NCBI GenBank assembly: GCA_947494675.1
Contig: CANLVP010000003.1
Location: 62,001-126,000 of the forward strand
Direction: 5' to 3'
From: an uncultured Paracoccaceae bacterium
Lineage (GTDB): Bacteria; Pseudomonadota; Alphaproteobacteria; Rhodobacterales; Rhodobacteraceae
Length of the DNA: 64,000 nucleotides
A program made the translations under genes and the position numbers. How positions within the stretch are numbered: the stretch's first letter is position 1; each line of letters starts with the position of its first letter. Below the pieces are notes generated by a model that worked only from the letters and a program-made list of their open reading frames with translations, was not told the origin of the DNA and did no database searches. Below are positions 1 to 64,000 of this stretch, piece by piece.

Positions 1-900
1 GCGGGGCTAGACCATCTGGTGCGCCGGACCACCCCGGCACAGCCAGACCAAGAATTCCCCGTGGCCGACGCGCTATCAGTGGTGCTGGCCGTCACCCACT
101 TCGGCCTCCTTGGCATCGTGGTCTGGGGCCTGTCCCAGCCGCATCTGACCCCCTTGGGCAAGGTCGCGGTCTGGTATGCGGCAGGGCTCTATTTCGGACA
201 GGTCAGCAATTCCAACGCACATGAATTGATCCATAAGCCCACGAAACTACTGCACAAAATGGGGATGTGGGTCTATATTTCGCTGGCCTTTGGGCATCAC
301 ACCTCGGCCCATGTGCTGGTGCACCACCGCCATGTGGCAACGGGTGACGACCCGAATTCCGCGCGTCGCGGCGAAGGCTTCTACCGCTATGTCATGCGCG
401 CATGGTGGGGATCCTTTGTGGCAGGCTATCGGGCCGAGGCCGCGCGCCTCGCCCGCGTTGGCCGCGGCCCATTGCACCAGCCTTACGTCATCTACATTTC
501 TGGCGCCTTGTTGATGGTCGCGATCGCCGCTGGTCTGGGCGGCTGGCGCGGCGTTGTCGCCTACGCATCCGTCGCCGCCCTCGCGCAAATTCAGCTGCTG
601 CTCTCGGATTACGTGCAGCACTATGGTCTCGTCCGTCGTGCGCGTGACGATGGCAAACCAGAGCCCGTGAACGACCGGCACAGCTGGAATAGCCCGCATT
701 GGTATTCCTCGGCCATGATGTTGAACGCGCCCCGCCATTCTGACCATCACGCCCACCCCAGCCGCGCCTTTCCTGCGCTGACGCTGCCCGCTGCCAGCCC
801 CACACTGCCACGCGCAATCCCCGTCATGGCGACCGTGGCGCTCTTTCCCCCGCTTTGGCGCAAGGTGATGGATCCAAGGGTGGCAAAATGGTCCGACTGA
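1..900 (+). CDS. alkB: Alkane 1-monooxygenase / membrane fatty-acid-desaturase-like di-iron hydroxylase, 5' partial
   Basis: His-box motifs HELIHK, HVLVHHRHVA and HSDHHAHPSR. The frame is open upstream of the GTG at 19 to the window edge, so the true start is probably outside. Confidence 0.85.
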   Translation, partial: AGLDHLVRRTTPAQPDQEFPVADALSVVLAVTHFGLLGIVVWGLSQPHLTPLGKVAVWYAAGLYFGQVSNSNAHELIHKPTKLLHKMGMWVYISLAFGHHTSAHVLVHHRHVATGDDPNSARRGEGFYRYVMRAWWGSFVAGYRAEAARLARVGRGPLHQPYVIYISGALLMVAIAAGLGGWRGVVAYASVAALAQIQLLLSDYVQHYGLVRRARDDGKPEPVNDRHSWNSPHWYSSAMMLNAPRHSDHHAHPSRAFPALTLPAASPTLPRAIPVMATVALFPPLWRKVMDPRVAKWSD

Positions 901-1277
901 GCCTTCTTTTGGCGGTCCTCGCCGCCCCCGCAATTGCCGAAAACCCCATGAGTGGGAATGCCTTCGACGCCTATGCCACGGGGCGCACGCTGACGTTCGG
1001 ATTGCCCGACGGCACACGCTTTGGCGTTGAACAATATCTGCCGGATCGCCGGGTCATCTGGTCCCCGCGCGATGGCAGCTGCACCGACGGCACTTGGTAT
1101 GAGGATGGCACAAACATCTGTTTTCTTTACGAAAACGATCCTGTCCCAAAATGCTGGGACGTGTTTCGCACCCCCGACGGCATCCGCGCAGAATTTGCAG
1201 GCGAACCGGGTGGCACCGTGCTGTTCGAAGCGGTGGAAGACCCCGAGCCGCTCATCTGCGGCGATCTTTTTTCCTAG
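888..1277 (+). CDS. Hypothetical secreted protein with N-terminal signal peptide
   Basis: ORF MVRLSLLLAVLAAPAIAENP...; overlaps the 3' end of alkB; stop overlaps the xseA stop. Confidence 0.7.
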   Translation: MVRLSLLLAVLAAPAIAENPMSGNAFDAYATGRTLTFGLPDGTRFGVEQYLPDRRVIWSPRDGSCTDGTWYEDGTNICFLYENDPVPKCWDVFRTPDGIRAEFAGEPGGTVLFEAVEDPEPLICGDLFS

Positions 1278-2785
1278 AAAAGACTGCCCTGATCCTCTGG
1301 CTCTGGCTTGCCCGGCTTCGCCTTGCCATTCAGCGCCAACCGTCCATCGGCAAATTCGACCTCGAGCGCCCGCGCAGACTTGGCCGCCGCGACACTGGTG
1401 ACGACTTCACCATCGCCCCGCACCACAGCATATCCCCGCTTGAGCGTTTCTTTATATCCCAAGGTCTCCCGCAATCGATCCAGCGCATCCAACCGCGTAA
1501 CCCGTTCGGCCTGCTGACGCCCTGCCCGGTCCGACAACCGCCGCAACAGCCCGTCAAAACGCTCTCGCGGACGGGTCACATCTGGTGCGCGCAGCTGCTG
1601 CTGATCATGGGCACGGCGGGCATCCGACACGCGCCGTTCAAGCGCTGGCAAAAGCCGCGCATTCAAATCATCAAGCCGCCGCTGATGATCCGCAATCGTG
1701 CGGCGCAGCATACCGGGACGCAAGGCCGCTTCGGACAATTGCACCCGCTTCTTGGACGCTGCTGCACGCAGGGCATTCGGCAGATTTTCCGCCACAAAAT
1801 CAAAGCGTTGGCGTGGGCCTTCCACCAAAGCTTCTACCTTCGGCAAAGCCCGACCCAAATCCCGCACCCGCTGCGCCCTCATATCCACGGCCCCTGTCAG
1901 GGCCCGCGTCAACCGCGCACCTTGCTGATCAGCCCAAGCCAAAAGTTCCATCCGCACCGGCACTGCGATTTCCGCCGCCGCTGTCGGCGTGGGCGCGCGC
2001 ATATCGCTAACAAAGTCGATCAATGTGGTGTCCGTTTCATGCCCCACGGCAGAGATCAGCGGGATCTCGGACGCCGCCGCCGCACGCGCGACCACCTCTT
2101 CGTTAAAGCCCCACAGGTCTTCGATTGACCCGCCACCGCGCGCGACGATCAGCAAATCGGGCCGTGGCAGCGCCCCACCCGGCGTCATGGCGTTGAACCC
2201 ATCAATCGCCCGCGCCACTTCGGGCGCACATTTCGCGCCTTGCACCGCAACCGGCCAGACCAGCACCTTGCGCGGGAAACGGTCACGCAAACGGTGTAAA
2301 ATATCGCGAATGACAGCCCCACTGGGCGAGGTTACGACGCCAATCACCTCTGGCAAAAACGGGATGGGTTGCTTGCGTTCCGTCGCAAAAAGCCCCTCAG
2401 CCGCCAATTGCGCCTTGCGCTTTTCCAGCATGGCCATCAGCGCACCGGCCCCGGCAGGTGCGATGTCTTCAATGACCATCTGGTATTTCGACTGCCCAGG
2501 GAAGGTCGTCAGCTTGCCGGTGGCGACAACCTCCATCCCCTCTTCCGGTTGCTGAGGCAGCGCCACGGCGCGACCCTTCCAGATCACGCCAGCCAGCACA
2601 CTGCGATCGTCCTTGAGATCGAGGTAAATATGCCCGGACCGAGGCCGCGACACGCGCCCGACCTCACCGCGCACGCGCACATGGCCAAACTCGCCCTCAA
2701 TCGACTTTTTGACTGCGCCCGAGATTTCCGAGACCGAAAATTCAGGCGCATTGCTGCCGTGTTGTTCGTCTTCAAAAAGGTCCAT
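1274..2785 (-). CDS. xseA: Exodeoxyribonuclease VII large subunit
   Basis: [44 protein letters not shown]...; [38 protein letters not shown]. Confidence 0.95.
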
Positions 2786-2855
2786 GGGCTGCTCTTGTGA
2801 TCTGATGGCGCTCACCCTAGAACGACCGCCAACAAAGGCCAAGCGGGGGTGCCAC

Positions 2856-4127
2856 ATGAATATCCTGATCCTGGGCAGCGGCGGGCGTGAACACAGCCTG
2901 GCTTGGGCCGTCAAGCAGAACCCGAAATGCGACCGCCTGATCGTGGCACCAGGCAATGCGGGGATCGCGGCCTTGGCCGAATGCGCCGATATCAACATTC
3001 TCGACGGGCAAGCGGTAGCGACGTTTGCCGAAGAAAATGCCGTGGACTTCGTAATTGTTGGGCCAGAAGCCCCCCTCGCCGCCGGTGTCGCCGACGTGCT
3101 GCGCGATGCCGGACTTTCCGTTTTCGGACCTACGGCGGCCGCTGCACAGCTGGAGGCATCGAAATCTTTCACAAAAGCGATCTGCGACGCGGCCAACGCC
3201 CCCACGGCGGCCTACGCACATTTCAGCCACGCTGATGACGCCCGCGACTACATCCGCACCCAAGGTGCCCCGATTGTCGTCAAGGCCGATGGCCTCGCGG
3301 CGGGCAAAGGCGTCGTGGTTGCGATGACAGAAGATGAAGCGCTCGCCGCCATCGACGACATGTTCGACGGCAGCTTTGGCGACGCCGGATCAGAGGTAGT
3401 GATCGAAGAGTTCATGACCGGCGAAGAGGCCTCATTCTTTGTCCTCTCAGATGGCGAAACGCTCCTGCCGCTTGGCACCGCCCAAGACCACAAGCGCGTC
3501 GGCGAAGGCGACACAGGTCCCAACACCGGCGGCATGGGCGCCTATTCCCCCGCGCCGGTGATGACCGACGCGGTGGTCGCCAAGACGATGGACGAAATCG
3601 TACGCCCCACCATGCACGCCATGGCCGCACGCGGTACACCCTTTCAAGGGGTGCTTTTTGTCGGCCTGATGATCGAAAACGGACAGCCGCGTCTGGTCGA
3701 ATACAACGTGCGCTTCGGCGACCCCGAATGCCAATGCCTGATGATGCGCCTCGGTGGTCAGGTACTGGACCTGCTGCAAGCCTGTGCCGAAGGGCGGCTG
3801 TCAGAACAGCAGGTCAATTGGGCCGATGATCATGCCTTGACCGTGGTGCTTGCCGCCGATGGCTACCCCGGTACTTATGAAAAAGGCAGCGTGATCAAGG
3901 GGCTAGAAACACTCCCCGAAGACAGCCATCACATGACTTTCCACGCAGGCACCGGCACAAAAGACGGCGCAACCGTGGCCACAGGTGGCCGGGTTCTGGC
4001 CGCAACCGGGCGCGGCGCATCACTGGCCGAGGCGCATGCCCGCGCCTATGCGCAAGCAGGCCAGATCGACTGGCCCGAAGGGTTTTTCCGCAAAGACATC
4101 GGATGGCGCGCCCTGCCCACGTCTTAA
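2856..4127 (+). CDS. purD: Phosphoribosylamine--glycine ligase
   Basis: [23 protein letters not shown]...; [31 protein letters not shown]. Confidence 0.97.
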
Positions 4128-4142
4128 CGACCGACACGAAAT

Positions 4143-4170
4143 AGGGGCCGCAAACCTTGCGACCCCTTTT
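4143..4170 (+). terminator. Rho-independent terminator between convergent purD and carD
   Basis: AGGGGcCGCAA-acc-TTGCGaCCCCT followed by TTT. Confidence 0.7.
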
Positions 4171-4198
4171 CATTTTCCAAAGCTGATCGCAGCCCCGC

Positions 4199-4708
4199 TT
4201 ACGCCGCGCGCGATACCAATACGCTGTCGATCTCTTCGGCGGCGGCCACTTCGTCATTACCGGCAACCGCAGCAATTTCGCGGGTCAAACGCTCCAACGC
4301 AGCTTCATACAGCTGACGCTCGGAATAGCTCTGCTCGCGCTGATCGTCCTGACGGTGCAAATCACGGACGACTTCGGCAATGGCAATCAAATCACCAGAG
4401 TTGATCTTTTGCTCATATTCCTGCGCCCGGCGCGACCACATGGCCTTTTTGACCTTTGCCTTACCGCGCAAAGTTTTCATCGCATGGCTCACCACATCCG
4501 GCGTCGACAGCGCACGCATGCCCACATCCGTCGCCTTATGGGTCGGCACCCGCAGCGTCATCTTGTCCTTTTCGAACGCAATCACAAAAAGCTCGAGCTC
4601 GAAGCCTGCGACTTCTTGCGTCTCGATATTGACGATCTTGCCCACGCCATGCGCGGGGTAGACCACGAAGTCATTGGGCTGAAACTCTTTTTTCTTCGAC
4701 TTGCTCAT
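4199..4708 (-). CDS. carD: CarD family transcriptional regulator
   Basis: MSKSKKKEFQPNDFVVYPAHGVGKIVNIETQEVAG... CarD/CdnL RNAP-interacting domain. Confidence 0.92.
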   Translation of the reverse strand: MSKSKKKEFQPNDFVVYPAHGVGKIVNIETQEVAGFELELFVIAFEKDKMTLRVPTHKATDVGMRALSTPDVVSHAMKTLRGKAKVKKAMWSRRAQEYEQKINSGDLIAIAEVVRDLHRQDDQREQSYSERQLYEAALERLTREIAAVAGNDEVAAAEEIDSVLVSRAA

Positions 4709-4916
4709 GGCAATCCTTTCAGGGTGATCCTGCCTCACGCGACAAAAAAACCGGCGGTGACATCGCGTCCCCGTCAGTTTTCAATTCTTGCAACCAGGTA
4801 TCAGATCTTGGGCATCATTGGGGGGTAGTATACCACAAATTTCAAGTTCTCGCCAGCCGGGGTGACTGCCAAGCAATATCTTTGAAATTCAGTGCGTTAG
4901 CAGAAAGACCTGCGAA

Positions 4917-5252
4917 TCAACCGCCTTCGCCCGCGGCTTCCGAAAACAGCTCCATCTTGCCTTCTTTGCCGTCCATCTCTTCGGCTGTCGGCAGCGGGTC
5001 TTTCTTGGTGATGATCACCGGCCACATCTCGGAATACTTGCGGTTGAACTCCACCCATTTTTCCATGTCCGGCTCTGTATCCGGGCGGATCGCGTCGGCG
5101 GGGCATTCGGGTTCGCAGACACCACAGTCGATACATTCATCGGGGTGAATCACCAGCATGTTCTCACCCTCATAGAAACAATCCACGGGGCAAACCTCGA
5201 CGCAGTCGGTGTATTTGCAGGCAATGCAGCTATCGTTGACGATATAGGTCAT
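4917..5252 (-). CDS. fdxA: 7Fe ferredoxin
   Basis: [55 protein letters not shown] cluster-binding Cys motifs. Confidence 0.95.
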
Positions 5253-5300
5253 GGAAACATCCGTATTCTCTCGCGCGCCTTGCTAGGCCGAACGCACCGG

Positions 5301-5684
5301 TCATTCAAGCCCGAACGGACCCTCCCCCTTTGATCGGGACGCCATGTCACGCCGATCCTTCTTTGTCGGGCGACCTTTCCCGTCATAGCGCGGATTTGCA
5401 GGACGTTTGACCTTCTCTGGCGACATATCCTCGTACAGGGCCTGCGCTTCGGGGGCTGGCCCGCGTCTATCACCGCAAGCGAGGATTCGCACCACACGCA
5501 CGTCTTGCTGTTGGGTGAATGTCAGCACCATGCCCGGCCCCACCGCGCGGGCGGGTTTGCTAACCGGCGTGCCATCGACCCGCACCTTGCCCGCCGTCAC
5601 GACCCCAGCAGCAAGTGAGCGCGATTTGAAAAACCGCGCCTGCCACAGCCATTTATCAAGCCGGATTGTCGGCGTGTCGCTCAA
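5301..5684 (-). CDS. hslR: S4-domain RNA-binding protein, heat shock protein 15 type
   Basis: IRLDKWLWQARFFKSRSLAAGVVTAGKVRVDG S4 domain; 4-nt ATGA overlap with the upstream helicase. Confidence 0.85.
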   Translation of the reverse strand: MSDTPTIRLDKWLWQARFFKSRSLAAGVVTAGKVRVDGTPVSKPARAVGPGMVLTFTQQQDVRVVRILACGDRRGPAPEAQALYEDMSPEKVKRPANPRYDGKGRPTKKDRRDMASRSKGEGPFGLE

Positions 5685-8419
5685 TCGGTCTTAAAGCCCG
5701 ATAGGGCGGCGGCAAAAGGATTATCGGGATCGATCTTCTTCTCGGCCTTGGGCTTGGACGTGAACTTTTGCGGCTTGTCGCCACGCGGCCCGCCTTTGCC
5801 CTTCGGCTTACCCTTGCCGCGCGGTTTGTCACCGCCACGGTTCTGCGGACGCCCGCCCTGACGCTGCGCGCGACCACCCCAAGTGAAGGTATAGAACACC
5901 TCCATTTCGGGACCAGTGTCTGGCGCTTCCAAGGTCACCTCGGCCGGTGCCTCATCCGTTGGGACAACCACCTCTGCAGGCGTTTCCGCCGGAATTTCTA
6001 CAGGAGTTTCAACCGCTTCGGCCACTGCATCAACGGCCACGGCCTTGACCTTTTCACGTTCGCCCTTGTCGGCCTTATAGCCCAAACCGCCCATCAGATC
6101 GGCAAATTGGTCCAGCGTCATGCCTGTGATCGACAGCATATCGGCGTTGGCTTCAAACCCACCGCGCGAATCCTTGTCGCGCAACATATCGGCCAGCCGT
6201 TCCAGCATATCAATGCGGATCGCGCGTTCGCCCGCAGCGCGGTATCCGGCCATCGCGTAATAGCCAGGCGGCACGTCCTTGGCGGCAGGCACAGTGACCA
6301 GACCGGGGGGCGGGCTTTCGGGGAATTCAGCGAGCCCCTTAAAGAGCGACCAAAGCACCAGCCGCAGCCGTGTCGGCGCGGGTTTCAACAAGAGCGGCAT
6401 AAAGATCGTGAATTGACCAAAACGCACACCATGTTTGCGCAAGGCGCCACGGGCGTCCTGATCAAGCGCTTTCACCTCATCGGCGACCTCGCCACGTGGC
6501 ACAACGCCAAAACCTTCGGCCAACCGAAAGGCAAAGCCTTTGGCCGCACCGGTCAACGCCTCGTCATTCTTCAACGCCAAAAGCGGCTCAAACCCGGCGG
6601 CAACTTTGCGTTCGATGAAATGCTGCAAGCGACGCTGAACCTTAGCGGCCACATCCGGACCCGCCTCATCATCGACAAAGGCCACAACTTCCGGCTTCAG
6701 CGGATCAGCTCCTGCAGACAATTTGCCCACAGCCGCGTCGCCCCACATCAGGCCACCCTGCTCGGTGAAATCCATCTCGGGGTCAGGCGCGTTGTAGAAA
6801 CGGTCCGCCATCAAATGCCAATGCGGCACCAGCGCCGCCGTGGATGCCTGCCGCAGCGTCTTGGCTTCATCAGGGCTGCCCGCCTTATCCATGCGGAACC
6901 GGAACCCTTCCAGTTTGCCTACGAATTCACCCTCAACGGTCACTTCGCCTTTGTCGTTCACCTCGGCCACAAGGCTCTCCTTCTGCTTGAGCCGGCGAAG
7001 CAGAACTGATGTCCGCCGGTCCACAAATCTTTGCGTCAACGCGCCATGCAGCGCATCTGATAAACGGTCTTCTACAGCGCGCGTCTGGTCACGCCAATGC
7101 AATTCGTCACGTAACCAGCCCTTGCGCTGCGCCACGTAGGTCCATGTGCGGATATATGCCAATCGTTTCGACAGCGTGTCGATGTCACCATCCGTGCGAT
7201 CAATCCGCGCCACTTGCAGGGCAAACCAGTTCTCATCCACCTGCCCCGACTGATGTAAATCGGTGTATATCCGGGTGAGCAGGCTGGCATGTTCGCCGCG
7301 ACTGATGCCACGGAAATCCGGCACGCGGCAGACATCCCACAACAGCCGCACAGACGGGCCGTCCTTGGCACGCGCCGCGATCAGCTCATCCGCCGCAAGC
7401 GCCTTCAGCGCTGCCAGATCATCGCTTTCACGTACGCGGGTCAGCCACATGTCATCCGTGCGCGCCTCCAACGTCTGGATCAGCCGCTTGGGTGAGCCGA
7501 ACTGCAGATCGGTATTTCGCCATTGCAGCTTCTGAACCGGGCGAAACTTATGTTCGACAATCGCCGCGGCCACCGCATCATCCAACGCCGGCGCTTCACC
7601 AGTGACACCAAAGGTACCCGGCTCCATAAAGCGCCCCGCGCGGCCCGCAATCTGCCCCAGCTCTTCCGGAAACAGATGCCGCATCCGCACCCCGTCAAAC
7701 TTGGCGAGGGCCGAGAACGCCACGTGTTTGACGTCAAGATTCAGCCCCATGCCGATGGCATCCGTCGCCACAAGGTAATCGACATCGCCGTTTTGATACA
7801 TCTCCACCTGCGCATTGCGCGTGCGCGGGCTTAGCGCGCCCATCACCACCGCCGCACCACCCTTTTGGCGGCGTAGCAATTCAGCCATGGCATAGACATT
7901 TTCTACCGAAAACCCGACGATTGCCGCCCGGCTTGGCATCCGACTTAGCTTTTTCGAACCTGTGTAGGTCAGCGTGCTGAACCGGTCCCGATGCAAGAAC
8001 GCGACGCCCGGCACCATCGCGGCAATCGCGTCGCGCATCGTGTCAGCGCCCATAAAGAGCGTCTCATGCAGCCCCCGCGCATTCAGCAACCGGTCAGTAA
8101 AGACATGGCCGCGTTCCGCATCGGCGCAAAGCTGGATCTCATCCACCGCCAGAAAATCGCAACCCATGCCCTCCGGCATCGCCTCAACCGTGCAGACCCA
8201 ATAGGCCGCACGCGGCGGTACGATCCGCTCTTCGCCAGTGACCAAAGCCACGACACCGGGGCCACGCGCCGCGACAATCCGGTCGTAAACCTCACGCGCA
8301 AGCAACCGCAGCGGCAAGCCGATGACACCGGTGCGATAGCCCAGCATCCGCTCAATCGCGTAATGGGTCTTGCCCGTGTTCGTCGGCCCCAAAACGGCCG
8401 TAATACGCGAGGGTTGCAT
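5681..8419 (-). CDS. SUV3-like DEAD/DEAH-box RNA helicase with long basic disordered C-terminal tail
   Basis: VLGPTNTGKTHYAIERM (motif I), LAVDEIQLCAD, AIGMGLNLDVKHV, GQIAGRAGR; C-terminal RGGDKPRGKGKPKGKGGPRGDKPQKF. Confidence 0.9.
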   Translation of the reverse strand: MQPSRITAVLGPTNTGKTHYAIERMLGYRTGVIGLPLRLLAREVYDRIVAARGPGVVALVTGEERIVPPRAAYWVCTVEAMPEGMGCDFLAVDEIQLCADAERGHVFTDRLLNARGLHETLFMGADTMRDAIAAMVPGVAFLHRDRFSTLTYTGSKKLSRMPSRAAIVGFSVENVYAMAELLRRQKGGAAVVMGALSPRTRNAQVEMYQNGDVDYLVATDAIGMGLNLDVKHVAFSALAKFDGVRMRHLFPEELGQIAGRAGRFMEPGTFGVTGEAPALDDAVAAAIVEHKFRPVQKLQWRNTDLQFGSPKRLIQTLEARTDDMWLTRVRESDDLAALKALAADELIAARAKDGPSVRLLWDVCRVPDFRGISRGEHASLLTRIYTDLHQSGQVDENWFALQVARIDRTDGDIDTLSKRLAYIRTWTYVAQRKGWLRDELHWRDQTRAVEDRLSDALHGALTQRFVDRRTSVLLRRLKQKESLVAEVNDKGEVTVEGEFVGKLEGFRFRMDKAGSPDEAKTLRQASTAALVPHWHLMADRFYNAPDPEMDFTEQGGLMWGDAAVGKLSAGADPLKPEVVAFVDDEAGPDVAAKVQRRLQHFIERKVAAGFEPLLALKNDEALTGAAKGFAFRLAEGFGVVPRGEVADEVKALDQDARGALRKHGVRFGQFTIFMPLLLKPAPTRLRLVLWSLFKGLAEFPESPPPGLVTVPAAKDVPPGYYAMAGYRAAGERAIRIDMLERLADMLRDKDSRGGFEANADMLSITGMTLDQFADLMGGLGYKADKGEREKVKAVAVDAVAEAVETPVEIPAETPAEVVVPTDEAPAEVTLEAPDTGPEMEVFYTFTWGGRAQRQGGRPQNRGGDKPRGKGKPKGKGGPRGDKPQKFTSKPKAEKKIDPDNPFAAALSGFKTD

Positions 8420-8443
8420 CAGGTCTTCCGTCTTGGCCGCCTG

Positions 8444-8995
8444 TTACAGCGACTGGCCTTCAAGCTGAATTTCCAGCCGCGCGACCGCATCGCCAACCCC
8501 TTCGGCATGGGGGTTCAGCGCCAGCACCTCACGGTAGACCTCAATCGCATCCGCGGGCCGCTCCAATTCTTCCAGAATGATCGCAAGCCCCCGCAACGCG
8601 CCAAAGTGGCGCGGGTTCAGCCGCAGCGCCTGCCGGATATCCTCCAATGCGGGCCCAATCATGCCCGACAGGTAATAAGCGGTGGCCCGCCCGTTATACC
8701 CTTCGGCAAAGGCCGGATCATGGTCCACCAGCGCGCTGAAATGCTCAAGTGCGGCCTGGATGTCCCCATCCTCAAGCGCATCCTCGCCGCGCCGCAACAG
8801 CAAATCCATCGACGCTGACCCGCTCCTGCTCCAAACCGTGTTGATCTGACCTTCCAGCCGACCCGCCTCTTCCGGGGTCGCGTCGGCCAGTTCATCGAAC
8901 AACCGGTCAAGGTCCGCATCCTGCGCCCAAACAGGTGACGTAAACGTCAAAAGTGCCGTGACGGAAAAATTGATGATGGCGGTGCGGCTTGTCAT
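8444..8995 (-). CDS. Secreted tetratricopeptide repeat protein
   Basis: MTSRTAIINFSVTALLTFTSPVWAQD signal; TPR-like AEGYNGRATAYYLSG... ALRLNPRHFGALRGLAIILEEL. Confidence 0.8.
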   Translation of the reverse strand: MTSRTAIINFSVTALLTFTSPVWAQDADLDRLFDELADATPEEAGRLEGQINTVWSRSGSASMDLLLRRGEDALEDGDIQAALEHFSALVDHDPAFAEGYNGRATAYYLSGMIGPALEDIRQALRLNPRHFGALRGLAIILEELERPADAIEVYREVLALNPHAEGVGDAVARLEIQLEGQSL

Positions 8996-9067
8996 ATGTT
9001 GAATGTAGCGTATCACACAGCCGATGCCAGTAGGCACAGGTCACAATCCACTGAAAAGGACAGCTTC

Positions 9068-9355
9068 ATGAGCGATGTCATCACCAAAGCCGTAGCCACC
9101 CTGAACGAAAAAATCGACGGTGGCTTTGACGGCACCGCGAAATTCCACATCGAAGGCGAAGGCAGCATTATCATCGACAAAGACGGCGCACGTGCAGGCG
9201 ACGACGATGCAGACGTGACCCTGACCGCCTCAACCGACACATTTCAGGCGATCATGTCCGGCGAGCAAAACCCAACAGCTGCCTATATGACCGGCAAACT
9301 GACGCTCGACGGCGACATGGGTGCCGCCATGCGTCTGGCTGGCCTGCTGGGTTAA
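9068..9355 (+). CDS. SCP2 sterol-binding domain protein
   Basis: ITKAVATLNEKIDGGFDGTAKFHIEGEGSIIIDKDG...YMTGKLTLDGDMGAAMRLAGLLG. Confidence 0.85.
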   Translation: MSDVITKAVATLNEKIDGGFDGTAKFHIEGEGSIIIDKDGARAGDDDADVTLTASTDTFQAIMSGEQNPTAAYMTGKLTLDGDMGAAMRLAGLLG

Positions 9356-9360
9356 ACCAA

Positions 9361-10296
9361 ATGGAGCTTGCACCGTTTCATGCCGACGTGGCCGATGGCC
9401 CCGACGGCGGCGTCGCCCATTGGATCAAGGCTGCCGATGGCCTGCGCCTGCGCGCGGGCTACTGGCCCTTCGAGGGCGCAAAGGGAACGGTGCTGCTGTT
9501 TACCGGCCGCTCGGAATTCATCGAAAAATACGGCCGTATTGCGCGCGATCTGCAACAACGCGGCTATGCCATGGCCGCCATTGATTGGCGCGGTCAGGGC
9601 CTCTCTGACCGGATGGCCGATGACCGGGGACTTGGCCATGTTGATGCGTTCAGCGACTACCAACACGACGTCGCGGCCTTTTTGGACTACGTCAAACAAA
9701 CCGACCTACCTGCACCTCACTACGTCATCGCCCATTCCATGGGCGGCGGCATCGGGTTACGCGCCCTGATCAATGACCTGCCGGTCAAGGCTGCTGCATT
9801 TTCCGCGCCGATGTGGGGCATTCGAGCCAACCTCAGCCTACGCAGCTTTATCTGGGGTCTCAGCACCGTCAGCCGCCGCCTCAATTTTGACGGCAATATC
9901 GTGCCCGGCAAAAGCACCGACATCACACTTAGCGAAATTCCATTCGACGAAAATGAGCTGACAAACGATCCTGAAATGTATGCCTATATGCAAAATCAGG
10001 TGCGCAAGTATCCCGATCTTGGGCTTGGTGGCCCCTCCCTGCGCTGGGTGAACGAAGCACTCTGGGAAACCCGCCGTCTCGCAGCCCTTCCTGCCCCCCC
10101 GACGCCCACACTGACGTTCCTTGGCTCCGATGAAACCATCGTCGACGCCGACCGGATCAAGACCAAGATGGCGCAATGGTCCAACGGCAAGCTGACCGTC
10201 GTGCCGGGCGGCAAGCACGAAATGATGATGGACGCCCCCGCGATGAGAGGGCCAATCCTCGACGCGATTGCGGCACATTTTGACAGCCATCCTTAG
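9361..10296 (+). CDS. Alpha/beta hydrolase, lysophospholipase-like
   Basis: GTVLLFTGRSEFIEKYGRIARDLQQRGYAMAAIDWRGQGLSDR; AHSMGGGIGLRAL nucleophile elbow. Confidence 0.88.
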   Translation: MELAPFHADVADGPDGGVAHWIKAADGLRLRAGYWPFEGAKGTVLLFTGRSEFIEKYGRIARDLQQRGYAMAAIDWRGQGLSDRMADDRGLGHVDAFSDYQHDVAAFLDYVKQTDLPAPHYVIAHSMGGGIGLRALINDLPVKAAAFSAPMWGIRANLSLRSFIWGLSTVSRRLNFDGNIVPGKSTDITLSEIPFDENELTNDPEMYAYMQNQVRKYPDLGLGGPSLRWVNEALWETRRLAALPAPPTPTLTFLGSDETIVDADRIKTKMAQWSNGKLTVVPGGKHEMMMDAPAMRGPILDAIAAHFDSHP

Positions 10297-10302
10297 GCTT
10301 TC

Positions 10303-10330
10303 TTTGGAATAAAAATATCTTGCGGGGGTC
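10303..10330 (+). repeat. Short dispersed AAAAATATC-type repeat, copy 1
   Basis: ctttggaataAAAATATCttgcgggggtc; compare 48991-49020. Confidence 0.4.
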
Positions 10331-10351
10331 TTGGGGGTGCAAAACCCCCAA
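10331..10351. terminator. GC hairpin downstream of the hydrolase gene
   Basis: TTGGGGG-TGCAAAA-CCCCCAA perfect 7-bp stem; no clear T-tract. Confidence 0.45.
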
Positions 10352-10417
10352 CGATAAATCGCGCGCGGCGCAAGCCGCACCGCTCGACAGCAGCCGGTCA
10401 AACGCTACCCTCGCTTT

Positions 10418-11419
10418 ATGGCGGACGTGCTCACATTCACAGATCGCGGGATCTATTGCCCCGCTGGCGATTTCTATGTCGACCCATGGCGCCCGGTTGA
10501 CCGCGCCCTGATCACCCATGGCCACGCCGACCACGCCCGCCCCGGCATGGGCTCCTACCTTGCCACCCATGCCGCCGCCCCAGTGATGCAACACCGCCTT
10601 GGCCCCGACGCCCGGATCGAAACGCTGGGCTTTGGCGAAGCTCGCCAGATCGGCGCCGCATCGGTCAGCTACCACCCCGCCGGACATGTCCCCGGCTCTG
10701 CACAGATCAAAGTCACCGTCAAAGGGCAAAGCTGGGTCGTCTCTGGCGACTACAAAACCGTGGCCGACGGGCTGTCTGAACCCTTCGCGCCCATCGCCTG
10801 CCACGCCTTCATCACCGAATGCACCTTTGGCCTGCCGGTGTTTTCATGGACGCCGCAAGACATCCTCGCAACCCAGATCAACGATTGGTGGGCCGCCAAT
10901 GCCGCCGCAGGGCGCTTCTCCATTCTCGGGGCCTATGCCTTGGGCAAGGCGCAGCGCCTCTTGACCACGGTGGACCCCGCCATTGGCCCGATCCTGACCC
11001 ATGGGGCGATTGAGAACACCAACGACATCCTGCGCGGCCAAGGCATCACCCTGCCCCACACGATCCGCGTCACGCCTGATACAAACGTTAAGGATTACCC
11101 CGGCGCGCTCGTCCTCGCCACGCCCGGTGCCATGGCGCAATCTTGGGCGCGACAGTTCGGCCAGGCCTCAACCGCCTTTGCCTCCGGCTGGATGGCCCTG
11201 CGTGGCGTCCGTCGCCGCCGGGCCATGGACCGCGGCTTTGTCGTCTCGGACCACGCCGATTGGGACGGGCTGAACAGCGCCATCCGCGCCACCGGGGCCG
11301 AAAAAATCTTTGTCACCCACGGCTACACGACACCCTTCCGGCAATGGCTGTCGGAACAAGGCTTCGACGCCCATGTGGTCAGCACCGAATACACCGGCGA
11401 CGCCGAGGATGAGGCATGA
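10418..11419 (+). CDS. Ligase-associated DNA exonuclease (metallo-beta-lactamase/beta-CASP-like)
   Basis: ALITHGHADHARPGMGSYLATH metal-binding motif; overlaps the ligase start by 4 nt. Confidence 0.88.
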   Translation: MADVLTFTDRGIYCPAGDFYVDPWRPVDRALITHGHADHARPGMGSYLATHAAAPVMQHRLGPDARIETLGFGEARQIGAASVSYHPAGHVPGSAQIKVTVKGQSWVVSGDYKTVADGLSEPFAPIACHAFITECTFGLPVFSWTPQDILATQINDWWAANAAAGRFSILGAYALGKAQRLLTTVDPAIGPILTHGAIENTNDILRGQGITLPHTIRVTPDTNVKDYPGALVLATPGAMAQSWARQFGQASTAFASGWMALRGVRRRRAMDRGFVVSDHADWDGLNSAIRATGAEKIFVTHGYTTPFRQWLSEQGFDAHVVSTEYTGDAEDEA

Positions 11420-13005
11420 AGGATTTCGCCGCCCTCTTTGCCCGCATCGACGAAAGCACCAAAACCTCCGTCAAAACCGCCGCCCTTGCGGACTATTTTC
11501 GCAACGCGCCGGATGATGACAAGCTGTGGACGATTGCCCTCTTTTCCGGTCGCCGCCCCAAACGCACGATCACCGCGACCAAACTGCGGGCATGGGCGGC
11601 TGAGGCCGCTGGCCTGCCCGATTGGCTGTTTGAGGAAAGCTACAGCATCGTTGGCGATCTGGCCGAAACCATTGCCCTGATCCTGCCAGTGCCGAACGCG
11701 CAATCCGACCATAGCCTGACATACTGGATCGACCAGATCACAACCCTTTCAGCCCAAGATGAAACCGCCCGCCGCGCAGGCATTCTGGCCGCATGGGACA
11801 TGATGCCAACCGCGCAACGGTTCCTCTTCACCAAACTGCTCACAGGCGGCTTTCGGGTCGGTATCAGTCAAAAGCTCATGACCCGGGCGCTGGCCCAAGC
11901 CACGGGCCAAGACGAGGCGACGCTGACCCACAGACTCATGGGCAACTGGACCCCGGCCACCACCACTTGGGTAGAGCTCATCGACGCCGACGACCCCACC
12001 GCCGATCTGTCTCGACCTTACCCGTTCTACCTTGCCTATGGCCTCGACAATTTGGATGAGCTTGGCGCGCCAACAGATTGGAATGCCGAACGAAAATGGG
12101 ATGGCATTCGCGGCCAATTCATCCTACGCGGCGGCGAACACCACCTGTGGTCCCGCGGCGAAGAGCTGATGACCCACCGCTTCCCAGAGCTTGCGCAGCT
12201 GCGCGACTTCCTCCCCGATGGCACCGTGATCGACGGTGAAATCCTCGCCTTCGCGGACGAAAAACCGCTCAGTTTCAATGCCCTACAGCCGCGCATCGGG
12301 CGCAAGACCGTGCCAAAGAAGCTTCTGACCGAGGCACCGGTGATCCTGATGGCCTATGACCTGCTGGAAATGGACGGCAAAGACATCCGTAACGATACAT
12401 TCACAACGCGCCGCAACCATCTGGAAAATATCATTAAAGATGCGCCAAACACTGCACCTATCCGCCTCTCCGCATCCGTCCCTTTTGACGATTGGGACAC
12501 CCTCACCGCCGAACGCCAGCGCAGCCGCGAATTGCACGCCGAGGGGCTCATGCTCAAACGCCACGACAGCCCCTATCTCTCTGGCCGCAAGCGCGGCGAT
12601 TGGTGGAAATGGAAGGTTGATCCCCTCACCATCGACGCGGTGATGATCTACGCCCAGGCCGGTCACGGCAGACGCGCAAATCTTTTCACCGACTACACTT
12701 TTGCGGTCTGGAACGGCAACGAATTGACCCCCTTCACCAAGGCCTACTCCGGCCTCACCGACGCCGAGTTTCGCGAAATCACCACATGGGTCCGCAAGAA
12801 CACCCAACAGAAATTCGGCCCCGTCCGCCAGGTTACCCCGCACCACGTGTTTGAAATCGCGTTCGAGGGCATCAACGCCTCGCCCCGCCATAAATCGGGG
12901 GTTGCGCTGCGCTTTCCCCGCATGCTCCGCTGGCGCAAAGACAAACCGATGTCAGAGGTGAACACTCTCGACGATCTCAAGGACATGCTCGCGACCTATG
13001 GCTAA
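11416..13005 (+). CDS. ATP-dependent DNA ligase (Lig C-like, ligase-associated cluster type)
   Basis: AERKWDGIRGQFILRG adenylation motif KWDGIR; GTVIDGEILAF; EGLMLKRHDSPYLSGRKRGDWWKWK. Confidence 0.93.
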   Translation: MKDFAALFARIDESTKTSVKTAALADYFRNAPDDDKLWTIALFSGRRPKRTITATKLRAWAAEAAGLPDWLFEESYSIVGDLAETIALILPVPNAQSDHSLTYWIDQITTLSAQDETARRAGILAAWDMMPTAQRFLFTKLLTGGFRVGISQKLMTRALAQATGQDEATLTHRLMGNWTPATTTWVELIDADDPTADLSRPYPFYLAYGLDNLDELGAPTDWNAERKWDGIRGQFILRGGEHHLWSRGEELMTHRFPELAQLRDFLPDGTVIDGEILAFADEKPLSFNALQPRIGRKTVPKKLLTEAPVILMAYDLLEMDGKDIRNDTFTTRRNHLENIIKDAPNTAPIRLSASVPFDDWDTLTAERQRSRELHAEGLMLKRHDSPYLSGRKRGDWWKWKVDPLTIDAVMIYAQAGHGRRANLFTDYTFAVWNGNELTPFTKAYSGLTDAEFREITTWVRKNTQQKFGPVRQVTPHHVFEIAFEGINASPRHKSGVALRFPRMLRWRKDKPMSEVNTLDDLKDMLATYG

Positions 13006-13867
13006 ACCAATCGCCCCTCTGCCGCCCGCGCCGCAACCTGCGACGCAAGCCCCGCTAGACGCCTGCGACACCCACGTCCACCTGCTCGCCGCACCTGGCG
13101 AATTGCCTCTGTTTGACGGCCGTACCGAAGACCCCGCCCAGCCCTACGCCGCCTATCTGGCAGGCTATAGATCCCACCTTGCCGCCCTTGGCATCACCCG
13201 CGGCGTCATTGTGCATTCGATCTTCTATGGGCTTGATAACACAGTCACAATCAACGCCGTGCGCGATATGGGACCTGGTTTCAAGGGCATCGGTTTGCTC
13301 CCCGATGACGCCTCAGATGCCGACCTCGACCAATTCACCCAATGGAACCTTGCTGGCGTGCGCCTCAACTATGTCCACGGCGGCGTGTTGACATGGGACG
13401 GCGCCCGCGCGATGGCCCCGCGCCTTGCCGAAAGGGACCTGCACATCCAATTGCTTTGCCACGCCGACCAACATATGGCGGCCCTCGCCCCCGACATCGC
13501 CGCCTGCCCCGTGCCGGTCGTCTTTGACCACATCGGCTGGCCCACCGACCTCTCCGCTGGCCCCGATACACCCGGTTTTCAGGCGCTCTGTCGCCTACTC
13601 GCCGACGGCCACGCCTACGTCAAACTGTCAGGCCTCTACCGCCTCGCAAACGTCCCCTATGCCAAGACCGACCGCTTCGTGCAGGCCCTTGTGGCGGCCA
13701 ACCCTGAACGCTGCCTCTGGGGCTCTGACTGGCCGCATATCATGCTCAACGGTGCTGAAATGCCTCCCGCCAATGCGCTCTGGGATGCGTTCCACCGTGC
13801 CGTGCCCGATCCGGTCACGCGCGCACAAATCCTCGTGCAAAACCCTGCCGAGCTTTATCGTTTCTGA
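12998..13867 (+). CDS. Amidohydrolase family protein (2-pyrone-4,6-dicarboxylate lactonase-like)
   Basis: LDACDTHVHLLAAPGELPLFDGRTEDPAQPYAAYLAGYRSHLAALGITRGVIVHSIFYG; FDHIGWPTD; WGSDWPH. Confidence 0.88.
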   Translation: MAKPIAPLPPAPQPATQAPLDACDTHVHLLAAPGELPLFDGRTEDPAQPYAAYLAGYRSHLAALGITRGVIVHSIFYGLDNTVTINAVRDMGPGFKGIGLLPDDASDADLDQFTQWNLAGVRLNYVHGGVLTWDGARAMAPRLAERDLHIQLLCHADQHMAALAPDIAACPVPVVFDHIGWPTDLSAGPDTPGFQALCRLLADGHAYVKLSGLYRLANVPYAKTDRFVQALVAANPERCLWGSDWPHIMLNGAEMPPANALWDAFHRAVPDPVTRAQILVQNPAELYRF

Positions 13868-13934
13868 TCCGACGCGCTTCCCCTAACGCCCCCGCCCCCC
13901 TATGTAGGGCCAAACACACATCAAAGGACGCCTC

Positions 13935-15752
13935 ATGCAACATCCGACCCCCGTTTTCGACGCCAACGCATCCGGTGGCAACGCTTTTGGTGACCTGCCA
14001 GAATGGGACCTGACCGATCTCTACCCGGCTGAAGACGCGCCAGAGCTGGTCCGCGACATGAACTGGTTGGAAACCGCCTGCGCCGACTTCGCAGGGGTCT
14101 ATGAGGGCAAGCTGGCCGATCTGGACGCCGCGGGTCTTTTGAAAGCCGTGCAGCGCTACGAAGAAATCGACGTGATCGCGGGCCGTATCATGTCCTTTGC
14201 AGGCCTGCGCTACTACCAAAACACGGTGGACAGCGACCGCGCCAAATTCATGGCCGACGCCCAAGACAAAATCACCGCCTACACCACCCCGCTGGTGTTT
14301 TATGGCCTTGAATTCAACCGCTTGGACGATGCCCACCTCGCAGGCATGATCGCGGAAAACACAGACCTCGCCCGCTACAAACCCGTCTTCGACCGCATGC
14401 GTGCGATGAAACCGCACCAACTGTCCGACGAGCTTGAGAAATTCTTGCACGACCAATCCACCGTGGGTGCCGCCGCATGGAACCGCCTCTTTGACGAAAC
14501 CATGGCCGGTCTGGAATTCGACGTCGATGGCGAGGTGCTGAACCTCGAAGCAACACTGAACCTGCTCACCGATCAGGACCGCGCCAAGCGCGAGGCCGCG
14601 ACCCACGCGCTCGCCGCCGTCTTCCAAGAGAACATCAAAATCTTCGCCCGCGTCCACAACACGCTGGCCAAGGAAAAGGAAATCGAGGACCGCTGGCGCA
14701 AAATGCCCACGCCTCAAACCGGGCGGCACCTGTCCAACCATGTAGAGGCCGAGGTGGTCGAGGCCCTGCGCAATGCCGTCGTCGCCGCCTACCCGCGCCT
14801 GTCGCACCGCTACTACAAGCTCAAAGCCAAGTGGCTGGGGCTGGACACCATGCAGACATGGGACCGCAACGCGCCCTTGCCGATGGAAGACGACCGCCTT
14901 GTCGATTGGGCCGAAGCCAAGAAAACCGTCATGGACGCCTATGGTGATTTCGACCCCAAAATGGCCGAACTGGCAGAGCCCTTCTTTACCAAAGGCTGGA
15001 TCGACGCGCCCGTCAAACCCGGCAAGGCCCCCGGCGCCTTTGCCCACCCCACCGTGACCACTGTGCACCCCTACGTCATGCTCAACTATCTGGGAAAACC
15101 CCGCGATGTCATGACCTTGGCGCACGAACTGGGCCACGGCGTGCATCAGGTTCTGGCCGCCGAACAGGGCGAGTTGCTGTCTTCCACCCCGCTCACACTG
15201 GCCGAAACGGCTTCGGTCTTTGGCGAAATGCTCACCTTCCGCAAACTGCTGGACGGGGCCGAGACCCAAGAAGAACGCAAGGTCCTGCTGGCGGGCAAGG
15301 TCGAGGACATGATCAACACGGTCGTCCGCCAGATCGCCTTTTACGACTTTGAATGCAAACTCCACGCCGCCCGCGCCGAGGGCGAACTGACACCCGACGA
15401 CATCAACGCCCTCTGGATGTCCGTGCAGGCGGAATCATTGGGCGACGTATTCGATTTCCAGGAAGGCTATGAGACGTTCTGGGCCTACATCCCGCACTTC
15501 GTCCACTCGCCCTTCTACGTCTACGCCTACGCCTTTGGCGACGGCCTCGTGAACGCGCTTTACGCGGTCTACCAAGAAGGCGACCCCGACTTCCGCGAGA
15601 AATACTTCGACATGCTCAAAGCAGGCGGCTCAAAGCACCACAAAGAACTGCTCGCCCCCTTCGGCCTCGACGCCTCCGACCCCGCATTCTGGGACAAGGG
15701 CCTGTCGATGATCGAAGGTTTCATCGATGAATTGGAAGCGATGGAAGATTAA
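13935..15752 (+). CDS. pepF: Oligoendopeptidase F, M3 family
   Basis: ETASVFGEML; zinc motif HELGHGVHQ; LSHRYYKLKAKWLGLDTMQTWDRNAPLP. Confidence 0.93.
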   Translation: MQHPTPVFDANASGGNAFGDLPEWDLTDLYPAEDAPELVRDMNWLETACADFAGVYEGKLADLDAAGLLKAVQRYEEIDVIAGRIMSFAGLRYYQNTVDSDRAKFMADAQDKITAYTTPLVFYGLEFNRLDDAHLAGMIAENTDLARYKPVFDRMRAMKPHQLSDELEKFLHDQSTVGAAAWNRLFDETMAGLEFDVDGEVLNLEATLNLLTDQDRAKREAATHALAAVFQENIKIFARVHNTLAKEKEIEDRWRKMPTPQTGRHLSNHVEAEVVEALRNAVVAAYPRLSHRYYKLKAKWLGLDTMQTWDRNAPLPMEDDRLVDWAEAKKTVMDAYGDFDPKMAELAEPFFTKGWIDAPVKPGKAPGAFAHPTVTTVHPYVMLNYLGKPRDVMTLAHELGHGVHQVLAAEQGELLSSTPLTLAETASVFGEMLTFRKLLDGAETQEERKVLLAGKVEDMINTVVRQIAFYDFECKLHAARAEGELTPDDINALWMSVQAESLGDVFDFQEGYETFWAYIPHFVHSPFYVYAYAFGDGLVNALYAVYQEGDPDFREKYFDMLKAGGSKHHKELLAPFGLDASDPAFWDKGLSMIEGFIDELEAMED

Positions 15753-15761
15753 GCACTCACG

Positions 15762-15786
15762 GGCGGTCCAGCCAAGGGCCGCCCTA
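15762..15786. terminator. Hairpin between convergent genes
   Basis: GGGCGGTCC-agccaa-GGGCCGCCC with one wobble pair; no T-run. Confidence 0.45.
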
Positions 15787-16431
15787 ATACATCGACGCCT
15801 TATAACGCTCTTCAAGGTCATCCTCTAACGCCTTCACGCTGGCATCATCGGGCGCACCCACGGTCTGATCCAACATGATCTTCATCAGCGACGGCATCTC
15901 CTTGCGGTCTTGAAATGTCGCTGGATCCCAAAGGCTTGAGCGCCGAAACGCCTTGGCGCAATGGATGAAGACCTCGGTCACTTTGATGACAATCGCAAGG
16001 CGCGGCACCCGGTCCTGCACTTGCATTTGCTGCAGCAACGCAGGGTCATTCACCAATGTCGCCTGCCCGTTCAGCCGCAGCGTATCGTCAAAGCCCGGGA
16101 TCACGAACAGCACGCCAACGCTCGGGTTTTCCACGATATTGGCAAGGCTATCCAAACGGTTGTTGCCGGGCCTGTCCGGGATGGCGATGGTTTCGTCATC
16201 AAGCACCTGCACAAAGCCAACCGGGTCGCCGCGCGGGCTGACATCTGCCCGCCCGTCCCGATCTTGCGTGCCCAGACACAGAAAGGGCGAGCGCGCGATA
16301 AAGTCGCGCGCATGTTTGTCCAACCTTGGCAGGGCCTTCTTGCTCGCCAATTCATGGGTCGCAGGATAGGCACCGCGCAGGGCCTCAAGGTCATCGACCA
16401 CATATTCCGGCGCAATTCTGTATCCAGTCAT
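15784..16431 (-). CDS. Pyridoxamine 5'-phosphate oxidase family protein
   Basis: ARDFIARSPFLCLGTQDRDGRADVSPRGDPVGFVQVLDDETIAIPDRPGNNRLDSLANI. Confidence 0.88.
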   Translation of the reverse strand: MTGYRIAPEYVVDDLEALRGAYPATHELASKKALPRLDKHARDFIARSPFLCLGTQDRDGRADVSPRGDPVGFVQVLDDETIAIPDRPGNNRLDSLANIVENPSVGVLFVIPGFDDTLRLNGQATLVNDPALLQQMQVQDRVPRLAIVIKVTEVFIHCAKAFRRSSLWDPATFQDRKEMPSLMKIMLDQTVGAPDDASVKALEDDLEERYKASMY

Positions 16432-16528
16432 CGCCTGTCCTTTCGCGTCCCCTGCGGGCCCAACCTCATCTTGCCAACCCGGTAAAATGACGCCACCCTT
16501 CGGCCAAAACCCTATAGGCAATTCCCAA

Positions 16529-17008
16529 ATGCTCAACCCCATCACTCTCGCCCCCTACGACGACAGCCACGACGCAGCGCTGCGCGCAGTCTCTGTGAAG
16601 CCGTTTCAGGTCGTTTTTTCCGGGCAACCGGCCGAGGCGCTGGACACCCCCAGTGATGAGATCGACATCCATGTGATCCTGCACAACGGTGACGTCATCG
16701 GCATGTTCAAGGTCGACCGCCACTACCACCACGCCCATACCTTTGCGCCCGCCGACAGCATCGGTATCCGCGCCATGATCATCGATGGCGACCGGCAGGG
16801 TGCCGGTTTCGGGGCTGCGGCTTGCCGCTTGATGCCCAGTTACTTGCGACCGCTTTACCCTTTGAAAACAGCGGCCTACTTGACCGTGAATACCCGCAAC
16901 GCGGGCGGCTACAAATCCTATATCAAAGGCGGCTGGACCGACACCGGTGCCCAGCATTTGACCGGCATCGCCGGGCCGCAACACATCATGCGGCTGTCAT
17001 TGGTGTAA
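16529..17008 (+). CDS. GNAT family N-acetyltransferase
   Basis: MLNPITLAPYDDSHDAAL...; IRAMIIDGDRQGAGFGAAACRLMP...; NTRNAGGYKSYIKGGW. Confidence 0.75.
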   Translation: MLNPITLAPYDDSHDAALRAVSVKPFQVVFSGQPAEALDTPSDEIDIHVILHNGDVIGMFKVDRHYHHAHTFAPADSIGIRAMIIDGDRQGAGFGAAACRLMPSYLRPLYPLKTAAYLTVNTRNAGGYKSYIKGGWTDTGAQHLTGIAGPQHIMRLSLV

Positions 17009-17093
17009 ATCCGCGCAGGGCAGGAATTCCCCCATAGGCCGTTTTTGCGACACGGCGCATACTCCTTTCATTTCAAACCAAAGGAGATTTGCC

Positions 17094-17582
17094 ATGTCCG
17101 TCACGCTCGACATCCAACAGCCCGCGCCATTTGACCTAGTGGGCCCGACCATTCTGATCGCAGGCAACGCCACCGCATTTGAGGGCGTTCTGTCCGTCTC
17201 CGTCACCGAAGGCCACGACGAATACAACGCCATCGCCACGGTCGGATCGCTTGGCTTGCGCCAGTTTCAAGCCAGCATCGACATCCCCGACACCAACCTG
17301 TTCCAACTTGACCGGGTCTTCGTCACACTGGCCGATGATGGCGCGACCGCAGACGGCCCCCGCGTGACGATCCCGGTGCTTTACGGGCCGCGCATCATGC
17401 CCGGCTATCGCGGCTGGCAGCCCTACGTGGTGCAATCAGGCGATACGCTCACCAGCATCGCCAATGCGCAATACGGCAGCCCGGACTTTCAGCCGATCTT
17501 TCGCGCCAACGCGCATATCCTGACCAGCCCGGACCTGATTTTCCCGGGCCAGGTCCTGCGCATCCCACGCGACGATATCTAA
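17094..17582 (+). CDS. LysM peptidoglycan-binding domain protein
   Basis: C-terminal LysM YVVQSGDTLTSIANAQYGSPDFQPIFRANAHILTSPDLIFPGQVLRIP. Confidence 0.85.
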   Translation: MSVTLDIQQPAPFDLVGPTILIAGNATAFEGVLSVSVTEGHDEYNAIATVGSLGLRQFQASIDIPDTNLFQLDRVFVTLADDGATADGPRVTIPVLYGPRIMPGYRGWQPYVVQSGDTLTSIANAQYGSPDFQPIFRANAHILTSPDLIFPGQVLRIPRDDI

Positions 17583-17636
17583 AGCGCGCGACGACGCGAC
17601 GACATCTAAAGCGCGCGGCGATGCGACGACATCTAA
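17568..17636 (+). repeat. In-frame 27-bp tandem repeat of the LysM gene 3' end, each unit ending in a TAA stop
   Basis: cgcgacgatatctaa | agcgcgcgacgacgcgacgacatctaa | agcgcgcggcgatgcgacgacatctaa. Confidence 0.85.
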
Positions 17637-17914
17637 TCCAGCGTCGTCCAGGGCCAAGGCTTCACCTCGCTCGCCCCCGTTTGGTAGCGTGCGGCCTTGG
17701 CCATCCAGACCCCCAATGTCGTGCCCATCTCAGCGAGCTGTTCATTCGGTTGCCGCTTGTTGACTAGCATCACCACGAATTGCGCGATGGTCATCAGCCC
17801 AAGGAAAGAACTCGCAAAGCTCAGCATGATCCAGACGATCACCATATTGATCAGCCGCATCCACAGCGGCTCCAGATCGTCCTTTTGAACGTCCCCGTGC
17901 CCGTCATCCATCAT
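17633..17914 (-). CDS. Small membrane protein, DUF4389-like
   Basis: MMDDGHGDVQKDDLEPLWMRLINMVIVWIMLSFASSFLGLMTIAQFVVMLVNKRQPNEQLAEMG; start overlaps the upstream stop. Confidence 0.75.
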   Translation of the reverse strand: MMDDGHGDVQKDDLEPLWMRLINMVIVWIMLSFASSFLGLMTIAQFVVMLVNKRQPNEQLAEMGTTLGVWMAKAARYQTGASEVKPWPWTTLD

Positions 17915-18876
17915 CACTGTCCCCCTGCGGCAAAGACCATATCCATCATCTCTTGTGTGCCACGGGAAAACTCCAACGGGCAAGGGTATGGCACCCCATC
18001 GCGCACGCTCGCGCCAAAGTTTTCGACCTGTGCGACGTAGTGGTTCACCCCCGGCCAGCGTTCGACCGTCTTGACCAAGCCGGGTTTGTCCAGCACCAGC
18101 TCTGCCGCGTCATGGACGTTTGCATTAAACGGACAGGTCAGTGTCAGCAGCCCCGCATCGCCGTGAAATACCATGTATTGCCGATTAAACAGCCGCATCG
18201 ACACCAGTGCTGCATAGCTGAAATCGGGAAAGCGTGCAGCGACACGCGCCACCACGTCCACACCATTTTCCATCGTCAGATCAGCGTGTTGGATCGCTTC
18301 CGGCTCTTGCCCGGTGACCAGTCGTGCACCGCCAAAGGTATACACCCCGATGTCGCGCAACCCGCCACCGCCCAGCGCAGGGTCGTGCCGAATATTGCCC
18401 GGATCGGCAGCATTATTGTAGGAAAACGCTGCATCCACATGGCGCAACGTGCCAATCGCCCCGCCCTGCACCAACTCGCGGGCGCGCGAAAATTGCGGAT
18501 GGTGGGCGATCATGAACGCCTCAGCCGCCAATTTGCCCGCCTTGTCTCGCGCCGCAATCAGCGTGTCAAAGTCATCCGCCCGCAATCCAATTGGTTTTTC
18601 GCACAACACATGCTTGCCCGCCTCCAGCGTCTTGATCGTCCATGGCACATGCAAATGATTGGGCAGCGGCACATAGACCGCATCAATGGCGGGGTCCGCC
18701 AGCAAGGCATCATAGTCTGTAAAGACCTGCAAACCGGGGGCAAAATCGGCAAAGGGTGCGGCCTTGGCCGGGTCAGACGTGGCTATCGCCGCCAGCTCTG
18801 CCCCACGCGCGGCATGGATCGCAGGCCCCATATGTTGCCTTGCGAATTTCCCCGCGCCTAAGATTCCCCACCGCAT
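17914..18876 (-). CDS. Gfo/Idh/MocA family oxidoreductase
   Basis: MRWGILGAGKFARQHMGPAIHAARGAELAAIATSDPAKA; VYVPLPNHLHVPWTIKTLEAGKHVLCEKPIG. Confidence 0.93.
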   Translation of the reverse strand: MRWGILGAGKFARQHMGPAIHAARGAELAAIATSDPAKAAPFADFAPGLQVFTDYDALLADPAIDAVYVPLPNHLHVPWTIKTLEAGKHVLCEKPIGLRADDFDTLIAARDKAGKLAAEAFMIAHHPQFSRARELVQGGAIGTLRHVDAAFSYNNAADPGNIRHDPALGGGGLRDIGVYTFGGARLVTGQEPEAIQHADLTMENGVDVVARVAARFPDFSYAALVSMRLFNRQYMVFHGDAGLLTLTCPFNANVHDAAELVLDKPGLVKTVERWPGVNHYVAQVENFGASVRDGVPYPCPLEFSRGTQEMMDMVFAAGGQ

Positions 18877-18956
18877 GATCGTGCCTCCAACTTGTGTCGG
18901 CGCGATCTTTTCCTATTCCCGGCGAAAGGTCACCCCTTGAAAAAGGGCGCAAGAAT

Positions 18957-19925
18957 TTAAGCTGCCTGGCCCTGCTGTAAAAGTTCGATGGTGTCTTTCA
19001 GCCATGTGGCCTCTTCGGGGGCCACATCGTCGTCCAGCATCATCGCGGCATATTCTGCCGCCGTTTCACCATCCGCATTGCGCGCCGCCTGATCGGCCCC
19101 ATAGTTCACCAGCAACCGGGCAAGGTCGGGGTCCATCACAGCCGCATGCAGCGGTGTCATACCAAACAGGAAATCCGGTGCCACGTCCTCGGGGAAGGTT
19201 GCATTGGCATCTGCACCACACCGCAGCAATGCCTCGGTGATCGGGGCATTCTGATTAAAGACCGCCCGCTGCACAGGCGTCAGGCCCGCGTCATCACGCG
19301 TCTCAAGCCCCGCACCCAAAGCGATTAGCGCCTTGGTCAGTTCATAAGTCTCCGTCGGACCCCAGGCGTCGTAGCGACCAAAGGCCAGCGGCGACAACGC
19401 CGTGCCCCCCATCGCAGCCGTGGCCGCCGCATCTGCGCCCGCCTCAAACAAGGCCAGCAAGACCTGTAGATTCGGGTCTGTCCGCGCCAAGGCAAAGGTC
19501 AGCGGCGTCAAACCATCCGGTCCATAGGTGCCGTTTACATCCTGATGCTGCACGGCCTCTTCAATGGCGGCAACATCGCCCGCATCAATCGCCTCAAAGA
19601 TGGCCATATCGTCTGCGTCAATCTGATCAAGCGGTCCGGATCGTGGCGTGTTGTTCACCTTGTCCGCCACATTCAGCAGCGTTTCCAAGTCGTTATCCGC
19701 CTCGGCAGCCATCGCATCCCGCGTCAGGCTGCGCATCTCGGCCACCTTGTCCAACTGCGCCTGCGCCTCTGGCGGAATGTCACCATCGGGGAACTGGGAC
19801 AGGATATGCGCCTCTGCCGCCTCTGCTGCGGCCAGCGCCTGCACCAATCGTGGGTCGCCCTCGGGTGCGGCTTTCGCGCGTCCGAACATCCCTGTGACCT
19901 TGCTCAACAATCCCTTCAAAACCAT
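18957..19925 (-). CDS. Ankyrin repeat domain protein
   Basis: GLTPLTFALARTDPNLQVLLALFEAGADAAA; GMTPLHAAVMDPDLARLLVNYGADQAARNADGETAAEYA. Confidence 0.85.
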   Translation of the reverse strand: MVLKGLLSKVTGMFGRAKAAPEGDPRLVQALAAAEAAEAHILSQFPDGDIPPEAQAQLDKVAEMRSLTRDAMAAEADNDLETLLNVADKVNNTPRSGPLDQIDADDMAIFEAIDAGDVAAIEEAVQHQDVNGTYGPDGLTPLTFALARTDPNLQVLLALFEAGADAAATAAMGGTALSPLAFGRYDAWGPTETYELTKALIALGAGLETRDDAGLTPVQRAVFNQNAPITEALLRCGADANATFPEDVAPDFLFGMTPLHAAVMDPDLARLLVNYGADQAARNADGETAAEYAAMMLDDDVAPEEATWLKDTIELLQQGQAA

Positions 19926-20019
19926 GCTCTGGCCTCCTGATCATGCGCAGCGCCACACGAAAAAGGCACCGCCGTTAAGCGATGCCTAAGTGGTATTATT
20001 GTTTTCAGTATGGCGACAA

Positions 20020-20916
20020 TTAGGCGGGTTCGAGCATCCCTTTTGCCTTCGCCAATTCCTTCATCCGCTTCTGCAGCTTCTCAAACGCACGCACCTCAAT
20101 CTGGCGAATACGCTCGCGGCTGACATCATATTGACCGGATAGATCTTCGAGCGTGATCGTCTCTTCGGCCAAGCGGCGTTGCACCAGAATGTCCTTTTCG
20201 CGCTCATTCAGCACATCCATCGCCTCGGCCAACATGGCGCGGCGCGCGTCCATCTCGTCTTTGGCCTCATAATCACCGGCCTGATCGGCATCCTCGTCTT
20301 CCAGCCAATCCTGCCATTGCATGGTGCCTTCACCTTCGGACCCAACGGTCGCGTTCAGGCTCGCATCGCCACCCGATAGGCGGCGGTTCATGCTGATCAC
20401 TTCGGTTTCGGTCACACCAAGGTCCTTGGCAATCCGCGCGACGTTTTCAGGCCGCAGGTCGCCATCTTCCAAGGCCCCAATCCGTGATTTCGCCTTGCGC
20501 AGGTTAAAGAACAGCTTTTTCTGCGCGCTTGTCGTGCCAAGCTTCACCATCGACCAGGACCGCAGCACGTATTCCTGAATGCTCGCGCGGATCCACCACA
20601 TGGCGTAGGTCGCCAGACGGAAGCCCTTTTCAGGGTCAAATTTCTTAACCGCCTGCATCAGGCCCACATTGGCCTCAGAGATCACTTCCGCCTGTGGCAA
20701 CCCGTAGCCACGGTAGCCCATAGCGATTTTGGCCGCCAAACGCAGGTGGCTGGTGACCATTTTGTGGGCCGCTTCGGTGTCTTCGTTTTCGACCCAGCGC
20801 TTGGCGAGCATGTATTCTTCTTCCGGCTCAAGCATCGGAAACTTGCGAATTTCCTGCATATACCGGTTCAACCCACCTTCTGGGGTTGGTGCTGGTAGAT
20901 TTGCATAATTGGCCAT
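20020..20916 (-). CDS. rpoH: RNA polymerase sigma-32 (heat shock) factor
   Basis: MANYANLPAPTPEGGLNRYMQEIRKFPMLEPEEEYMLAKRW...; RLATYAMWWIRASIQEYVLRSWSMVKLGTTSAQKKLFFNLR RpoH box. Confidence 0.96.
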   Translation of the reverse strand: MANYANLPAPTPEGGLNRYMQEIRKFPMLEPEEEYMLAKRWVENEDTEAAHKMVTSHLRLAAKIAMGYRGYGLPQAEVISEANVGLMQAVKKFDPEKGFRLATYAMWWIRASIQEYVLRSWSMVKLGTTSAQKKLFFNLRKAKSRIGALEDGDLRPENVARIAKDLGVTETEVISMNRRLSGGDASLNATVGSEGEGTMQWQDWLEDEDADQAGDYEAKDEMDARRAMLAEAMDVLNEREKDILVQRRLAEETITLEDLSGQYDVSRERIRQIEVRAFEKLQKRMKELAKAKGMLEPA

Positions 20917-21086
20917 AATTTTCATCCCTCTCGACGCCCAATGTTTATGGGCTTAACATGGATATGGGTTTTCCGGATGTTCGGTTCAAGACCCATCTGC
21001 CGTGTTTTCGTAAACAATAAATGAATATGCCGCGCCGGGATGTGAAGGTGCATTTCCGTGCAATCACGCACATGCGACTGTGTATT

Positions 21087-22115
21087 TCAGACCGGCTTGT
21101 GCATTTTTGTGATCAGGGCTTGCATATCCGCGGGCATTTCCGCTTCAAATTCAAGCCTTTGGCCACTGACCGGATGCTCAAACCCCAGCGTCGCCGCATG
21201 CAGCGCCTGCCGGGCAAAGGTCGCGGCGGATGTAACACCGTCCGGCCCCACGGCCTTTTCGCTCAGTTTTCGGCGTCCGCCATAGACCGGATCACCAATC
21301 AACGCGTGACCGGCATGGGCCATATGCACGCGAATTTGGTGGGTCCGCCCGGTTTCAAGCCAACATTCCACCAAAGCCGCCACCGGGGGCGTGCCCAGCG
21401 GTTCAACCACCCGCACCCGCGTGACCGCATGGCGACCTTGATCAAACGACACCGCCTGGCGTTGCCTGTCGGTCTTATGACGCCCCAGAAATGTCTGCAT
21501 CTTCACGATATTGCCTGGCTCAAAGGATGTCCCCTTGATCCCCCGCAGCCGCGGATCAGCGGTATCAGGCGCACCGTATGTCACTGCAAGATAGCGCCGC
21601 TCAACACTGTGATCAGCGAACTGCTTGGCAAGCCCATTGTGGGCCGCGTCCGATTTCGCTGCAACGAGCAGCCCCGTGGTGTCTTTATCGATCCGGTGCA
21701 CAATGCCGGGGCGTTTGACGCCGCCAACGCCTGACAGATCATCGCCGCAATGAAACATCAGCGCGTTGACCAGCGTCCCACTTGGCGTGCCCGGCGCAGG
21801 GTGCACCACCATACCCGCAGGCTTGTTCACGACGATCAGATCTGCGTCCTCGAACACGACCTCCAGCGGAATATCCTCTGCCGCGATGTGATCGGGGGCC
21901 GCCGCCGGGGCCACAGTGATCGCCACCTGCGCACCCGGTGCGACCTTATGCTTGGCGTCTGTCACCACTTGCCCGTCAATCGCAACCGCGCCCTCTGCGA
22001 TCAGCTTGACCAGTCGCGACCGGCTCAGGTCCGCGTCAAGCGGTACAAAAAGCGCCAGCGCCTTATCCAGACGCGGGGCGGGGTTATCGCCGATTTGAAA
22101 GGTGATCACGGTCAT
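21087..22115 (-). CDS. rluD: RluA-family pseudouridine synthase (RluD-like)
   Basis: S4-like N-terminus; GIVHRIDKDTTGLLVAAKSDAAH catalytic motif HRIDKDTTG. Confidence 0.9.
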   Translation of the reverse strand: MTVITFQIGDNPAPRLDKALALFVPLDADLSRSRLVKLIAEGAVAIDGQVVTDAKHKVAPGAQVAITVAPAAAPDHIAAEDIPLEVVFEDADLIVVNKPAGMVVHPAPGTPSGTLVNALMFHCGDDLSGVGGVKRPGIVHRIDKDTTGLLVAAKSDAAHNGLAKQFADHSVERRYLAVTYGAPDTADPRLRGIKGTSFEPGNIVKMQTFLGRHKTDRQRQAVSFDQGRHAVTRVRVVEPLGTPPVAALVECWLETGRTHQIRVHMAHAGHALIGDPVYGGRRKLSEKAVGPDGVTSAATFARQALHAATLGFEHPVSGQRLEFEAEMPADMQALITKMHKPV

Positions 22116-22146
22116 GGCCGCGTCCTAGCCGCAATCGCCCGGACTG

Positions 22147-23175
22147 TCACGGCTGCAAAACCGCCGCCGTCCATTCCGCAAGAAACCTTTGCCGCATCAA
22201 AGGGTCTACAAACACCAAAAGCCCCAGATCAAGCCGTATGGGCCGCAGATGCGGGCTGGCAGCCAAGGCCGCCTCATTGATCCGGGGCAAGCCGGTGTCC
22301 GCCTCAATCAGCCGCTGCCCATCCTCTGAAAGCAGAAAATCCAGAAACGCCGCCCCCTGCCGCGGGGCCTCTGCCGTGCGCGGGATCAGGGCGGTGCGCA
22401 AAAGCACATGAGTGAAATCCTGCGCCTCGATCACCACGCCGGGGCCGTCTTCGCCCAAACGCGCGGCGGCATAGCTGCCCACGACGTTATAGGCGACCAT
22501 CAGATCACCCGACCGCACCCCATCAATCATCGCCCCGCTTGAGCCGAAAAGCGCAGGCTCCAGCCCGCCCATGACCTCCGCCAGCCGCCAAATCGTGTCA
22601 GACTGCCGCGCGTCTTGCGTGGCAAACAAATACCCCGCCCCCGACAAATTGGGATCATAGGTGCCAATCCGCCCGCGAAACCGCTCCGGGTATTCGCGCA
22701 TCAACCGGATCAGATCGTCCCGTGTTTCAGGCAACGGCATCCCGTCAAAACTGTCGCGATTGGCGATCAACACCACCGGTTCCTGCGCAAAGGCAAAAAG
22801 CTGGTCCGCCCAGCGCGCCCAAGCAGGCAAGGCCTCGGTCTCGCCCGACCGGTGCGGCACGGCGAACCCATCATTGGCGAGCTTCATCTGCAAATCCATC
22901 GCGGAAGAGACCACCAGATCAAATGCGGCCCCCTCATCATAGACGGCGGCATAAACCTCTTGGCTGTTGGCCACCGTGTAATGCACCGTCACATCCGGGT
23001 TTGCGGCCTGAAATGCGGCGATCAGCGGCGCGAAGGCTTCGGTGTCGGTGGTCGACAACACATGCAGCGCGGGGCCACCGGCGGCCCCCTCAAACACCGT
23101 TACCTCTTCGATCTCAAACGCGGCCGCGAGCCCCGCCCAGATCATCAGCCCAAGTGCAAAACCCACGTGGCGCAT
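22147..23175 (-). CDS. Periplasmic substrate-binding protein (Fe3+/PgtC-like), no cognate permease in the window
   Basis: MRHVGFALGLMIWAGLAAAFEI signal; ALHVLSTTDTEAFAPLIAAFQAANPDVTVHYTVANSQEVYAAV; 31-nt overlap with the histidine kinase gene. Confidence 0.8.
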   Translation of the reverse strand: MRHVGFALGLMIWAGLAAAFEIEEVTVFEGAAGGPALHVLSTTDTEAFAPLIAAFQAANPDVTVHYTVANSQEVYAAVYDEGAAFDLVVSSAMDLQMKLANDGFAVPHRSGETEALPAWARWADQLFAFAQEPVVLIANRDSFDGMPLPETRDDLIRLMREYPERFRGRIGTYDPNLSGAGYLFATQDARQSDTIWRLAEVMGGLEPALFGSSGAMIDGVRSGDLMVAYNVVGSYAAARLGEDGPGVVIEAQDFTHVLLRTALIPRTAEAPRQGAAFLDFLLSEDGQRLIEADTGLPRINEAALAASPHLRPIRLDLGLLVFVDPLMRQRFLAEWTAAVLQP

Positions 23176-24518
23176 ACGCCGCCCCCTTCTCTTTCGACCA
23201 ATTGCAGACTGCCGCCCTGCGCCTTTGCCACCTCTGACACGATCGTCAGGCCAAGCCCTGACCCGATCACATCATCCACGTTCTGCCCGCGCAGAAACCG
23301 CCCCGTCAACGTGGCCGGGTCCACACCCTTCAGCCCCCGCCCGCGATCCAGCACCGTGACAACGCCCTCTGGTGTCAACGCCACCTCAACCTCGCCCCCG
23401 GGGTCGGAATACTTGATCGCATTGTCGATCAGATTGCGCAGCGCGCTTTCCAGCAGCAACCGGTCAAAGGACAGGGGCACCGGCGCATCCGGCACCGCAA
23501 CCTGCACCTCAATATCGCGCATATCGGCCAGCGCCTGATGGCTTTGCGCAACCCCACGCACCAATTCCGTCAGGTCCACCGCATCATCGGCCTGCTGATC
23601 GCTGCGATAGACAACCGTGGCATGATCCAACAGCTGCCCCGCAGACCGCGCGCTGTCATCCACCGCCCGGATCACCCCGCGGAGGGTGGCACGGGTGGCA
23701 TCATCATCCGACTGCCGCAAGGCGATCTCGGTCTGGGTGCGCAGGCTGGCCAGCGGCGTGCGCACGTGATGCGCGGCCTCTGTGATCAGCGTCTCGGTCC
23801 GGCTTAGCGATCCGCGCAAGCGCGAGATAAAACCGTTCAGCGCGCCCATCAGCGGCGCCAGCTCGCTTGGCACATCCCGGCTCACAGGGCGGAGATCATG
23901 CGGGCCACGCCGCCCCACCGCCTCTGCCAGATTGTTCAGGGGCTGCAAAACCGACCGTGCCGTCAGCACCGACAACAATGCCGCCAGCGCAAAAAATCCC
24001 AACGCCAGACCCGCCGCGCGATAGGCCATTTGGTCGTTCAACGCCTCACGCGCGGCCAATGTCTGCGCCACCAGAACCTGCACGGTCTGGCTGCGCCCAT
24101 CGACCTGCACCGATCTGTTGACCACGGCCATGCGCACCGGCAGGTCCAGGTAATCCGCGTTGTGAAACGTCAGCCCAAGGCCCCGTGCCGCCGCAGGTGC
24201 GGGCAAATCGGCATAGCCTGTCACCGTCTCTTCGCCGATCAGAATGCGGTAAAACATCCGGTCTTGCCCCGCAGCTCCCAGCATCGCAAAGGCCGCATAG
24301 GGGATATCCACGCTCAACCCGTCTGACCCGCCGCGCAATTCCTCTGCAATGGCAAGCGTCGCCGCCCCCAGCAAATTGTCATGCGCCTTTTCCACCGCAG
24401 CGTCTGCAACCGTGCGCACCAGCACAAACATCAGCACCGCCAATGTCGCGGCCACCGCCAGCAGCTGCAAAACCAGCCTGCGCCGAATCGAATCGCTGGG
24501 GCGCAGCAGGCCAATCAT
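23145..24518 (-). CDS. tctE: Sensor histidine kinase, TctE-like
   Basis: EAAHHVRTPLASLRTQTEIALRQ H-box; LIDNAIKYSDPGGEVEV N-box; GSGLGLTIV G-box. Confidence 0.85.
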   Translation of the reverse strand: MIGLLRPSDSIRRRLVLQLLAVAATLAVLMFVLVRTVADAAVEKAHDNLLGAATLAIAEELRGGSDGLSVDIPYAAFAMLGAAGQDRMFYRILIGEETVTGYADLPAPAAARGLGLTFHNADYLDLPVRMAVVNRSVQVDGRSQTVQVLVAQTLAAREALNDQMAYRAAGLALGFFALAALLSVLTARSVLQPLNNLAEAVGRRGPHDLRPVSRDVPSELAPLMGALNGFISRLRGSLSRTETLITEAAHHVRTPLASLRTQTEIALRQSDDDATRATLRGVIRAVDDSARSAGQLLDHATVVYRSDQQADDAVDLTELVRGVAQSHQALADMRDIEVQVAVPDAPVPLSFDRLLLESALRNLIDNAIKYSDPGGEVEVALTPEGVVTVLDRGRGLKGVDPATLTGRFLRGQNVDDVIGSGLGLTIVSEVAKAQGGSLQLVEREGGGVCATWVLHLG

Positions 24519-25180
24519 CCGCTGGTCAGCCTGTATCCCACGCCGCGCACCGTTTCGATCTTGGCTTGGCTGCCTTCCAGCTTTTTGCGCAACCGGCCCA
24601 CGTAAACCTCGATCGCATTGTCCGTCACCGCTTCTGCCGCGTTCAGCAATCGGTCGCAAAGCTGCGCCTTGGAAAAGATCCGTTCAGGGGCCGCCACAAG
24701 GATCTCAAACAGCCGCAATTCGCGGTTGCGCAACTCGCGCGCTTGGCCCGCGATTGTGACCGTGGCGGCCAGCGGATCAAAGGCAAGGTCCGCGAATGTC
24801 TGCTGCGTCTGCGCCACCCCGGACCTGCGCCGCAGAACCGCGCGAACTCTGGCCTCTAACTCTGCGAAATCAAACGGCTTTGTCACGTAGTCGTCCGCGC
24901 CGGTGTCCAGCATCTCGACCCGATCAGACACCGCTGACCGCGCCGTCATAACGATCACGGGCGTGTCCCTGCCACGTCTGCGCTCAGCGGCCAAAAAGTC
25001 GCGGCCATCGCCGTCGGGCAGCATGATATCCAGCAAGATCAAATCATAGCTGGCGCTCGCCGTATGATCCTCTGCCTCGGCCAAGGTCGCGGCCCAATCC
25101 ACCGCATGCCCATCCAGCGCCAGCCGGGTCTGCACCGACGCCCCCAATTCGGGGTGATCCTCCACCAGCAAAAATCGCAA
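24515..25180 (-). CDS. tctD: OmpR-family response regulator, TctD-like, probable TTG start
   Basis: LRFLLVEDHPELGASVQTRLALDGHAVDWA; LILLDIMLPDGDGRDFL; winged helix ...VYVGRLRKKLEGSQAKIETVRGVGYRL. Confidence 0.85.
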   Translation of the reverse strand: MRFLLVEDHPELGASVQTRLALDGHAVDWAATLAEAEDHTASASYDLILLDIMLPDGDGRDFLAAERRRGRDTPVIVMTARSAVSDRVEMLDTGADDYVTKPFDFAELEARVRAVLRRRSGVAQTQQTFADLAFDPLAATVTIAGQARELRNRELRLFEILVAAPERIFSKAQLCDRLLNAAEAVTDNAIEVYVGRLRKKLEGSQAKIETVRGVGYRLTSG

Positions 25181-25210
25181 CTTCGCCTCCCTGCGAAATT
25201 TCCTGTTCCA

Positions 25211-25230
25211 TGACAGGTTCTTGTCAGGTT
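25211..25230. promoter_or_regulatory. Candidate response-regulator operator in the tctD/tctC divergent region
   Basis: TGACAGGTTCTTGTCAGGTT: 11-bp-spaced direct repeat TGACAGGTT/TGTCAGGTT, also TGACA-N6-TGTCA. Confidence 0.4.
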
Positions 25231-25301
25231 GCGGCGAAAGGGTGGTGTCAGCAAGGGGCCATAACGCGCCCCTGCATCGACGTTCTGGGAGGAACCACAA
25301 C

Positions 25302-26267
25302 ATGAAAAAGACGACACTGGGCGCATTCGCCCTGACAGCCGTGCTGTCCTTTGGCGGCACAACCGCATCGGCGGCAGAGTGCGTGGCACCGGCCAACCCC
25401 GGCGGTGGCTGGGACTTTACCTGCCGCCAAATCGGCAAGATCCTGTTTGACATCGGCGCTGTTGATAGCCCCGTGCAAGTGACCAACATGCCCGGCGCGG
25501 GCGGTGGTCTGGCCTATAACTCCGTCGTGAACGAGCGTGGCGATGACCCCGACCTGATCGTTGCGGCCTCTTCCGCGACGACCACGCGACTGGCGCAAAA
25601 TGCCTATGCGGGCCGCACTGCGGATGAAGTGCGCTTTGTCGGTGCCATCGGTGCTGATCCGGGCGTGATCGTGGTGGCGGCAGACAGCCCCTACCAGTCG
25701 CTCAATGATCTGGTTGACGCCATTCTGGCCGATCCAAGCTCCGTTGCCTTTGCAGGCGGCTCTGCTGTCGGCGGCTTTGATCACCTCAAGCCCCTGATGG
25801 TCCTCAAAGAGGCTGGCTTTACCGATATCACATCCGTGAAATACATCGGTGTGGACGGCGGCGCTGATGCGATCACGCAGACCGTTGGCGGCTTCACCCA
25901 AGCCATGACCGGCGACATGTCCGAAGTCGTGTCCTTCCTCGCCAATGGCGACATCCGCGTCGTTGCCGTGCTGACGGAAGAGCGCGTGCCGGGCTTTGAC
26001 GACATCCCCACCGCGATGGAACAGGGTTACGACGTCGTGGCCGTGAACTGGCGTGGTCTCTATGTGCCAAAAGGCATCTCTGACGAGCGCTTCAACGAAT
26101 GGGCAGAAAAGCTGCAGATGGTCGCTGACTCAGATGAGTGGGCACAGGCCATGGCTGACAACGGTCTTGCCCCCTTCACCAAAGTTGGCGGCGACTTCCA
26201 GTCCTATGTCGACGGCCTTGTCGCTGACATCGCCACCATGAGCGCCGAGCTGGGGGTCACTCAGTAA
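25302..26267 (+). CDS. tctC: Tripartite tricarboxylate transporter substrate-binding protein
   Basis: MKKTTLGAFALTAVLSFGGTTASAAECVAPANPGGGWDFTCRQIGKIL...NMPGAGGGLAYN. Confidence 0.93.
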   Translation: MKKTTLGAFALTAVLSFGGTTASAAECVAPANPGGGWDFTCRQIGKILFDIGAVDSPVQVTNMPGAGGGLAYNSVVNERGDDPDLIVAASSATTTRLAQNAYAGRTADEVRFVGAIGADPGVIVVAADSPYQSLNDLVDAILADPSSVAFAGGSAVGGFDHLKPLMVLKEAGFTDITSVKYIGVDGGADAITQTVGGFTQAMTGDMSEVVSFLANGDIRVVAVLTEERVPGFDDIPTAMEQGYDVVAVNWRGLYVPKGISDERFNEWAEKLQMVADSDEWAQAMADNGLAPFTKVGGDFQSYVDGLVADIATMSAELGVTQ

Positions 26268-26758
26268 TGGCTGCTGACCGGATATTTGGTCTGGTCGCTC
26301 TGATCACGGCGGTCGCGTATCTCGCGGCCGCCACTCAGATCCAGACAAACATGTTCTCAGGTGAATTCCTGCCCAAACTCTTTCCCTACATGATCGGGAC
26401 GATTGCTGCGATCTGCTCTCTTTTTATGGTGTTCAAGCCAGACCCTGACCCTGATTGGCCTGTCGCAGGTACCTGGGTGAACATGGCGCTCGCCGTGGTG
26501 GTCCTTGCGGTCTACGCGGTGATGCTGACACCTCTGGGGTTCATCCTGCCCACGATCTTTGCTGCAGGCATCCTCAGCTATCAAATCTCTCCCCGGCTTG
26601 TGCCAGCTGCGCTTTCAGGCCTTGGCCTGTCGCTGGGCCTCTTTGTCCTGTTCAAATACGCGCTCGGCCTTGGCAACATCGTGGCCTACCGCGTGCCGAC
26701 CCCGGCCAAGCTCTGGGACGCAATTTCAATTCTCATCCCATTTGTTGGGGGGCACTGA
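26267..26758 (+). CDS. tctB: Tripartite tricarboxylate transporter small permease TctB
   Basis: Small membrane protein with 4 predicted TM segments, between tctC and tctA. Confidence 0.9.
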   Translation: MAADRIFGLVALITAVAYLAAATQIQTNMFSGEFLPKLFPYMIGTIAAICSLFMVFKPDPDPDWPVAGTWVNMALAVVVLAVYAVMLTPLGFILPTIFAAGILSYQISPRLVPAALSGLGLSLGLFVLFKYALGLGNIVAYRVPTPAKLWDAISILIPFVGGH

Positions 26759-26761
26759 CCC

Positions 26762-28267
26762 GTGGATATTCTGGCGAACCTCGCGATTGGCTTCGGCGTC
26801 GCACTGTCACCCTACACCCTGTTTCTGGCGATCTGTGGCTGCTTTCTGGGCACGATCATCGGCGCCCTGCCCGGCCTTGGCCCCTCCAACGGCGTGGCGA
26901 TCCTGATCCCGATCACCTTTACGCTCGGGCTTGATGCGACCTCAGCGCTCGTCCTGATGACATCCGTCTACTACGGCGCGATGTATGGCGGGCGGATCAG
27001 CTCGATCCTGCTGAACATCCCCGGCGATGAACCGGCCCTGATGACCACCCTCGACGGCTACCCGATGGCGAAACAAGGCCGCGCGGGCGATGCGCTGGTC
27101 CTCTCCGGCGTGGCGTCATTCGTGGGCGCATTCCTCGCCACCATCGGTCTGATGTTGCTCGCCCCGTCACTGGCCCGCGTGGCCTTCCTCTTTGGCCCGG
27201 CGGAATACTTCGCCCTTTACCTGCTGGCCTTCTGCACCCTTGGTGGCATGGCCTCCAACAATCAGGCCAAGGCGGCGCTGGCCGCCTGTATCGGCCTTGG
27301 CATCGCCACCATCGGCGTCGACAGTTCCTCTGGCCTGCCGCGCCTGACGGGTGGCAACCTGCACCTCTATGACGGCATCGATTTCCTCGTGGCCATCGTC
27401 GGCCTCTTCGCTATCGCTGAAATCTTTTTCTTCATCGAAAGCCACGGCAAGGGCTCGTCCATCGGCGTCAAACTCGACAAGGTCCGCATCCCTTGGAAAG
27501 ACATCATGTCCACCAAATGGACCATGCTGCGGGCCTCTGGCGTCGGCTTTATCGCCGGTATCCTGCCCGGAGCCGGTGCCTCGCTAGGGTCATTTCTGGC
27601 CTATATGTCGGAAAAGTCCATCGCCGGTGACAAGGGCGGCTTTGGTACAGGCGTGCCGAAAGGTGTCGCCGCACCCGAGGCAGGCAACAACGCCGCCGCC
27701 GGTGGCGCACTGGTGCCGATGCTGACACTGGGCGTGCCCGGCTCCGGCACCACAGCGGTGCTGCTCGCCCTCCTGATGACGCTCAACATCACCCCCGGCC
27801 CAACGCTGTTCACCGACCGGCCAGAGGTTGTCTGGGGCCTCATCGCCTCGCTCCTGATCGCCAACGTCGTGCTCTTGCTGATGAACGTGCCAATGGTGAA
27901 AATCTTCGTCAAAGTACTGATGGTCCCCGCTTGGGTCCTGCTACCGGGTGTGACGATGATTTCCTTCGTGGGCATCTATTCGCTCTCGGGCAGCTACTTT
28001 GATCTGCTGTTGATGGTCGGCTTTGGCGTGCTGGGATACTTCTTGCGCAAGCTCGACATTCCCACGGTCCCTGTGATCTTGGGCATCCTGCTGGGCGGCA
28101 ACATGGAAAACGCCCTGCGCCGCGCCATGACGCTGTCAGACGGTGACGTGACCTACCTCTTCTCTTCGCCCATCGCGATTGGCCTTTGGATCGCGGCGGT
28201 GGCTGGATTCATCGCACCGATGTTCCTGCGCGGGTTGTTGAAGAAACCACAAGCCATCACAGACTAA
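26762..28267 (+). CDS. tctA: Tripartite tricarboxylate transporter large permease TctA
   Basis: GALPGLGPSNGVAILIPITFTL; MYGGRISSILLNIPGDEPALMTTLDGYPMAKQGRAG. Confidence 0.96.
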   Translation: MDILANLAIGFGVALSPYTLFLAICGCFLGTIIGALPGLGPSNGVAILIPITFTLGLDATSALVLMTSVYYGAMYGGRISSILLNIPGDEPALMTTLDGYPMAKQGRAGDALVLSGVASFVGAFLATIGLMLLAPSLARVAFLFGPAEYFALYLLAFCTLGGMASNNQAKAALAACIGLGIATIGVDSSSGLPRLTGGNLHLYDGIDFLVAIVGLFAIAEIFFFIESHGKGSSIGVKLDKVRIPWKDIMSTKWTMLRASGVGFIAGILPGAGASLGSFLAYMSEKSIAGDKGGFGTGVPKGVAAPEAGNNAAAGGALVPMLTLGVPGSGTTAVLLALLMTLNITPGPTLFTDRPEVVWGLIASLLIANVVLLLMNVPMVKIFVKVLMVPAWVLLPGVTMISFVGIYSLSGSYFDLLLMVGFGVLGYFLRKLDIPTVPVILGILLGGNMENALRRAMTLSDGDVTYLFSSPIAIGLWIAAVAGFIAPMFLRGLLKKPQAITD

Positions 28268-28273
28268 ACGCAA

Positions 28274-28294
28274 GGCCCCGGCACCGCCGGGGCC
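28274..28294. terminator. Intercistronic 9-bp GC hairpin
   Basis: GGCCCCGGC-ACC-GCCGGGGCC between tctA and the AtuA-like gene; no T-run. Confidence 0.45.
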
Positions 28295-28319
28295 TGCCAA
28301 CATTCCTGCAAGGTGTCCC

Positions 28320-29639
28320 ATGACCCGCATCCTCATCCCGTCCGGCGCGCTTGGCCTTGGCTACGACCAAACCGCCCTTGAACGCGGGATCGCGGCGAAA
28401 CCGGACCTCATCGCCATCGACGGCGGCTCTACCGACAGCGGGCCGTCCTATCTGGGACGCGGCGTGTCGAAATACACCCGCGCCAGCACCAAGATCGAGT
28501 GGGCCGGGCTGATCCGCGCACGCGCCGCCGCAGGCTGCCCGCTTGTGATCGGCACCGCAGGCACCTGCGGCACAGACAGCACCGTCGATTGGCTGGTTGA
28601 GATCACGCGCGAGATTCTCGCCGAAGAGGGGATGATCGCCAAAATCGCCACCCTCAAATCACAGCAAACCACTTTGGGTGAATTGACCGCCCTGCCCGGC
28701 GCACCAAAGCTTGACGCCCAGACCATCGCCCAATGCACCAATATCGTGGCCCTTGCAGGGGCCGAGCAAATCCAAGCAGCGATCAATACAGGTGCCGACA
28801 TCATCATCGCGGGCCGCACCACGGACACGGCCATCATTGCCGCCCTACCCTTGCAGAACGGCGACCATCCGGGCGGCGCATGGCACGGGGCCAAGATCGG
28901 CGAATGCGGCGCGCTCTGTGCGACTAACCCGCAATCCGGGGTGATCCTTGTGGATTTCGACAGCGCCGGCTTTACCGTCACGCCGCTGGCGGATGGGGCA
29001 CATGCGACGCCCCACACGGTCAGCGCCCATATGCTTTATGAAAACTCCGACCCGTTCATCCTGCACGAACCCGGCGGCCACCTTGACGTGACCGCCGCCC
29101 GCTACACCGCCCTAGATGACACCCGCGTCCGTGTCGAAGGCGGTATTTGGGTGCCCGCCGACCGCTACACCGTAAAGGTCGAAGGCGCGCGCATCCTTGG
29201 CTACCAGACCATCATCATGGCCACGATCCGCGACGCGCATTACGTGAAAAATGTCCAGGCCTGGTGCGATGACATCGCCACGAAACACCGCGCCAAAGTT
29301 GCCGATCGCCTCGGTGACGTCGATCACACCACCGAACTGCGGATCATCGGCCAATCGGCGACCTTGGGCGCGCTCGAAACCCACGGCACCGCCCCACATG
29401 AGGTCGGCGTGATGGGCATCGTCACCGCCGCTGACCAGGACACCGCCCGCGCCATCGCCATGTTGCTCAACCCCTATCTCTTGCATCACCCGCTGACGAA
29501 AGCAGAAGAAGTGCCAACCTTCAGCTTCCCCTTTTCCCCTGCCGAAACCGACCGCGGTCCAATCTATGGGTTCGCGCTGCATCACGTGATGGAACTGTCG
29601 GACCCGATGGACGCTTTCCGGCTTGAGGTGCTGACATGA
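28320..29639 (+). CDS. Acyclic terpene utilization AtuA / DUF1446 family protein
   Basis: IPSGALGLGYDQTALERGIAAKPDLIAIDGGSTDSGPSYLG; ADIIIAGRTTDTAII. Confidence 0.85.
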   Translation: MTRILIPSGALGLGYDQTALERGIAAKPDLIAIDGGSTDSGPSYLGRGVSKYTRASTKIEWAGLIRARAAAGCPLVIGTAGTCGTDSTVDWLVEITREILAEEGMIAKIATLKSQQTTLGELTALPGAPKLDAQTIAQCTNIVALAGAEQIQAAINTGADIIIAGRTTDTAIIAALPLQNGDHPGGAWHGAKIGECGALCATNPQSGVILVDFDSAGFTVTPLADGAHATPHTVSAHMLYENSDPFILHEPGGHLDVTAARYTALDDTRVRVEGGIWVPADRYTVKVEGARILGYQTIIMATIRDAHYVKNVQAWCDDIATKHRAKVADRLGDVDHTTELRIIGQSATLGALETHGTAPHEVGVMGIVTAADQDTARAIAMLLNPYLLHHPLTKAEEVPTFSFPFSPAETDRGPIYGFALHHVMELSDPMDAFRLEVLT

Positions 29640-29938
29640 CCACCGTCGCCGATATCGTGACCAAAGTCCGGTCCAAAAACGCGGGCCCGTTCTGGCTGAC
29701 CGTTGATATCTTCTGCGGCGACGCGGCAGCCTATGACCGTGTGGTCACCGGGCTCTCCACCGACCGTGTCGCTGCGGTCTTTGACGTGGCCCCAGAGACG
29801 CTCAAACGCTTCGACATCGCTGATCTGCATGTGGTGAAATTCTCACTCCCCCGCCCCACGATCCAAGGCGACATCGCCGACCGCGATATGCATGGCGCAG
29901 GTTGGGCACCGCTGGTGGCGGAACTGGCCCTCAACTGA
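29636..29938 (+). CDS. DUF4387 family protein
   Basis: IVTKVRSKNAGPFWLTVDIFCGDAAAYDRV; 4-nt overlap with the upstream AtuA-like gene. Confidence 0.82.
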   Translation: MTTVADIVTKVRSKNAGPFWLTVDIFCGDAAAYDRVVTGLSTDRVAAVFDVAPETLKRFDIADLHVVKFSLPRPTIQGDIADRDMHGAGWAPLVAELALN

Positions 29939-29967
29939 TCGGATTGGGCTTAACGCCTGTTAGGACT

Positions 29968-30043
29968 TCGGTGCGCATGGGTTGTGCATCACCTGTGCAT
30001 GGTTTTCATACAGGTTCTGCATCGCCGTTTTCGACCGTTCGGT
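29968..30043 (-). repeat. Copy A of an ACCG(NN)CGGT plus 11-bp iteron-like element
   Basis: Minus strand: ACCGAACGGT...ATGCAGAACCT GTATGAAAACC ATGCACAGGTG ATGCACAACCC ATGCGCACCGA. Confidence 0.75.
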
Positions 30044-30051
30044 GGGGGGGG

Positions 30052-30128
30052 TGGTACCGCCTCCCCGGCTTGAACGGGGGACCCCTGGTTCCACAAACCA
30101 GTGCTCTAACCAACTGAGCTAAGGCGGC
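30052..30128 (-). tRNA. tRNA-His (anticodon GTG), CCA encoded
   Basis: GCCGCCTTAGCTCAGTTGGTTAGAGCACTGGTTTGTGGAACCAGGGGTCCCCCGTTCAAGCCGGGGAGGCGGTACCA folds as a cloverleaf; anticodon loop TTGTGGA. Confidence 0.96.
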
Positions 30129-30170
30129 AACAGGGCCGATTTAGCGCCCCCGCTGGATGATTGCAAGCCT

Positions 30171-30653
30171 TCAAAAAGCGATCTGCCAAGTCTGTTCAAC
30201 CAGATCAACACCAAAGGAATGCACCGGCTTGCTGGCCGTCAAGGCAAAGCCGTTCTTGGCATAAAGCCGCCCCGCCGCCACATGGCTTTCATGGGTCCAA
30301 AGCTGCATATCCGCATAGCCCGCGTCGCGCGCAAAACCCAGACAGGTCTCTAACATCTGCTGCCCCAACCCCGTCCCGCGCGCCTCCGGCAAAAGCAGAA
30401 AAAGCCGTAGTTTCGCGCGCGTTTCCGACTGGCTGACACAGAAGATACTGCCCAACCGTTGGTCGCCCTCTTGCGCAATCCAGCCCGCCTCGCGCTGCGG
30501 ATCATGGTCCGCCAGAAACGCCGCGATGATGCTTGAAACCAAAGGGCCAAAGCTGTCGTCAAAACCTTCCGCCGCTGTGTACAGCGCTTGATGTTGCGTT
30601 GTCAGCCACGCGGCATCTTCGGCGGCAAAGGGGCGGATGGTGGTTTCACGCAT
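30171..30653 (-). CDS. GNAT family N-acetyltransferase
   Basis: LRLFLLLPEARGTGLGQQMLETCLGFARDAGYADMQLWTHESHVAAGRLYAKNGF. Confidence 0.9.
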   Translation of the reverse strand: MRETTIRPFAAEDAAWLTTQHQALYTAAEGFDDSFGPLVSSIIAAFLADHDPQREAGWIAQEGDQRLGSIFCVSQSETRAKLRLFLLLPEARGTGLGQQMLETCLGFARDAGYADMQLWTHESHVAAGRLYAKNGFALTASKPVHSFGVDLVEQTWQIAF

Positions 30654-30730
30654 AACAGCAGGTTGCCGTCCAACCCCTTGAAAATCAAGCTCATGCGGCG
30701 TAACTCGGTGCCAGCAACAAGGGGGCCGTG

Positions 30731-30922
30731 ATGGGCATCAACGACGAACGCGACATCGAAGCAAACCTGCAGATCGGACCTACCGACCAAGGGATGGTGC
30801 GGCTTTTTGTTGAGGGCACAGGGATTGAGATCCCGATGGATTTCGACCCAGATGAGGCCGACGATATCGCAGAAGAAATCAAAGCGGCCGCCAATGCGGC
30901 CCGTAGCGTCAAGCGGCGCTAA
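30731..30922 (+). CDS. Small acidic conserved protein (DUF6324-like)
   Basis: MGINDERDIEANLQIGPTDQGMVRLFVEGTGIEIPMDFDPDEADDIAEEIKAAANAA. Confidence 0.7.
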   Translation: MGINDERDIEANLQIGPTDQGMVRLFVEGTGIEIPMDFDPDEADDIAEEIKAAANAARSVKRR

Positions 30923-30937
30923 GCGCTTTTCATCGCC

Positions 30938-31396
30938 TCACCAGGCGACCTGCATCCCCGGGTCACGCGCGGCCTGCGCACGAATGGCCGCATGGCGCGC
31001 GAACTTTTGCACCATCACCTTGCGGCGGGCCGCAGCGAGTTTTGTCTCTGGCCCCATGCGGATAATCTCGGCGTCATAACCGTCCGCGATGATCAGCCCC
31101 GTGCCCTCTGGCAACAGCTCTGTTGGGAAGTCCTGATCGACCGCCCAAAAGAAGCGGTCGCACCATTCAAGATATCCTTGCCATTTGTGGTCAGACTGAA
31201 AATCCGCGCGGCTCGATTTGCACTCAATCACCCAAATCTCGGACTTTGGCCCCAGCCCCATGACATCCACACGCAAGCCGCTGGTCGGGACCAGTTCCTC
31301 GACACTCACGAAATCATGGCTCCGCAAATGCCGCGACACCCCCCGCGCCAATAGTTGGCCCGGCATAAGACTGGGGATTTGCACGTCATCTGGCAT
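30938..31396 (-). CDS. MmcB family DNA repair protein (restriction-endonuclease-like fold)
   Basis: LRVDVMGLGPKSEIWVIECKSSRADFQSDHKWQGYLEWCDRFFWAV. Confidence 0.85.
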   Translation of the reverse strand: MPDDVQIPSLMPGQLLARGVSRHLRSHDFVSVEELVPTSGLRVDVMGLGPKSEIWVIECKSSRADFQSDHKWQGYLEWCDRFFWAVDQDFPTELLPEGTGLIIADGYDAEIIRMGPETKLAAARRKVMVQKFARHAAIRAQAARDPGMQVAW

Positions 31397-31560
31397 GCCA
31401 TAAATATGAACAAAAGGTAAACATCGGTCAAGCCACAGGCCAATTGTGACGCAAATGGGGCCAGATGACCCGGCGTCACCATCGCAAATGCCCTGTATCG
31501 GTCATGTTTCCGCCCCGTTTGGCGGCCAAAACAAATCAACACAAATTTTGGAGCTGCCCC

Positions 31561-31701
31561 ATGTCTTTGTTTGCCGATGTCACCTTTATGGAAATCTGCC
31601 TGTCACTAGTGACACTTGCTGTCGCCGAACGCGTCGTGGTGCCCTATCTTCCCAAAAGCCTTGTCGGCCCCGAAGGTCTTTTGCTGAAAACTGCCAGCTA
31701 A
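31561..31701 (+). CDS. Possible 46-aa small hydrophobic protein
   Basis: MSLFADVTFMEICLSLVTLAVAERVVVPYLPKSLVGPEGLLLKTAS; GGAG upstream. Confidence 0.45.
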   Translation: MSLFADVTFMEICLSLVTLAVAERVVVPYLPKSLVGPEGLLLKTAS

Positions 31702-31771
31702 GCCCTTGCCCCGACACATCGACCCGCCTACCTAAAGGGTCGGCGGGCTTCTGCTCTTCTCGTGTATACCG

Positions 31772-31921
31772 GGGCTACATTCCAGTGGCCTTAAGCAAAT
31801 CCGAGGGAGCTGGCTCTGTCTGAGCCCTGGTTCAGTTATCTGGCGCCCACCTGTACATACAGGTCCTCGGGAATAAGCCCCCAACGGTCGCTGCGGTTCC
31901 CGCCACATCCACTCCAAGCCC
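31772..31921 (+). ncRNA. ssrS: 6S RNA candidate
   Basis: Closing stem GGGCT...GTGGC / GCCAC...AGCCC; GGCGCCCACCTG....CAGGTCCTCGGGAATAAGCCCCCAACGGTCGC resembles the conserved 6S terminal stem and AAGCC..AA..GCGAC segment. Confidence 0.72.
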
Positions 31922-31994
31922 TAACTGTCTGCGACTGCCGCCTTGCCAACGGCGGCACGGCGCTATGTTTATCTCCACACAACCGGAGAAAGCT

Positions 31995-32483
31995 ATGCGC
32001 ACCCTGACCCTTATCGCGATCCTCACCCTTCCCCTGCCTGCTGCGGCAGACGTAAACGTCCGCTTTCTGGAAGGCGCGCCAAAGGATCAATTTATCCTGA
32101 CAAATCAAGGCTGTGACCTTGGTGCCTTTGAGGTGACGATCAATCTTGCCACAGCCCCTGCTGGGCTGATCTTTGACGTGACGGGCAGCGGCGCCGGTGT
32201 TGAGGTTTACCAACCGGTTGAGGTTGTCGCGGGAAAGGTCATGTTGTCGGATGTGTCCGACGGCGATCAAAGCCTGACGCTGACCATCAATGGATTTGAC
32301 ACAGGCGCGACAGCCACCATCAGCGCGGATCTGGATGACACCCAAGCCGCTGGCGCCCTTGGACAAATCCGCGTGGCAGGGTCAGAAATCGCAGGCGCAT
32401 CTGTGGTTGGGGCCGATGGCGAGGTCGGTCTTTTTGACGCCTCAGCGCTGGCCGTTCTGCCCACGCCCGGTTGCATCGGATAG
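31995..32483 (+). CDS. Secreted hypothetical protein
   Basis: MRTLTLIAILTLPLPAAADVNVRFLEGAPKDQFILTNQGCDLGAFEVTIN signal peptide. Confidence 0.75.
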   Translation: MRTLTLIAILTLPLPAAADVNVRFLEGAPKDQFILTNQGCDLGAFEVTINLATAPAGLIFDVTGSGAGVEVYQPVEVVAGKVMLSDVSDGDQSLTLTINGFDTGATATISADLDDTQAAGALGQIRVAGSEIAGASVVGADGEVGLFDASALAVLPTPGCIG

Positions 32484-32485
32484 CT

Positions 32486-32953
32486 TCAAAAGGCGTCGGG
32501 CATGACCTCATGCGCCATGTGATCCAGCACGGCGTTCACAAAACGCGGCTCCTTGCCGTCGGGAAAGAACGCCCCGGCCACATCGACAAATTCTGTGATG
32601 ATCACTTTGGGCGGCGTAGCCCCGATCAACATCTCTGCCCCGGCAGCACGAAAGAGCGCGCGTAATGTCGGATCAATCCGACCTAGCGGCCATTTCGCGA
32701 CCAAAGCCCGATCCGTCGTTTGGTCAATCTTCGCCTGCTCATCCACGGCCCGTTCCATCAACCCGCGAAAGGTGTCCAGATCGCCCTCTTGCATCTCATC
32801 GCCATCATAGACCGCGCCAAAACGGTGGTCCTCAAACTCGGTCACGACCGCATCAACGGTCTGGCCAATCGCCTCCATCTGAAACAGCGCCTGCACGGTA
32901 TAAAGCCGCGCCGCCGACTTCATCTTGCGGCGTTGATTGTTCGAGATATTCAT
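32486..32953 (-). CDS. nusB: Transcription antitermination factor NusB
   Basis: RKMKSAARLYTVQALFQMEAIGQTVDAVV; PKVIITEFVDVAGAFFPDGKEPRFVNAVLDHMA. Confidence 0.94.
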   Translation of the reverse strand: MNISNNQRRKMKSAARLYTVQALFQMEAIGQTVDAVVTEFEDHRFGAVYDGDEMQEGDLDTFRGLMERAVDEQAKIDQTTDRALVAKWPLGRIDPTLRALFRAAGAEMLIGATPPKVIITEFVDVAGAFFPDGKEPRFVNAVLDHMAHEVMPDAF

Positions 32954-33480
32954 ATTGTTTCACCACCTTTGGCGAGCAATGTGCGGCCAAAGCCAATCCC
33001 CCTGGCCTTGGCGTCTTTCATGCCGCGCGCCAGCGCGATCAGGTGCACAGCCGCCTCTGCCGCTGCACCTGCGGTGTCGAGGCGGGACGCATCTGCGCGT
33101 TCTTCTGCCTGATCCTTGTTTTCGACGGTGATGATGCCGTTGCCGATGCAAAGTCCCTGCAATCCCAACAACATAATGCCGTGGGACGACTGCTCGACCA
33201 CCACGTCGTAATGGCTCGTGCGGCCACGGATCACGCAGCCCAAGGCCACGAAACCATCAAATTCGCCCATGCGATTGGCGATGCCGATGGCCGTGGGAAT
33301 TTCCAGCGATCCGGGCACTTCGATGGTCTCATGCGTCGCGCCTGTCGCCTCGATCTTGGCGCGGGCAGAAGCCAGCTGCGCCTCGGAAATCGCGGTGTAG
33401 TAAGGTGCGATCACGATCGCGATCTTGCAAGGTTCGCTGAACTGCGGCAGCGGCATTGCGTTGTCTGAATGACCAGCCAT
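32950..33480 (-). CDS. ribH: 6,7-dimethyl-8-ribityllumazine synthase
   Basis: ETIEVPGSLEIPTAIGIANRMGEFDGFVALGCVIRGRTSHYDVV; GIITVENKDQAEERA. Confidence 0.95.
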   Translation of the reverse strand: MAGHSDNAMPLPQFSEPCKIAIVIAPYYTAISEAQLASARAKIEATGATHETIEVPGSLEIPTAIGIANRMGEFDGFVALGCVIRGRTSHYDVVVEQSSHGIMLLGLQGLCIGNGIITVENKDQAEERADASRLDTAGAAAEAAVHLIALARGMKDAKARGIGFGRTLLAKGGETI

Positions 33481-34610
33481 TATCCAATCTCCGAGATTTT
33501 GCGCGTGCCGACGATTTCCAATCCATAGGCATCAAGTCCGACGACCTTGGGCTGGGGCGAGTTTGTCGCCAAAATGATCTCTGTCAGGCCAAGCGACGAC
33601 AGGATTTGCGCACCCAAGCCATATTGCCGGAGCGTTTGGGGAGAGACATCCTCGGTCGGGTCCAGCTTCATGTGCACGTCCCGCAAAAGCACCAGTGCAC
33701 CACGCCCCTCTTCGGCAATCAGCTTCATCGCATCGCCGAATTCATTGCGTCGGCCACGGGGGCCAACCCCGACAACATCCAGCATCGGGTCCATCGCGTG
33801 CATCCGCACCAGCACCGGCTCTGGCGTTGAAATATCGCCTTTTATCAAGGTGATATGCTCTGCCCCCTGGGTTTCATCGGTATAGATCCGCATCTGCCAT
33901 TCGCCGCCAAACTCGGACTGGATCGTCTCGGTCTGGCGCACCCGCACAAGGTTGTCGTGACGGCGACGATAGGCGATCAGGTCGCTGATCGTGCCAATCT
34001 TCAGCCCGTGCAACTGGGCAAAGGCGATCAGGTCCGGCAGGCGTGCCATCTCACCGTCGTCCTTCATGATCTCGCAGATCACACCAGACGGGTTAAGGCC
34101 CGCAAGGCGGCTGATGTCGACGGCGGCCTCGGTATGCCCTGCCCGCACAAGCACGCCACCGGCCCGCGCGCGCAGCGGAAAGACATGGCCCGGCGTGGCG
34201 ATATCAGCAGCCCCTTTGCTGGCGTCAATCGCGACGGATACGGTGCGTGCCCGGTCGTGGGCCGAAATCCCGGTGCTGACGCCTTCGCGCGCCTCGATAC
34301 TGACCGTAAAGGCGGTTTCGTGGCGCGAGGAGTTATTCGTGCTCATCAACGGCAAGCCAAGCGCATCGATCCGGTCCCCCGGCAGTGACAGGCAGATCAG
34401 CCCGCGCCCGTGGGTCGCCATAAAGTTAATCGCGTCGGGTGTGGCCATTTGCGCCGGGATCACCAGATCGCCTTCGTTTTCGCGATCTTCGTGATCCACC
34501 AAAACGAACATGCGGCCGTTGCGGGCATCTTCGATGATGTCTTCGATCTTGCTGATGGCGTCCGACCAGTCACGCTCGACCGGTCCGGGGCTTTCAAATG
34601 GCTGGCTCAT
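33480..34610 (-). CDS. ribBA: Bifunctional 3,4-dihydroxy-2-butanone-4-phosphate synthase / GTP cyclohydrolase II-like protein
   Basis: VLVDHEDRENEGDLVIPAQMATPDAINFMATHGRGLICL; AGLNPSGVICEIMKDDGEMAR; C-terminal GCHII-like domain. Confidence 0.93.
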   Translation of the reverse strand: MSQPFESPGPVERDWSDAISKIEDIIEDARNGRMFVLVDHEDRENEGDLVIPAQMATPDAINFMATHGRGLICLSLPGDRIDALGLPLMSTNNSSRHETAFTVSIEAREGVSTGISAHDRARTVSVAIDASKGAADIATPGHVFPLRARAGGVLVRAGHTEAAVDISRLAGLNPSGVICEIMKDDGEMARLPDLIAFAQLHGLKIGTISDLIAYRRRHDNLVRVRQTETIQSEFGGEWQMRIYTDETQGAEHITLIKGDISTPEPVLVRMHAMDPMLDVVGVGPRGRRNEFGDAMKLIAEEGRGALVLLRDVHMKLDPTEDVSPQTLRQYGLGAQILSSLGLTEIILATNSPQPKVVGLDAYGLEIVGTRKISEIG

Positions 34611-34681
34611 CGCGGAATCCCTTGGCAGTTAGGGGGCAGATAACGCAGGCAGGCGGGCTTGGAAAGGGCAGCAACGCACCG

Positions 34682-35236
34682 TCAAAGCGGGTTTGCGGCA
34701 AAGTAATCGGGGGCTGGCAAATAGCCTGCGGTTTGCGCGGCTTCGGCCCAGTCTCGTTCAAGGGCGGTATCGCCAATGAGCAGATAGCGATCTGCTGGCT
34801 GGCCTTGGGCGCGGGCCAGCGATTTCAGGTGATCGCGCATGTCTGACCAAGTGGCGTTGACCGGCGGCGCGGCATGGCTCGCATCAAGGCCATCGATCTG
34901 TGTGATGCCCTTGTGCAAAAGGCCAACGCGGCTGGCCTGGATCAGGACCGCCAGTTTCTGACGTCGATCTTCCGGCATCTCTTGGCCATCACGCAGCACC
35001 TGCAAGGCATTGGACGAAAAGAGAAATCCCACCAGATCATGCCCAGAGGCCGCCCGCACACCGGCATAGGTCTTATAGGGCAGCCCGAGTTCAGCAGCCC
35101 GTTTGACCCGCAAGCGGATCACCTCAATCGGGAGCTTTGGCAGCAGATCAGCCCGCGCGCGGGTCCAGACATGGCGGCGCCAGCTTTGGCCCGGTTCGTC
35201 CACCCGGCCCGAGTTATGGCCAATGCCCGGCGTCAT
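34682..35236 (-). CDS. Hypothetical protein with N-terminal GIGHNSG motif, inside the rib operon
   Basis: MTPGIGHNSGRVDEPGQSWRRHVWTRARADLLPKLPIEVIRLRVKRAAELGL...; 4-nt overlap with ribE. Confidence 0.8.
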   Translation of the reverse strand: MTPGIGHNSGRVDEPGQSWRRHVWTRARADLLPKLPIEVIRLRVKRAAELGLPYKTYAGVRAASGHDLVGFLFSSNALQVLRDGQEMPEDRRQKLAVLIQASRVGLLHKGITQIDGLDASHAAPPVNATWSDMRDHLKSLARAQGQPADRYLLIGDTALERDWAEAAQTAGYLPAPDYFAANPL

Positions 35237-35829
35237 CCGTATTCCCGCAGCCGCGCGACGTAGCGGGCCATGGTGTCGATTTCCAGATTGATCGCGTCGC
35301 CCACCGCCACGTCGCCCCATGTGGTCGCGACTTTGGTGTGGGGGATGAAATTGACGCCGAAATCGGTGCCATCAACCTCATTCACGGTCAGAGAGGTGCC
35401 GTTAAGCGCCACCGAACCTTTGGGCGCGATAAACTTGGCCAGATCGTCGGGCGCGCGAAACGTCACGCGGGTGCTGTCGCCTTCGTCGCGCGTCGCCACG
35501 ACCTGCGCCACGCCATCCACATGCCCCGACACGATATGCCCGCCCAATTCGTCGCCAACCTTCAAAGCGCGTTCGAGGTTCAAACGCCCACCAACGGCCC
35601 AATCGCCGATATTTGTGGCGCTGACCGTCTCTGCCGAAATTTCAACATCGAACCAGTTCTGCGGGTCCTTCCCGAGTGCGATCACCGTCAGACACACCCC
35701 GTTGCAGGCGATGGAGGCCCCGATATCGATGCCCGCCACGTCATATTGCGTGCCGATCCGTGCGCGCAGATCGCCGTGCTGTTCGAGCGTCAGAACATGG
35801 CCAATATCGGTGACAATTCCGGTGAACAT
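35233..35829 (-). CDS. ribE: Riboflavin synthase alpha subunit
   Basis: MFTGIVTDIGHVLTLEQHGDLRARIG; SIACNGVCLTV; GGHIVSGHVDGVAQV. Confidence 0.95.
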   Translation of the reverse strand: MFTGIVTDIGHVLTLEQHGDLRARIGTQYDVAGIDIGASIACNGVCLTVIALGKDPQNWFDVEISAETVSATNIGDWAVGGRLNLERALKVGDELGGHIVSGHVDGVAQVVATRDEGDSTRVTFRAPDDLAKFIAPKGSVALNGTSLTVNEVDGTDFGVNFIPHTKVATTWGDVAVGDAINLEIDTMARYVARLREYG

Positions 35830-35978
35830 GATGCGGTCCCTTATGCCTTTCCTCTGACCTAGCGGCTGCGGCTGATGCAGACAAGGCACGCGACCAGCGG
35901 ATCACTGCAAGAAGCCATATTTTTGCCCGATGAACATGCTAAACGCGTTGATAAGATTTTTTGAGTTAAGGTGCCCTT

Positions 35979-37259
35979 GTGACGCAAGACCGCCGCTTTT
36001 TGTTCCTGCAAGGCCCGCACGGGCCGTTCCTGCACCGCTTGGCCAAGATGCTGCGGGCGGCGGGTGCGGATGTGTGGCGCGTGGGGTTCAACGCAGGCGA
36101 CAGGGCGTTTTGGTTTGGTGCGCCGGGCTATATCCCCTTTCGCGGCACCCCGGATGCCTGGCCCAAAACCTTTGATGGCATCGTGGCAAAACACGCGATT
36201 ACCGACATCGTTCTTTATGGCGACACCCGCCCCATTCACGCCCAAGCGATTGAACGGGCCAAAGCGGCGGGCCTGCGGGTTCATGTCTTTGAAGAAGGCT
36301 ATATGCGGCCCTATTGGGTCACCTATGAACGCGGCGGGACCAACGGCAATTCGCGGCTGATGGGGCTGAGTGTGGATGACATGCGCAAAGCGCTTGAACT
36401 GTCAGAGCTTGAGGTGCCAACGCCCCCCGCCCATTGGGGCGACATGCGCCATCACGTCTTTTACGGCGCGCTCTACCATTGGTTCGTGATGTTCCGGAAC
36501 GGGGACTATCGCAACTTTGCCCGGCACCGCGACCTGCCCGTGACGCAAGAGGCCTATCTTTATTCCAAGCGCCTGCTGCTGATGCCGCTGATCGCCCTCG
36601 ACCGGCGCATCGCCACATGGCGTATCCGCTTTGGCGGCTTTCCCTATCACCTTGTGCTGCTGCAATTGGAACATGACAGCAGCTTTCAAATGCATTCGCC
36701 CTTCACCCGGATGGAAGAGTTCCTGACGCTTGTCATGGAAGGCTTTGCCAAGGGCGCACCACAGCATCATCACCTTGTGTTCAAGGCACATCCGCTGGAA
36801 AACGGCCGGTCCCCCATTCGGCGGATTATTCGGCGGCTGTCCAAGGACTTAGGCGTGCAAGGCCGGGTGCATTATGTGCGCGGCGGCAAGCTGGCAGGGC
36901 TTTTGGATCATGCGCGCACGGCTGTAACGGTCAATTCCACAGCCGCGCAACAGGTGCTGTGGCGCGGCATCCCGTTGAAGGTTTTTGGCGATGCGGTTTA
37001 CGCGAAACCTGAATTCGTCTCGACCCAGCCTTTGCCTGATTTCTTTACCGCCTCTGACCGCCCGGATGGCCGCGCCTATAAGGACTATCGCCGGTTTCTG
37101 CTGGAAACCTCTCAGGTCCCCGGCGGATTCTATTCCGCCCGTGGCCGCCGACAGCTGATGCGGCAGGTGGTTGATATGATGCTGTCGGACGAAGACCCTT
37201 ACGACGCGCTCGCCGCTGGCCGAACCCCGCCGCGCCAGCCCTTGCGGATCGTCAATTAA
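35979..37259 (+). CDS. kpsS: Capsular polysaccharide export / Kdo transferase KpsS-like, GTG start
   Basis: RRFLFLQGPHGPFLHRLAKMLRAAGADVWRVGFNAGD; VFEEGYMRPYWVTYERGG; NSTAAQQVLWRGIPLKVFG. Confidence 0.9.
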   Translation: MTQDRRFLFLQGPHGPFLHRLAKMLRAAGADVWRVGFNAGDRAFWFGAPGYIPFRGTPDAWPKTFDGIVAKHAITDIVLYGDTRPIHAQAIERAKAAGLRVHVFEEGYMRPYWVTYERGGTNGNSRLMGLSVDDMRKALELSELEVPTPPAHWGDMRHHVFYGALYHWFVMFRNGDYRNFARHRDLPVTQEAYLYSKRLLLMPLIALDRRIATWRIRFGGFPYHLVLLQLEHDSSFQMHSPFTRMEEFLTLVMEGFAKGAPQHHHLVFKAHPLENGRSPIRRIIRRLSKDLGVQGRVHYVRGGKLAGLLDHARTAVTVNSTAAQQVLWRGIPLKVFGDAVYAKPEFVSTQPLPDFFTASDRPDGRAYKDYRRFLLETSQVPGGFYSARGRRQLMRQVVDMMLSDEDPYDALAAGRTPPRQPLRIVN

Positions 37260-37423
37260 CGGCCACAACACCTTGCGCCGCACCTGCCCAAACGCGGCAT
37301 TGACGCAACACAAACTGTTGCTCAATCGGAAACGACAGCGCCCCCAACTATCTTTTGCGCCCGGATTCCCGTACCTTAAAAGAAAAACTTGAGGCAACAA
37401 TAACAGGTCGAGGAGACCGAGCA

Positions 37424-38554
37424 GTGCTATCCTTAACATTGCGCCTGTCCAAAGGCGTGGCCCTTGTGGTGACTCTTGGTCTTGTGGCCAGTTGCGGTCT
37501 GCCACGTTCCGGGCCGAACAAGGCAGAGATATTTTCCGGCTCCGTTTTGCGCGAAGGCGACGCCTTTGTGCTGACCGTTGATGACCGGGTGAACGCAATC
37601 GCCGCCGTGGCCCCTGCCCTTGGGTTCTCGTCGGCCTTCTTGAATGCAGGCGCGCTTGGGTCTGACACGATCAGTGCTGGTGACACGCTGGGCCTGACGA
37701 TCTGGGAAAACGTCGAAGACGGTTTGCTGGTGCCCACAGGTCAGAACGCGACCATCCTCGAAGAGGTGCAGGTTGACGGATCAGGCTTTATCTTTGTGCC
37801 TTACGCGGGCCGGGTGAAAGCAGCAGGCAACACGCCAGAGGCCGTGCGCCGCGTGATCAGCGAAAAGCTCGCCGATCAGACACCTGACCCACAGGTGCAG
37901 GTGCGTCGTCTGGCAGGGAACGGGTCAACTGTTGCCGTCACAGGCGGTGTGAACGCATCTGGCGTCTACCCCATTGAACAACCCACTCGCACATTGGGTG
38001 CCATGCTTTCCGCCGCTGGCGGTGTTGGCGTCGCCCCTGAAACGGCCCGCGTGACGGTCGTGCGTGGCAGCCATCGTGGGTCGATCTGGTATGAAGACCT
38101 GTTCAAAGATCCCCGCAATGACATTGCCCTGCGCAATGGCGACCAGATCGTGGTTGAGGAAGACACCCGCTTCTTCACAGCCCTTGGCGCCACCGGCACG
38201 CAGGACCGTGTGCAGTTCTTTGACCAATCCATCTCCGCGATTGAGGCGATTGCCCAGGTCGGCGGTCTGTCGGCCAATGCCGCTGATCCCACCGGCGTCT
38301 TTGTGTTCCGCAATGAACCCGAAGAGATCGCAGAACAGCTGGTTGGCCAGGACCTGATTGGCACACAGCGCGTCGTCTATGTCCTTGATCTGACAAAGCC
38401 AAATGGTGTCTTCATGGCCCGCGACTTTGCGATCCGCGACAGCGATACGGTCTATGTGACGGAGGCCCCGTTTGTGCAGTTCAACAAGACCATCGCCGCC
38501 GCGACCGGGTCGCTGGCTGCCGTCAATACGCTGAACACAGCCGCCGGCAACTAA
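37424..38554 (+). CDS. Polysaccharide biosynthesis/export lipoprotein (Wza/KpsD family), GTG start
   Basis: VVTLGLVASCGLPRSGP lipobox; SAGDTLGLTIWE; FIFVPYAGRVKAAGNTPEAVRRVI. Confidence 0.9.
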   Translation: MLSLTLRLSKGVALVVTLGLVASCGLPRSGPNKAEIFSGSVLREGDAFVLTVDDRVNAIAAVAPALGFSSAFLNAGALGSDTISAGDTLGLTIWENVEDGLLVPTGQNATILEEVQVDGSGFIFVPYAGRVKAAGNTPEAVRRVISEKLADQTPDPQVQVRRLAGNGSTVAVTGGVNASGVYPIEQPTRTLGAMLSAAGGVGVAPETARVTVVRGSHRGSIWYEDLFKDPRNDIALRNGDQIVVEEDTRFFTALGATGTQDRVQFFDQSISAIEAIAQVGGLSANAADPTGVFVFRNEPEEIAEQLVGQDLIGTQRVVYVLDLTKPNGVFMARDFAIRDSDTVYVTEAPFVQFNKTIAAATGSLAAVNTLNTAAGN

Positions 38555-38557
38555 CCG

Positions 38558-40573
38558 ATGGCGCAAACGCCCGATACCGCCGCCGCGGGGGAAACCCTGC
38601 GGCGGCTTTACGTTTATAACGGCGGTTTTCTGACCCAAACCCGCACGCGCCGCATTCTGTCGTTGGCAGGCTACGACATCAAACTGGGCAAACCCAGTGA
38701 AGGTGACGCGGTGGGCGTTTGGGGGCACAGTCCCACGGCCCCACGGGGCGAAGCGGTCGCGGCACATACCGACAGCCCAGTTGTGCGGGTCGAAGATGCC
38801 TTTCTGCGGTCCGTGTTACCTGGACGCGACGGCGATCCCGCCTTGGGCCTGCATATCGACCATTACGGTGTGCATTTTGACCCCACCACGCGGTCCGATC
38901 TGGAACGCCAGCTGGCGGAAGACCCTTTGGACGATGCGCATCTGCTAGCCCGCGCCAAGAACGCGATGGCCGACATTCAACGACTGCATCTGTCGAAGTA
39001 CAACGCCTTTGACCTCGCCCTCCCCCCGCCTGACCCGGGGTATGTGCTGGTCGTCGACCAGACCCGTGGCGATGCCAGCATCAAAGCCTCGGGCTGCGAT
39101 CTGAACACGTTCCGCGAGATGCTGTTCTACGCCCAGACCGATCACCCCGGCGCGCGTATCCTGATCAAGACCCATCCCGAAACCACTGCGGGTCACCGCG
39201 AGGGGTATTATACGGACGCCGATTGCAGCGACCGGATCAGCCTGATCGACACGCCCCATTCGCCCTACGCGCTTTATGAAGGGGCCATCGCGGTCTACAC
39301 GGTGTCATCGCAAATGGGGTTTGAGGCGGTGCTGACCGGCCATAAGCCCGTCGTCTTCGGGCAGCCTTTTTATGCCGGTTGGGGTCTTACTGATGACCGC
39401 AAGCCGCTGGATCGCAGGCAACGCAAATTGACCCGTGCGCAGCTTTTTGCGGCTGCGATGATCCTTTATCCAAAGTGGTATGACCCCTACCGCGACCGGT
39501 TGTGCCAGATCGAAGATGTGATCGCGACACTGACCGCACAGGCGCGGGCATGGCGCGATGATCACCGTGGCTGGGCCGCACATGAGATGCGAATGTGGAA
39601 ACGCGCGCCCCTGCAAAAGGTCTTTGGCGCGATCAAGCCACTGCATTTTGATGCCCCGCCGAAAGACGGCGAACGGCAGATGGTCTGGGCAGGCAAAACA
39701 ACGCCATTCTTGGAAAAGTCCGGCGTTGTGCGGGTTGAGGATGGATTTTTGCGGTCCAAGGGCCTCGGTGCCGAACTGATCCCGCCGATGTCGCTCGTGC
39801 TGGATGATCTGGGCATCTACTACGATCCGTCACGCGAAAGCCGCTTGGAGCAGATGATCACAGCTTCAGTCGATCTACCAGAAGGTGCACGGTTACGGGC
39901 CGAGCGTTTGATCACCAAAATCACCAAAGCAGGGCTGTCGAAATACAACATTGGGACCTCCGTTGACTTGGAAAACCTGCCCAAAGGGCGGCGCATCTTG
40001 GTGCCCGGTCAGGTTGAGGACGATGCCTCCATCACCTTGGGCGCGGGCGAAGTGAACACCAATGCGGGGTTGCTGGCTGAGGTCCGGCGCATCAACCCGG
40101 CTGCCGTGATCATCTACAAACCGCATCCGGATGTTGAGGCCGGATTGCGCCCCGGTGCGGTCCCCAATGCCGCCGAATTGGCCGATGTTGTGCTGACAAA
40201 CACAGACCCAATCGCTGTACTTGCCCACGTGGATGAGGTCTGGACCATGACCTCTCTGTTAGGGTTTGAAGCATTGTTGCGCGGCGTCTCTGTCACCTGC
40301 TTGGGCATGCCCTTCTATGCCGGTTGGGGGCTGACGGATGACCGTGCAATGCCCCTTCCCCGGCGTGCCGCAACACCGGACCTGACCGCTTTGGCCCATG
40401 CGGTACTGATTGATTATCCACGCTATTTTGATCCCGTCACATCGCTCCCCTGCCCGGCAGAGGTCGTGGTGGAGCGTTTGCAATCGGGTGATGTCCCCTC
40501 TCCGGGGCGCGGCAACCGGATCTTGTCAAAGCTGCAAGGGTGGTTCGCCAGCTTTGCGCCGCTCTGGCGTTAA
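38558..40573 (+). CDS. kpsC: Capsular polysaccharide biosynthesis KpsC, dual beta-Kdo transferase
   Basis: Internal duplication: VVRVEDAFLRS.../VVRVEDGFLRS... and GQPFYAGWGLTDDR/GMPFYAGWGLTDDR. Confidence 0.93.
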   Translation: MAQTPDTAAAGETLRRLYVYNGGFLTQTRTRRILSLAGYDIKLGKPSEGDAVGVWGHSPTAPRGEAVAAHTDSPVVRVEDAFLRSVLPGRDGDPALGLHIDHYGVHFDPTTRSDLERQLAEDPLDDAHLLARAKNAMADIQRLHLSKYNAFDLALPPPDPGYVLVVDQTRGDASIKASGCDLNTFREMLFYAQTDHPGARILIKTHPETTAGHREGYYTDADCSDRISLIDTPHSPYALYEGAIAVYTVSSQMGFEAVLTGHKPVVFGQPFYAGWGLTDDRKPLDRRQRKLTRAQLFAAAMILYPKWYDPYRDRLCQIEDVIATLTAQARAWRDDHRGWAAHEMRMWKRAPLQKVFGAIKPLHFDAPPKDGERQMVWAGKTTPFLEKSGVVRVEDGFLRSKGLGAELIPPMSLVLDDLGIYYDPSRESRLEQMITASVDLPEGARLRAERLITKITKAGLSKYNIGTSVDLENLPKGRRILVPGQVEDDASITLGAGEVNTNAGLLAEVRRINPAAVIIYKPHPDVEAGLRPGAVPNAAELADVVLTNTDPIAVLAHVDEVWTMTSLLGFEALLRGVSVTCLGMPFYAGWGLTDDRAMPLPRRAATPDLTALAHAVLIDYPRYFDPVTSLPCPAEVVVERLQSGDVPSPGRGNRILSKLQGWFASFAPLWR

Positions 40574-41658
40574 GCCGGGCGCCAGCGATGGCAAATGTCG
40601 CCACCAACTGTGGTGACGTCGATCAGATCAAAGCGCGGTGCATCTGACAGTTGGTCAAGGTCGAGGCTGCCAATGGATGGCGTGCCGTCCGCGCCAATCA
40701 ACGCGCTGCCGCCGAAGACCACCAGTTCGTCGACCAAGCGCGCTTTTAGGAGCGATGCGGCCCACGCGCCGCCGCCTTCGCAAAAGACACGTGTGATCCC
40801 GCGTTTTCCCAGCATTTGCAGGACGTTATCCGGGTTCAGCCCGTCAGCACCAGCGCTGCATTCGAGCAGCTCAGCCGCTGTTCCTGACCAATCCGCCGTC
40901 CCGGCCCCTGCCCCATGGCACAGCCACAAGGGTTGCTGATCCGCCGTCTTGGCCAAACGGCTATCCGTCGGCAGGTTAAGCGATCCGCTGACTACAACGC
41001 GCACCGGTTGTGGGACGCGCCCCAGATCGCGCACATCGAGCATCGGATCATCCGAGCGCGCTGTGCCGCCGCCGATCATCACCGCATCATGTCGCGACCG
41101 CATTGCGTGCACCATACGCCGTGCGGCAGGGCCGGTGATCCAACGGCTGTCGCCTGTACGGGTCGCGATCCGACCATCCAGCGTTGTTGCGAGTTTGAGC
41201 GTCAGCCAAGGGCGTCCCTTGGTCACGCGATTGAAGAATCCTGCGTGATCCAGATTTGCCTGTGCCTGACCCTCGCCAATTTCAACTGTGATTCCAGCGG
41301 CTTGCAGCATCGCGATGCCTTTGCCAGCGACGCGGCTGTCTGGGTCGGACGTCGCGATAACACAGCGTGAAATCTGCGCGGCGATCAGCGCCTCCGCGCA
41401 GGGCGGGGTTTTTCCGTGATGGGCGCAGGGCTCCAACGTGACATAGGCCGTGGCACCTTTGGCGTGCGCGCCTGCCTGCGTCAGGGCCTGCGTTTCGGCA
41501 TGGGGTCTGCCGCCATCAGCGGTCCAGCCACGCCCGACGATTTGACCGTCTTTGACAATAACGCAGCCCACGGCAGGATTGGGCCAGACGCGCCCCATGC
41601 CACGCCGGCCCAGCGAGAGGGCCAGCGCCATATACCGCGCATCATCGGCGGCGGTCAT
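40570..41658 (-). CDS. ribD: Bifunctional deaminase/reductase of riboflavin synthesis
   Basis: [74 protein letters not shown]. Confidence 0.96.
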
Positions 41659-42122
41659 GTGTCGGATTTGGTATCCGGGCGCAGTTCATCCATGAACTTT
41701 TCAAAGTCGTCGGCGGCTTGGAAGTTCATGTAAACACTGGCAAATCTGACGTAAGCCACGGTGTCGATCCGCGCGAGGCTTTCCATCACGATCTCACCAA
41801 TTGTCTTGGATGGGATGTCGGTTTCGCCCATGCTTTCCAACCGGCGCACAATGCCAGAGATCATCTGGTCAATCCGCTCTGGCTCTACGGGACGTTTCTG
41901 CATCGAAATCCGGATCGAGCGTTCGAGCTTATCACGGTCGAAATCTTCGCGCCGTCCGTTGGACTTAATCACCACCAGATCGCGCAATTGCACCCGTTCG
42001 TAAGTTGTAAATCGTCCGCCACAGGCGGGACAAAAACGCCGCCGCCGAATTGCAACATGATCTTCGGCTGGGCGTGAATCTTTGACTTGTGTGTCAACGT
42101 TTCCGCAAAAGGGGCAACGCAT
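41655..42122 (-). CDS. nrdR: Transcriptional repressor NrdR
   Basis: [49 protein letters not shown]. Confidence 0.97.
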
Positions 42123-42164
42123 ATCCTGACCTCTTATTGTCTGCCTCTTGGGTGTGTCCCCAAG

Positions 42165-42173
42165 TTATCCACA
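42165..42173 (+). promoter_or_regulatory. Consensus DnaA box TTATCCACA upstream of nrdR
   Basis: Exact TTATCCACA in the nrdR 5' intergenic region. Confidence 0.6.
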
Positions 42174-42232
42174 GTTACTATAGGACAGCCGCTAGGATTT
42201 GGGTAGTCCGGATTTCAAACCGCTGCATCTGG

Positions 42233-42303
42233 ACCGTTCGGTCGTTTCAAGGTGATGCAGAAACCATACAGAACCTATGCACGGATGATGCAGAACCTGT
42301 ATG
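42233..42303 (+). repeat. Copy B of an ACCG(NN)CGGT plus 11-bp iteron-like element
   Basis: ACCGTTCGGT...ATGCAGAAACC ATACAGAACCT ATGCACGGATG ATGCAGAACCT GTATG. Confidence 0.75.
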
Positions 42304-42312
42304 CCCTCAAGT

Positions 42313-42720
42313 CTAAACGAAATTAACCACCACGCGGCGGGTGTGGGGGGCATTGCGGTGCTCAAAAACATAGATGCCCTGCCATGTGCCCAGCATCATT
42401 CGCCCATCCTGCACCGGGATCGAGAGCGAGGTGGGCAGCATCGCCGCCTTGATATGGGCGGGCATATCATCGGGGCCTTCGTAGGTGTGGGTGAGGTAGG
42501 ACATCGACGGATCCGTCGTCGGCGGGACGAGGCGCGCAAAGAAGTTTTGCAGATCGGTCTGCACTTCGGGATCGGCGTTTTCCTGGATCAACAGACTGGC
42601 AGAGGTGTGCTGGATCAACAAGGTCAGCAGCCCGTCACCCTGCCCTTTGATCAGGGCCGCGACGTCTGCTGTGATCTCATAAAGGCCGGGGCCGCGTGTT
42701 GGGAGGGACACAATCTGCAT
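42313..42720 (-). CDS. YjbQ family (UPF0047) protein
   Basis: LLTLLIQHTSASLLIQENADPEVQTDLQNFFARLVP; MMLGTWQGIYVFEHRNAPHTRRVVV. Confidence 0.92.
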   Translation of the reverse strand: MQIVSLPTRGPGLYEITADVAALIKGQGDGLLTLLIQHTSASLLIQENADPEVQTDLQNFFARLVPPTTDPSMSYLTHTYEGPDDMPAHIKAAMLPTSLSIPVQDGRMMLGTWQGIYVFEHRNAPHTRRVVVNFV

Positions 42721-42750
42721 GGGATGCAGCCTGCCCCGGCCTATGGGGGG

Positions 42751-42948
42751 TTAGCAAGTGGCGTTGCCCGTGAGTGGCAGATCAAGGAGGGCGGCCAATT
42801 GCTCCGTCGGGGTCAGCGTGCAGGTCTCTGACGGCTGCGACAAGCTAGTGTTCACCGTGCTGTCGGGCGCGGTCGAATAGGCCATTGCAGGCGGAGCCAG
42901 CGAAATCGTAAGGGCAGCGACGGTTGTTGTGACTGTGATGCGGGTCAT
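42751..42948 (-). CDS. Possible small secreted protein, 65 aa
   Basis: MTRITVTTTVAALTISLAPPAMAYS signal-like N-terminus. Confidence 0.5.
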   Translation of the reverse strand: MTRITVTTTVAALTISLAPPAMAYSTAPDSTVNTSLSQPSETCTLTPTEQLAALLDLPLTGNATC

Positions 42949-43131
42949 GGGTTTGTCCTTTCGCTATCTTATCTGGGCCGCTTTGCCTTTTTGCACAAGC
43001 GGGTTGAAACACACCGCCAATGTTCGTGAACGCACAGCACATTCTTGGTGAAGAATGTTTCAGCCCTTGGCAGCGCGATCTGCGCCGCTACCATTGCGGC
43101 ATCACACACACCCAACAGAGAGGATGACGCC

Positions 43132-44019
43132 ATGGAGCGCCTGACAGCCAAGGATTTTGACCCCAAACTTCTGGAACTTTATGACTTCTATGCACATGGG
43201 ATGATCACCAAGCGTGAGTTTCTGGACCGTGCAGCCAAGTTCACCGTCGGCGGCTTGACCGCCGCAGGTGTGCTGGGCCTGATGTCGCCGAATTATGCGC
43301 TGGCCGAGCAGGTGTCGTTCAACGACCCGGACATTGTGCCCGAATACATCATGTATCCGTCCCCCAATGGCCATGGCGAAGTGCGCGGCTATATGGTCAA
43401 GCCTGCCGAAGGTGAAGGCCCCTGGCCTGCCGTTGTTGTGGTGCACGAAAACCGTGGCCTGAACCCCTATATCGAAGATGTCGCGCGGCGCTTGGCCAAG
43501 GCCGGGTTCCTTGCGCTGGCGCCTGATGGTCTGACCTCTGTCGGTGGATATCCGGGCAATGATGCCGAAGGGCGCGAGTTGCAGCGGACCGTGGATGGCA
43601 CCAAGCTGATGAACGATATGTTTGCGGCTGTGGAATATCTGATGACTGCCGAAGGATCGACCGGGAACGTCGGAATCACCGGCTTCTGCTATGGCGGCGG
43701 TGTCGCCAACGCCGCAGCTGTCGCCTACCCCGAGTTGAAAGCGGCGGTGCCCTACTACGGCCGTCAGGCTGCGGCAGAGGATGTGCCAAAGATCCAGGCA
43801 CCATTGTTGCTGCATTATGGTGAGCTGGACGAGCGCGTGAACGCAGGCTGGCCCGATTATGAGGCCGCGCTGCAGGCCAATGACAAAGTCTATGAGGCCT
43901 ACATCTACGAAGGTGCCAACCACGGTTTCCACAACGACAGCACCCCGCGCTATGACGAGGCGATGGCAGACCTGTCATGGGAACGCACGCTGGCGCATTT
44001 CCGGACGCATTTGGTGTAA
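43132..44019 (+). CDS. Dienelactone hydrolase family protein
   Basis: WPAVVVVHENRGLNPYIEDVARRLAKAGFLALAPDGL; VGITGFCYGGGVAN nucleophile motif. Confidence 0.93.
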   Translation: MERLTAKDFDPKLLELYDFYAHGMITKREFLDRAAKFTVGGLTAAGVLGLMSPNYALAEQVSFNDPDIVPEYIMYPSPNGHGEVRGYMVKPAEGEGPWPAVVVVHENRGLNPYIEDVARRLAKAGFLALAPDGLTSVGGYPGNDAEGRELQRTVDGTKLMNDMFAAVEYLMTAEGSTGNVGITGFCYGGGVANAAAVAYPELKAAVPYYGRQAAAEDVPKIQAPLLLHYGELDERVNAGWPDYEAALQANDKVYEAYIYEGANHGFHNDSTPRYDEAMADLSWERTLAHFRTHLV

Positions 44020-44029
44020 GAACAGGTTG

Positions 44030-44050
44030 GGGTGGGCAGATTGCCCACCC
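44030..44050. terminator. Hairpin between convergent genes
   Basis: GGGTGGGC-AGATT-GCCCACCC perfect 8-bp stem. Confidence 0.55.
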
Positions 44051-44057
44051 TACGCCG

Positions 44058-44333
44058 CTAGTCGAACAACCAGCGGGCTTGCTCGTCGATGACCTGTTTG
44101 GCTTTCGACAGTGAGGCGTCTTCGGCGTCGCCCTTGTCGTTGAGGGTGTCGGCGCGGATCAGCTGGTGCACTTTGGTTTCGCCGTCCACGTCCTTTTCGA
44201 TGCGGGCGGCGATGCGGTAGGTTTTCCCCTCTTGGATCGGGGCGACGTAGATGCGGTGGTCTTTGTAGTCGATGGCCTCAGGCTCTACTTCGGTCGTCTC
44301 GGTTTTCCCGAACAGTTTTGAAAATAGCGACAT
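44058..44333 (-). CDS. HlyU family transcriptional regulator-like protein
   Basis: MSLFSKLFGKTETTEVEPEAIDYKDHRIYVAPIQEGKTYRIAARIEKDVDGE. Confidence 0.8.
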   Translation of the reverse strand: MSLFSKLFGKTETTEVEPEAIDYKDHRIYVAPIQEGKTYRIAARIEKDVDGETKVHQLIRADTLNDKGDAEDASLSKAKQVIDEQARWLFD

Positions 44334-44342
44334 TCGCTTCCC

Positions 44343-44855
44343 CTAATTGCACTGCTGCCATGTGTGCGTTCCCCAGTCAAAGCAGCGTCCGGCTTCGGCC
44401 ATCGCCGCGTTGACGGCGTCTGTCCAATAGAATTCCACAGACCCCGGGTCACATTCAAGCGCGGCCAGCGTCTCTTCTCCGCGCGTCACGGTGACGCCAC
44501 CGCCCGTGGGGCGCTGGGGATCCTCATCTGTTTCATCGCTTGGGATACGGTCGAGCCAGCCATGCACCAGATAGACATGGCCGAGATTTTCAAAGCTGAC
44601 TTCTTCCCAGATCGTTCGCCCGACGCCCGGCCAAGGCGTGTAATTTACCTCGGTCACGTCGCGCGACAAAAGAAGTTCTGGCGACTTGTCCACAGCGCCA
44701 AAGGCGTAATGCAAAGTCCGTCCGTCAACACAGACCGATAGTCTTTTGGCCCCGTCCTGCATGGTGCAGGACAGGAAGGGTTCATCCAAAGGTTGGCAGT
44801 AGGCGTCAGCCGCCTGCGGCGCGGCCACCAAGAGCAGCGCCGCGACCCGGATCAC
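44343..44855 (-). CDS. Secreted hypothetical protein
   Basis: [53 protein letters not shown]; overlaps the rpoD 3' end by 4 nt. Confidence 0.7.
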
Positions 44856-46831
44856 TGATCCAAGAAGCTGCGCAGCTTACGTGACCGGCTTGGGTGCTTG
44901 AGTTTACGCAGGGCCTTCGCTTCGATCTGGCGGATACGTTCGCGTGTGACGCTGAACTGCTGGCCAACCTCTTCGAGTGTGTGGTCGGTGTTCATGCCGA
45001 TGCCGAAACGCATGCGCAGCACGCGTTCTTCACGTGGAGTGAGCGAGGCGAGGACGCGGGTCGTGGTTTCCTTCAGGTTTTCCTGAATGGCGGAATCCAG
45101 CGGCAGGATCGCGTTCTTGTCTTCGATGAAGTCGCCCAATTGGCTGTCTTCTTCGTCGCCGATGGGTGTTTCCAGTGAGATCGGTTCCTTGGCGATTTTC
45201 ATCACCTTGCGGACCTTCTCAAGCGGCATCTGCAGCTTTTCGGCCAATTCTTCCGGCGTCGGTTCGCGGCCAATCTCGTGCAGCATCTGACGTCCGGTGC
45301 GGACCAATTTGTTGATCGTCTCGATCATGTGCACCGGAATACGGATCGTGCGGGCCTGATCGGCGATGGACCGGGTGATCGCCTGACGGATCCACCACGT
45401 GGCATAGGTCGAGAATTTATAGCCGCGACGATATTCGAATTTGTCCACGGCCTTCATTAGGCCGATGTTACCTTCTTGAATAAGATCAAGGAATTGCAGG
45501 CCACGGTTCGTGTACTTCTTGGCGATGGAGATCACCAAGCGCAGGTTCGCCTCGACCATTTCCTTCTTGGCCTGACGCGCCTCTTTTTCGCCCTTCTGGA
45601 CCTGCTGGACGATGCGGCGGAATTCGGTGATGTCCACGCCGACATACTGACCGACTTGCGCCATGTCGCCGCGCAGCTCTTCGATCTTGTCAGTCGATCT
45701 TTCAATCAGCATCTGCCAACCGCGACCGGACTTTTCAGAAATATCCTCGAGCCAGTTGGGGTCGAGTTCGCGACCACGATAGGCGTCGATAAATTCGCGG
45801 CGGTTGATGCGGGCCTGGTCGGCCAGTTTCACCATCGCAGAATCGATCTGCATGATGCGGCGGTTGATGCCGTACAGCTGATCGATCAGGGCCTCGATCC
45901 GGTTGTTGTGCAGGTGAAGCGAATTCACCAGTTCCACAATCTCGGAGCGTAGTTTCTGATACTTGCCTTCTGCCTTGTCACTGAACGACGAATCCTCATT
46001 CAGGGTGGCGGACATCCGGGCGTCCTGCATGTCAGACAGCAGGGCAAAGTCGCGGGCGATGACCTCAAGCGTTTCAAGAACGCGGGGTTTCAGCGCGGCT
46101 TCCATCGCGGCGAGCGACATGTTGGCCTGCTCTTCATCGTCGTCGTCATCGTCCTTGGCAATCGGGTTGCCGTCGGCGTCAAGCTCTTGCTTTTCTTCCT
46201 TTTTCTCACCTTCGGTCGTGGCGGCGGGGGCGACAACGGTTTCTTCGGTGTCGTCTTCACCCAGTTGGTTGCCAAAGGTGGTTTCAAGGTCAATCACATC
46301 GCGGAGCAGAATGTCCTCTGACAGCAATTCGTCCCGCCAGATGGTAATGGCTTGAAAGGTCAGTGGGCTTTCGCACAGCCCAAGGATCATCGTGTTGCGC
46401 CCCGCTTCGATCCGCTTGGCGATGGCGATCTCACCCTCGCGCGACAGCAGTTCGACACTGCCCATTTCGCGCAGATACATGCGCACAGGGTCGTCGGTGC
46501 GATCAAGCTTTTCGGTCTCGGCACCGGCCAGCGTCACATCGCGGCTTCCTGCCACGGTCGCCACCTCGGTCGAACCTTGCGGCTCTTCGGACTCCTCGGA
46601 TTCTTCTTCTTCCGTGACCTGAATGCCCATCTCGGAGAGCATCGACATCACATCCTCAATCTGGTCAGAGCTGACCTGATCGGGGGGCAAAACCGCGTTC
46701 AACTGATCGTAGGTGATGTAGCCACGCTCGCGGGCGTCGGCGATCATCTTTTTGACAGCGGCCTGGCTCATGTCGAGCGAGGCGTCGTCGGCGTCGCTGT
46801 CTTTGCGGTCGTCGTTATCTTTGGCGGCCAT
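44852..46831 (-). CDS. rpoD: RNA polymerase primary sigma factor sigma-70
   Basis: [64 protein letters not shown]. Confidence 0.98.
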
Positions 46832-46866
46832 GATGGCTCCCTTGAAGATGAAACTGGTCCCGAAGT

Positions 46867-46916
46867 GATTCGGGTGATTCGGTTAAGATCGAATCAACGC
46901 GGGTTGCGCGTGATTC
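46867..46916. promoter_or_regulatory. Cluster of four GANTC (CcrM-type) sites upstream of rpoD
   Basis: GATTC at 46867, GATTC at 46876, GAATC at 46891, GATTC at 46912. Confidence 0.6.
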
Positions 46917-46987
46917 GCAACCACTTGGGCGCGGATTTTCAGGTGATGTGGCGAATGGTCCCGTTGGCTTGGGACATACATAGTGCG

Positions 46988-48943
46988 CTATTTCGACTTT
47001 TCAATTTTGATATTGGCCCAAATGGCGTCGCGGTGGTCACGGTCATCCTTTGAAAGCTTGGCGCCATTGTCGGCCACTTGGAAATCACCGTCGTCGGCTT
47101 TGCCTTCTGGCTTGATTGTCGTGTCCACAGCGCGGGCGGCGCGCGCCAGCCGCCAGGTCAGGTTTTCGTCGGTCTGGCCGCTGATCTCTTCCTCGCCCTC
47201 GCGGATCTCAGCGGGCTGGCTGCGGCGGGCGGCGAGTTTCGCAAATTCTTCGGTCAGGCACATGGTCGCAAGCTCCGCGTCCCCTGCCCTGCGGATCGAC
47301 GGGATCACGCTCAGGTGTTTTTGCCCCAGCAGCCCATCAACCGGTCCATCGCCAAGCGCGCCCCGGATCGCCGCCTGCACATCGGGCGCTTCGGCATGGC
47401 GCAAAAGCGCGTCGCGCAGCGCAAGGTGGTCATTATTCTGTGTGTCCAAGCGTTCGAGATCGCCCTCGAACTGCAGCACAACGCTGGGCGTCGCCAAGAG
47501 CGTGGCCAGAATAACGCTGATGCGCATGTCATCCTCTGCCGCGGCCCCGGTCCCGAGGGCCGAGGATTTGGAGGTGGCCGTGGGGCTCAGGTCCCGTTCC
47601 CATGCGCTTTGGTTCTTGCCCCATGCGGCCTGCCGTTTGCCCTTGGGGGCGGCGGCCTTGCGCGGACGAAAGAGCTCCCAGCGCATGTCCTTGATCGCTT
47701 GCCCATAGTGGCTGCGGATCGACGGATCCGCGATCAGTTTGATCTTGTCACGCAAGGCTTTGTCGAGGGCGGCTTTGCGTTCGGGGCTGTCAAAGGACTT
47801 GCCATCGGTTTCGCGCCGCCAGAGCAATTCGACCATCGGGATCGCGCCATCCAGCAGCTTTTGCATCGCCCCCCGGCCCTTGGATTTCAGCACATCATCG
47901 GGGTCCATCCCGTCGGGCATCAGGGCAAAGCGCAAGGATTGCCCGGCCTCCAGCAATGGCAGCGCGATGTCGATGGTGCGCATGGCAGCGCGCAGGCCAG
48001 CGGTGTCACCATCCAGCGCGATGATCGGCTCTGGCGCGATCCGCCACAGCATCCGCAAGTGATGCTCTGTCACGGCGGTGCCAAGGGGGGCAACGGTCGC
48101 CTCAAATCCCGCCTCGGACAGTGCGATCACGTCCATGTAGCCTTCGGCCACTACAAGCGGTTGGCCCTTGCCCGCCGCCTCGCGCGCCTTTTGGACGTTG
48201 TAAAGCGTGCGGGATTTGTCAAAGAGCGCGGTCTCGGGCGAGTTGTAGTATTTCGCGGGGTGGTTCGGGTCCATCGCCCGGCCACCAAAGGCAATCGGGC
48301 GGCCACGGCTGTCGTGGATCGGGAACATGATGCGTCCGCGGAAACGATCATAGGGTGATCCGCCACGGTCACTTTCGGCGGCAAGTCCAGCGTCCATCAC
48401 CAGCTTTTGCGCGACGCCTTTGCCCGTCAGATGCGCCAGAACGCCGCCCCGGTCCGGTGCAAAGCCGATGCCCCAGCGCGCCTGCGCCTCTGCATCCAGC
48501 CCACGTTGCACTAGATAGTCCCGCGCATCGCCCGCAACCGCCATATTCAGATTAAGGCGGAAGTGCTGGACGGCTTGTTCCATCACCTCGATCAGCTGCG
48601 TGCGCTCGTCAGCCTTTTGCTGGGCCTGCGGGTCGCGTTCAGGGATCGGCAGGCCCGCCTCGGCCGCGAGGATCTGGATCGCCTCCATAAAGCCGACGTT
48701 CTCGGTCTCGCGCACAAAGGAGATGGCGTCGCCTTTTGCGTGACAGCCAAAGCAGTAGTAAAACCCCTTGCGGTCATCGACATGAAAGCTGGCGGTTTTT
48801 TCCTGATGGAACGGGCATGGCGCCCACAGATCGCCCTTTCCGGGGTTTGATTTGCGGTTGTCCCACATCACCTTGCGGCCAACGACCTGCCCAAGGGACA
48901 GGCGGTCGCGCAGTTGATCAAGGAAACCGGGGGGCAAGCTCAT
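46988..48943 (-). CDS. dnaG: DNA primase
   Basis: LWAPCPFHQEKTASFHVDDRKGFYYCFGCHAKGDAISFV zinc motif; VVAEGYMDVIAL; Toprim ALDGDTAG. Confidence 0.97.
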   Translation of the reverse strand: MSLPPGFLDQLRDRLSLGQVVGRKVMWDNRKSNPGKGDLWAPCPFHQEKTASFHVDDRKGFYYCFGCHAKGDAISFVRETENVGFMEAIQILAAEAGLPIPERDPQAQQKADERTQLIEVMEQAVQHFRLNLNMAVAGDARDYLVQRGLDAEAQARWGIGFAPDRGGVLAHLTGKGVAQKLVMDAGLAAESDRGGSPYDRFRGRIMFPIHDSRGRPIAFGGRAMDPNHPAKYYNSPETALFDKSRTLYNVQKAREAAGKGQPLVVAEGYMDVIALSEAGFEATVAPLGTAVTEHHLRMLWRIAPEPIIALDGDTAGLRAAMRTIDIALPLLEAGQSLRFALMPDGMDPDDVLKSKGRGAMQKLLDGAIPMVELLWRRETDGKSFDSPERKAALDKALRDKIKLIADPSIRSHYGQAIKDMRWELFRPRKAAAPKGKRQAAWGKNQSAWERDLSPTATSKSSALGTGAAAEDDMRISVILATLLATPSVVLQFEGDLERLDTQNNDHLALRDALLRHAEAPDVQAAIRGALGDGPVDGLLGQKHLSVIPSIRRAGDAELATMCLTEEFAKLAARRSQPAEIREGEEEISGQTDENLTWRLARAARAVDTTIKPEGKADDGDFQVADNGAKLSKDDRDHRDAIWANIKIEKSK

Positions 48944-48990
48944 GCCCCATTATCCGCCCCCCTCAGGTCAGAGTCGAGAGACCGCTGCTT

Positions 48991-49020
48991 TCTTTGATCC
49001 AAAAATATCCCCGCCGGAGG
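48991..49020 (+). repeat. Short dispersed AAAAATATC-type repeat, copy 2
   Basis: tctttgatccAAAAATATCcccgccggagg; compare 10303-10330. Confidence 0.4.
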
Positions 49021-49024
49021 CTGC

Positions 49025-49043
49025 GATGATGCGGCGCATCATC
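49025..49043 (-). terminator. Hairpin just 3' of soxG
   Basis: GATGATGC-GGC-GCATCATC perfect 8-bp stem. Confidence 0.5.
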
Positions 49044-49046
49044 GGA

Positions 49047-49598
49047 TCAGCGTCCGGCAAATAGCGTCGCGGCGCGGGTCAGCTCATGCACCAATGTGCC
49101 CGCCATTGACCGCATCACCATGATTTCAATGGTGTCCGGCCCGGTGCGCGTCACGCTTGCGGTCATGTGACCTACCAATGTGCGTGCGGTGTGCCCTGTC
49201 TTGAAGGTGCTTTGGCGCAAATCCACAGGCACCAGCCGTGCGAGCACGTCGACGACAACAGGGCCAGAGACGGAAACAACCGCCCAGGCATCAGACTGAT
49301 CCGTCACAGCAGCCTTTCCCGTCAAATCGGGCAGTGCGGGTGCGCGGACATAGAACACCCCCGGCCCGCCCCAAAGTGCATGCATCTCAGCGCCCGAGGT
49401 TGTCCGGTTTGGTTTTGGCAAGACGATGCCGAGGGCTGTTGCCACGGCTTTTTGCTGGCCCTTCAGCGGGGCGACGGACCACATCCGGGCAATGACCACC
49501 TCGGTCAGGGTCAAGCCGCCGGCCTCGCGCGGCAGCATGTCACCGCAGGGCGTTTGAGCAATCAGATTAACCACGCAGGCGCCCTCCTTCTGAATCAA
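49047..49598 (-). CDS. soxG: Sarcosine oxidase gamma subunit; start uncertain, GTG at 49574 possible
   Basis: Position after soxA and SoxG-like sequence ...DQSDAWAVVSVSGPVVVDVLARLVPVDLR. Confidence 0.82.
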   Translation of the reverse strand: MIQKEGACVVNLIAQTPCGDMLPREAGGLTLTEVVIARMWSVAPLKGQQKAVATALGIVLPKPNRTTSGAEMHALWGGPGVFYVRAPALPDLTGKAAVTDQSDAWAVVSVSGPVVVDVLARLVPVDLRQSTFKTGHTARTLVGHMTASVTRTGPDTIEIMVMRSMAGTLVHELTRAATLFAGR

Positions 49599-52470
49599 AC
49601 ATCACGGGATCGCAGACCGTGCAGCGGGTCGTGACGCCCCGGACGTGATCGACCATTTTCACAACCTCGCCGTGTCGCGCCCGCCCGCCCGTCAAGAAGC
49701 CAAGGCCGATGTGACCGTTCAGGCTCGGGGACCAACAGACCGATGTGACGTAGCCTTGATCATTCGCACTGATGGCCTCTGCCCCATCCTCAAAAATGTG
49801 ACCACCACCACTTAGCTTTTCCGCCGGGTCGACGGACATGAGGCCCACCAATTGTTCACGGCTCTCATCGATCAGACCGGGGCGCGCGGCAGCGGTTTGG
49901 CCTATGCAGTCCTTTTTGCGGATGATCATCCGGTCCATGCCAATGTCAAAGGCGGTGGTGCGCCCGTGGATCTCAGCATGGGTGATAAAGCCCTTTTCGA
50001 TCCGGAGGACGTTCAGCGCCTCCATCCCGTATGGGCCGCCGCCCATCGCCTCGGCCTGGGCGTTCAGGATGTTGAACAGCGACGCGCCGTAACGCGCGGG
50101 CACGGCCACCTCGTAGGCGTGCTCGCCCGAGAAGGAGATGCGGAAAATACGCCCCGCAATGCCGCCAATGACGGCCTCGGCGCATCCCATGTAAGGCAGG
50201 GTTTCGTTGTCGATTGGTGTCTCAAGCAGCGTATTCAGCAGATCGCGGGATTTGGGGCCCGCAACGGCAAACTGGGCCCATTGTTCCGTCACGCTGATCA
50301 CTTGCACATCAAGGTCCGGGCGCAGGGCCTGACGCACAAATTCAAGATGTTTCATGACGTTACCAGCCGCAGCTGTTGTGGTTGTCATGACAAATTGCGT
50401 CTCGGAAAGACGCGCGGTGGTGCCGTCGTCCATCACATGGCCGTCTTCGCGCAGCATTAGGCCATAACGTACCTTTCCGACCTTGAGGGTCGAGAATGTG
50501 TTGGCATAAGCAAAGTCCAAAAAGGCAGCCGCATCAGGACCTTGCACGTCGATCTTTCCAAGCGTTGTGACGTCGCAAACCCCAACCGCATTGCGCACCA
50601 TCGCGACTTCGCGATTGCAGCTGTCGAGCCATGTCGCCTCATTCGGTTGCGGGAAGTAGCTAGGGCGATACCACAGCCCCGCTTCGATCATTGGGGCATT
50701 GCGGGCGACGCTGGCGGCATGACTGGTGGTCAGCCGTTTCGGCGCAAAGCCGTGGCCCTGCGCCCCCGCGCCCATTGCCGCGATACTGACGGGAACATAG
50801 GGCGGGCGGAAGGTCGTCGTTCCGGTTTCCGGGATGCCGCGCCCAGTCGCATCCGCCAAAATCGCGAGGGCCGCCACGTTCGAAGATTTGCCCTGATCGG
50901 TCGCCATACCTTGCGTCGTGTAACGCTTCATATGCTCGACCGAGCGGAAGTTTTCCTGCGCGGCGAGCTTGATGTCCTTCACGTGCACGTCGTTCTGAAA
51001 GTCGAGCCATTTGCGGCCTTTCCCTTCGACCGCCCAAAATGGTGTGATGTCATAAGGCGTGTCGTCGCCGTCTGGCACCTGCGCCGGCTCAGCGCCCAAA
51101 AGGGCTGACGCGACGCTCGCGCCTTCGGTCAAACAGGCTGTCGTCGTAAAGCTGCCATTGCAGGCCCCGGCCACCACCATGCCCGGAACGGCATCTGGGG
51201 TCGGCACAAAAGATGAAATGTTTTCAGACCATTGTGGGCGACCGTTCATGTGGCAGGTCAGATGCACCGTGGGGTTCCAGCCGCCGGACATGGCCAGACA
51301 ATCGGTGCGGATCGTGCGCGTGCCGCCTGCGTGTTCAATGGTGATGCTTTCCAGCGCATGCCGACCCGTCGTCGCCACGATCCGGCCCGCGCTATAGCTG
51401 CGCGCATTGCCGTCGTAGTCTACGTTACTGCGCGTATCAATCACTGCGGTGACGTTGACGCCAGCGGCTTCCAGATCGCGGGCGGTGCGATGCGCGTCGT
51501 CGTTATTGCCAAAAACGGCAACGGATTGTCCCGGGGCCACCCCATAGCGGTTGAGATAACTGCGCACAGCGCTCGCCATCATGATGCCGGGGCGGTCGTT
51601 GTTGGGAAAGGCGATGGGGCGTTCCAGCGCACCTGCGCAGAGGATGCTGTGCTTAGCCGCAATGCGCCAGAAACACTCACGCGGGGTATCAGCGCGGGGC
51701 GGCATGTGCTGCCCCACCCGTTCCAGCGCGCCATATGTGCCTTGATCATAGGCGCCGGTCACAGTGGTGCGGGTCATGATGCGCACGTTTTTCATGGCGG
51801 TGAGTTTCGCTGTCACTTCAGCGGCCCAATCAGAGGCGGGCTGGCCGTCGATCACTTCGTCCTCGGACAAAAGCCGCCCGCCAGTGGTCGGATTTTCATC
51901 GGCAAGGATCACGTCGGCCCCCGCCTGTGCGGCCGTCAATGCAGCCATCAGTCCCGCGGGGCCTGCGCCAATCACCAGCACATCGCAAAAGGCAAAGGCC
52001 TTTTCATAATCATCCGCATTTGCCTTGCCGGTCAGCGCACCAAGGCCTGCGGCGCGGCGGATGATCGGCTCATAAACCGTTTCCCAGAACGCCTTGGGCC
52101 ACATGAACGTCTTGTAGTAAAAACCCGCGCCAAGGAATGGCGAAATCAGGTCGTTGACCGCCATCACGTCACGCTTGAGCGAGGGCCAAGCATTTTGGCT
52201 GCGGGCATCGAGGCCGTTATAAATCTCAAGCGTTGTGGCGCGGAGATTGGGGTCGTCGCCCACTGTGACCAAGGCGTTGGGCTCTTCTGATCCGGCCGTC
52301 AGCACGCCGCGCGGGCGGTGGTATTTGAACGAGCGGCCTATCAGATTGACGCCATTTGCCAAAAGCGCAGAGGCGAGCGTGTCGCCTGCAAAACCTTGAT
52401 AAGATTGCCCGTCAAAGCAAAACGTCACCGGACGGCTGCGGTCGATATGGCCTTTGTCCGCAATCCTCAT
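49567..52470 (-). CDS. soxA: Sarcosine oxidase alpha subunit
   Basis: FDGQSYQGFAGDTLASALLANGVNLIGRSFKYHRPRG; LVIGAGPAGLMAALTAAQAGADVILADE; C-terminal GCV-T domain. Confidence 0.96.
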   Translation of the reverse strand: MRIADKGHIDRSRPVTFCFDGQSYQGFAGDTLASALLANGVNLIGRSFKYHRPRGVLTAGSEEPNALVTVGDDPNLRATTLEIYNGLDARSQNAWPSLKRDVMAVNDLISPFLGAGFYYKTFMWPKAFWETVYEPIIRRAAGLGALTGKANADDYEKAFAFCDVLVIGAGPAGLMAALTAAQAGADVILADENPTTGGRLLSEDEVIDGQPASDWAAEVTAKLTAMKNVRIMTRTTVTGAYDQGTYGALERVGQHMPPRADTPRECFWRIAAKHSILCAGALERPIAFPNNDRPGIMMASAVRSYLNRYGVAPGQSVAVFGNNDDAHRTARDLEAAGVNVTAVIDTRSNVDYDGNARSYSAGRIVATTGRHALESITIEHAGGTRTIRTDCLAMSGGWNPTVHLTCHMNGRPQWSENISSFVPTPDAVPGMVVAGACNGSFTTTACLTEGASVASALLGAEPAQVPDGDDTPYDITPFWAVEGKGRKWLDFQNDVHVKDIKLAAQENFRSVEHMKRYTTQGMATDQGKSSNVAALAILADATGRGIPETGTTTFRPPYVPVSIAAMGAGAQGHGFAPKRLTTSHAASVARNAPMIEAGLWYRPSYFPQPNEATWLDSCNREVAMVRNAVGVCDVTTLGKIDVQGPDAAAFLDFAYANTFSTLKVGKVRYGLMLREDGHVMDDGTTARLSETQFVMTTTTAAAGNVMKHLEFVRQALRPDLDVQVISVTEQWAQFAVAGPKSRDLLNTLLETPIDNETLPYMGCAEAVIGGIAGRIFRISFSGEHAYEVAVPARYGASLFNILNAQAEAMGGGPYGMEALNVLRIEKGFITHAEIHGRTTAFDIGMDRMIIRKKDCIGQTAAARPGLIDESREQLVGLMSVDPAEKLSGGGHIFEDGAEAISANDQGYVTSVCWSPSLNGHIGLGFLTGGRARHGEVVKMVDHVRGVTTRCTVCDPVMFDSEGGRLRG

Positions 52471-52727
52471 GACGTCAACTTTGTGACCAGCGTGCTGCCC
52501 GTGATGGCATGGGTGACAGTGTTGCGGTCCACGGCAATCCATGCGCCACAGGGGTCGTGATACCACAGGTCGCGGGTGTCCCCAGCAGGGTTTTCGCGGT
52601 TGTGCAGGTAGTCATCCCAAGCGCCTTCGCCCGCGTCAGGCGCGGGGCGGTTTAGCGCCAAAGCGTCGCCTTGGTAGGTGAATTCGCGTCTGTCGCGTTC
52701 CCCGCAGTGGGGACATGTGATCCGCAT
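52467..52727 (-). CDS. soxD: Sarcosine oxidase delta subunit
   Basis: MRITCPHCGERDRREFTYQGDALALNRP...LWYHDPCGAWIAVDRNTVTH. Confidence 0.95.
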   Translation of the reverse strand: MRITCPHCGERDRREFTYQGDALALNRPAPDAGEGAWDDYLHNRENPAGDTRDLWYHDPCGAWIAVDRNTVTHAITGSTLVTKLTS

Positions 52728-52738
52728 CTTTTCGTCCC

Positions 52739-53992
52739 CTAGTGCAAGTTGTGTTGAGAGCCTGTGCCCTCTTCATCCATCAGACCGCGCCCGGTGCGGA
52801 AGCGGTCCAGACGGTAGCGCGCAGCAGGTGCGTGATGATTGCCGGTGGCCATCAGATGCGCGAAGCTAAAGCCAGAGCCGGGCACCGCTTTGAACCCGCC
52901 GTAGCACCAGCCGCAATCAATAAAGAGCCCTTCGGTGTCGGTCTTGTCGATGATGGGCGAGCCATCAGGCGTCATATCCATGATCCCGCCCCATGACCGC
53001 AGCACTTTGGCTTTGCCGATCATCGGCATCAGGGTCATCGCCGCCTCCATCACATGTTCTTTCATCGGCAGGTTTCCACGGGCGGCGTAAGAGCTGTAGA
53101 AATCCAGATCGCCGCCAAAGACGAGGCCGCCCTTGTCCGATTGGCTGATATAGAAGTGCCCCATGCCAAAGCTGATGACGCCGGGCATAATCGGTTTGAG
53201 GCCTTCGCTGACAAAGGCCTGAAGCACATGGCTTTCGATGGGCAGGCGCATCCCGGCCATTGCGGCCACCTGCCCTGACCGACCGGCGGTCACGATGGCC
53301 ACCTTTTTGGCGCGTATCGCACCGCGCGTGGTTTGCACACCGGTGACCTTGCCGCCTGCAATGTCGATGCCGGTGACTTCGCAGTTCTGGATCAGATCAA
53401 CGCCGCGCTGGTCGGCACCGCGGGCATAGCCCCAGGCGACCGCATCGTGGCGGGCGGTGCCGCCGCGCCGGTGCATCAACCCGCCGTAGATCGGAAAGCG
53501 GATGTTGTCGAAGTCAAGAAAAGGTGCCTCGCGCCGCACGCCCGCCACGTCGAGCAGTTCAGCGTCGTCACCCTGATTGATCATGGCATTGCCCCGCCGG
53601 GCGAAATAGTCGCGCTGGCCGTCGGAATGGCAGAGCATCATCACGCCACGCTGAGACATCATCGTGTTGTAGTTGAGGTCTTGTTCCATACCTTCCCAGA
53701 GCTTGAGAGAATGGGAATAGAACTCCGAATTGCCGGGAAGCATGTAGTTGGCGCGCACGATGGTTGTGTTGCGACCTACGTTGCCGCCGCCAAGATAGCC
53801 CTTTTCCAGCACGGCGACATTGGTGATGCCGTGTTCCTTGGCAAGGTAATAGGCGGTCGAAAGCCCGTGGCCACCGCCGCCGATGATCACCACATCATAT
53901 TCGGCCTTGGGTTCGGGATCGCGCCAGACGGGCTTCCACCCTTTTTGGCCAAAGAGCCCCTCTTTGATGACTTTGAAGCCGGAATAACCCAT
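52739..53992 (-). CDS. soxB: Sarcosine oxidase beta subunit
   Basis: YDVVIIGGGGHGLSTAYYLAKEHGITNVAVLEKGYLGGGNVGRNTTIVRANY. Confidence 0.96.
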   Translation of the reverse strand: MGYSGFKVIKEGLFGQKGWKPVWRDPEPKAEYDVVIIGGGGHGLSTAYYLAKEHGITNVAVLEKGYLGGGNVGRNTTIVRANYMLPGNSEFYSHSLKLWEGMEQDLNYNTMMSQRGVMMLCHSDGQRDYFARRGNAMINQGDDAELLDVAGVRREAPFLDFDNIRFPIYGGLMHRRGGTARHDAVAWGYARGADQRGVDLIQNCEVTGIDIAGGKVTGVQTTRGAIRAKKVAIVTAGRSGQVAAMAGMRLPIESHVLQAFVSEGLKPIMPGVISFGMGHFYISQSDKGGLVFGGDLDFYSSYAARGNLPMKEHVMEAAMTLMPMIGKAKVLRSWGGIMDMTPDGSPIIDKTDTEGLFIDCGWCYGGFKAVPGSGFSFAHLMATGNHHAPAARYRLDRFRTGRGLMDEEGTGSQHNLH

Positions 53993-54094
53993 GCCAGTTC
54001 CCCTTGGTTCGCTATGACCTTAGCAAGTCTGGCGCGGGGGAAAAGCATGATTGCGGCATATCGTGTCGCGGATGGTCGCCTTGGGCGTTGCCCT

Positions 54095-54604
54095 TCAAAG
54101 CATCCGGCGCGGCAGCGGCTTGAGCTTGGTTTTGACCAGTTCGATCAGAGCGGCCCGCACTTGAATGTCTTTGCAGGCAGACAGCGGAATGATCGAGAAT
54201 TGCTGGGCATCGACGATGAGGTAAAGGGTGTCACCGAGGACGGCGTAATGTTTGAAATGGGTCCAGCGCAGATCATTTTCACCTTCGGCAGATGACACAC
54301 CGACGCCTTCCTGTGACAAGCGCGCCGTAATTGGCGCGCCGAATCTCGGGTTTTCGCGGTAGTAGTGCCGCCAGCGCCTGTCCCTGAGGGTGTTCAGCGC
54401 GATGACAGCGATCCCTCCCCCAAGCAAGAGCCAAGGGATGATCCCCGGCACACCTTGCCACAGCATGAAAACCGCCCCTGCGGTGAGCAGCCCACCAGCG
54501 ATGAGATTGCCTTTTGATCCGATGGCGCGATGGGCCCACAGCGCCCGCACGGCCTGCATGAATTGTCGTTCAGAGACTTCATAGGTAAGTTTGTGGGTCT
54601 TCAT
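54095..54604 (-). CDS. YcxB-like membrane protein
   Basis: Two hydrophobic segments, then RLSQEGVGVSSAEGENDLRWTHFKHYAVLGDTLYLIVDAQQFSIIPLSAC. Confidence 0.7.
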   Translation of the reverse strand: MKTHKLTYEVSERQFMQAVRALWAHRAIGSKGNLIAGGLLTAGAVFMLWQGVPGIIPWLLLGGGIAVIALNTLRDRRWRHYYRENPRFGAPITARLSQEGVGVSSAEGENDLRWTHFKHYAVLGDTLYLIVDAQQFSIIPLSACKDIQVRAALIELVKTKLKPLPRRML

Positions 54605-54657
54605 GTGGTTTGACTACCGCCTCACCCGGCGGGCGTCAGCAAGAAAAGCGCAGCGTG

Positions 54658-54750
54658 AAACGGCCCATCGGACCGTTTCTTTTTCGCTTCAATCCGGGGC
54701 TCCGCCCGCTGTAAGCGGAAACGGTCCCCCGGACCGTTTCTTTTTCGCTT
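54658..54750 (+). repeat. Tandem hairpin plus T-tract cassettes at the gdhA 3' end
   Basis: GAAACGGcCCatcGGaCCGTTTCTTTTTCGCTT and GAAACGGTCCcccGGACCGTTTCTTTTTCGCTT; shared direct repeat 54670-54689 and 54731-54750. Confidence 0.8.
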
Positions 54751-56191
54751 ACAGCCCTTTCGCGCGGTAGCTATCGGCAACTTTGCGGATGGAGACCAGA
54801 TAGGCCGCCGTGCGCAGATCGTGCACGTCGTCGCGGCTGTGCCAGACCTCGCGCATGGATTGGTAGGCCGACCGCATCGTGTCATCGAGACCCGAGCGCA
54901 CCAACTCAAGCTCACCCGCGCCGCGCAGATACTTGTCCTTAAAGTTCGGCGTCATGGACCAGCGGTGTTCAAGCATATCGTCGAGCCGCTCAAGCTCTGT
55001 CACGATAAGTTCGTGCCGGGCCTCTTCCGCGCGGCGTTGCATCCGGCCAAAGCGGATATGGCTGAGGTTTTTGACCCACTCAAAGTAGCTGACCGTCACA
55101 CCGCCCGCGTTGGCATACATGTCAGGAATAATGACGCAGCCCTTTTCGCGCAGGATTTCATCGGCGCCCGCGGTCACGGGGCCATTCGCAGCCTCGATGA
55201 TCAGCGGGGCCTTGATACGGTCGGCGTTGCCAAGGTTGATCACACCTTCCAAGGCGGCCGGGATCAGGATGTCGCAGTCCTGCTCCAGCAAGGCCGCACC
55301 GTCCGCCTGGTGGTTGGCATCAGGATAGCCCGCAACGCCGCCATGTTTGACGATCCAATTGCGCACGGCCTCTACATCAATGCCGGCTTCATCATGCAGC
55401 GCACCATCACGTTCGATGATGCCAGTGATCTTGCAGCCGTCCTCTTCGCTGAGGAATTTGGCCGCGTGATAGCCGACGTTGCCAAGGCCCTGCACGATCA
55501 CCCGTTTGCCATCAAGCTTGCCTGACATGCCTGCCGCCGCGATATCCTCGGGGTGGCGGAAGAATTCCTGCAAGGCATATTGCACGCCCCTGCCCGTCGC
55601 CTCTGTCCGGCCCTGAATACCGCCCGCATTCACAGGCTTGCCCGTCACACATGCGGCAGAATTGATGTCGGTGGTATTCATCCGGCGGTATTGGTCGGCG
55701 ATCCATGCCATTTCCCGCTCGCCCGTGCCCATGTCGGGGGCCGGGACGTTCTGAGACGGGTTGATCAGGTCGCGTTTGGCCAATTCATAGGCAAAGCGCC
55801 GGGTGATCTGTTCCATCTCATGTTCTTCATATTCGCGCGGGTCAATGCACAACCCACCTTTGGAACCGCCAAAGGGCGCCTCAACCAAGGCGCATTTATA
55901 GGTCATCAGAGCCGCCAGCGCCTCAACCTCGTCCTGATTGACGCCAAGCGAGAAACGGATGCCCCCCTTGACCGGTTCCATATGTTCGGAGTGGACAGAC
56001 CGATAGCCGGTAAAGGTATGGATATCGCCACGCAAGCGCACACCAAAACGTACCGTATAGGTCGCGTTGCAAACCCTGATCTTGTTCTCAAGCCCCGGGC
56101 TCAGGTCCATGAGCGCGACGGCGCGATTAAACATAATGTCGACGGATTCGCGGAAACTTGGTTCATTTTTGTGGGCTGGTGCGGAGGCCAT
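54749..56191 (-). CDS. gdhA: Glu/Leu/Phe/Val dehydrogenase (glutamate dehydrogenase)
   Basis: MTYKCALVEAPFGGSKGGLCIDPREYEEHEME; NVPAPDMGTGEREMAWIADQYR; VIVQGLGNVGYHAAKFL. Confidence 0.96.
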   Translation of the reverse strand: MASAPAHKNEPSFRESVDIMFNRAVALMDLSPGLENKIRVCNATYTVRFGVRLRGDIHTFTGYRSVHSEHMEPVKGGIRFSLGVNQDEVEALAALMTYKCALVEAPFGGSKGGLCIDPREYEEHEMEQITRRFAYELAKRDLINPSQNVPAPDMGTGEREMAWIADQYRRMNTTDINSAACVTGKPVNAGGIQGRTEATGRGVQYALQEFFRHPEDIAAAGMSGKLDGKRVIVQGLGNVGYHAAKFLSEEDGCKITGIIERDGALHDEAGIDVEAVRNWIVKHGGVAGYPDANHQADGAALLEQDCDILIPAALEGVINLGNADRIKAPLIIEAANGPVTAGADEILREKGCVIIPDMYANAGGVTVSYFEWVKNLSHIRFGRMQRRAEEARHELIVTELERLDDMLEHRWSMTPNFKDKYLRGAGELELVRSGLDDTMRSAYQSMREVWHSRDDVHDLRTAAYLVSIRKVADSYRAKGL

Positions 56192-56542
56192 GCGTCTATC
56201 CTTTGTCATGTATCCAGGACGCGCATCCAAACGCGCCCAAATCCACCGTAACAATGATTCGGTGAATTCGCCCAATTTTTCATCGAATTACGCAGATTTT
56301 GTAAATTTCGCCGGGCCGCCCCATTGATGCACCAAGAAAAACGCCGCCGATTGTCTGCGATGGCCGAACATTATCATCAAATGCGCCGGAATTACCCGCC
56401 GATCTTGGTGCAATCACACCGAATTCGCCCACGTTTCGCCCAAATTCGGACACAGCCAAATGTTCTAACCGGACGTGGCGGAAACCGAATTCAGGCGATT
56501 GTTGTCTGTTTTTGGCGATGCTTTGTAGATGGGAACTGAACG

Positions 56543-58108
56543 ATGATGATGTCAAAACCAAACAACCGTCAGCAACAGCTTCGGACGCTGGTCAAACGAT
56601 TCCGAAACGAAGAAGACGGCAGCGTCATCGTTTTGACGCTGTTCCTTTTGGTCTTGATGTTGATCCTCGGCGGCATGGCCGTTGACTTTATGCGGTTTGA
56701 ATCGCGGCGTGCGTCGCTGCAGGGCTGCATTGATAACGCAGTTCTGGCGGGTGCTGACCTTGACCAAACCGGCACCAACGCAGAGGTGCAGGCCATCGTG
56801 GAAGACTGGGCGGAAGCGAACGGTTGTAAGGACGACCTTGCCGGCGCGCCAGTTGTCACAGGCGATGGCGTTGACTACCGCGAAGTAACCGCAGATGGCG
56901 CTTTGACGCTGGACACATTCTTTTTGCGCCTGATCGGCACCGATGAGATGACGGCTGTTGCCGCCTCGACCGCTGTTGAAGGTGTTGGCAACATTGAAGT
57001 TTCATTGATCCTGGATATCTCGGGTTCGATGCGTGAGGAAATCCCCGGCTCGGGCGGCGTGACCCGGATTGAACGCTTGCGCGAAGCGGCCACAGCATTC
57101 GTCGACGCTTTGCTGATCCCAGAGAATGAAGACAAGATCTCGATCAACCTGATCCCCTACTCCGAGCATGTGAACGCCGGTCCGGAACTCATGGCGCAAT
57201 TCAACGTCGCCCAGACCCACGGCTATTCTCATTGTGTCGAATTCCCCAACTCTGCCTACACGTCGCTGTCGATTGACGACACAGTGGCGCTCGAGCAGGC
57301 ACAGCACTATCAGTTCAACCAAGCCTATGACTTTGACGGCGACGGTATATCGGACAATGCATTTACAAAAGCGCAGTACGACGCCCGTAGAAATTCGCAG
57401 ATCTCAAATGAGTTGAACCAGCCGGTATGCCCACAGCAGGAATACGAGCGTATTGTCCCAATGACGCAGGATGCACAGCTGCTGCGCGACAATATCGCAT
57501 TGTTTCAGCCGCGGTCAGGTACATCGATTTTCCTTGGTCTGAAGTGGGGCCTCGCGCTGCTGGATTCGTCGCTTAATGACGAGTTGCTGGCTTTGCCTGC
57601 GTCCATGCGTGACCCTGCCTTTGCGTCGCGTCCGGCCAGCTATAACGCCAACAACGCGCAACAAGGTGCGACAATCAAATATGTCGTCCTGATGTCTGAC
57701 GGTCAAAACGACAGAAGCTATCGTTTGCTTGATGAATTCTATGACACACCAAGCAAGCGGGCGCATTGGGCGTATGAGACCTATCAGTACTTCTACCGCA
57801 CCGATAAGGGCGCCGAAGATTTCTGGGAATGGCTTGGAGGCTATAACTCGCCGCGTTACGACGCCACGACGGGTGACACGCTGATGGCCAATATGTGCAC
57901 CGAGGCGAAGAAACCTGCGAACAACGTTACGATCTACACGATCGCAATGGGTTCTGACACTAACGCAACCGAAGACGCCCGCGGCAAGCTGGCCCTTTCA
58001 AGCTGCGCATCCGGTCCGAGCTTTTACAAGGAAACCAGCGGCGATGAGCTTGTCGCGATCTTCGAGGCGATTGCCAAGCAGATCACTGACCTGAGGTTGA
58101 CCCAATGA
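56543..58108 (+). CDS. TadG-like pilus/surface protein with VWA domain
   Basis: EEDGSVIVLTLFLLVLMLILGGMAVDFMR class III-like N-terminus; VSLILDISGSMREEIPGS MIDAS motif. Confidence 0.88.
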   Translation: MMMSKPNNRQQQLRTLVKRFRNEEDGSVIVLTLFLLVLMLILGGMAVDFMRFESRRASLQGCIDNAVLAGADLDQTGTNAEVQAIVEDWAEANGCKDDLAGAPVVTGDGVDYREVTADGALTLDTFFLRLIGTDEMTAVAASTAVEGVGNIEVSLILDISGSMREEIPGSGGVTRIERLREAATAFVDALLIPENEDKISINLIPYSEHVNAGPELMAQFNVAQTHGYSHCVEFPNSAYTSLSIDDTVALEQAQHYQFNQAYDFDGDGISDNAFTKAQYDARRNSQISNELNQPVCPQQEYERIVPMTQDAQLLRDNIALFQPRSGTSIFLGLKWGLALLDSSLNDELLALPASMRDPAFASRPASYNANNAQQGATIKYVVLMSDGQNDRSYRLLDEFYDTPSKRAHWAYETYQYFYRTDKGAEDFWEWLGGYNSPRYDATTGDTLMANMCTEAKKPANNVTIYTIAMGSDTNATEDARGKLALSSCASGPSFYKETSGDELVAIFEAIAKQITDLRLTQ

Positions 58109-58653
58109 TCCGTTACGCGAGCAAAATTGCCGACCGCCTGCGCGCCTTCCGCGCAGAGGAAGACGGCTCTGGCACGTTGGAATTCATCCTGATCCTGCCC
58201 TTCTATCTGCTGTTGTTCACATCAGCATATGAAGGCGGCGTGTTGTCGACACGGCACGTCATGCTGGAACGCGGCCTTGACGTCACCGTGCGCGAAGTGC
58301 GCATCGGCTGGCTGGACGATCCTACCAATGAAAATCTGACTGCGCGCATCTGCGAGGTGGCCAGCATCATTCCCAATTGTTCGGACAACATCCGGCTGGA
58401 AATGCTGGTACGTGAGCCGCGCAACTTTGCTGCCATTGGTGATATCGATTGTGTTGACCGCTCTGTGACCAACCAACCTGCCGTTGTGTTCAACAACACC
58501 GGTGACAACAACGAATTGATGATCCTGCGCGCCTGCGTGCTGTTTGATCCCATGCTGCCCACCTCTGGTCTGGGCAAGGCGATCCCAAAGAAAAGTGGCA
58601 GCGCTTATGCGCTTGTTGCCACCTCGTCGTATGTAATGGAGCCATTCCAATGA
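58105..58653 (+). CDS. TadE/TadF-like pilus assembly protein
   Basis: EEDGSGTLEFILILPFYLLLFTSAYEGGVL; 4-nt overlaps on both sides. Confidence 0.88.
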   Translation: MIRYASKIADRLRAFRAEEDGSGTLEFILILPFYLLLFTSAYEGGVLSTRHVMLERGLDVTVREVRIGWLDDPTNENLTARICEVASIIPNCSDNIRLEMLVREPRNFAAIGDIDCVDRSVTNQPAVVFNNTGDNNELMILRACVLFDPMLPTSGLGKAIPKKSGSAYALVATSSYVMEPFQ

Positions 58654-59261
58654 TCCGTAACAATCCACTGACACGGGCGTGGCGCGCATGGCGCAATGAC
58701 GAAGACGGAAGCGTCGCGGTGGAGACACTGCTGATGGTGCCGCTGCTGTCATGGGCGTTTTTGTCAACGCTTGTGTACTTTGACGCCTATCGCACCGAAG
58801 CGATCAGCGAACGCGCAGGCTTGACCATTGCCGACATGCTGAGCCGGGAAACCGGATTGGTCAATCAGGAGTATCTCAACGGTACCGTTGATCTTCTGGA
58901 ATTCTTGACCCTGCACGACAGCAGCCCAGAGTTGCGCGTCACCGTATTCTACAAGCACACCCACTCAAACGGGAACGTTCACCTGCACCGCGCATGGTCG
59001 AAGACGAAGAATTCAACCAAAGACGTTTTGACAACGGCCGATATCCGCGCGATGGAAACCCGTTTGCCGGATCTTGGTGACGAAGAGCGCGCGATCCTGG
59101 TCGAGACCTGGACCGACTATGATCCACCCTATGAGCCGGTGCTGGCATCGTCGCTGAATGCGTTCGAGATGGGGACGTTTACCGTGATTAGCCCGCGCTT
59201 TACCGACTCGCTATGTTGGAACAATGATCCAACAGAAGACCCAACAAAGACGATCTGCTAG
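58650..59261 (+). CDS. TadE/TadF-like pilus assembly protein
   Basis: DEDGSVAVETLLMVPLLSWAFLSTLVYFDAYR. Confidence 0.86.
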   Translation: MIRNNPLTRAWRAWRNDEDGSVAVETLLMVPLLSWAFLSTLVYFDAYRTEAISERAGLTIADMLSRETGLVNQEYLNGTVDLLEFLTLHDSSPELRVTVFYKHTHSNGNVHLHRAWSKTKNSTKDVLTTADIRAMETRLPDLGDEERAILVETWTDYDPPYEPVLASSLNAFEMGTFTVISPRFTDSLCWNNDPTEDPTKTIC

Positions 59262-59749
59262 TCGGCGCTATCGCGCTCTGCGACATGCAATGCGATTTGC
59301 TCGGCCATGAACTTGGCCGCGCCAGCGCCGGTGATGCCACCAATTCCAACTCGACGGCCAAAGCGCCACCACACCCCCGGACACCACGACCGGGGCTGAG
59401 GTGTTTTGGTCATCAAGGTAAAGCCTGTTGACGGTTTGACCGAAAGCGCACCGCGATTGACGCCCAGCACATTGTCCAAATCCGCCAGCACAAGCCCGGT
59501 GGAAGTGACGATCTGATCAGCAGTCAGCAGCACCTCGACCCCGGCGGCAGCGCGCATCCGCTCTGCCGCCCAAAAACAGGCGCAGGCCATCACGAGCATG
59601 ATGGCCGCAGCACCAACGCCGGCAAAGCTGTCAAAGATCAGGTAGATCAGCAACGCGCCCAGCCCATAGAGAACCACAAGCCCCAGGCCGCGCCGCGCTG
59701 GCGCGACGGGCACACGGGCATAAATGCCGTCTTCATCTGGCTGGAACAT
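59258..59749 (-). CDS. Hypothetical membrane protein
   Basis: RGLGLVVLYGLGALLIYLIFDSFAGVGAAAIMLVMACACFWAAERMR. Confidence 0.75.
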   Translation of the reverse strand: MFQPDEDGIYARVPVAPARRGLGLVVLYGLGALLIYLIFDSFAGVGAAAIMLVMACACFWAAERMRAAAGVEVLLTADQIVTSTGLVLADLDNVLGVNRGALSVKPSTGFTLMTKTPQPRSWCPGVWWRFGRRVGIGGITGAGAAKFMAEQIALHVAERDSAD

Positions 59750-59808
59750 CGGCCACCTTTCGCAATTGTTGCGCAGGCTTTACGCGAGCCGCCCCGCAAA
59801 CGCCAGTG

Positions 59809-60753
59809 TCAGCGCGGTGGCACGACCTCATACCCCTGCTCTTCGGGTTCATCGTCGATCATCTCGGACGGGAAACCGGGGGCCGTGATATCAAGGCCTG
59901 TCGCATCTTCCAGACGGCGGATGATGTCGTCGGATTGGGCGCGTGGGCCATAGCGTTCGATACCATCCTCAAAGATCGACACCATCAGGGGGCTGATCTC
60001 AAGCGGGACATCGTGAGCCTTGGCGATGTCATCAAACAGGCCAATGTCCTTTTTCACCAGATCCATGGTGAAGTTGATGTCACGGCAACCGTTCAGGATC
60101 ATCTGGCTTTCGGTTTCATGCACGAATGAGGTGCCAGAGCTGATCTTGATCGCCTCATAGGTGGTGGCCAGATCAAGGCCCGCCGCCTTCATGGTCACAA
60201 GCGCCTCACACAGTGTCAAAAGGTTGGCGGTGGCCAGATAGTTGGTCATGACCTTCAGCTTGCTGGCCGTGCCCATCTCACCTGTATGCAAAACGCGGCG
60301 GCCCAACGTCGTCAGCAGCGGCAAGACCCGTTCAAAGGTGGCGCGATCGCAGCCTGCAAAGATGCTGATGTTGCCGGTATCGGCACGGTGACAACCACCA
60401 GACACGGGGCATTCGACTGCCGCACCGCCCTTTGCGGTGACCATCGCGCCAAGGCGGGCCACGTCTTCGGCGTCAGTGGTGGACATTTCCATCCAGATTT
60501 TGCCAGGACCGACATGGGGGATCATTTCTGTCACCACAGCCTCGCAGGCGGCGGGTGACGGCAGGCAGGTAACAACCGCCTCGCAGTCGCGCATCAGGGC
60601 CGCAGGCCCCTCGCCCGCGACGGCACCCCGGTCGGTAAAGACCTTTACCAAGGCAGGATCCAGATCATAGACCACCAGATCATGCCCGTTGCGCAAAAGG
60701 CTTCCTGCCAGCTTTGCGCCGACGTTGCCCAGACCGATAAACCCGACTTTCAT
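59809..60753 (-). CDS. NAD(P)-dependent beta-hydroxyacid dehydrogenase (3-hydroxyisobutyrate dehydrogenase family)
   Basis: MKVGFIGLGNVGAKLAGSLLRNGHDLVVYDLDP; ECPVSGGCHRADTGNISIFAGCDRATFERVLPLL. Confidence 0.93.
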   Translation of the reverse strand: MKVGFIGLGNVGAKLAGSLLRNGHDLVVYDLDPALVKVFTDRGAVAGEGPAALMRDCEAVVTCLPSPAACEAVVTEMIPHVGPGKIWMEMSTTDAEDVARLGAMVTAKGGAAVECPVSGGCHRADTGNISIFAGCDRATFERVLPLLTTLGRRVLHTGEMGTASKLKVMTNYLATANLLTLCEALVTMKAAGLDLATTYEAIKISSGTSFVHETESQMILNGCRDINFTMDLVKKDIGLFDDIAKAHDVPLEISPLMVSIFEDGIERYGPRAQSDDIIRRLEDATGLDITAPGFPSEMIDDEPEEQGYEVVPPR

Positions 60754-60845
60754 GTCGCGCCCCTTTTCGTTGTTTGTTGTTGTGAAGTTGTGATCAACCG
60801 CCCGGTCAATCGCGTCTGATTGCGACCCTTTTCAGCGGCTTGTGG

Positions 60846-61433
60846 TCAAGCGGCGACAGCCTTGCTGACAAGTTCCACGTAAATCGCCTGAACGGTATCG
60901 ATGTCCAGACGGCCCTGCGGGTCGTACCAATTTGTTATGCCGGTCAAAAGCGCAATCAGCCCAAGCGTCGTGACCCGCGTATCCGTCACGACAAAATCAC
61001 CATTGGCGACGCCGGTTTTCAGGATCGTTTCAAGCTGATCTTCGTAGCTGCGGCGCATCGCTTCGATCTTTGCAAAGTTTTCTTCGTTCAGGTTGCGCAA
61101 TTCCATGTAGGAAACAAAAACCTGATCGCGGCGCGGCAGGTGAAACTGAATGTGAAAGCGGGTAAAGCGTTCGAGTGCGGCAGGCGCATCACCGCTCAGG
61201 TCCACTTGGGCCGCGGCCTCAAGCAGCTCTTTCATGTGGCTTTCCATCAGATCAAAAAGCAGCGACTGCTTGTCGTTGATATAATTGTAAAGTGCGCCCG
61301 CCTGAACGCCCACTTCGGCCGCGATTTGCCGCATAGAGACCGCCGCACAGCCATAGCGCGCAATCAGCCGCAAGGCCGCAGCGCGGACCTTGGGGCCGGT
61401 GATCTCTGAATGTGAGCCTTGTTTGCGCGCCAT
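60846..61433 (-). CDS. TetR family transcriptional regulator
   Basis: AALRLIARYGCAAVSMRQIAAEVGVQAGALYNYINDKQSLLFDLM HTH. Confidence 0.93.
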   Translation of the reverse strand: MARKQGSHSEITGPKVRAAALRLIARYGCAAVSMRQIAAEVGVQAGALYNYINDKQSLLFDLMESHMKELLEAAAQVDLSGDAPAALERFTRFHIQFHLPRRDQVFVSYMELRNLNEENFAKIEAMRRSYEDQLETILKTGVANGDFVVTDTRVTTLGLIALLTGITNWYDPQGRLDIDTVQAIYVELVSKAVAA

Positions 61434-61533
61434 GCCGCATTTAACTGAACGGGCGTTCGATTGAAAACCCCTGTCGGTGCTCTTTCCTCGGCTGGGGCGC
61501 GGGACTATGGTCAGGCAGAGCAGAAAGTAAGCG

Positions 61534-61830
61534 ATGCGCGTGCGAGCAATCCTTTGTTTGACCTTGATGATGGCCGGGGCCTGTGCCCCGTTTCCGGCGT
61601 TGGAAAACAGGGTGAGCGCGGATGCCGCCCGCGCCGATTTTCCGCAATTGGTGCCGCTTGCGCCCGTCCTGGCCGCCGCATCGTCACAGGCGGAAACAAC
61701 ACCACCTGCCGCCGTGGATGACAGGGTCGCCGCCCTTCAGGCGCGTGCAGCAGCCTTGCGCGGTGCGGTGGTTGATCCTGCAACGCGGTCGCGGATGCAG
61801 GACGGGATCGAAACCGCCCCGTTGCGGTAG
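61534..61830 (+). CDS. Hypothetical lipoprotein
   Basis: MRVRAILCLTLMMAGACAPFPALENR lipobox (LMMAGAC). Confidence 0.7.
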   Translation: MRVRAILCLTLMMAGACAPFPALENRVSADAARADFPQLVPLAPVLAAASSQAETTPPAAVDDRVAALQARAAALRGAVVDPATRSRMQDGIETAPLR

Positions 61831-61883
61831 CCCCCCCTTTTCGCTAACGAGACCCCGACAGACATTCAGCCCCGGAGACCCAC

Positions 61884-63170
61884 ATGACGAAACCACTGCG
61901 CCTTGGCATTGCAGGACTTGGCACCGTTGGTGTGGGGGTCGTGAAAATCGTGCAACAGCAGGCTGATCTTTTGGCCCGTCGCGCGGGGCGGGCTGTGGAA
62001 ATCACCACCGTGACCGCGCGGTCCAAAGACAAGGACCGCGGCGTTGATCTGTCGGGCTACGCTTGGGAAGACGACGCCGTTGCGGTTGCGACGCGCGACG
62101 ATGTGGACGTCTTTGTCGAATTGATCGGCGGCGATGAAGGCCCCGCCAAAGACGCCACAGAGGCCGCCTTGAAGGCAGGCAAGGACGTCGTGACCGCCAA
62201 CAAAGCGATGCTCGCCATCCATGGTCAGGCGCTGGCAGAACTGGCTGAGGGCGAAGGCCGCTTGATCCGGTATGAGGCCGCTGTAGCAGGCGGCATCCCG
62301 GTTGTGAAGGCGCTGACCGAGGGCCTTGCGGGCAATGAAATCACCCGGATCATGGGCGTGATGAACGGCAGTTGTAACTACATCCTGACGCGGATGCAGG
62401 ATGCGGGGCTCAGCTATCAAGAGGTCTTTGACGAGGCCAACGCCTTGGGCTTTCTTGAGGCCGACCCAGAGCTGGACGTAGGCGGGATTGATGCCGGTCA
62501 CAAGCTGGCCATCCTGTCGTCGATTGCCTTTGGCAGTCAGGTCGATTTCGCCTCAATCGCGCTGGAAGGGATCGGGTCTGTGACGATTGAGGACATCAAT
62601 CGGGCCGCCGATATGGGCTATAAGATCAAGCTTTTGGGTGTGGCGCAGATGACGGGGCGCGGGCTGGAACAGCGCATGTCGCCCTGTCTGGTGCCTGCCA
62701 GTTCGCCGCTTGGGCAGTTGCAAGGCGGCACCAATATGGTTGTGCTCGAAGGTGACGCCGTCAGCCAGATCGTGCTACGCGGTCCCGGCGCGGGCGAAGG
62801 TCCAACGGCCAGTGCGGTAATGGGCGATGTCATGGATATCGCGCGCGGAACGCGTGGGACAGTCTTTGGCCAGCCCGCCGCCGGTTTGCGCAAAGTGCGT
62901 GCGGCCCAAGGATCGGTCGCTGCACCCTATTATCTGCGCCTGCAATTGATCGACAAACCCGGTGCCTTGGCCAAGATCGCGACGGTGCTGGGCGATGCGG
63001 GCATATCCATCGACCGGATGCGCCAATACGATCACCCGGATGCCGCCGCTCCGGTGTTGATCGTCACCCATAAAACGACGCGTGCTGCACTGGATGAGGC
63101 GATTGCCGCCTTTGGTGGCACGGGCGTTGTAGCCAGCGATCCCGTCGCCATACGAATCGAAGCGGTCTAG
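61884..63170 (+). CDS. hom: Homoserine dehydrogenase
   Basis: LRLGIAGLGTVGVGVVKIVQQQADLL; VTANKAMLAIHG; MGVMNGSCNYILTRM; C-terminal ACT domain. Confidence 0.97.
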   Translation: MTKPLRLGIAGLGTVGVGVVKIVQQQADLLARRAGRAVEITTVTARSKDKDRGVDLSGYAWEDDAVAVATRDDVDVFVELIGGDEGPAKDATEAALKAGKDVVTANKAMLAIHGQALAELAEGEGRLIRYEAAVAGGIPVVKALTEGLAGNEITRIMGVMNGSCNYILTRMQDAGLSYQEVFDEANALGFLEADPELDVGGIDAGHKLAILSSIAFGSQVDFASIALEGIGSVTIEDINRAADMGYKIKLLGVAQMTGRGLEQRMSPCLVPASSPLGQLQGGTNMVVLEGDAVSQIVLRGPGAGEGPTASAVMGDVMDIARGTRGTVFGQPAAGLRKVRAAQGSVAAPYYLRLQLIDKPGALAKIATVLGDAGISIDRMRQYDHPDAAAPVLIVTHKTTRAALDEAIAAFGGTGVVASDPVAIRIEAV

Positions 63171-63283
63171 GCCGAGCGCTCTTTTTGCGGCCTAAACCGG
63201 GTCCTTTGGCCGGGTTTAGCGCAAACAGGCTTGAGCTTCCGACCGTGGGAAGGTTTAGGTCAGGCAACTTTTCCAAGGAGCCT

Positions 63284-64000
63284 GATGATGGCCAAAGCCC
63301 CCGATTTTAATGACCGCAACCTTTCGCTGGGCCTCGCCCGCGTTTCCGAAGCTGCCGCAATTGCCTGTGCGTCCCTGATCGGGCGCGGCGATGAAAAGGC
63401 CGCCGATCAAGCCGCTGTGGATGCCATGCGCACCCAGCTGAACCGGCTTGATATCGCAGGCGTCGTGGTCATCGGCGAAGGCGAGCGTGACGAGGCCCCG
63501 ATGCTGTTCATCGGCGAAGAGGTTGGCACCGGCAAAGGCCCCGGTGTGGACATCGCGCTTGATCCGCTAGAAGGCACCACGCTCACAGCGAAAGACATGC
63601 CCAACGCTTTGGCCGTGATCGCGATGGGCCCGCGCGGATCGATGCTGCACGCGCCCGACGTTTACATGGACAAGCTTGCGATTGGTCCGGGCTTTAAGAC
63701 CGGCGTTGTGACGCTGTCGATGTCCCCTGCTGAACGCGTCAGCGCATTGGCCGCGGCAAAGGGATGTTCGACCGAAGATATCACCGTCTGCGTGCTGGAA
63801 CGCCCCCGGCATGAGGACATGATTGCGGAGCTGCGCAGCACGGGTGCCGCGATCCGTTTGATCACCGACGGCGATGTGGCTGGCGTGATGCACTGCGCGG
63901 AACCTGCCAAGACCGGCATCGACATGTACATGGGTTCTGGTGGGGCGCCCGAAGGCGTGCTTGCGGCAGCGGCGCTCAAGTGCATGGGTGGTCAGATTTT
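63284..64000 (+). CDS. glpX: Class II fructose-1,6-bisphosphatase, 3' truncated by window edge
   Basis: Own translation: M(M)AKAPDFNDRNLSLGLARVSEAAAIACASLIGRGDEKAADQAAVDAMRTQLNRLDIAGVVVIGEGERDEAPMLFIGEEVGTG...; open to the window end, so absent from the ORF track. Confidence 0.95.

Follow-up and report, generated by a model that had tools for sequence, protein, structure and literature searches.

Dispersed, helically phased 7-mer arrays as probable polar start or stop sites on Rhodobacteraceae chromosomes

The 64,000-nucleotide stretch of contig C3 from an uncultured Paracoccaceae bacterium analysed in this study (the window) carries an 11-bp repeat array in the spacer after its tRNA-His gene, and it raises the question of what task a repeat phased to about one helical turn performs at such a place. 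The sequence-only reading of the locus had described, on the minus strand, a palindrome ACCGAACGGT (30043-30034), a spacer of 11 bp and five 11-bp units (30022-29968), and on rereading the layout was found to be exactly this. The site (copy A) is accompanied by a second one (copy B), and a scan of the window with a position weight matrix (PWM) gives no further array above threshold. The elements are arranged as follows.

29949-30043, minus strand: copy A, whole element consisting of array, palindrome and tail
30034-30043, no strand assigned: copy A palindrome ACCGAACGGT, genus-specific accessory, 11 bp ahead of unit 1
Between ACCGAACGGT and the first unit, minus strand: copy A 11-bp spacer CGAAAACGGCG, from the sequence
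29968-30022, minus strand: copy A five 11-bp units, ATGCAGAACCT, GTATGAAAACC, ATGCACAGGTG, ATGCACAACCC and terminal ATGCGCACCGA, from the sequence and a PWM match at C3:91968
29949-29967, minus strand: copy A tail AGTCCTAACAGGCGTTAAG, recurring in arrays of the own genus
30052-30128, minus strand: tRNA-His, adjoining copy A
4968-29967, minus strand: putative downstream domain of copy A, ~25 kb, with strong G>C skew on the array strand; the coordinates express the generic reach
42233-42328, plus strand: copy B, whole element, second array in the window
42233-42242, no strand assigned: copy B palindrome ACCGTTCGGT, from the sequence
42255-42309, plus strand: copy B units ATGCAGAAACC ATACAGAACCT ATGCACGGATG ATGCAGAACCT GTATGCCCTCA, from the sequence, the PWM scan and congener spacers
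42310-42328, plus strand: copy B tail AGTCTAAACGAAATTAACC, from the sequence

The second unit of copy A, noted earlier as out of register, is a variant (RTATGRAAAC) that recurs within the genus (9 of 75 arrays) and is absent elsewhere (0 of 87). The full-length element of ~97 bp has many further copies in the own genome, at 70-90% identity by BLAST. The tRNA-His neighbour is located as described; its proximity to the array is incidental. The tRNA itself shows several apparently paired changes among congeners, in the anticodon stem and the T arm (window 30052-30128, L097-L101), and the version of the own genome is common to G004 only. A tandem repeat of 27 bp (ACGCGACGACATCTAAAGCGCGCGACG; 2.6 copies, 93% match) is present at window positions 17567-17636.

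Both copies belong to a family with the core (ATGCACA-N4) repeated about four times at an exact 11-bp period, the last unit being ATGCATA or ATGCGCA. When up to 3 mismatches are tolerated, a two-unit pattern has 132 matches in the own genome (3.92 Mb) compared to 1 for the reversed pattern, and a PWM trained on the arrays and scanned over 800 kb of contig C3 finds 15 arrays compared to 0 in the reversed sequence at thresholds of 14 to 24; the genome-wide recurrence that the sequence-only reading had proposed to check thus lies far above chance. Among the matches listed, the own genome has ~64 arrays (about 60-70); C1 accounts for 31 of them, C2 for 18 and the 800 kb of C3 for 15, and the density on C1 is ~1 array per 58 kb. 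A broader consensus, (ATGCACA-N4)n-ATGCRYA, has any match in 33 of 397 genomes (reversed control, 2 in all) and gives, for example, 112, 100, 91, 84, 77, 64 and 51 matches in array-rich other genera. Vannielia litorea is one of the array-bearing species. The architecture there is nearly fixed, with four units of which the last is ATGCATA, ATGCGCA or a near variant, and PWMs of the units from several genera exhibit head-to-tail half-sites at 11 bp. The palindrome, in the form ACCGNNCGGT, is found within ~100 bp of 27 of the 75 own-genus arrays (~0.5 expected from its density), and where the distance could be measured it stands 11-12 bp ahead of unit 1 in 15 of 17 arrays; since it is near just 1 of 87 arrays of other genera, it is understood as a genus-specific accessory and not as core. 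That the palindrome lies outside the core had been missed in the sequence-only reading. Among 72,556 plasmid records there was no convincing array match and one weak match, and viral matches to the array pattern proved to be tandem sequence of other kinds. The LexA box of Alphaproteobacteria (GAAC-N7-GAAC) was rejected as an identity of the array: GAAC depends on a G at position 6 of the unit, the units of other genera read ATGCACA or ATGCATA, and GAAC is lost at orthologous sites.

The phased units had been expected to persist in orthologous spacers, and in five congeners they do so: copy A keeps its phased array with the four spacer bases freely changed, and all that orthologous sites retain is a 7-mer every 11 bp. 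Copy B is in place in 3 congeners; in 2 others the spacer was rearranged and the array stayed with the YjbQ-family gene. Clusters of neighbour genes are shared across genera, with array side and orientation mostly preserved. The shared sites include the livG-livH spacer (several genera), gltD and idi, and one site has both neighbours common to the own genome and genome G382; in an xthA-like cluster, the array side differed. On a ychF tree (23 usable rows, weakly supported branches), the array-rich genera are scattered and do not form one clade, which leads us to favour an ancient origin of the system, followed by losses or by drift of the motif. In genome G101 (L252), scored as array-free, three exact GTATGAC at 11-bp period followed by an inverted GTCATAC lie ~30-75 bp 3' of ychF, in the place of the ATGCACA array of G382; as a single case, this hints that GTATGAC units may represent a second motif class or motif drift. 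Genome G292 (L257) has a weaker variant array near ychF (reverse strand, ~1364), composed of three GGTGCAC at 11-bp period (GTGCACG, GTGCACA, GTGCACA). No exact 7-mer triplet occurs at any period of 8 to 15 bp in 800 kb of the own genome.

The distribution of the arrays along the chromosome follows rules of its own. Among the arrays listed, gaps are more regular than random, with a coefficient of variation (CV) of.49 on the own contig C1 (P =.0002),.52 in G382 (P =.0005),.60 and.57 on two G262 contigs (P =.007,.006) and, reflecting weaker regularity,.76 in G332 (P =.02). Gap length also depends on relative orientation: the median among the arrays listed is 29 kb for divergent (n = 43), 61 kb for tandem (n = 104) and 87 kb for convergent pairs (n = 44), the difference of divergent and convergent gaps having P = 9e-10 over four genera and the effect of orientation being present in each of the four (p <=.003, strand permutation, arrays listed). 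The order of divergent < tandem < convergent implies that arrays need room on their downstream side. The listed arrays of G382 are co-oriented with the replichores (14+/2- and 2+/8-), and the own contig C1 shows no strand polarity along the contig (p =.83). A 233-kb stretch of the own C3 (G000, 409-642 kb) is without arrays; GC skew there is positive for ~40 kb past the last array, then near zero, and the stretch may be a terminus, an island or a region of drifted arrays.

The arrays also coincide with a strand asymmetry in base composition. The array strand is the G-rich strand at 143 of the 162 arrays listed, and gene orientation was rejected as the cause of the skew because it does not explain this coincidence. 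Skew along contiguous sequence was evaluated for 800 kb of the own genome, 400 kb of one other and short windows of a third, and the profile at four-fold degenerate sites for one genome (800 kb of C3). Read in array orientation, the four-fold-site skew on C3 stays at +0.18 to +0.19 between 0.1 and 15 kb downstream and falls to +0.14 at 15-25 kb and +0.04 at 25-35 kb. On the upstream side, the first 3 kb have +0.11, and farther out the skew is ~0. The downstream value on C3 is equalled by 0 of 5000 random-site trials and by 0.08% of random strands at array positions, a control uninformative for the downstream-minus-upstream difference, which is strand-independent. Skew is higher downstream than upstream at 19 of 23 arrays (P = 1.3e-4). 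Gene skew is +0.116 for array-co-oriented, -0.203 for anti-oriented and -0.041 for other genes, and four-fold sites show no change in TA skew with array orientation. The halves of G382 carry opposite skew, with sign changes within ~1-2 kb of arrays facing against the replichore, and along 400 kb of G332 the skew increases on the approach to each array and beyond it, then falls off downstream. Around copy A, a 10-kb track gives a plus-strand skew of -0.06 to -0.14 from ~100 to 30 kb of C3. KOPS-like enriched oligomers were rejected as the source of skew, the top-skewed 5- to 8-mers being merely G-rich. GC-skew peaks in Rhodobacterales have been described as coinciding with core genes and the gene transfer agent (GTA) cluster, in passages that link the peaks without naming a DNA element (PMC9836097); given this coincidence, part of the array-skew association could reflect conserved neighbourhoods.

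The phased and conserved 7-mer implies a specific protein that binds in head-to-tail order, and it is most naturally understood as a platform for sequence-specific cooperative binding to a single face of the DNA. The sequence-only reading had suggested this, and the conserved 11-bp phase, the 7-mer retained beside a drifting 4-bp spacer and the fixed unit number speak for it; phase and binding thus endure from that reading, its RNA-level option does not, and it missed a polar effect over tens of kb at ~64 sites. Even and orientation-dependent spacing, together with the one-sided skew at silent sites, argues for a one-way transaction that is started (or stopped) at the array. The one-sided skew over 20-25 kb and the orientation-dependent spacing agree in indicating, indirectly, a polar and processive event. 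We consider it probable, and well supported, that the array has a polar long-range role; it would be a polar start or stop site, as distinct from an ordinary operator or RNA element.

Gene context helps to weigh the more conventional explanations. As judged with a simple purpose-made gene caller, 38 arrays in a set of 40 from seven other genera are intergenic, often with a stop codon within 30 bp, and 10 of the set of 162 lie inside predicted genes; orientation to genes is mixed, antisense being ~2x commoner than sense among same-direction pairs, and the flanking genes show no evident functional class. The frequent placement right after stop codons speaks for an element that acts in the transcript, as a 3' UTR or a processing site, the RNA-level option raised earlier. 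Arrays, however, occur in both orientations to genes, RNA folding gives no structure signal (z ~ -0.7 on both strands) and Rfam no match besides tRNA, so that the idea is scarcely credible. Only slightly better placed, and still very improbable, is a dispersed mobile repeat of MITE or REP-like kind, whose spacing would result from target immunity. The many ~97-bp copies in the own genome and their intergenic location favour it, and REP/BIME, ERIC and RIME are likewise dispersed, extragenic and often at gene 3' ends; these, however, are palindromic and mobile, whereas the arrays are direct repeats at conserved positions. From genus to genus the arrays stay at the same sites and in the same orientations, with nothing but the motif conserved, the spacing is orientation-dependent and the skew directional, and in place of the insertion turnover and inverted-repeat ends of REP/MITE elements there are shared positions and a direct-repeat core. 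The 7+4 architecture with head-to-tail half-sites is the pattern of the OmpR/PhoB family, whose boxes consist of a 7-bp motif with a 4-bp spacer, head to tail. An operator of a global transcription regulator of this type would account for the 7-mer direct repeats and for some arrays being ahead of genes. Yet PhoB/OmpR-family boxes sit in regulon promoters and the arrays do not: instead of promoter placement at a coherent gene set, many are found at gene 3' ends or within operons in either orientation, the distances fit no promoter rule, and no functional set is evident among the flanking genes. Operators are also not known for even spacing or for a one-sided effect over 25 kb, making this explanation unlikely.

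Other explanations include a long reach. The arrays could start a one-way single-strand process, in the form of oriT-like nicking with strand transfer or of rolling-circle or auxiliary one-way replication, in which the array strand is displaced and mutates asymmetrically. The upward jump in skew at arrays, of the kind seen at replication origins, and its decay downstream would be consistent with it; deamination, however, should also shift T versus A, which is not seen at four-fold sites, no nic or hairpin feature was identified, and the plasmid records lack a convincing match. We regard this process as unlikely, a shade more so than the operator. Less unlikely than both, though still doubtful, are polar chromosome-architecture sites that would load or block either a complex of SMC or MksB type that extrudes DNA loops or some other nucleoid protein. 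Their layout would be like that of CTCF boundaries, with divergent arrays as boundaries and convergent arrays facing across large domains. Even and orientation-dependent spacing, independence of gene function and direction, and co-orientation with the replichores in G382 all fit this proposal. KOPS, Chi, matS, Noc and SlmA sites and eukaryotic CTCF are, like the arrays, dispersed, some of them polar and with an orientation-dependent layout; KOPS and Chi, however, are far denser, and matS, Noc and SlmA sites are palindromic. To our knowledge, none of these combines four phased units with a skew that extends 25 kb to one side, and we know of no such architecture site system in Alphaproteobacteria, which counts against the proposal, as does the lack of an obvious reason for a silent-site G/C asymmetry that begins at the array.

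The best explanation, which we put forward tentatively, is that the arrays are pac-like start sites for GTA packaging. How GTAs choose chromosomal DNA and where packaging starts is an acknowledged open question (PMC11841831); GTAs are without a known pac (PMC6854486, PMC11841831) and package by headfuls of 4-4.5 kb (PMC11841831). As proposed here, a putative sequence-specific protein would bind head to tail on one DNA face, ~4 protomers each engaging the 7-bp motif with its 4-bp spacer, and the bound complex would mark the start of a processive one-way transaction running ~20-25 kb from the array, 5' to 3'. The transaction would be GTA DNA packaging and transfer, extending over some five or six headfuls from each array. 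Such packaging would require starts distributed along the chromosome, and the even spread of arrays would let the chromosome be sampled. Import of one strand is described as established for transformation (PMC8579336); if packaging determines which way round the DNA lies in the particle, the same strand would always be taken up and recombined, hence a strand bias. An imprint on G/C but not on A/T would fit, by our own inference, C:C mismatches that escape mismatch repair. Among phage systems, P1 pac has several hexamers at 11-12 bp spacing. Phage pac sites resemble the arrays in a short repeated motif in helical phase and in being polar, starting a one-way event over several headfuls; they differ in that pac occurs once per phage genome, whereas the arrays number ~64 on a host chromosome.

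The evidence specific to GTA is divided. In Dinoroseobacter shibae, of the same bacterial family, discrete chromosomal packaging peaks are reported (PMC11841831), in agreement with the proposed starts; the peaks (Tomasch 2018 via PMC11841831) are few and symmetric, unlike the arrays, and GTA coverage peaks as reviewed are symmetric and not one-sided (PMC11841831). The array-rich genomes that were tested possess a GTA TIM-barrel gene, which in G061 is a fragment at the edge of a contig, but GTA genes occur in array-free genera too, and G170, with a truncated and fused GTA remnant, still carries some arrays. In that remnant (G170:C1:798459-799034), one open frame of 836 aa joins the beginning of the GTA large terminase to the end of the GTA TIM-barrel domain, an apparent fusion of the cluster by a large deletion. 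The TIM-barrel family has 13 matches in G414 and 5 in G160, which suggests that each of these genomes may hold more than one GTA-like cluster, or else prophages of a related kind. The TerS candidates that adjoin GTA terL are ~105-140 aa in array-rich and array-free genera alike; inspected by eye, they show no obvious added DNA-binding domain, and several loci are without a clear candidate. A TerS with an extra DNA-binding domain (HTH), as predicted for array-rich genera, was thus not supported, and GTA packaging from the arrays would need a separate host factor. The skew of ~+0.1 already in the 3 kb upstream of arrays, and a 25-kb reach that is less than the mean spacing of 58-114 kb (among arrays listed), also count against the best explanation. 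The own GTA cluster (G000:C2:181-193 kb) lies between divergent arrays at 175143 (minus) and 210664 (plus), so no nearby array faces it; in four genomes the cluster is at least 35 kb from any facing array (by eye), which, as a sign that the cluster is kept out of downstream domains, is not significant.

Lastly, the arrays connect local domains of GC skew, which are commonly interpreted as marks left by replication or inversions, with a discrete DNA element whose orientation-dependent layout is seen in four genera. A wider reading, which we hold to be possible though somewhat short of probable, is that of an ancestral Rhodobacteraceae system in which a putative protein sets dozens of evenly spaced one-way starts, as GTA origins or CTCF-type borders, with the motif drifting and the positions persisting. 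Taken as a whole and with the same reserve, it would make the arrays the first sequence-defined origins of GTA packaging or transfer, or else a bacterial counterpart of CTCF. Should the arrays prove to be polar architecture sites, a layout of CTCF type would exist in bacteria; if they are packaging starts, the choice of chromosomal DNA by GTAs becomes directly testable.

Follow-up and report, generated by a model that had tools for sequence, protein, structure and literature searches.

In this study, we show that a short array of head-to-tail 11-bp repeats in the genome of an uncultured Paracoccaceae bacterium is a polar, chromosome-scale element: its copies are evenly spaced, the gaps between them depend on their orientation, and the strand on which the array is read is G-rich. 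Our preferred reading, to which we give a probability of roughly 40%, is that the array is a directional site for one-way, fork-type DNA synthesis downstream of it; we infer that a protein would bind the array, that synthesis would proceed from there and that the array would cause the strand asymmetry. A first-pass annotation of the window, the 64,000-nucleotide stretch analyzed here, had described two copies (A and B) and argued from them for a dispersed functional element. This view is supported by the present work, and the polarity, the spacing rule and the link to GC skew go beyond what that annotation foresaw.

Copy B consists of four units on the plus strand (42255..42298), namely, ATGCAGAAACC (42255-42265), ATACAGAACCT (42266-42276), ATGCACGGATG (42277-42287), and ATGCAGAACCT (42288-42298), followed by GTATG (42299-42303); all parts described earlier are present, and the 11-bp register is unbroken. 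Twelve base pairs before the array lies the left-end palindrome ACCGTTCGGT (42233..42242, plus strand), an inconstant feature of the ACCGNNCGGT type, and a terminal module that is degenerate compared with the 53-copy consensus, GTATGCCCTCAAGTCTAAACGAAATTAACC (42299..42328, plus strand), overlaps the 3′ end of the yjbQ-type open reading frame on the right side (42313..42720, minus strand). On the other side, the nrdR reading frame (41655..42122, minus strand; start motif MRCPFC in homologous loci) starts 133 bp from the array. Copy A is found on the minus strand, with its four-unit array at 29979..30022, its terminal module ATGCGCACCGAAGTCCTAACAGGCGTTAAG at 29949..29978, the palindrome ACCGAACGGT to its left at 30034..30043, and an adjoining tRNA-His gene, also on the minus strand, at 30052-30128. 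The 17-mer GATGCAGAACCTGTATG said to be common to both copies occurs exactly twice in the window (30007-30023, minus strand; 42287-42303, plus strand) and is not a matter of local chance, as none of 100 dinucleotide shuffles gave two matches, even with three mismatches. With a 97-position profile, copy A scores 80.5 bits (C3:91948-92041, minus strand) and copy B 53.5 bits (C3:104249-104320, plus strand; E=4e-14) against a best score of 84.9 in the same genome, which places copy B among the more degenerate copies. Upstream of nrdR (window 42150-42200), a perfect DnaA-box-like TTATCCACA(G) is followed by ACTATAGG and TTTGGGTAG; this block, probably the nrdR promoter, is kept in the majority of the family genomes examined and is much better conserved than the neighboring array.

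In the window's own assembly (G000; 3.92 Mb in 9 contigs), the two-unit pattern ATGCACAACCYATGCACAACC with up to three mismatches has 86 matches compared to 0 for a reversed control pattern, the 97-position profile finds 67 sites at E<1e-5, and a three-unit score applied to 800 kb of contiguous DNA recovered all 15 known arrays and no others. The loci can be aligned without gaps as one element (59 loci, 53-copy consensus), about 100 bp long and present once per ∼60 kb, which usually begins with the A-rich GAAAACGGC, continues with four head-to-tail 11-bp units and ends with ATGCGCATSAAAGTCTTAA-N6-GTTAACC. The unit consensus is ATGCASAACCN (ATGCAGAACCn, then ATGCACAACCC), and four units are the rule without being invariant. 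The order of inverted repeat and then array, proposed as part of the architecture, holds for copies A and B and not as a constant part, with ACCGNNCGGT exact at the left end in 10 of 59 loci, at the right end of others, and the right end itself inconstant. A scan in fixed register found no covarying stem, the Rfam search matched only the tRNA, and a short hairpin precedes the array in 36% of the copies compared to 17% in the background. Separately, the G/C palindrome CGGGGTnAACCCCG(GCCTAC) recurs beside several arrays, just to the right of the array in loci L058, L063, and L051, and looks like a separate dispersed repeat or terminator.

The element is an old one with a broad distribution in the family. 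Each of the six genomes of the genus carries 42 to 74 sites, which is the opposite of the absence from the rest of the genome and from sister species that would have spoken against a dispersed element, and diverged arrays were seen in at least 35 of the 396 genera of the family that were sampled (397 genomes), a lower bound given that scoring was limited to ten candidates per genome and used strict filters. Among genomes of other genera, G324 has 56 sites and G374 has 26 at E<1e-5; their arrays have three units ATGCACAANNN and then ATGCATAYCGC or ATGCATACGCA, and the unit consensus differs by species. The place of copy B is itself conserved: the yjbQ-nrdR gap holds an array with rewritten units in congeners G001, G002, and G004, in G003 and G005, where 9 kb have been inserted, the array is still beside yjbQ, and in G324 it is at the same yjbQ-nrdR place despite the different genus. 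More generally, about 6 to 8 of the 30 best sites in G324 and G374 adjoin orthologues of genes flanking sites in G000. That sites are kept between genera while their units are rewritten makes a currently mobile repeat less plausible and speaks for constraint on both pattern and place. We therefore regard spread by transposition, as a MITE- or REP-like repeat, as highly improbable, even though the copies are dispersed and intergenic, carry ACCGNNCGGT at one or the other end and have species-specific consensus versions: the palindrome is inconstant where a MITE would have constant terminal inverted repeats, the spacing is more even than random, copy B occupies the same intergenic site across species and genera, and all 53 copies compared are diverged, with none nearly identical. 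Searches of plasmid and phage collections gave no real match to the array. One viral contig (IMG/VR; L331:9380-9560) has TTATGCACAAC three times at 11-bp pitch among TGTGGATAA boxes; this array is made of true DnaA boxes and was rejected as a member of the element.

Nearly all array sites are intergenic; their distance to stop codons is very short, and that to start codons is somewhat longer. The first-pass annotation had pointed to convergent 3′ ends as the context, with the array running toward the 3′ end of an opposing gene; the latter is true of copies A and B and not in general, and the former does not generalize either, because neighboring genes face the element in all combinations, with no clear bias. 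The forty genes whose 5′ end faces the element have unrelated core functions and include an EF-Tu-type GTPase, a lipoamide-dehydrogenase-type enzyme, the acetolactate synthase small subunit, dUTPase, and topoisomerase IV/gyrase A. An operator of a transcription factor regulon or a bidirectional terminator would fit intergenic sites that often touch stop codons, and the C-rich units could serve as Rho sites; yet the unbiased gene orientations and the absence of any coherent regulon among the forty neighbors leave very little credence for either. Specific candidates fared no better. Although the alphaproteobacterial LexA (GTTC-N7-GTTC) and CtrA (TTAA-N7-TTAA) boxes share the 11-bp direct-repeat geometry, the LexA dyad is present in only 4 of 54 arrays, and the flanking TTAA pair is found at N6 in 26 arrays and at N7 in none, so that both were rejected. 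In one locus (L043), the array lies between two divergent small genes, one of them encoding a BrnA-type antitoxin.

The spacing of the arrays is more even than that of random points, with coefficients of variation of the gaps of 0.49 on contig C1 (P<5e-5) and 0.44 on contig C2 (P=2e-4) of G000, 0.49 in G374 (P=1.5e-4), and 0.61 and 0.56 on contigs C1 and C2 of G254 (P=0.014 and 0.006, respectively); gaps on C1 of G005 are likewise more regular than random, and no two of the 56 sites in G324 are closer than 19.6 kb (P<5e-5). Contig C3 of G000 is an exception because of a single 233-kb desert (409-642 kb), the right part of which is low in G+C. The region C3:505-645 kb (L159-L165) comprises ∼135 kb of array-free DNA with a G+C content of mostly 0.50 to 0.56 compared to 0.60 and near-zero skew, and this low-G+C block is probably acquired DNA. 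Gap length depends on orientation: pooled over five genomes, the median gap is 28 kb between divergent arrays (58 gaps), 69 kb between tandem arrays (124 gaps), and 86 kb between convergent arrays (56 gaps). Each of the five genomes has shorter divergent than convergent gaps (pooled P=1.4e-12), and a test by shuffling of strands within contigs gave P=2e-4. It is as if each array owned a territory of ∼43 kb downstream and ∼14 kb upstream, and the orientation-dependent gaps show, from the sequence alone, that the element is polar at a scale of tens of kilobases. Replichore by itself is a weakly significant predictor of array orientation in G374 (P=0.04) and not a significant one in G324.

Sites that are close when divergent and far apart when convergent follow the orientation grammar of CTCF loop anchors, and in mammalian replication N-domains, with their "factory roof" skew, the skew likewise jumps at sites and declines between them. 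In contrast to both, the present element belongs to a bacterial chromosome and works at about one-tenth of the scale or less, and we know of no bacterial proteins homologous to those of the CTCF or N-domain systems. The resemblance nevertheless brings up the idea that a DNA translocase or loop extruder (SMC/Mks or FtsK-like) is loaded or halted at the array in a polar manner, with a chromosome organized in one-way loops and an asymmetry that is a by-product of traffic. The even spacing, the minimum distance, the close divergent and distant convergent pairs, and the intergenic positions beside unrelated core genes would all be expected of such a site, but translocation alone leaves a leading-strand-type mutation signature at silent sites unexplained, and we consider this explanation unlikely.

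That signature comes from the strand skew around the arrays. The array strand, on which ATGCACAACC is read, is locally the richer in G at 50 of 56 sites in G000, 15 of 15 in G324, 15 of 15 in G374, 10 of 10 in G254, and 9 of 10 in G005, and the array itself is C-rich on this G-rich strand. Contiguous skew profiles of G000 have a sawtooth shape with up-steps at the arrays. From the 9 kb upstream to the 9 kb downstream, the mean skew rises from +0.008 to +0.085 (19 of 20 sites positive, t=7.7) and in a second set of ten sites from 0.000 to +0.074 (10 of 10 positive), compared to a mean step of 0.001 at random positions oriented by local skew. The step begins 2 to 2.5 kb upstream of the array, and the skew then declines until it is back near zero 30 kb downstream. 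In 400 kb of G000, each of the six largest up-steps is located 0.1 to 3.7 kb from an array. The shift falls mainly on third codon positions and is seen in co-directional genes (−0.061 to +0.108) as well as in genes of the opposite direction (+0.017 to +0.240), with G exceeding C and T exceeding A together, the usual leading-strand signature; it thus looks like a mutational strand asymmetry instead of an effect of gene direction. This polar silent-site skew is clear in G000 and has weaker support in G374, where the skew rises from 0.082 to 0.123 (16 of 20 positive, t=4.4), and in G324, where an up-step occurs at six of seven arrays. Arrays of an Amaricoccus sp. MAG likewise have a G-rich array strand (0.065 upstream compared to 0.133 downstream).

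Several of these data count against fork-type synthesis at the arrays: (i) the step in G374 is half that in G000 and superimposed on an ordinary two-replichore skew; (ii) the largest steps in G324 lie elsewhere than at the arrays; (iii) array score and step size are weakly related (rho 0.29, P=0.12), with a mean step of 0.042 for five low-scoring arrays compared to 0.108 for 25 high-scoring ones; and (iv) the step at copy B is small (−0.031 to +0.007), next to a clear one at copy A (0.040 to 0.109). It could also be argued that arrays merely need a leading-strand orientation and that old inversions moved arrays and skew jointly, with the arrays starting nothing. Most G374 arrays do follow the replichores, and the array strand agrees with the local skew everywhere; inversions, however, predict a symmetric decay, whereas the skew found here is one-sided, extending 2 kb upstream and 30 kb downstream, and they do not account for gap lengths that depend on orientation, which makes this account very unlikely. 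Among the k-mers behind the skew in G000 and G374, no single guiding octamer is common to both genomes; G/T is broadly in excess, with the addition of NGAGN in G000 and of GACG/GGCGCTGG in G374. In the 9 kb downstream of arrays, GAGC counts are 1102 versus 447 in G000, and in G374 those of GACG are 1379 versus 576 and those of GGCGCTGG 69 versus 5. Such oligomer asymmetries beyond base skew could possibly represent context-dependent mutation or guiding motifs.

Like DnaA-box and iteron arrays (low-affinity arrays of oriC, iterons of plasmid oriV), the element has an 11-bp head-to-tail pitch beside A/T-rich DNA and a strand-skew switch at the site, and the array core ATGCACA agrees with the DnaA box TTATNCACA at 7 of 9 positions; unlike them, it is present in ∼67 copies per chromosome with fast-evolving units. 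As the TT that defines the DnaA box is absent from all 88 ATNCACA units, in which CC, CG, and CT prevail at that place, we do not file the element as a DnaA array. Noc (NBS), SlmA (SBS), and MatP (matS) also have tens of dispersed sites per chromosome and no regulon, but theirs are short palindromes and the present ones polar direct-repeat arrays. Nucleoid occlusion of the Noc or SlmA type was rejected on account of these direct repeats and of an array site at C2:521849, which is only 3.8 kb from the likely dif at C2:518065, indicating that the terminus is not avoided. The sequence of this dif-like site is CGTATAATCAGTATTATGTAAT; a second one in G000, CGCATAATTTGCATTATGTAAA, is found at C6:11590, on a 24-kb contig and 2.4 kb from an array; contig C6 may be a fragment of the terminus or a replicon with its own dif. 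KOPS and Chi share with the arrays an orientation that correlates with strand skew; in contrast to the arrays, which are ∼100 bp long, recur every 60 kb and have a one-sided skew territory, they are short octamers whose copies number in the hundreds to thousands. Our literature search found no paper on Chi in alphaproteobacteria that explains the arrays and none on the array sequence or on multi-start skew in this family.

All observations would fit a process that runs in one direction, sets in a short way upstream of the array and gives the array strand a leading-like character downstream. In such a process, a protein would bind the 11-bp head-to-tail units, whose pitch puts every unit on the same face of the helix, and from the protein-array complex a strand-asymmetric DNA transaction would travel downstream (array 5′ to 3′) for ∼30 to 45 kb, leaving behind a base composition like that produced by a replication fork whose leading strand is the array strand. 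The ∼67 directional, putative binding sites would thereby split the chromosome into one-way territories. The likeliest and most economical form of this transaction would be one-way, fork-type synthesis that starts or restarts at the array. One example would be recombination-dependent synthesis from a processed end, in which ∼2 kb of the array strand would be made single-stranded upstream before strand invasion and synthesis would then proceed downstream; the 2-kb skew shoulder upstream of the arrays would fit an array strand made single-stranded by end processing. Under this reading, the array would cause the asymmetry as opposed to being placed where the asymmetry starts. Against it stands that, to our knowledge, sixty-odd starts of DNA synthesis are without precedent in a bacterium. 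The pattern itself, a replication-start-like change of strand composition at dispersed signposts, is one that we know of in no bacterium.

A one-way skew decay over ∼30 kb might also reflect a directional start of DNA packaging or transfer, at a gene transfer agent pac site or a chromosomal oriT-like site, with processive export in decaying steps. In phages, rings of the small terminase probably attach to repeated boxes at pac sites, and the gene transfer agent marker PF13547 is present in all 13 array-bearing genomes tested. However, it is also present in 14 of 16 genomes without detected arrays, and packaging offers no clear path to silent-site skew. In addition, according to PMC6854486, TerS, the small terminase of RcGTA, has no domain for sequence-specific DNA binding, and no start sites are known for this agent, so that we judge packaging or transfer to be quite unlikely.

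The textbook bacterial chromosome has a single origin and two replichores, and GC skew is interpreted through that model. Here, a conserved and recognizable polar sequence predicts where the local strand skew changes. Returning to fork-type synthesis, we tentatively propose, as an idea that may well prove wrong, that bacteria of this family start or restart one-way synthesis at dozens of iteron-like arrays, in tracts of 30 to 45 kb that give rise to a factory-roof skew, besides replication from oriC. Skew-based origin calls in this family could mislead, and the cause of strand asymmetry, together with the existence of dispersed polar start sites or organizers in bacteria, becomes directly testable.
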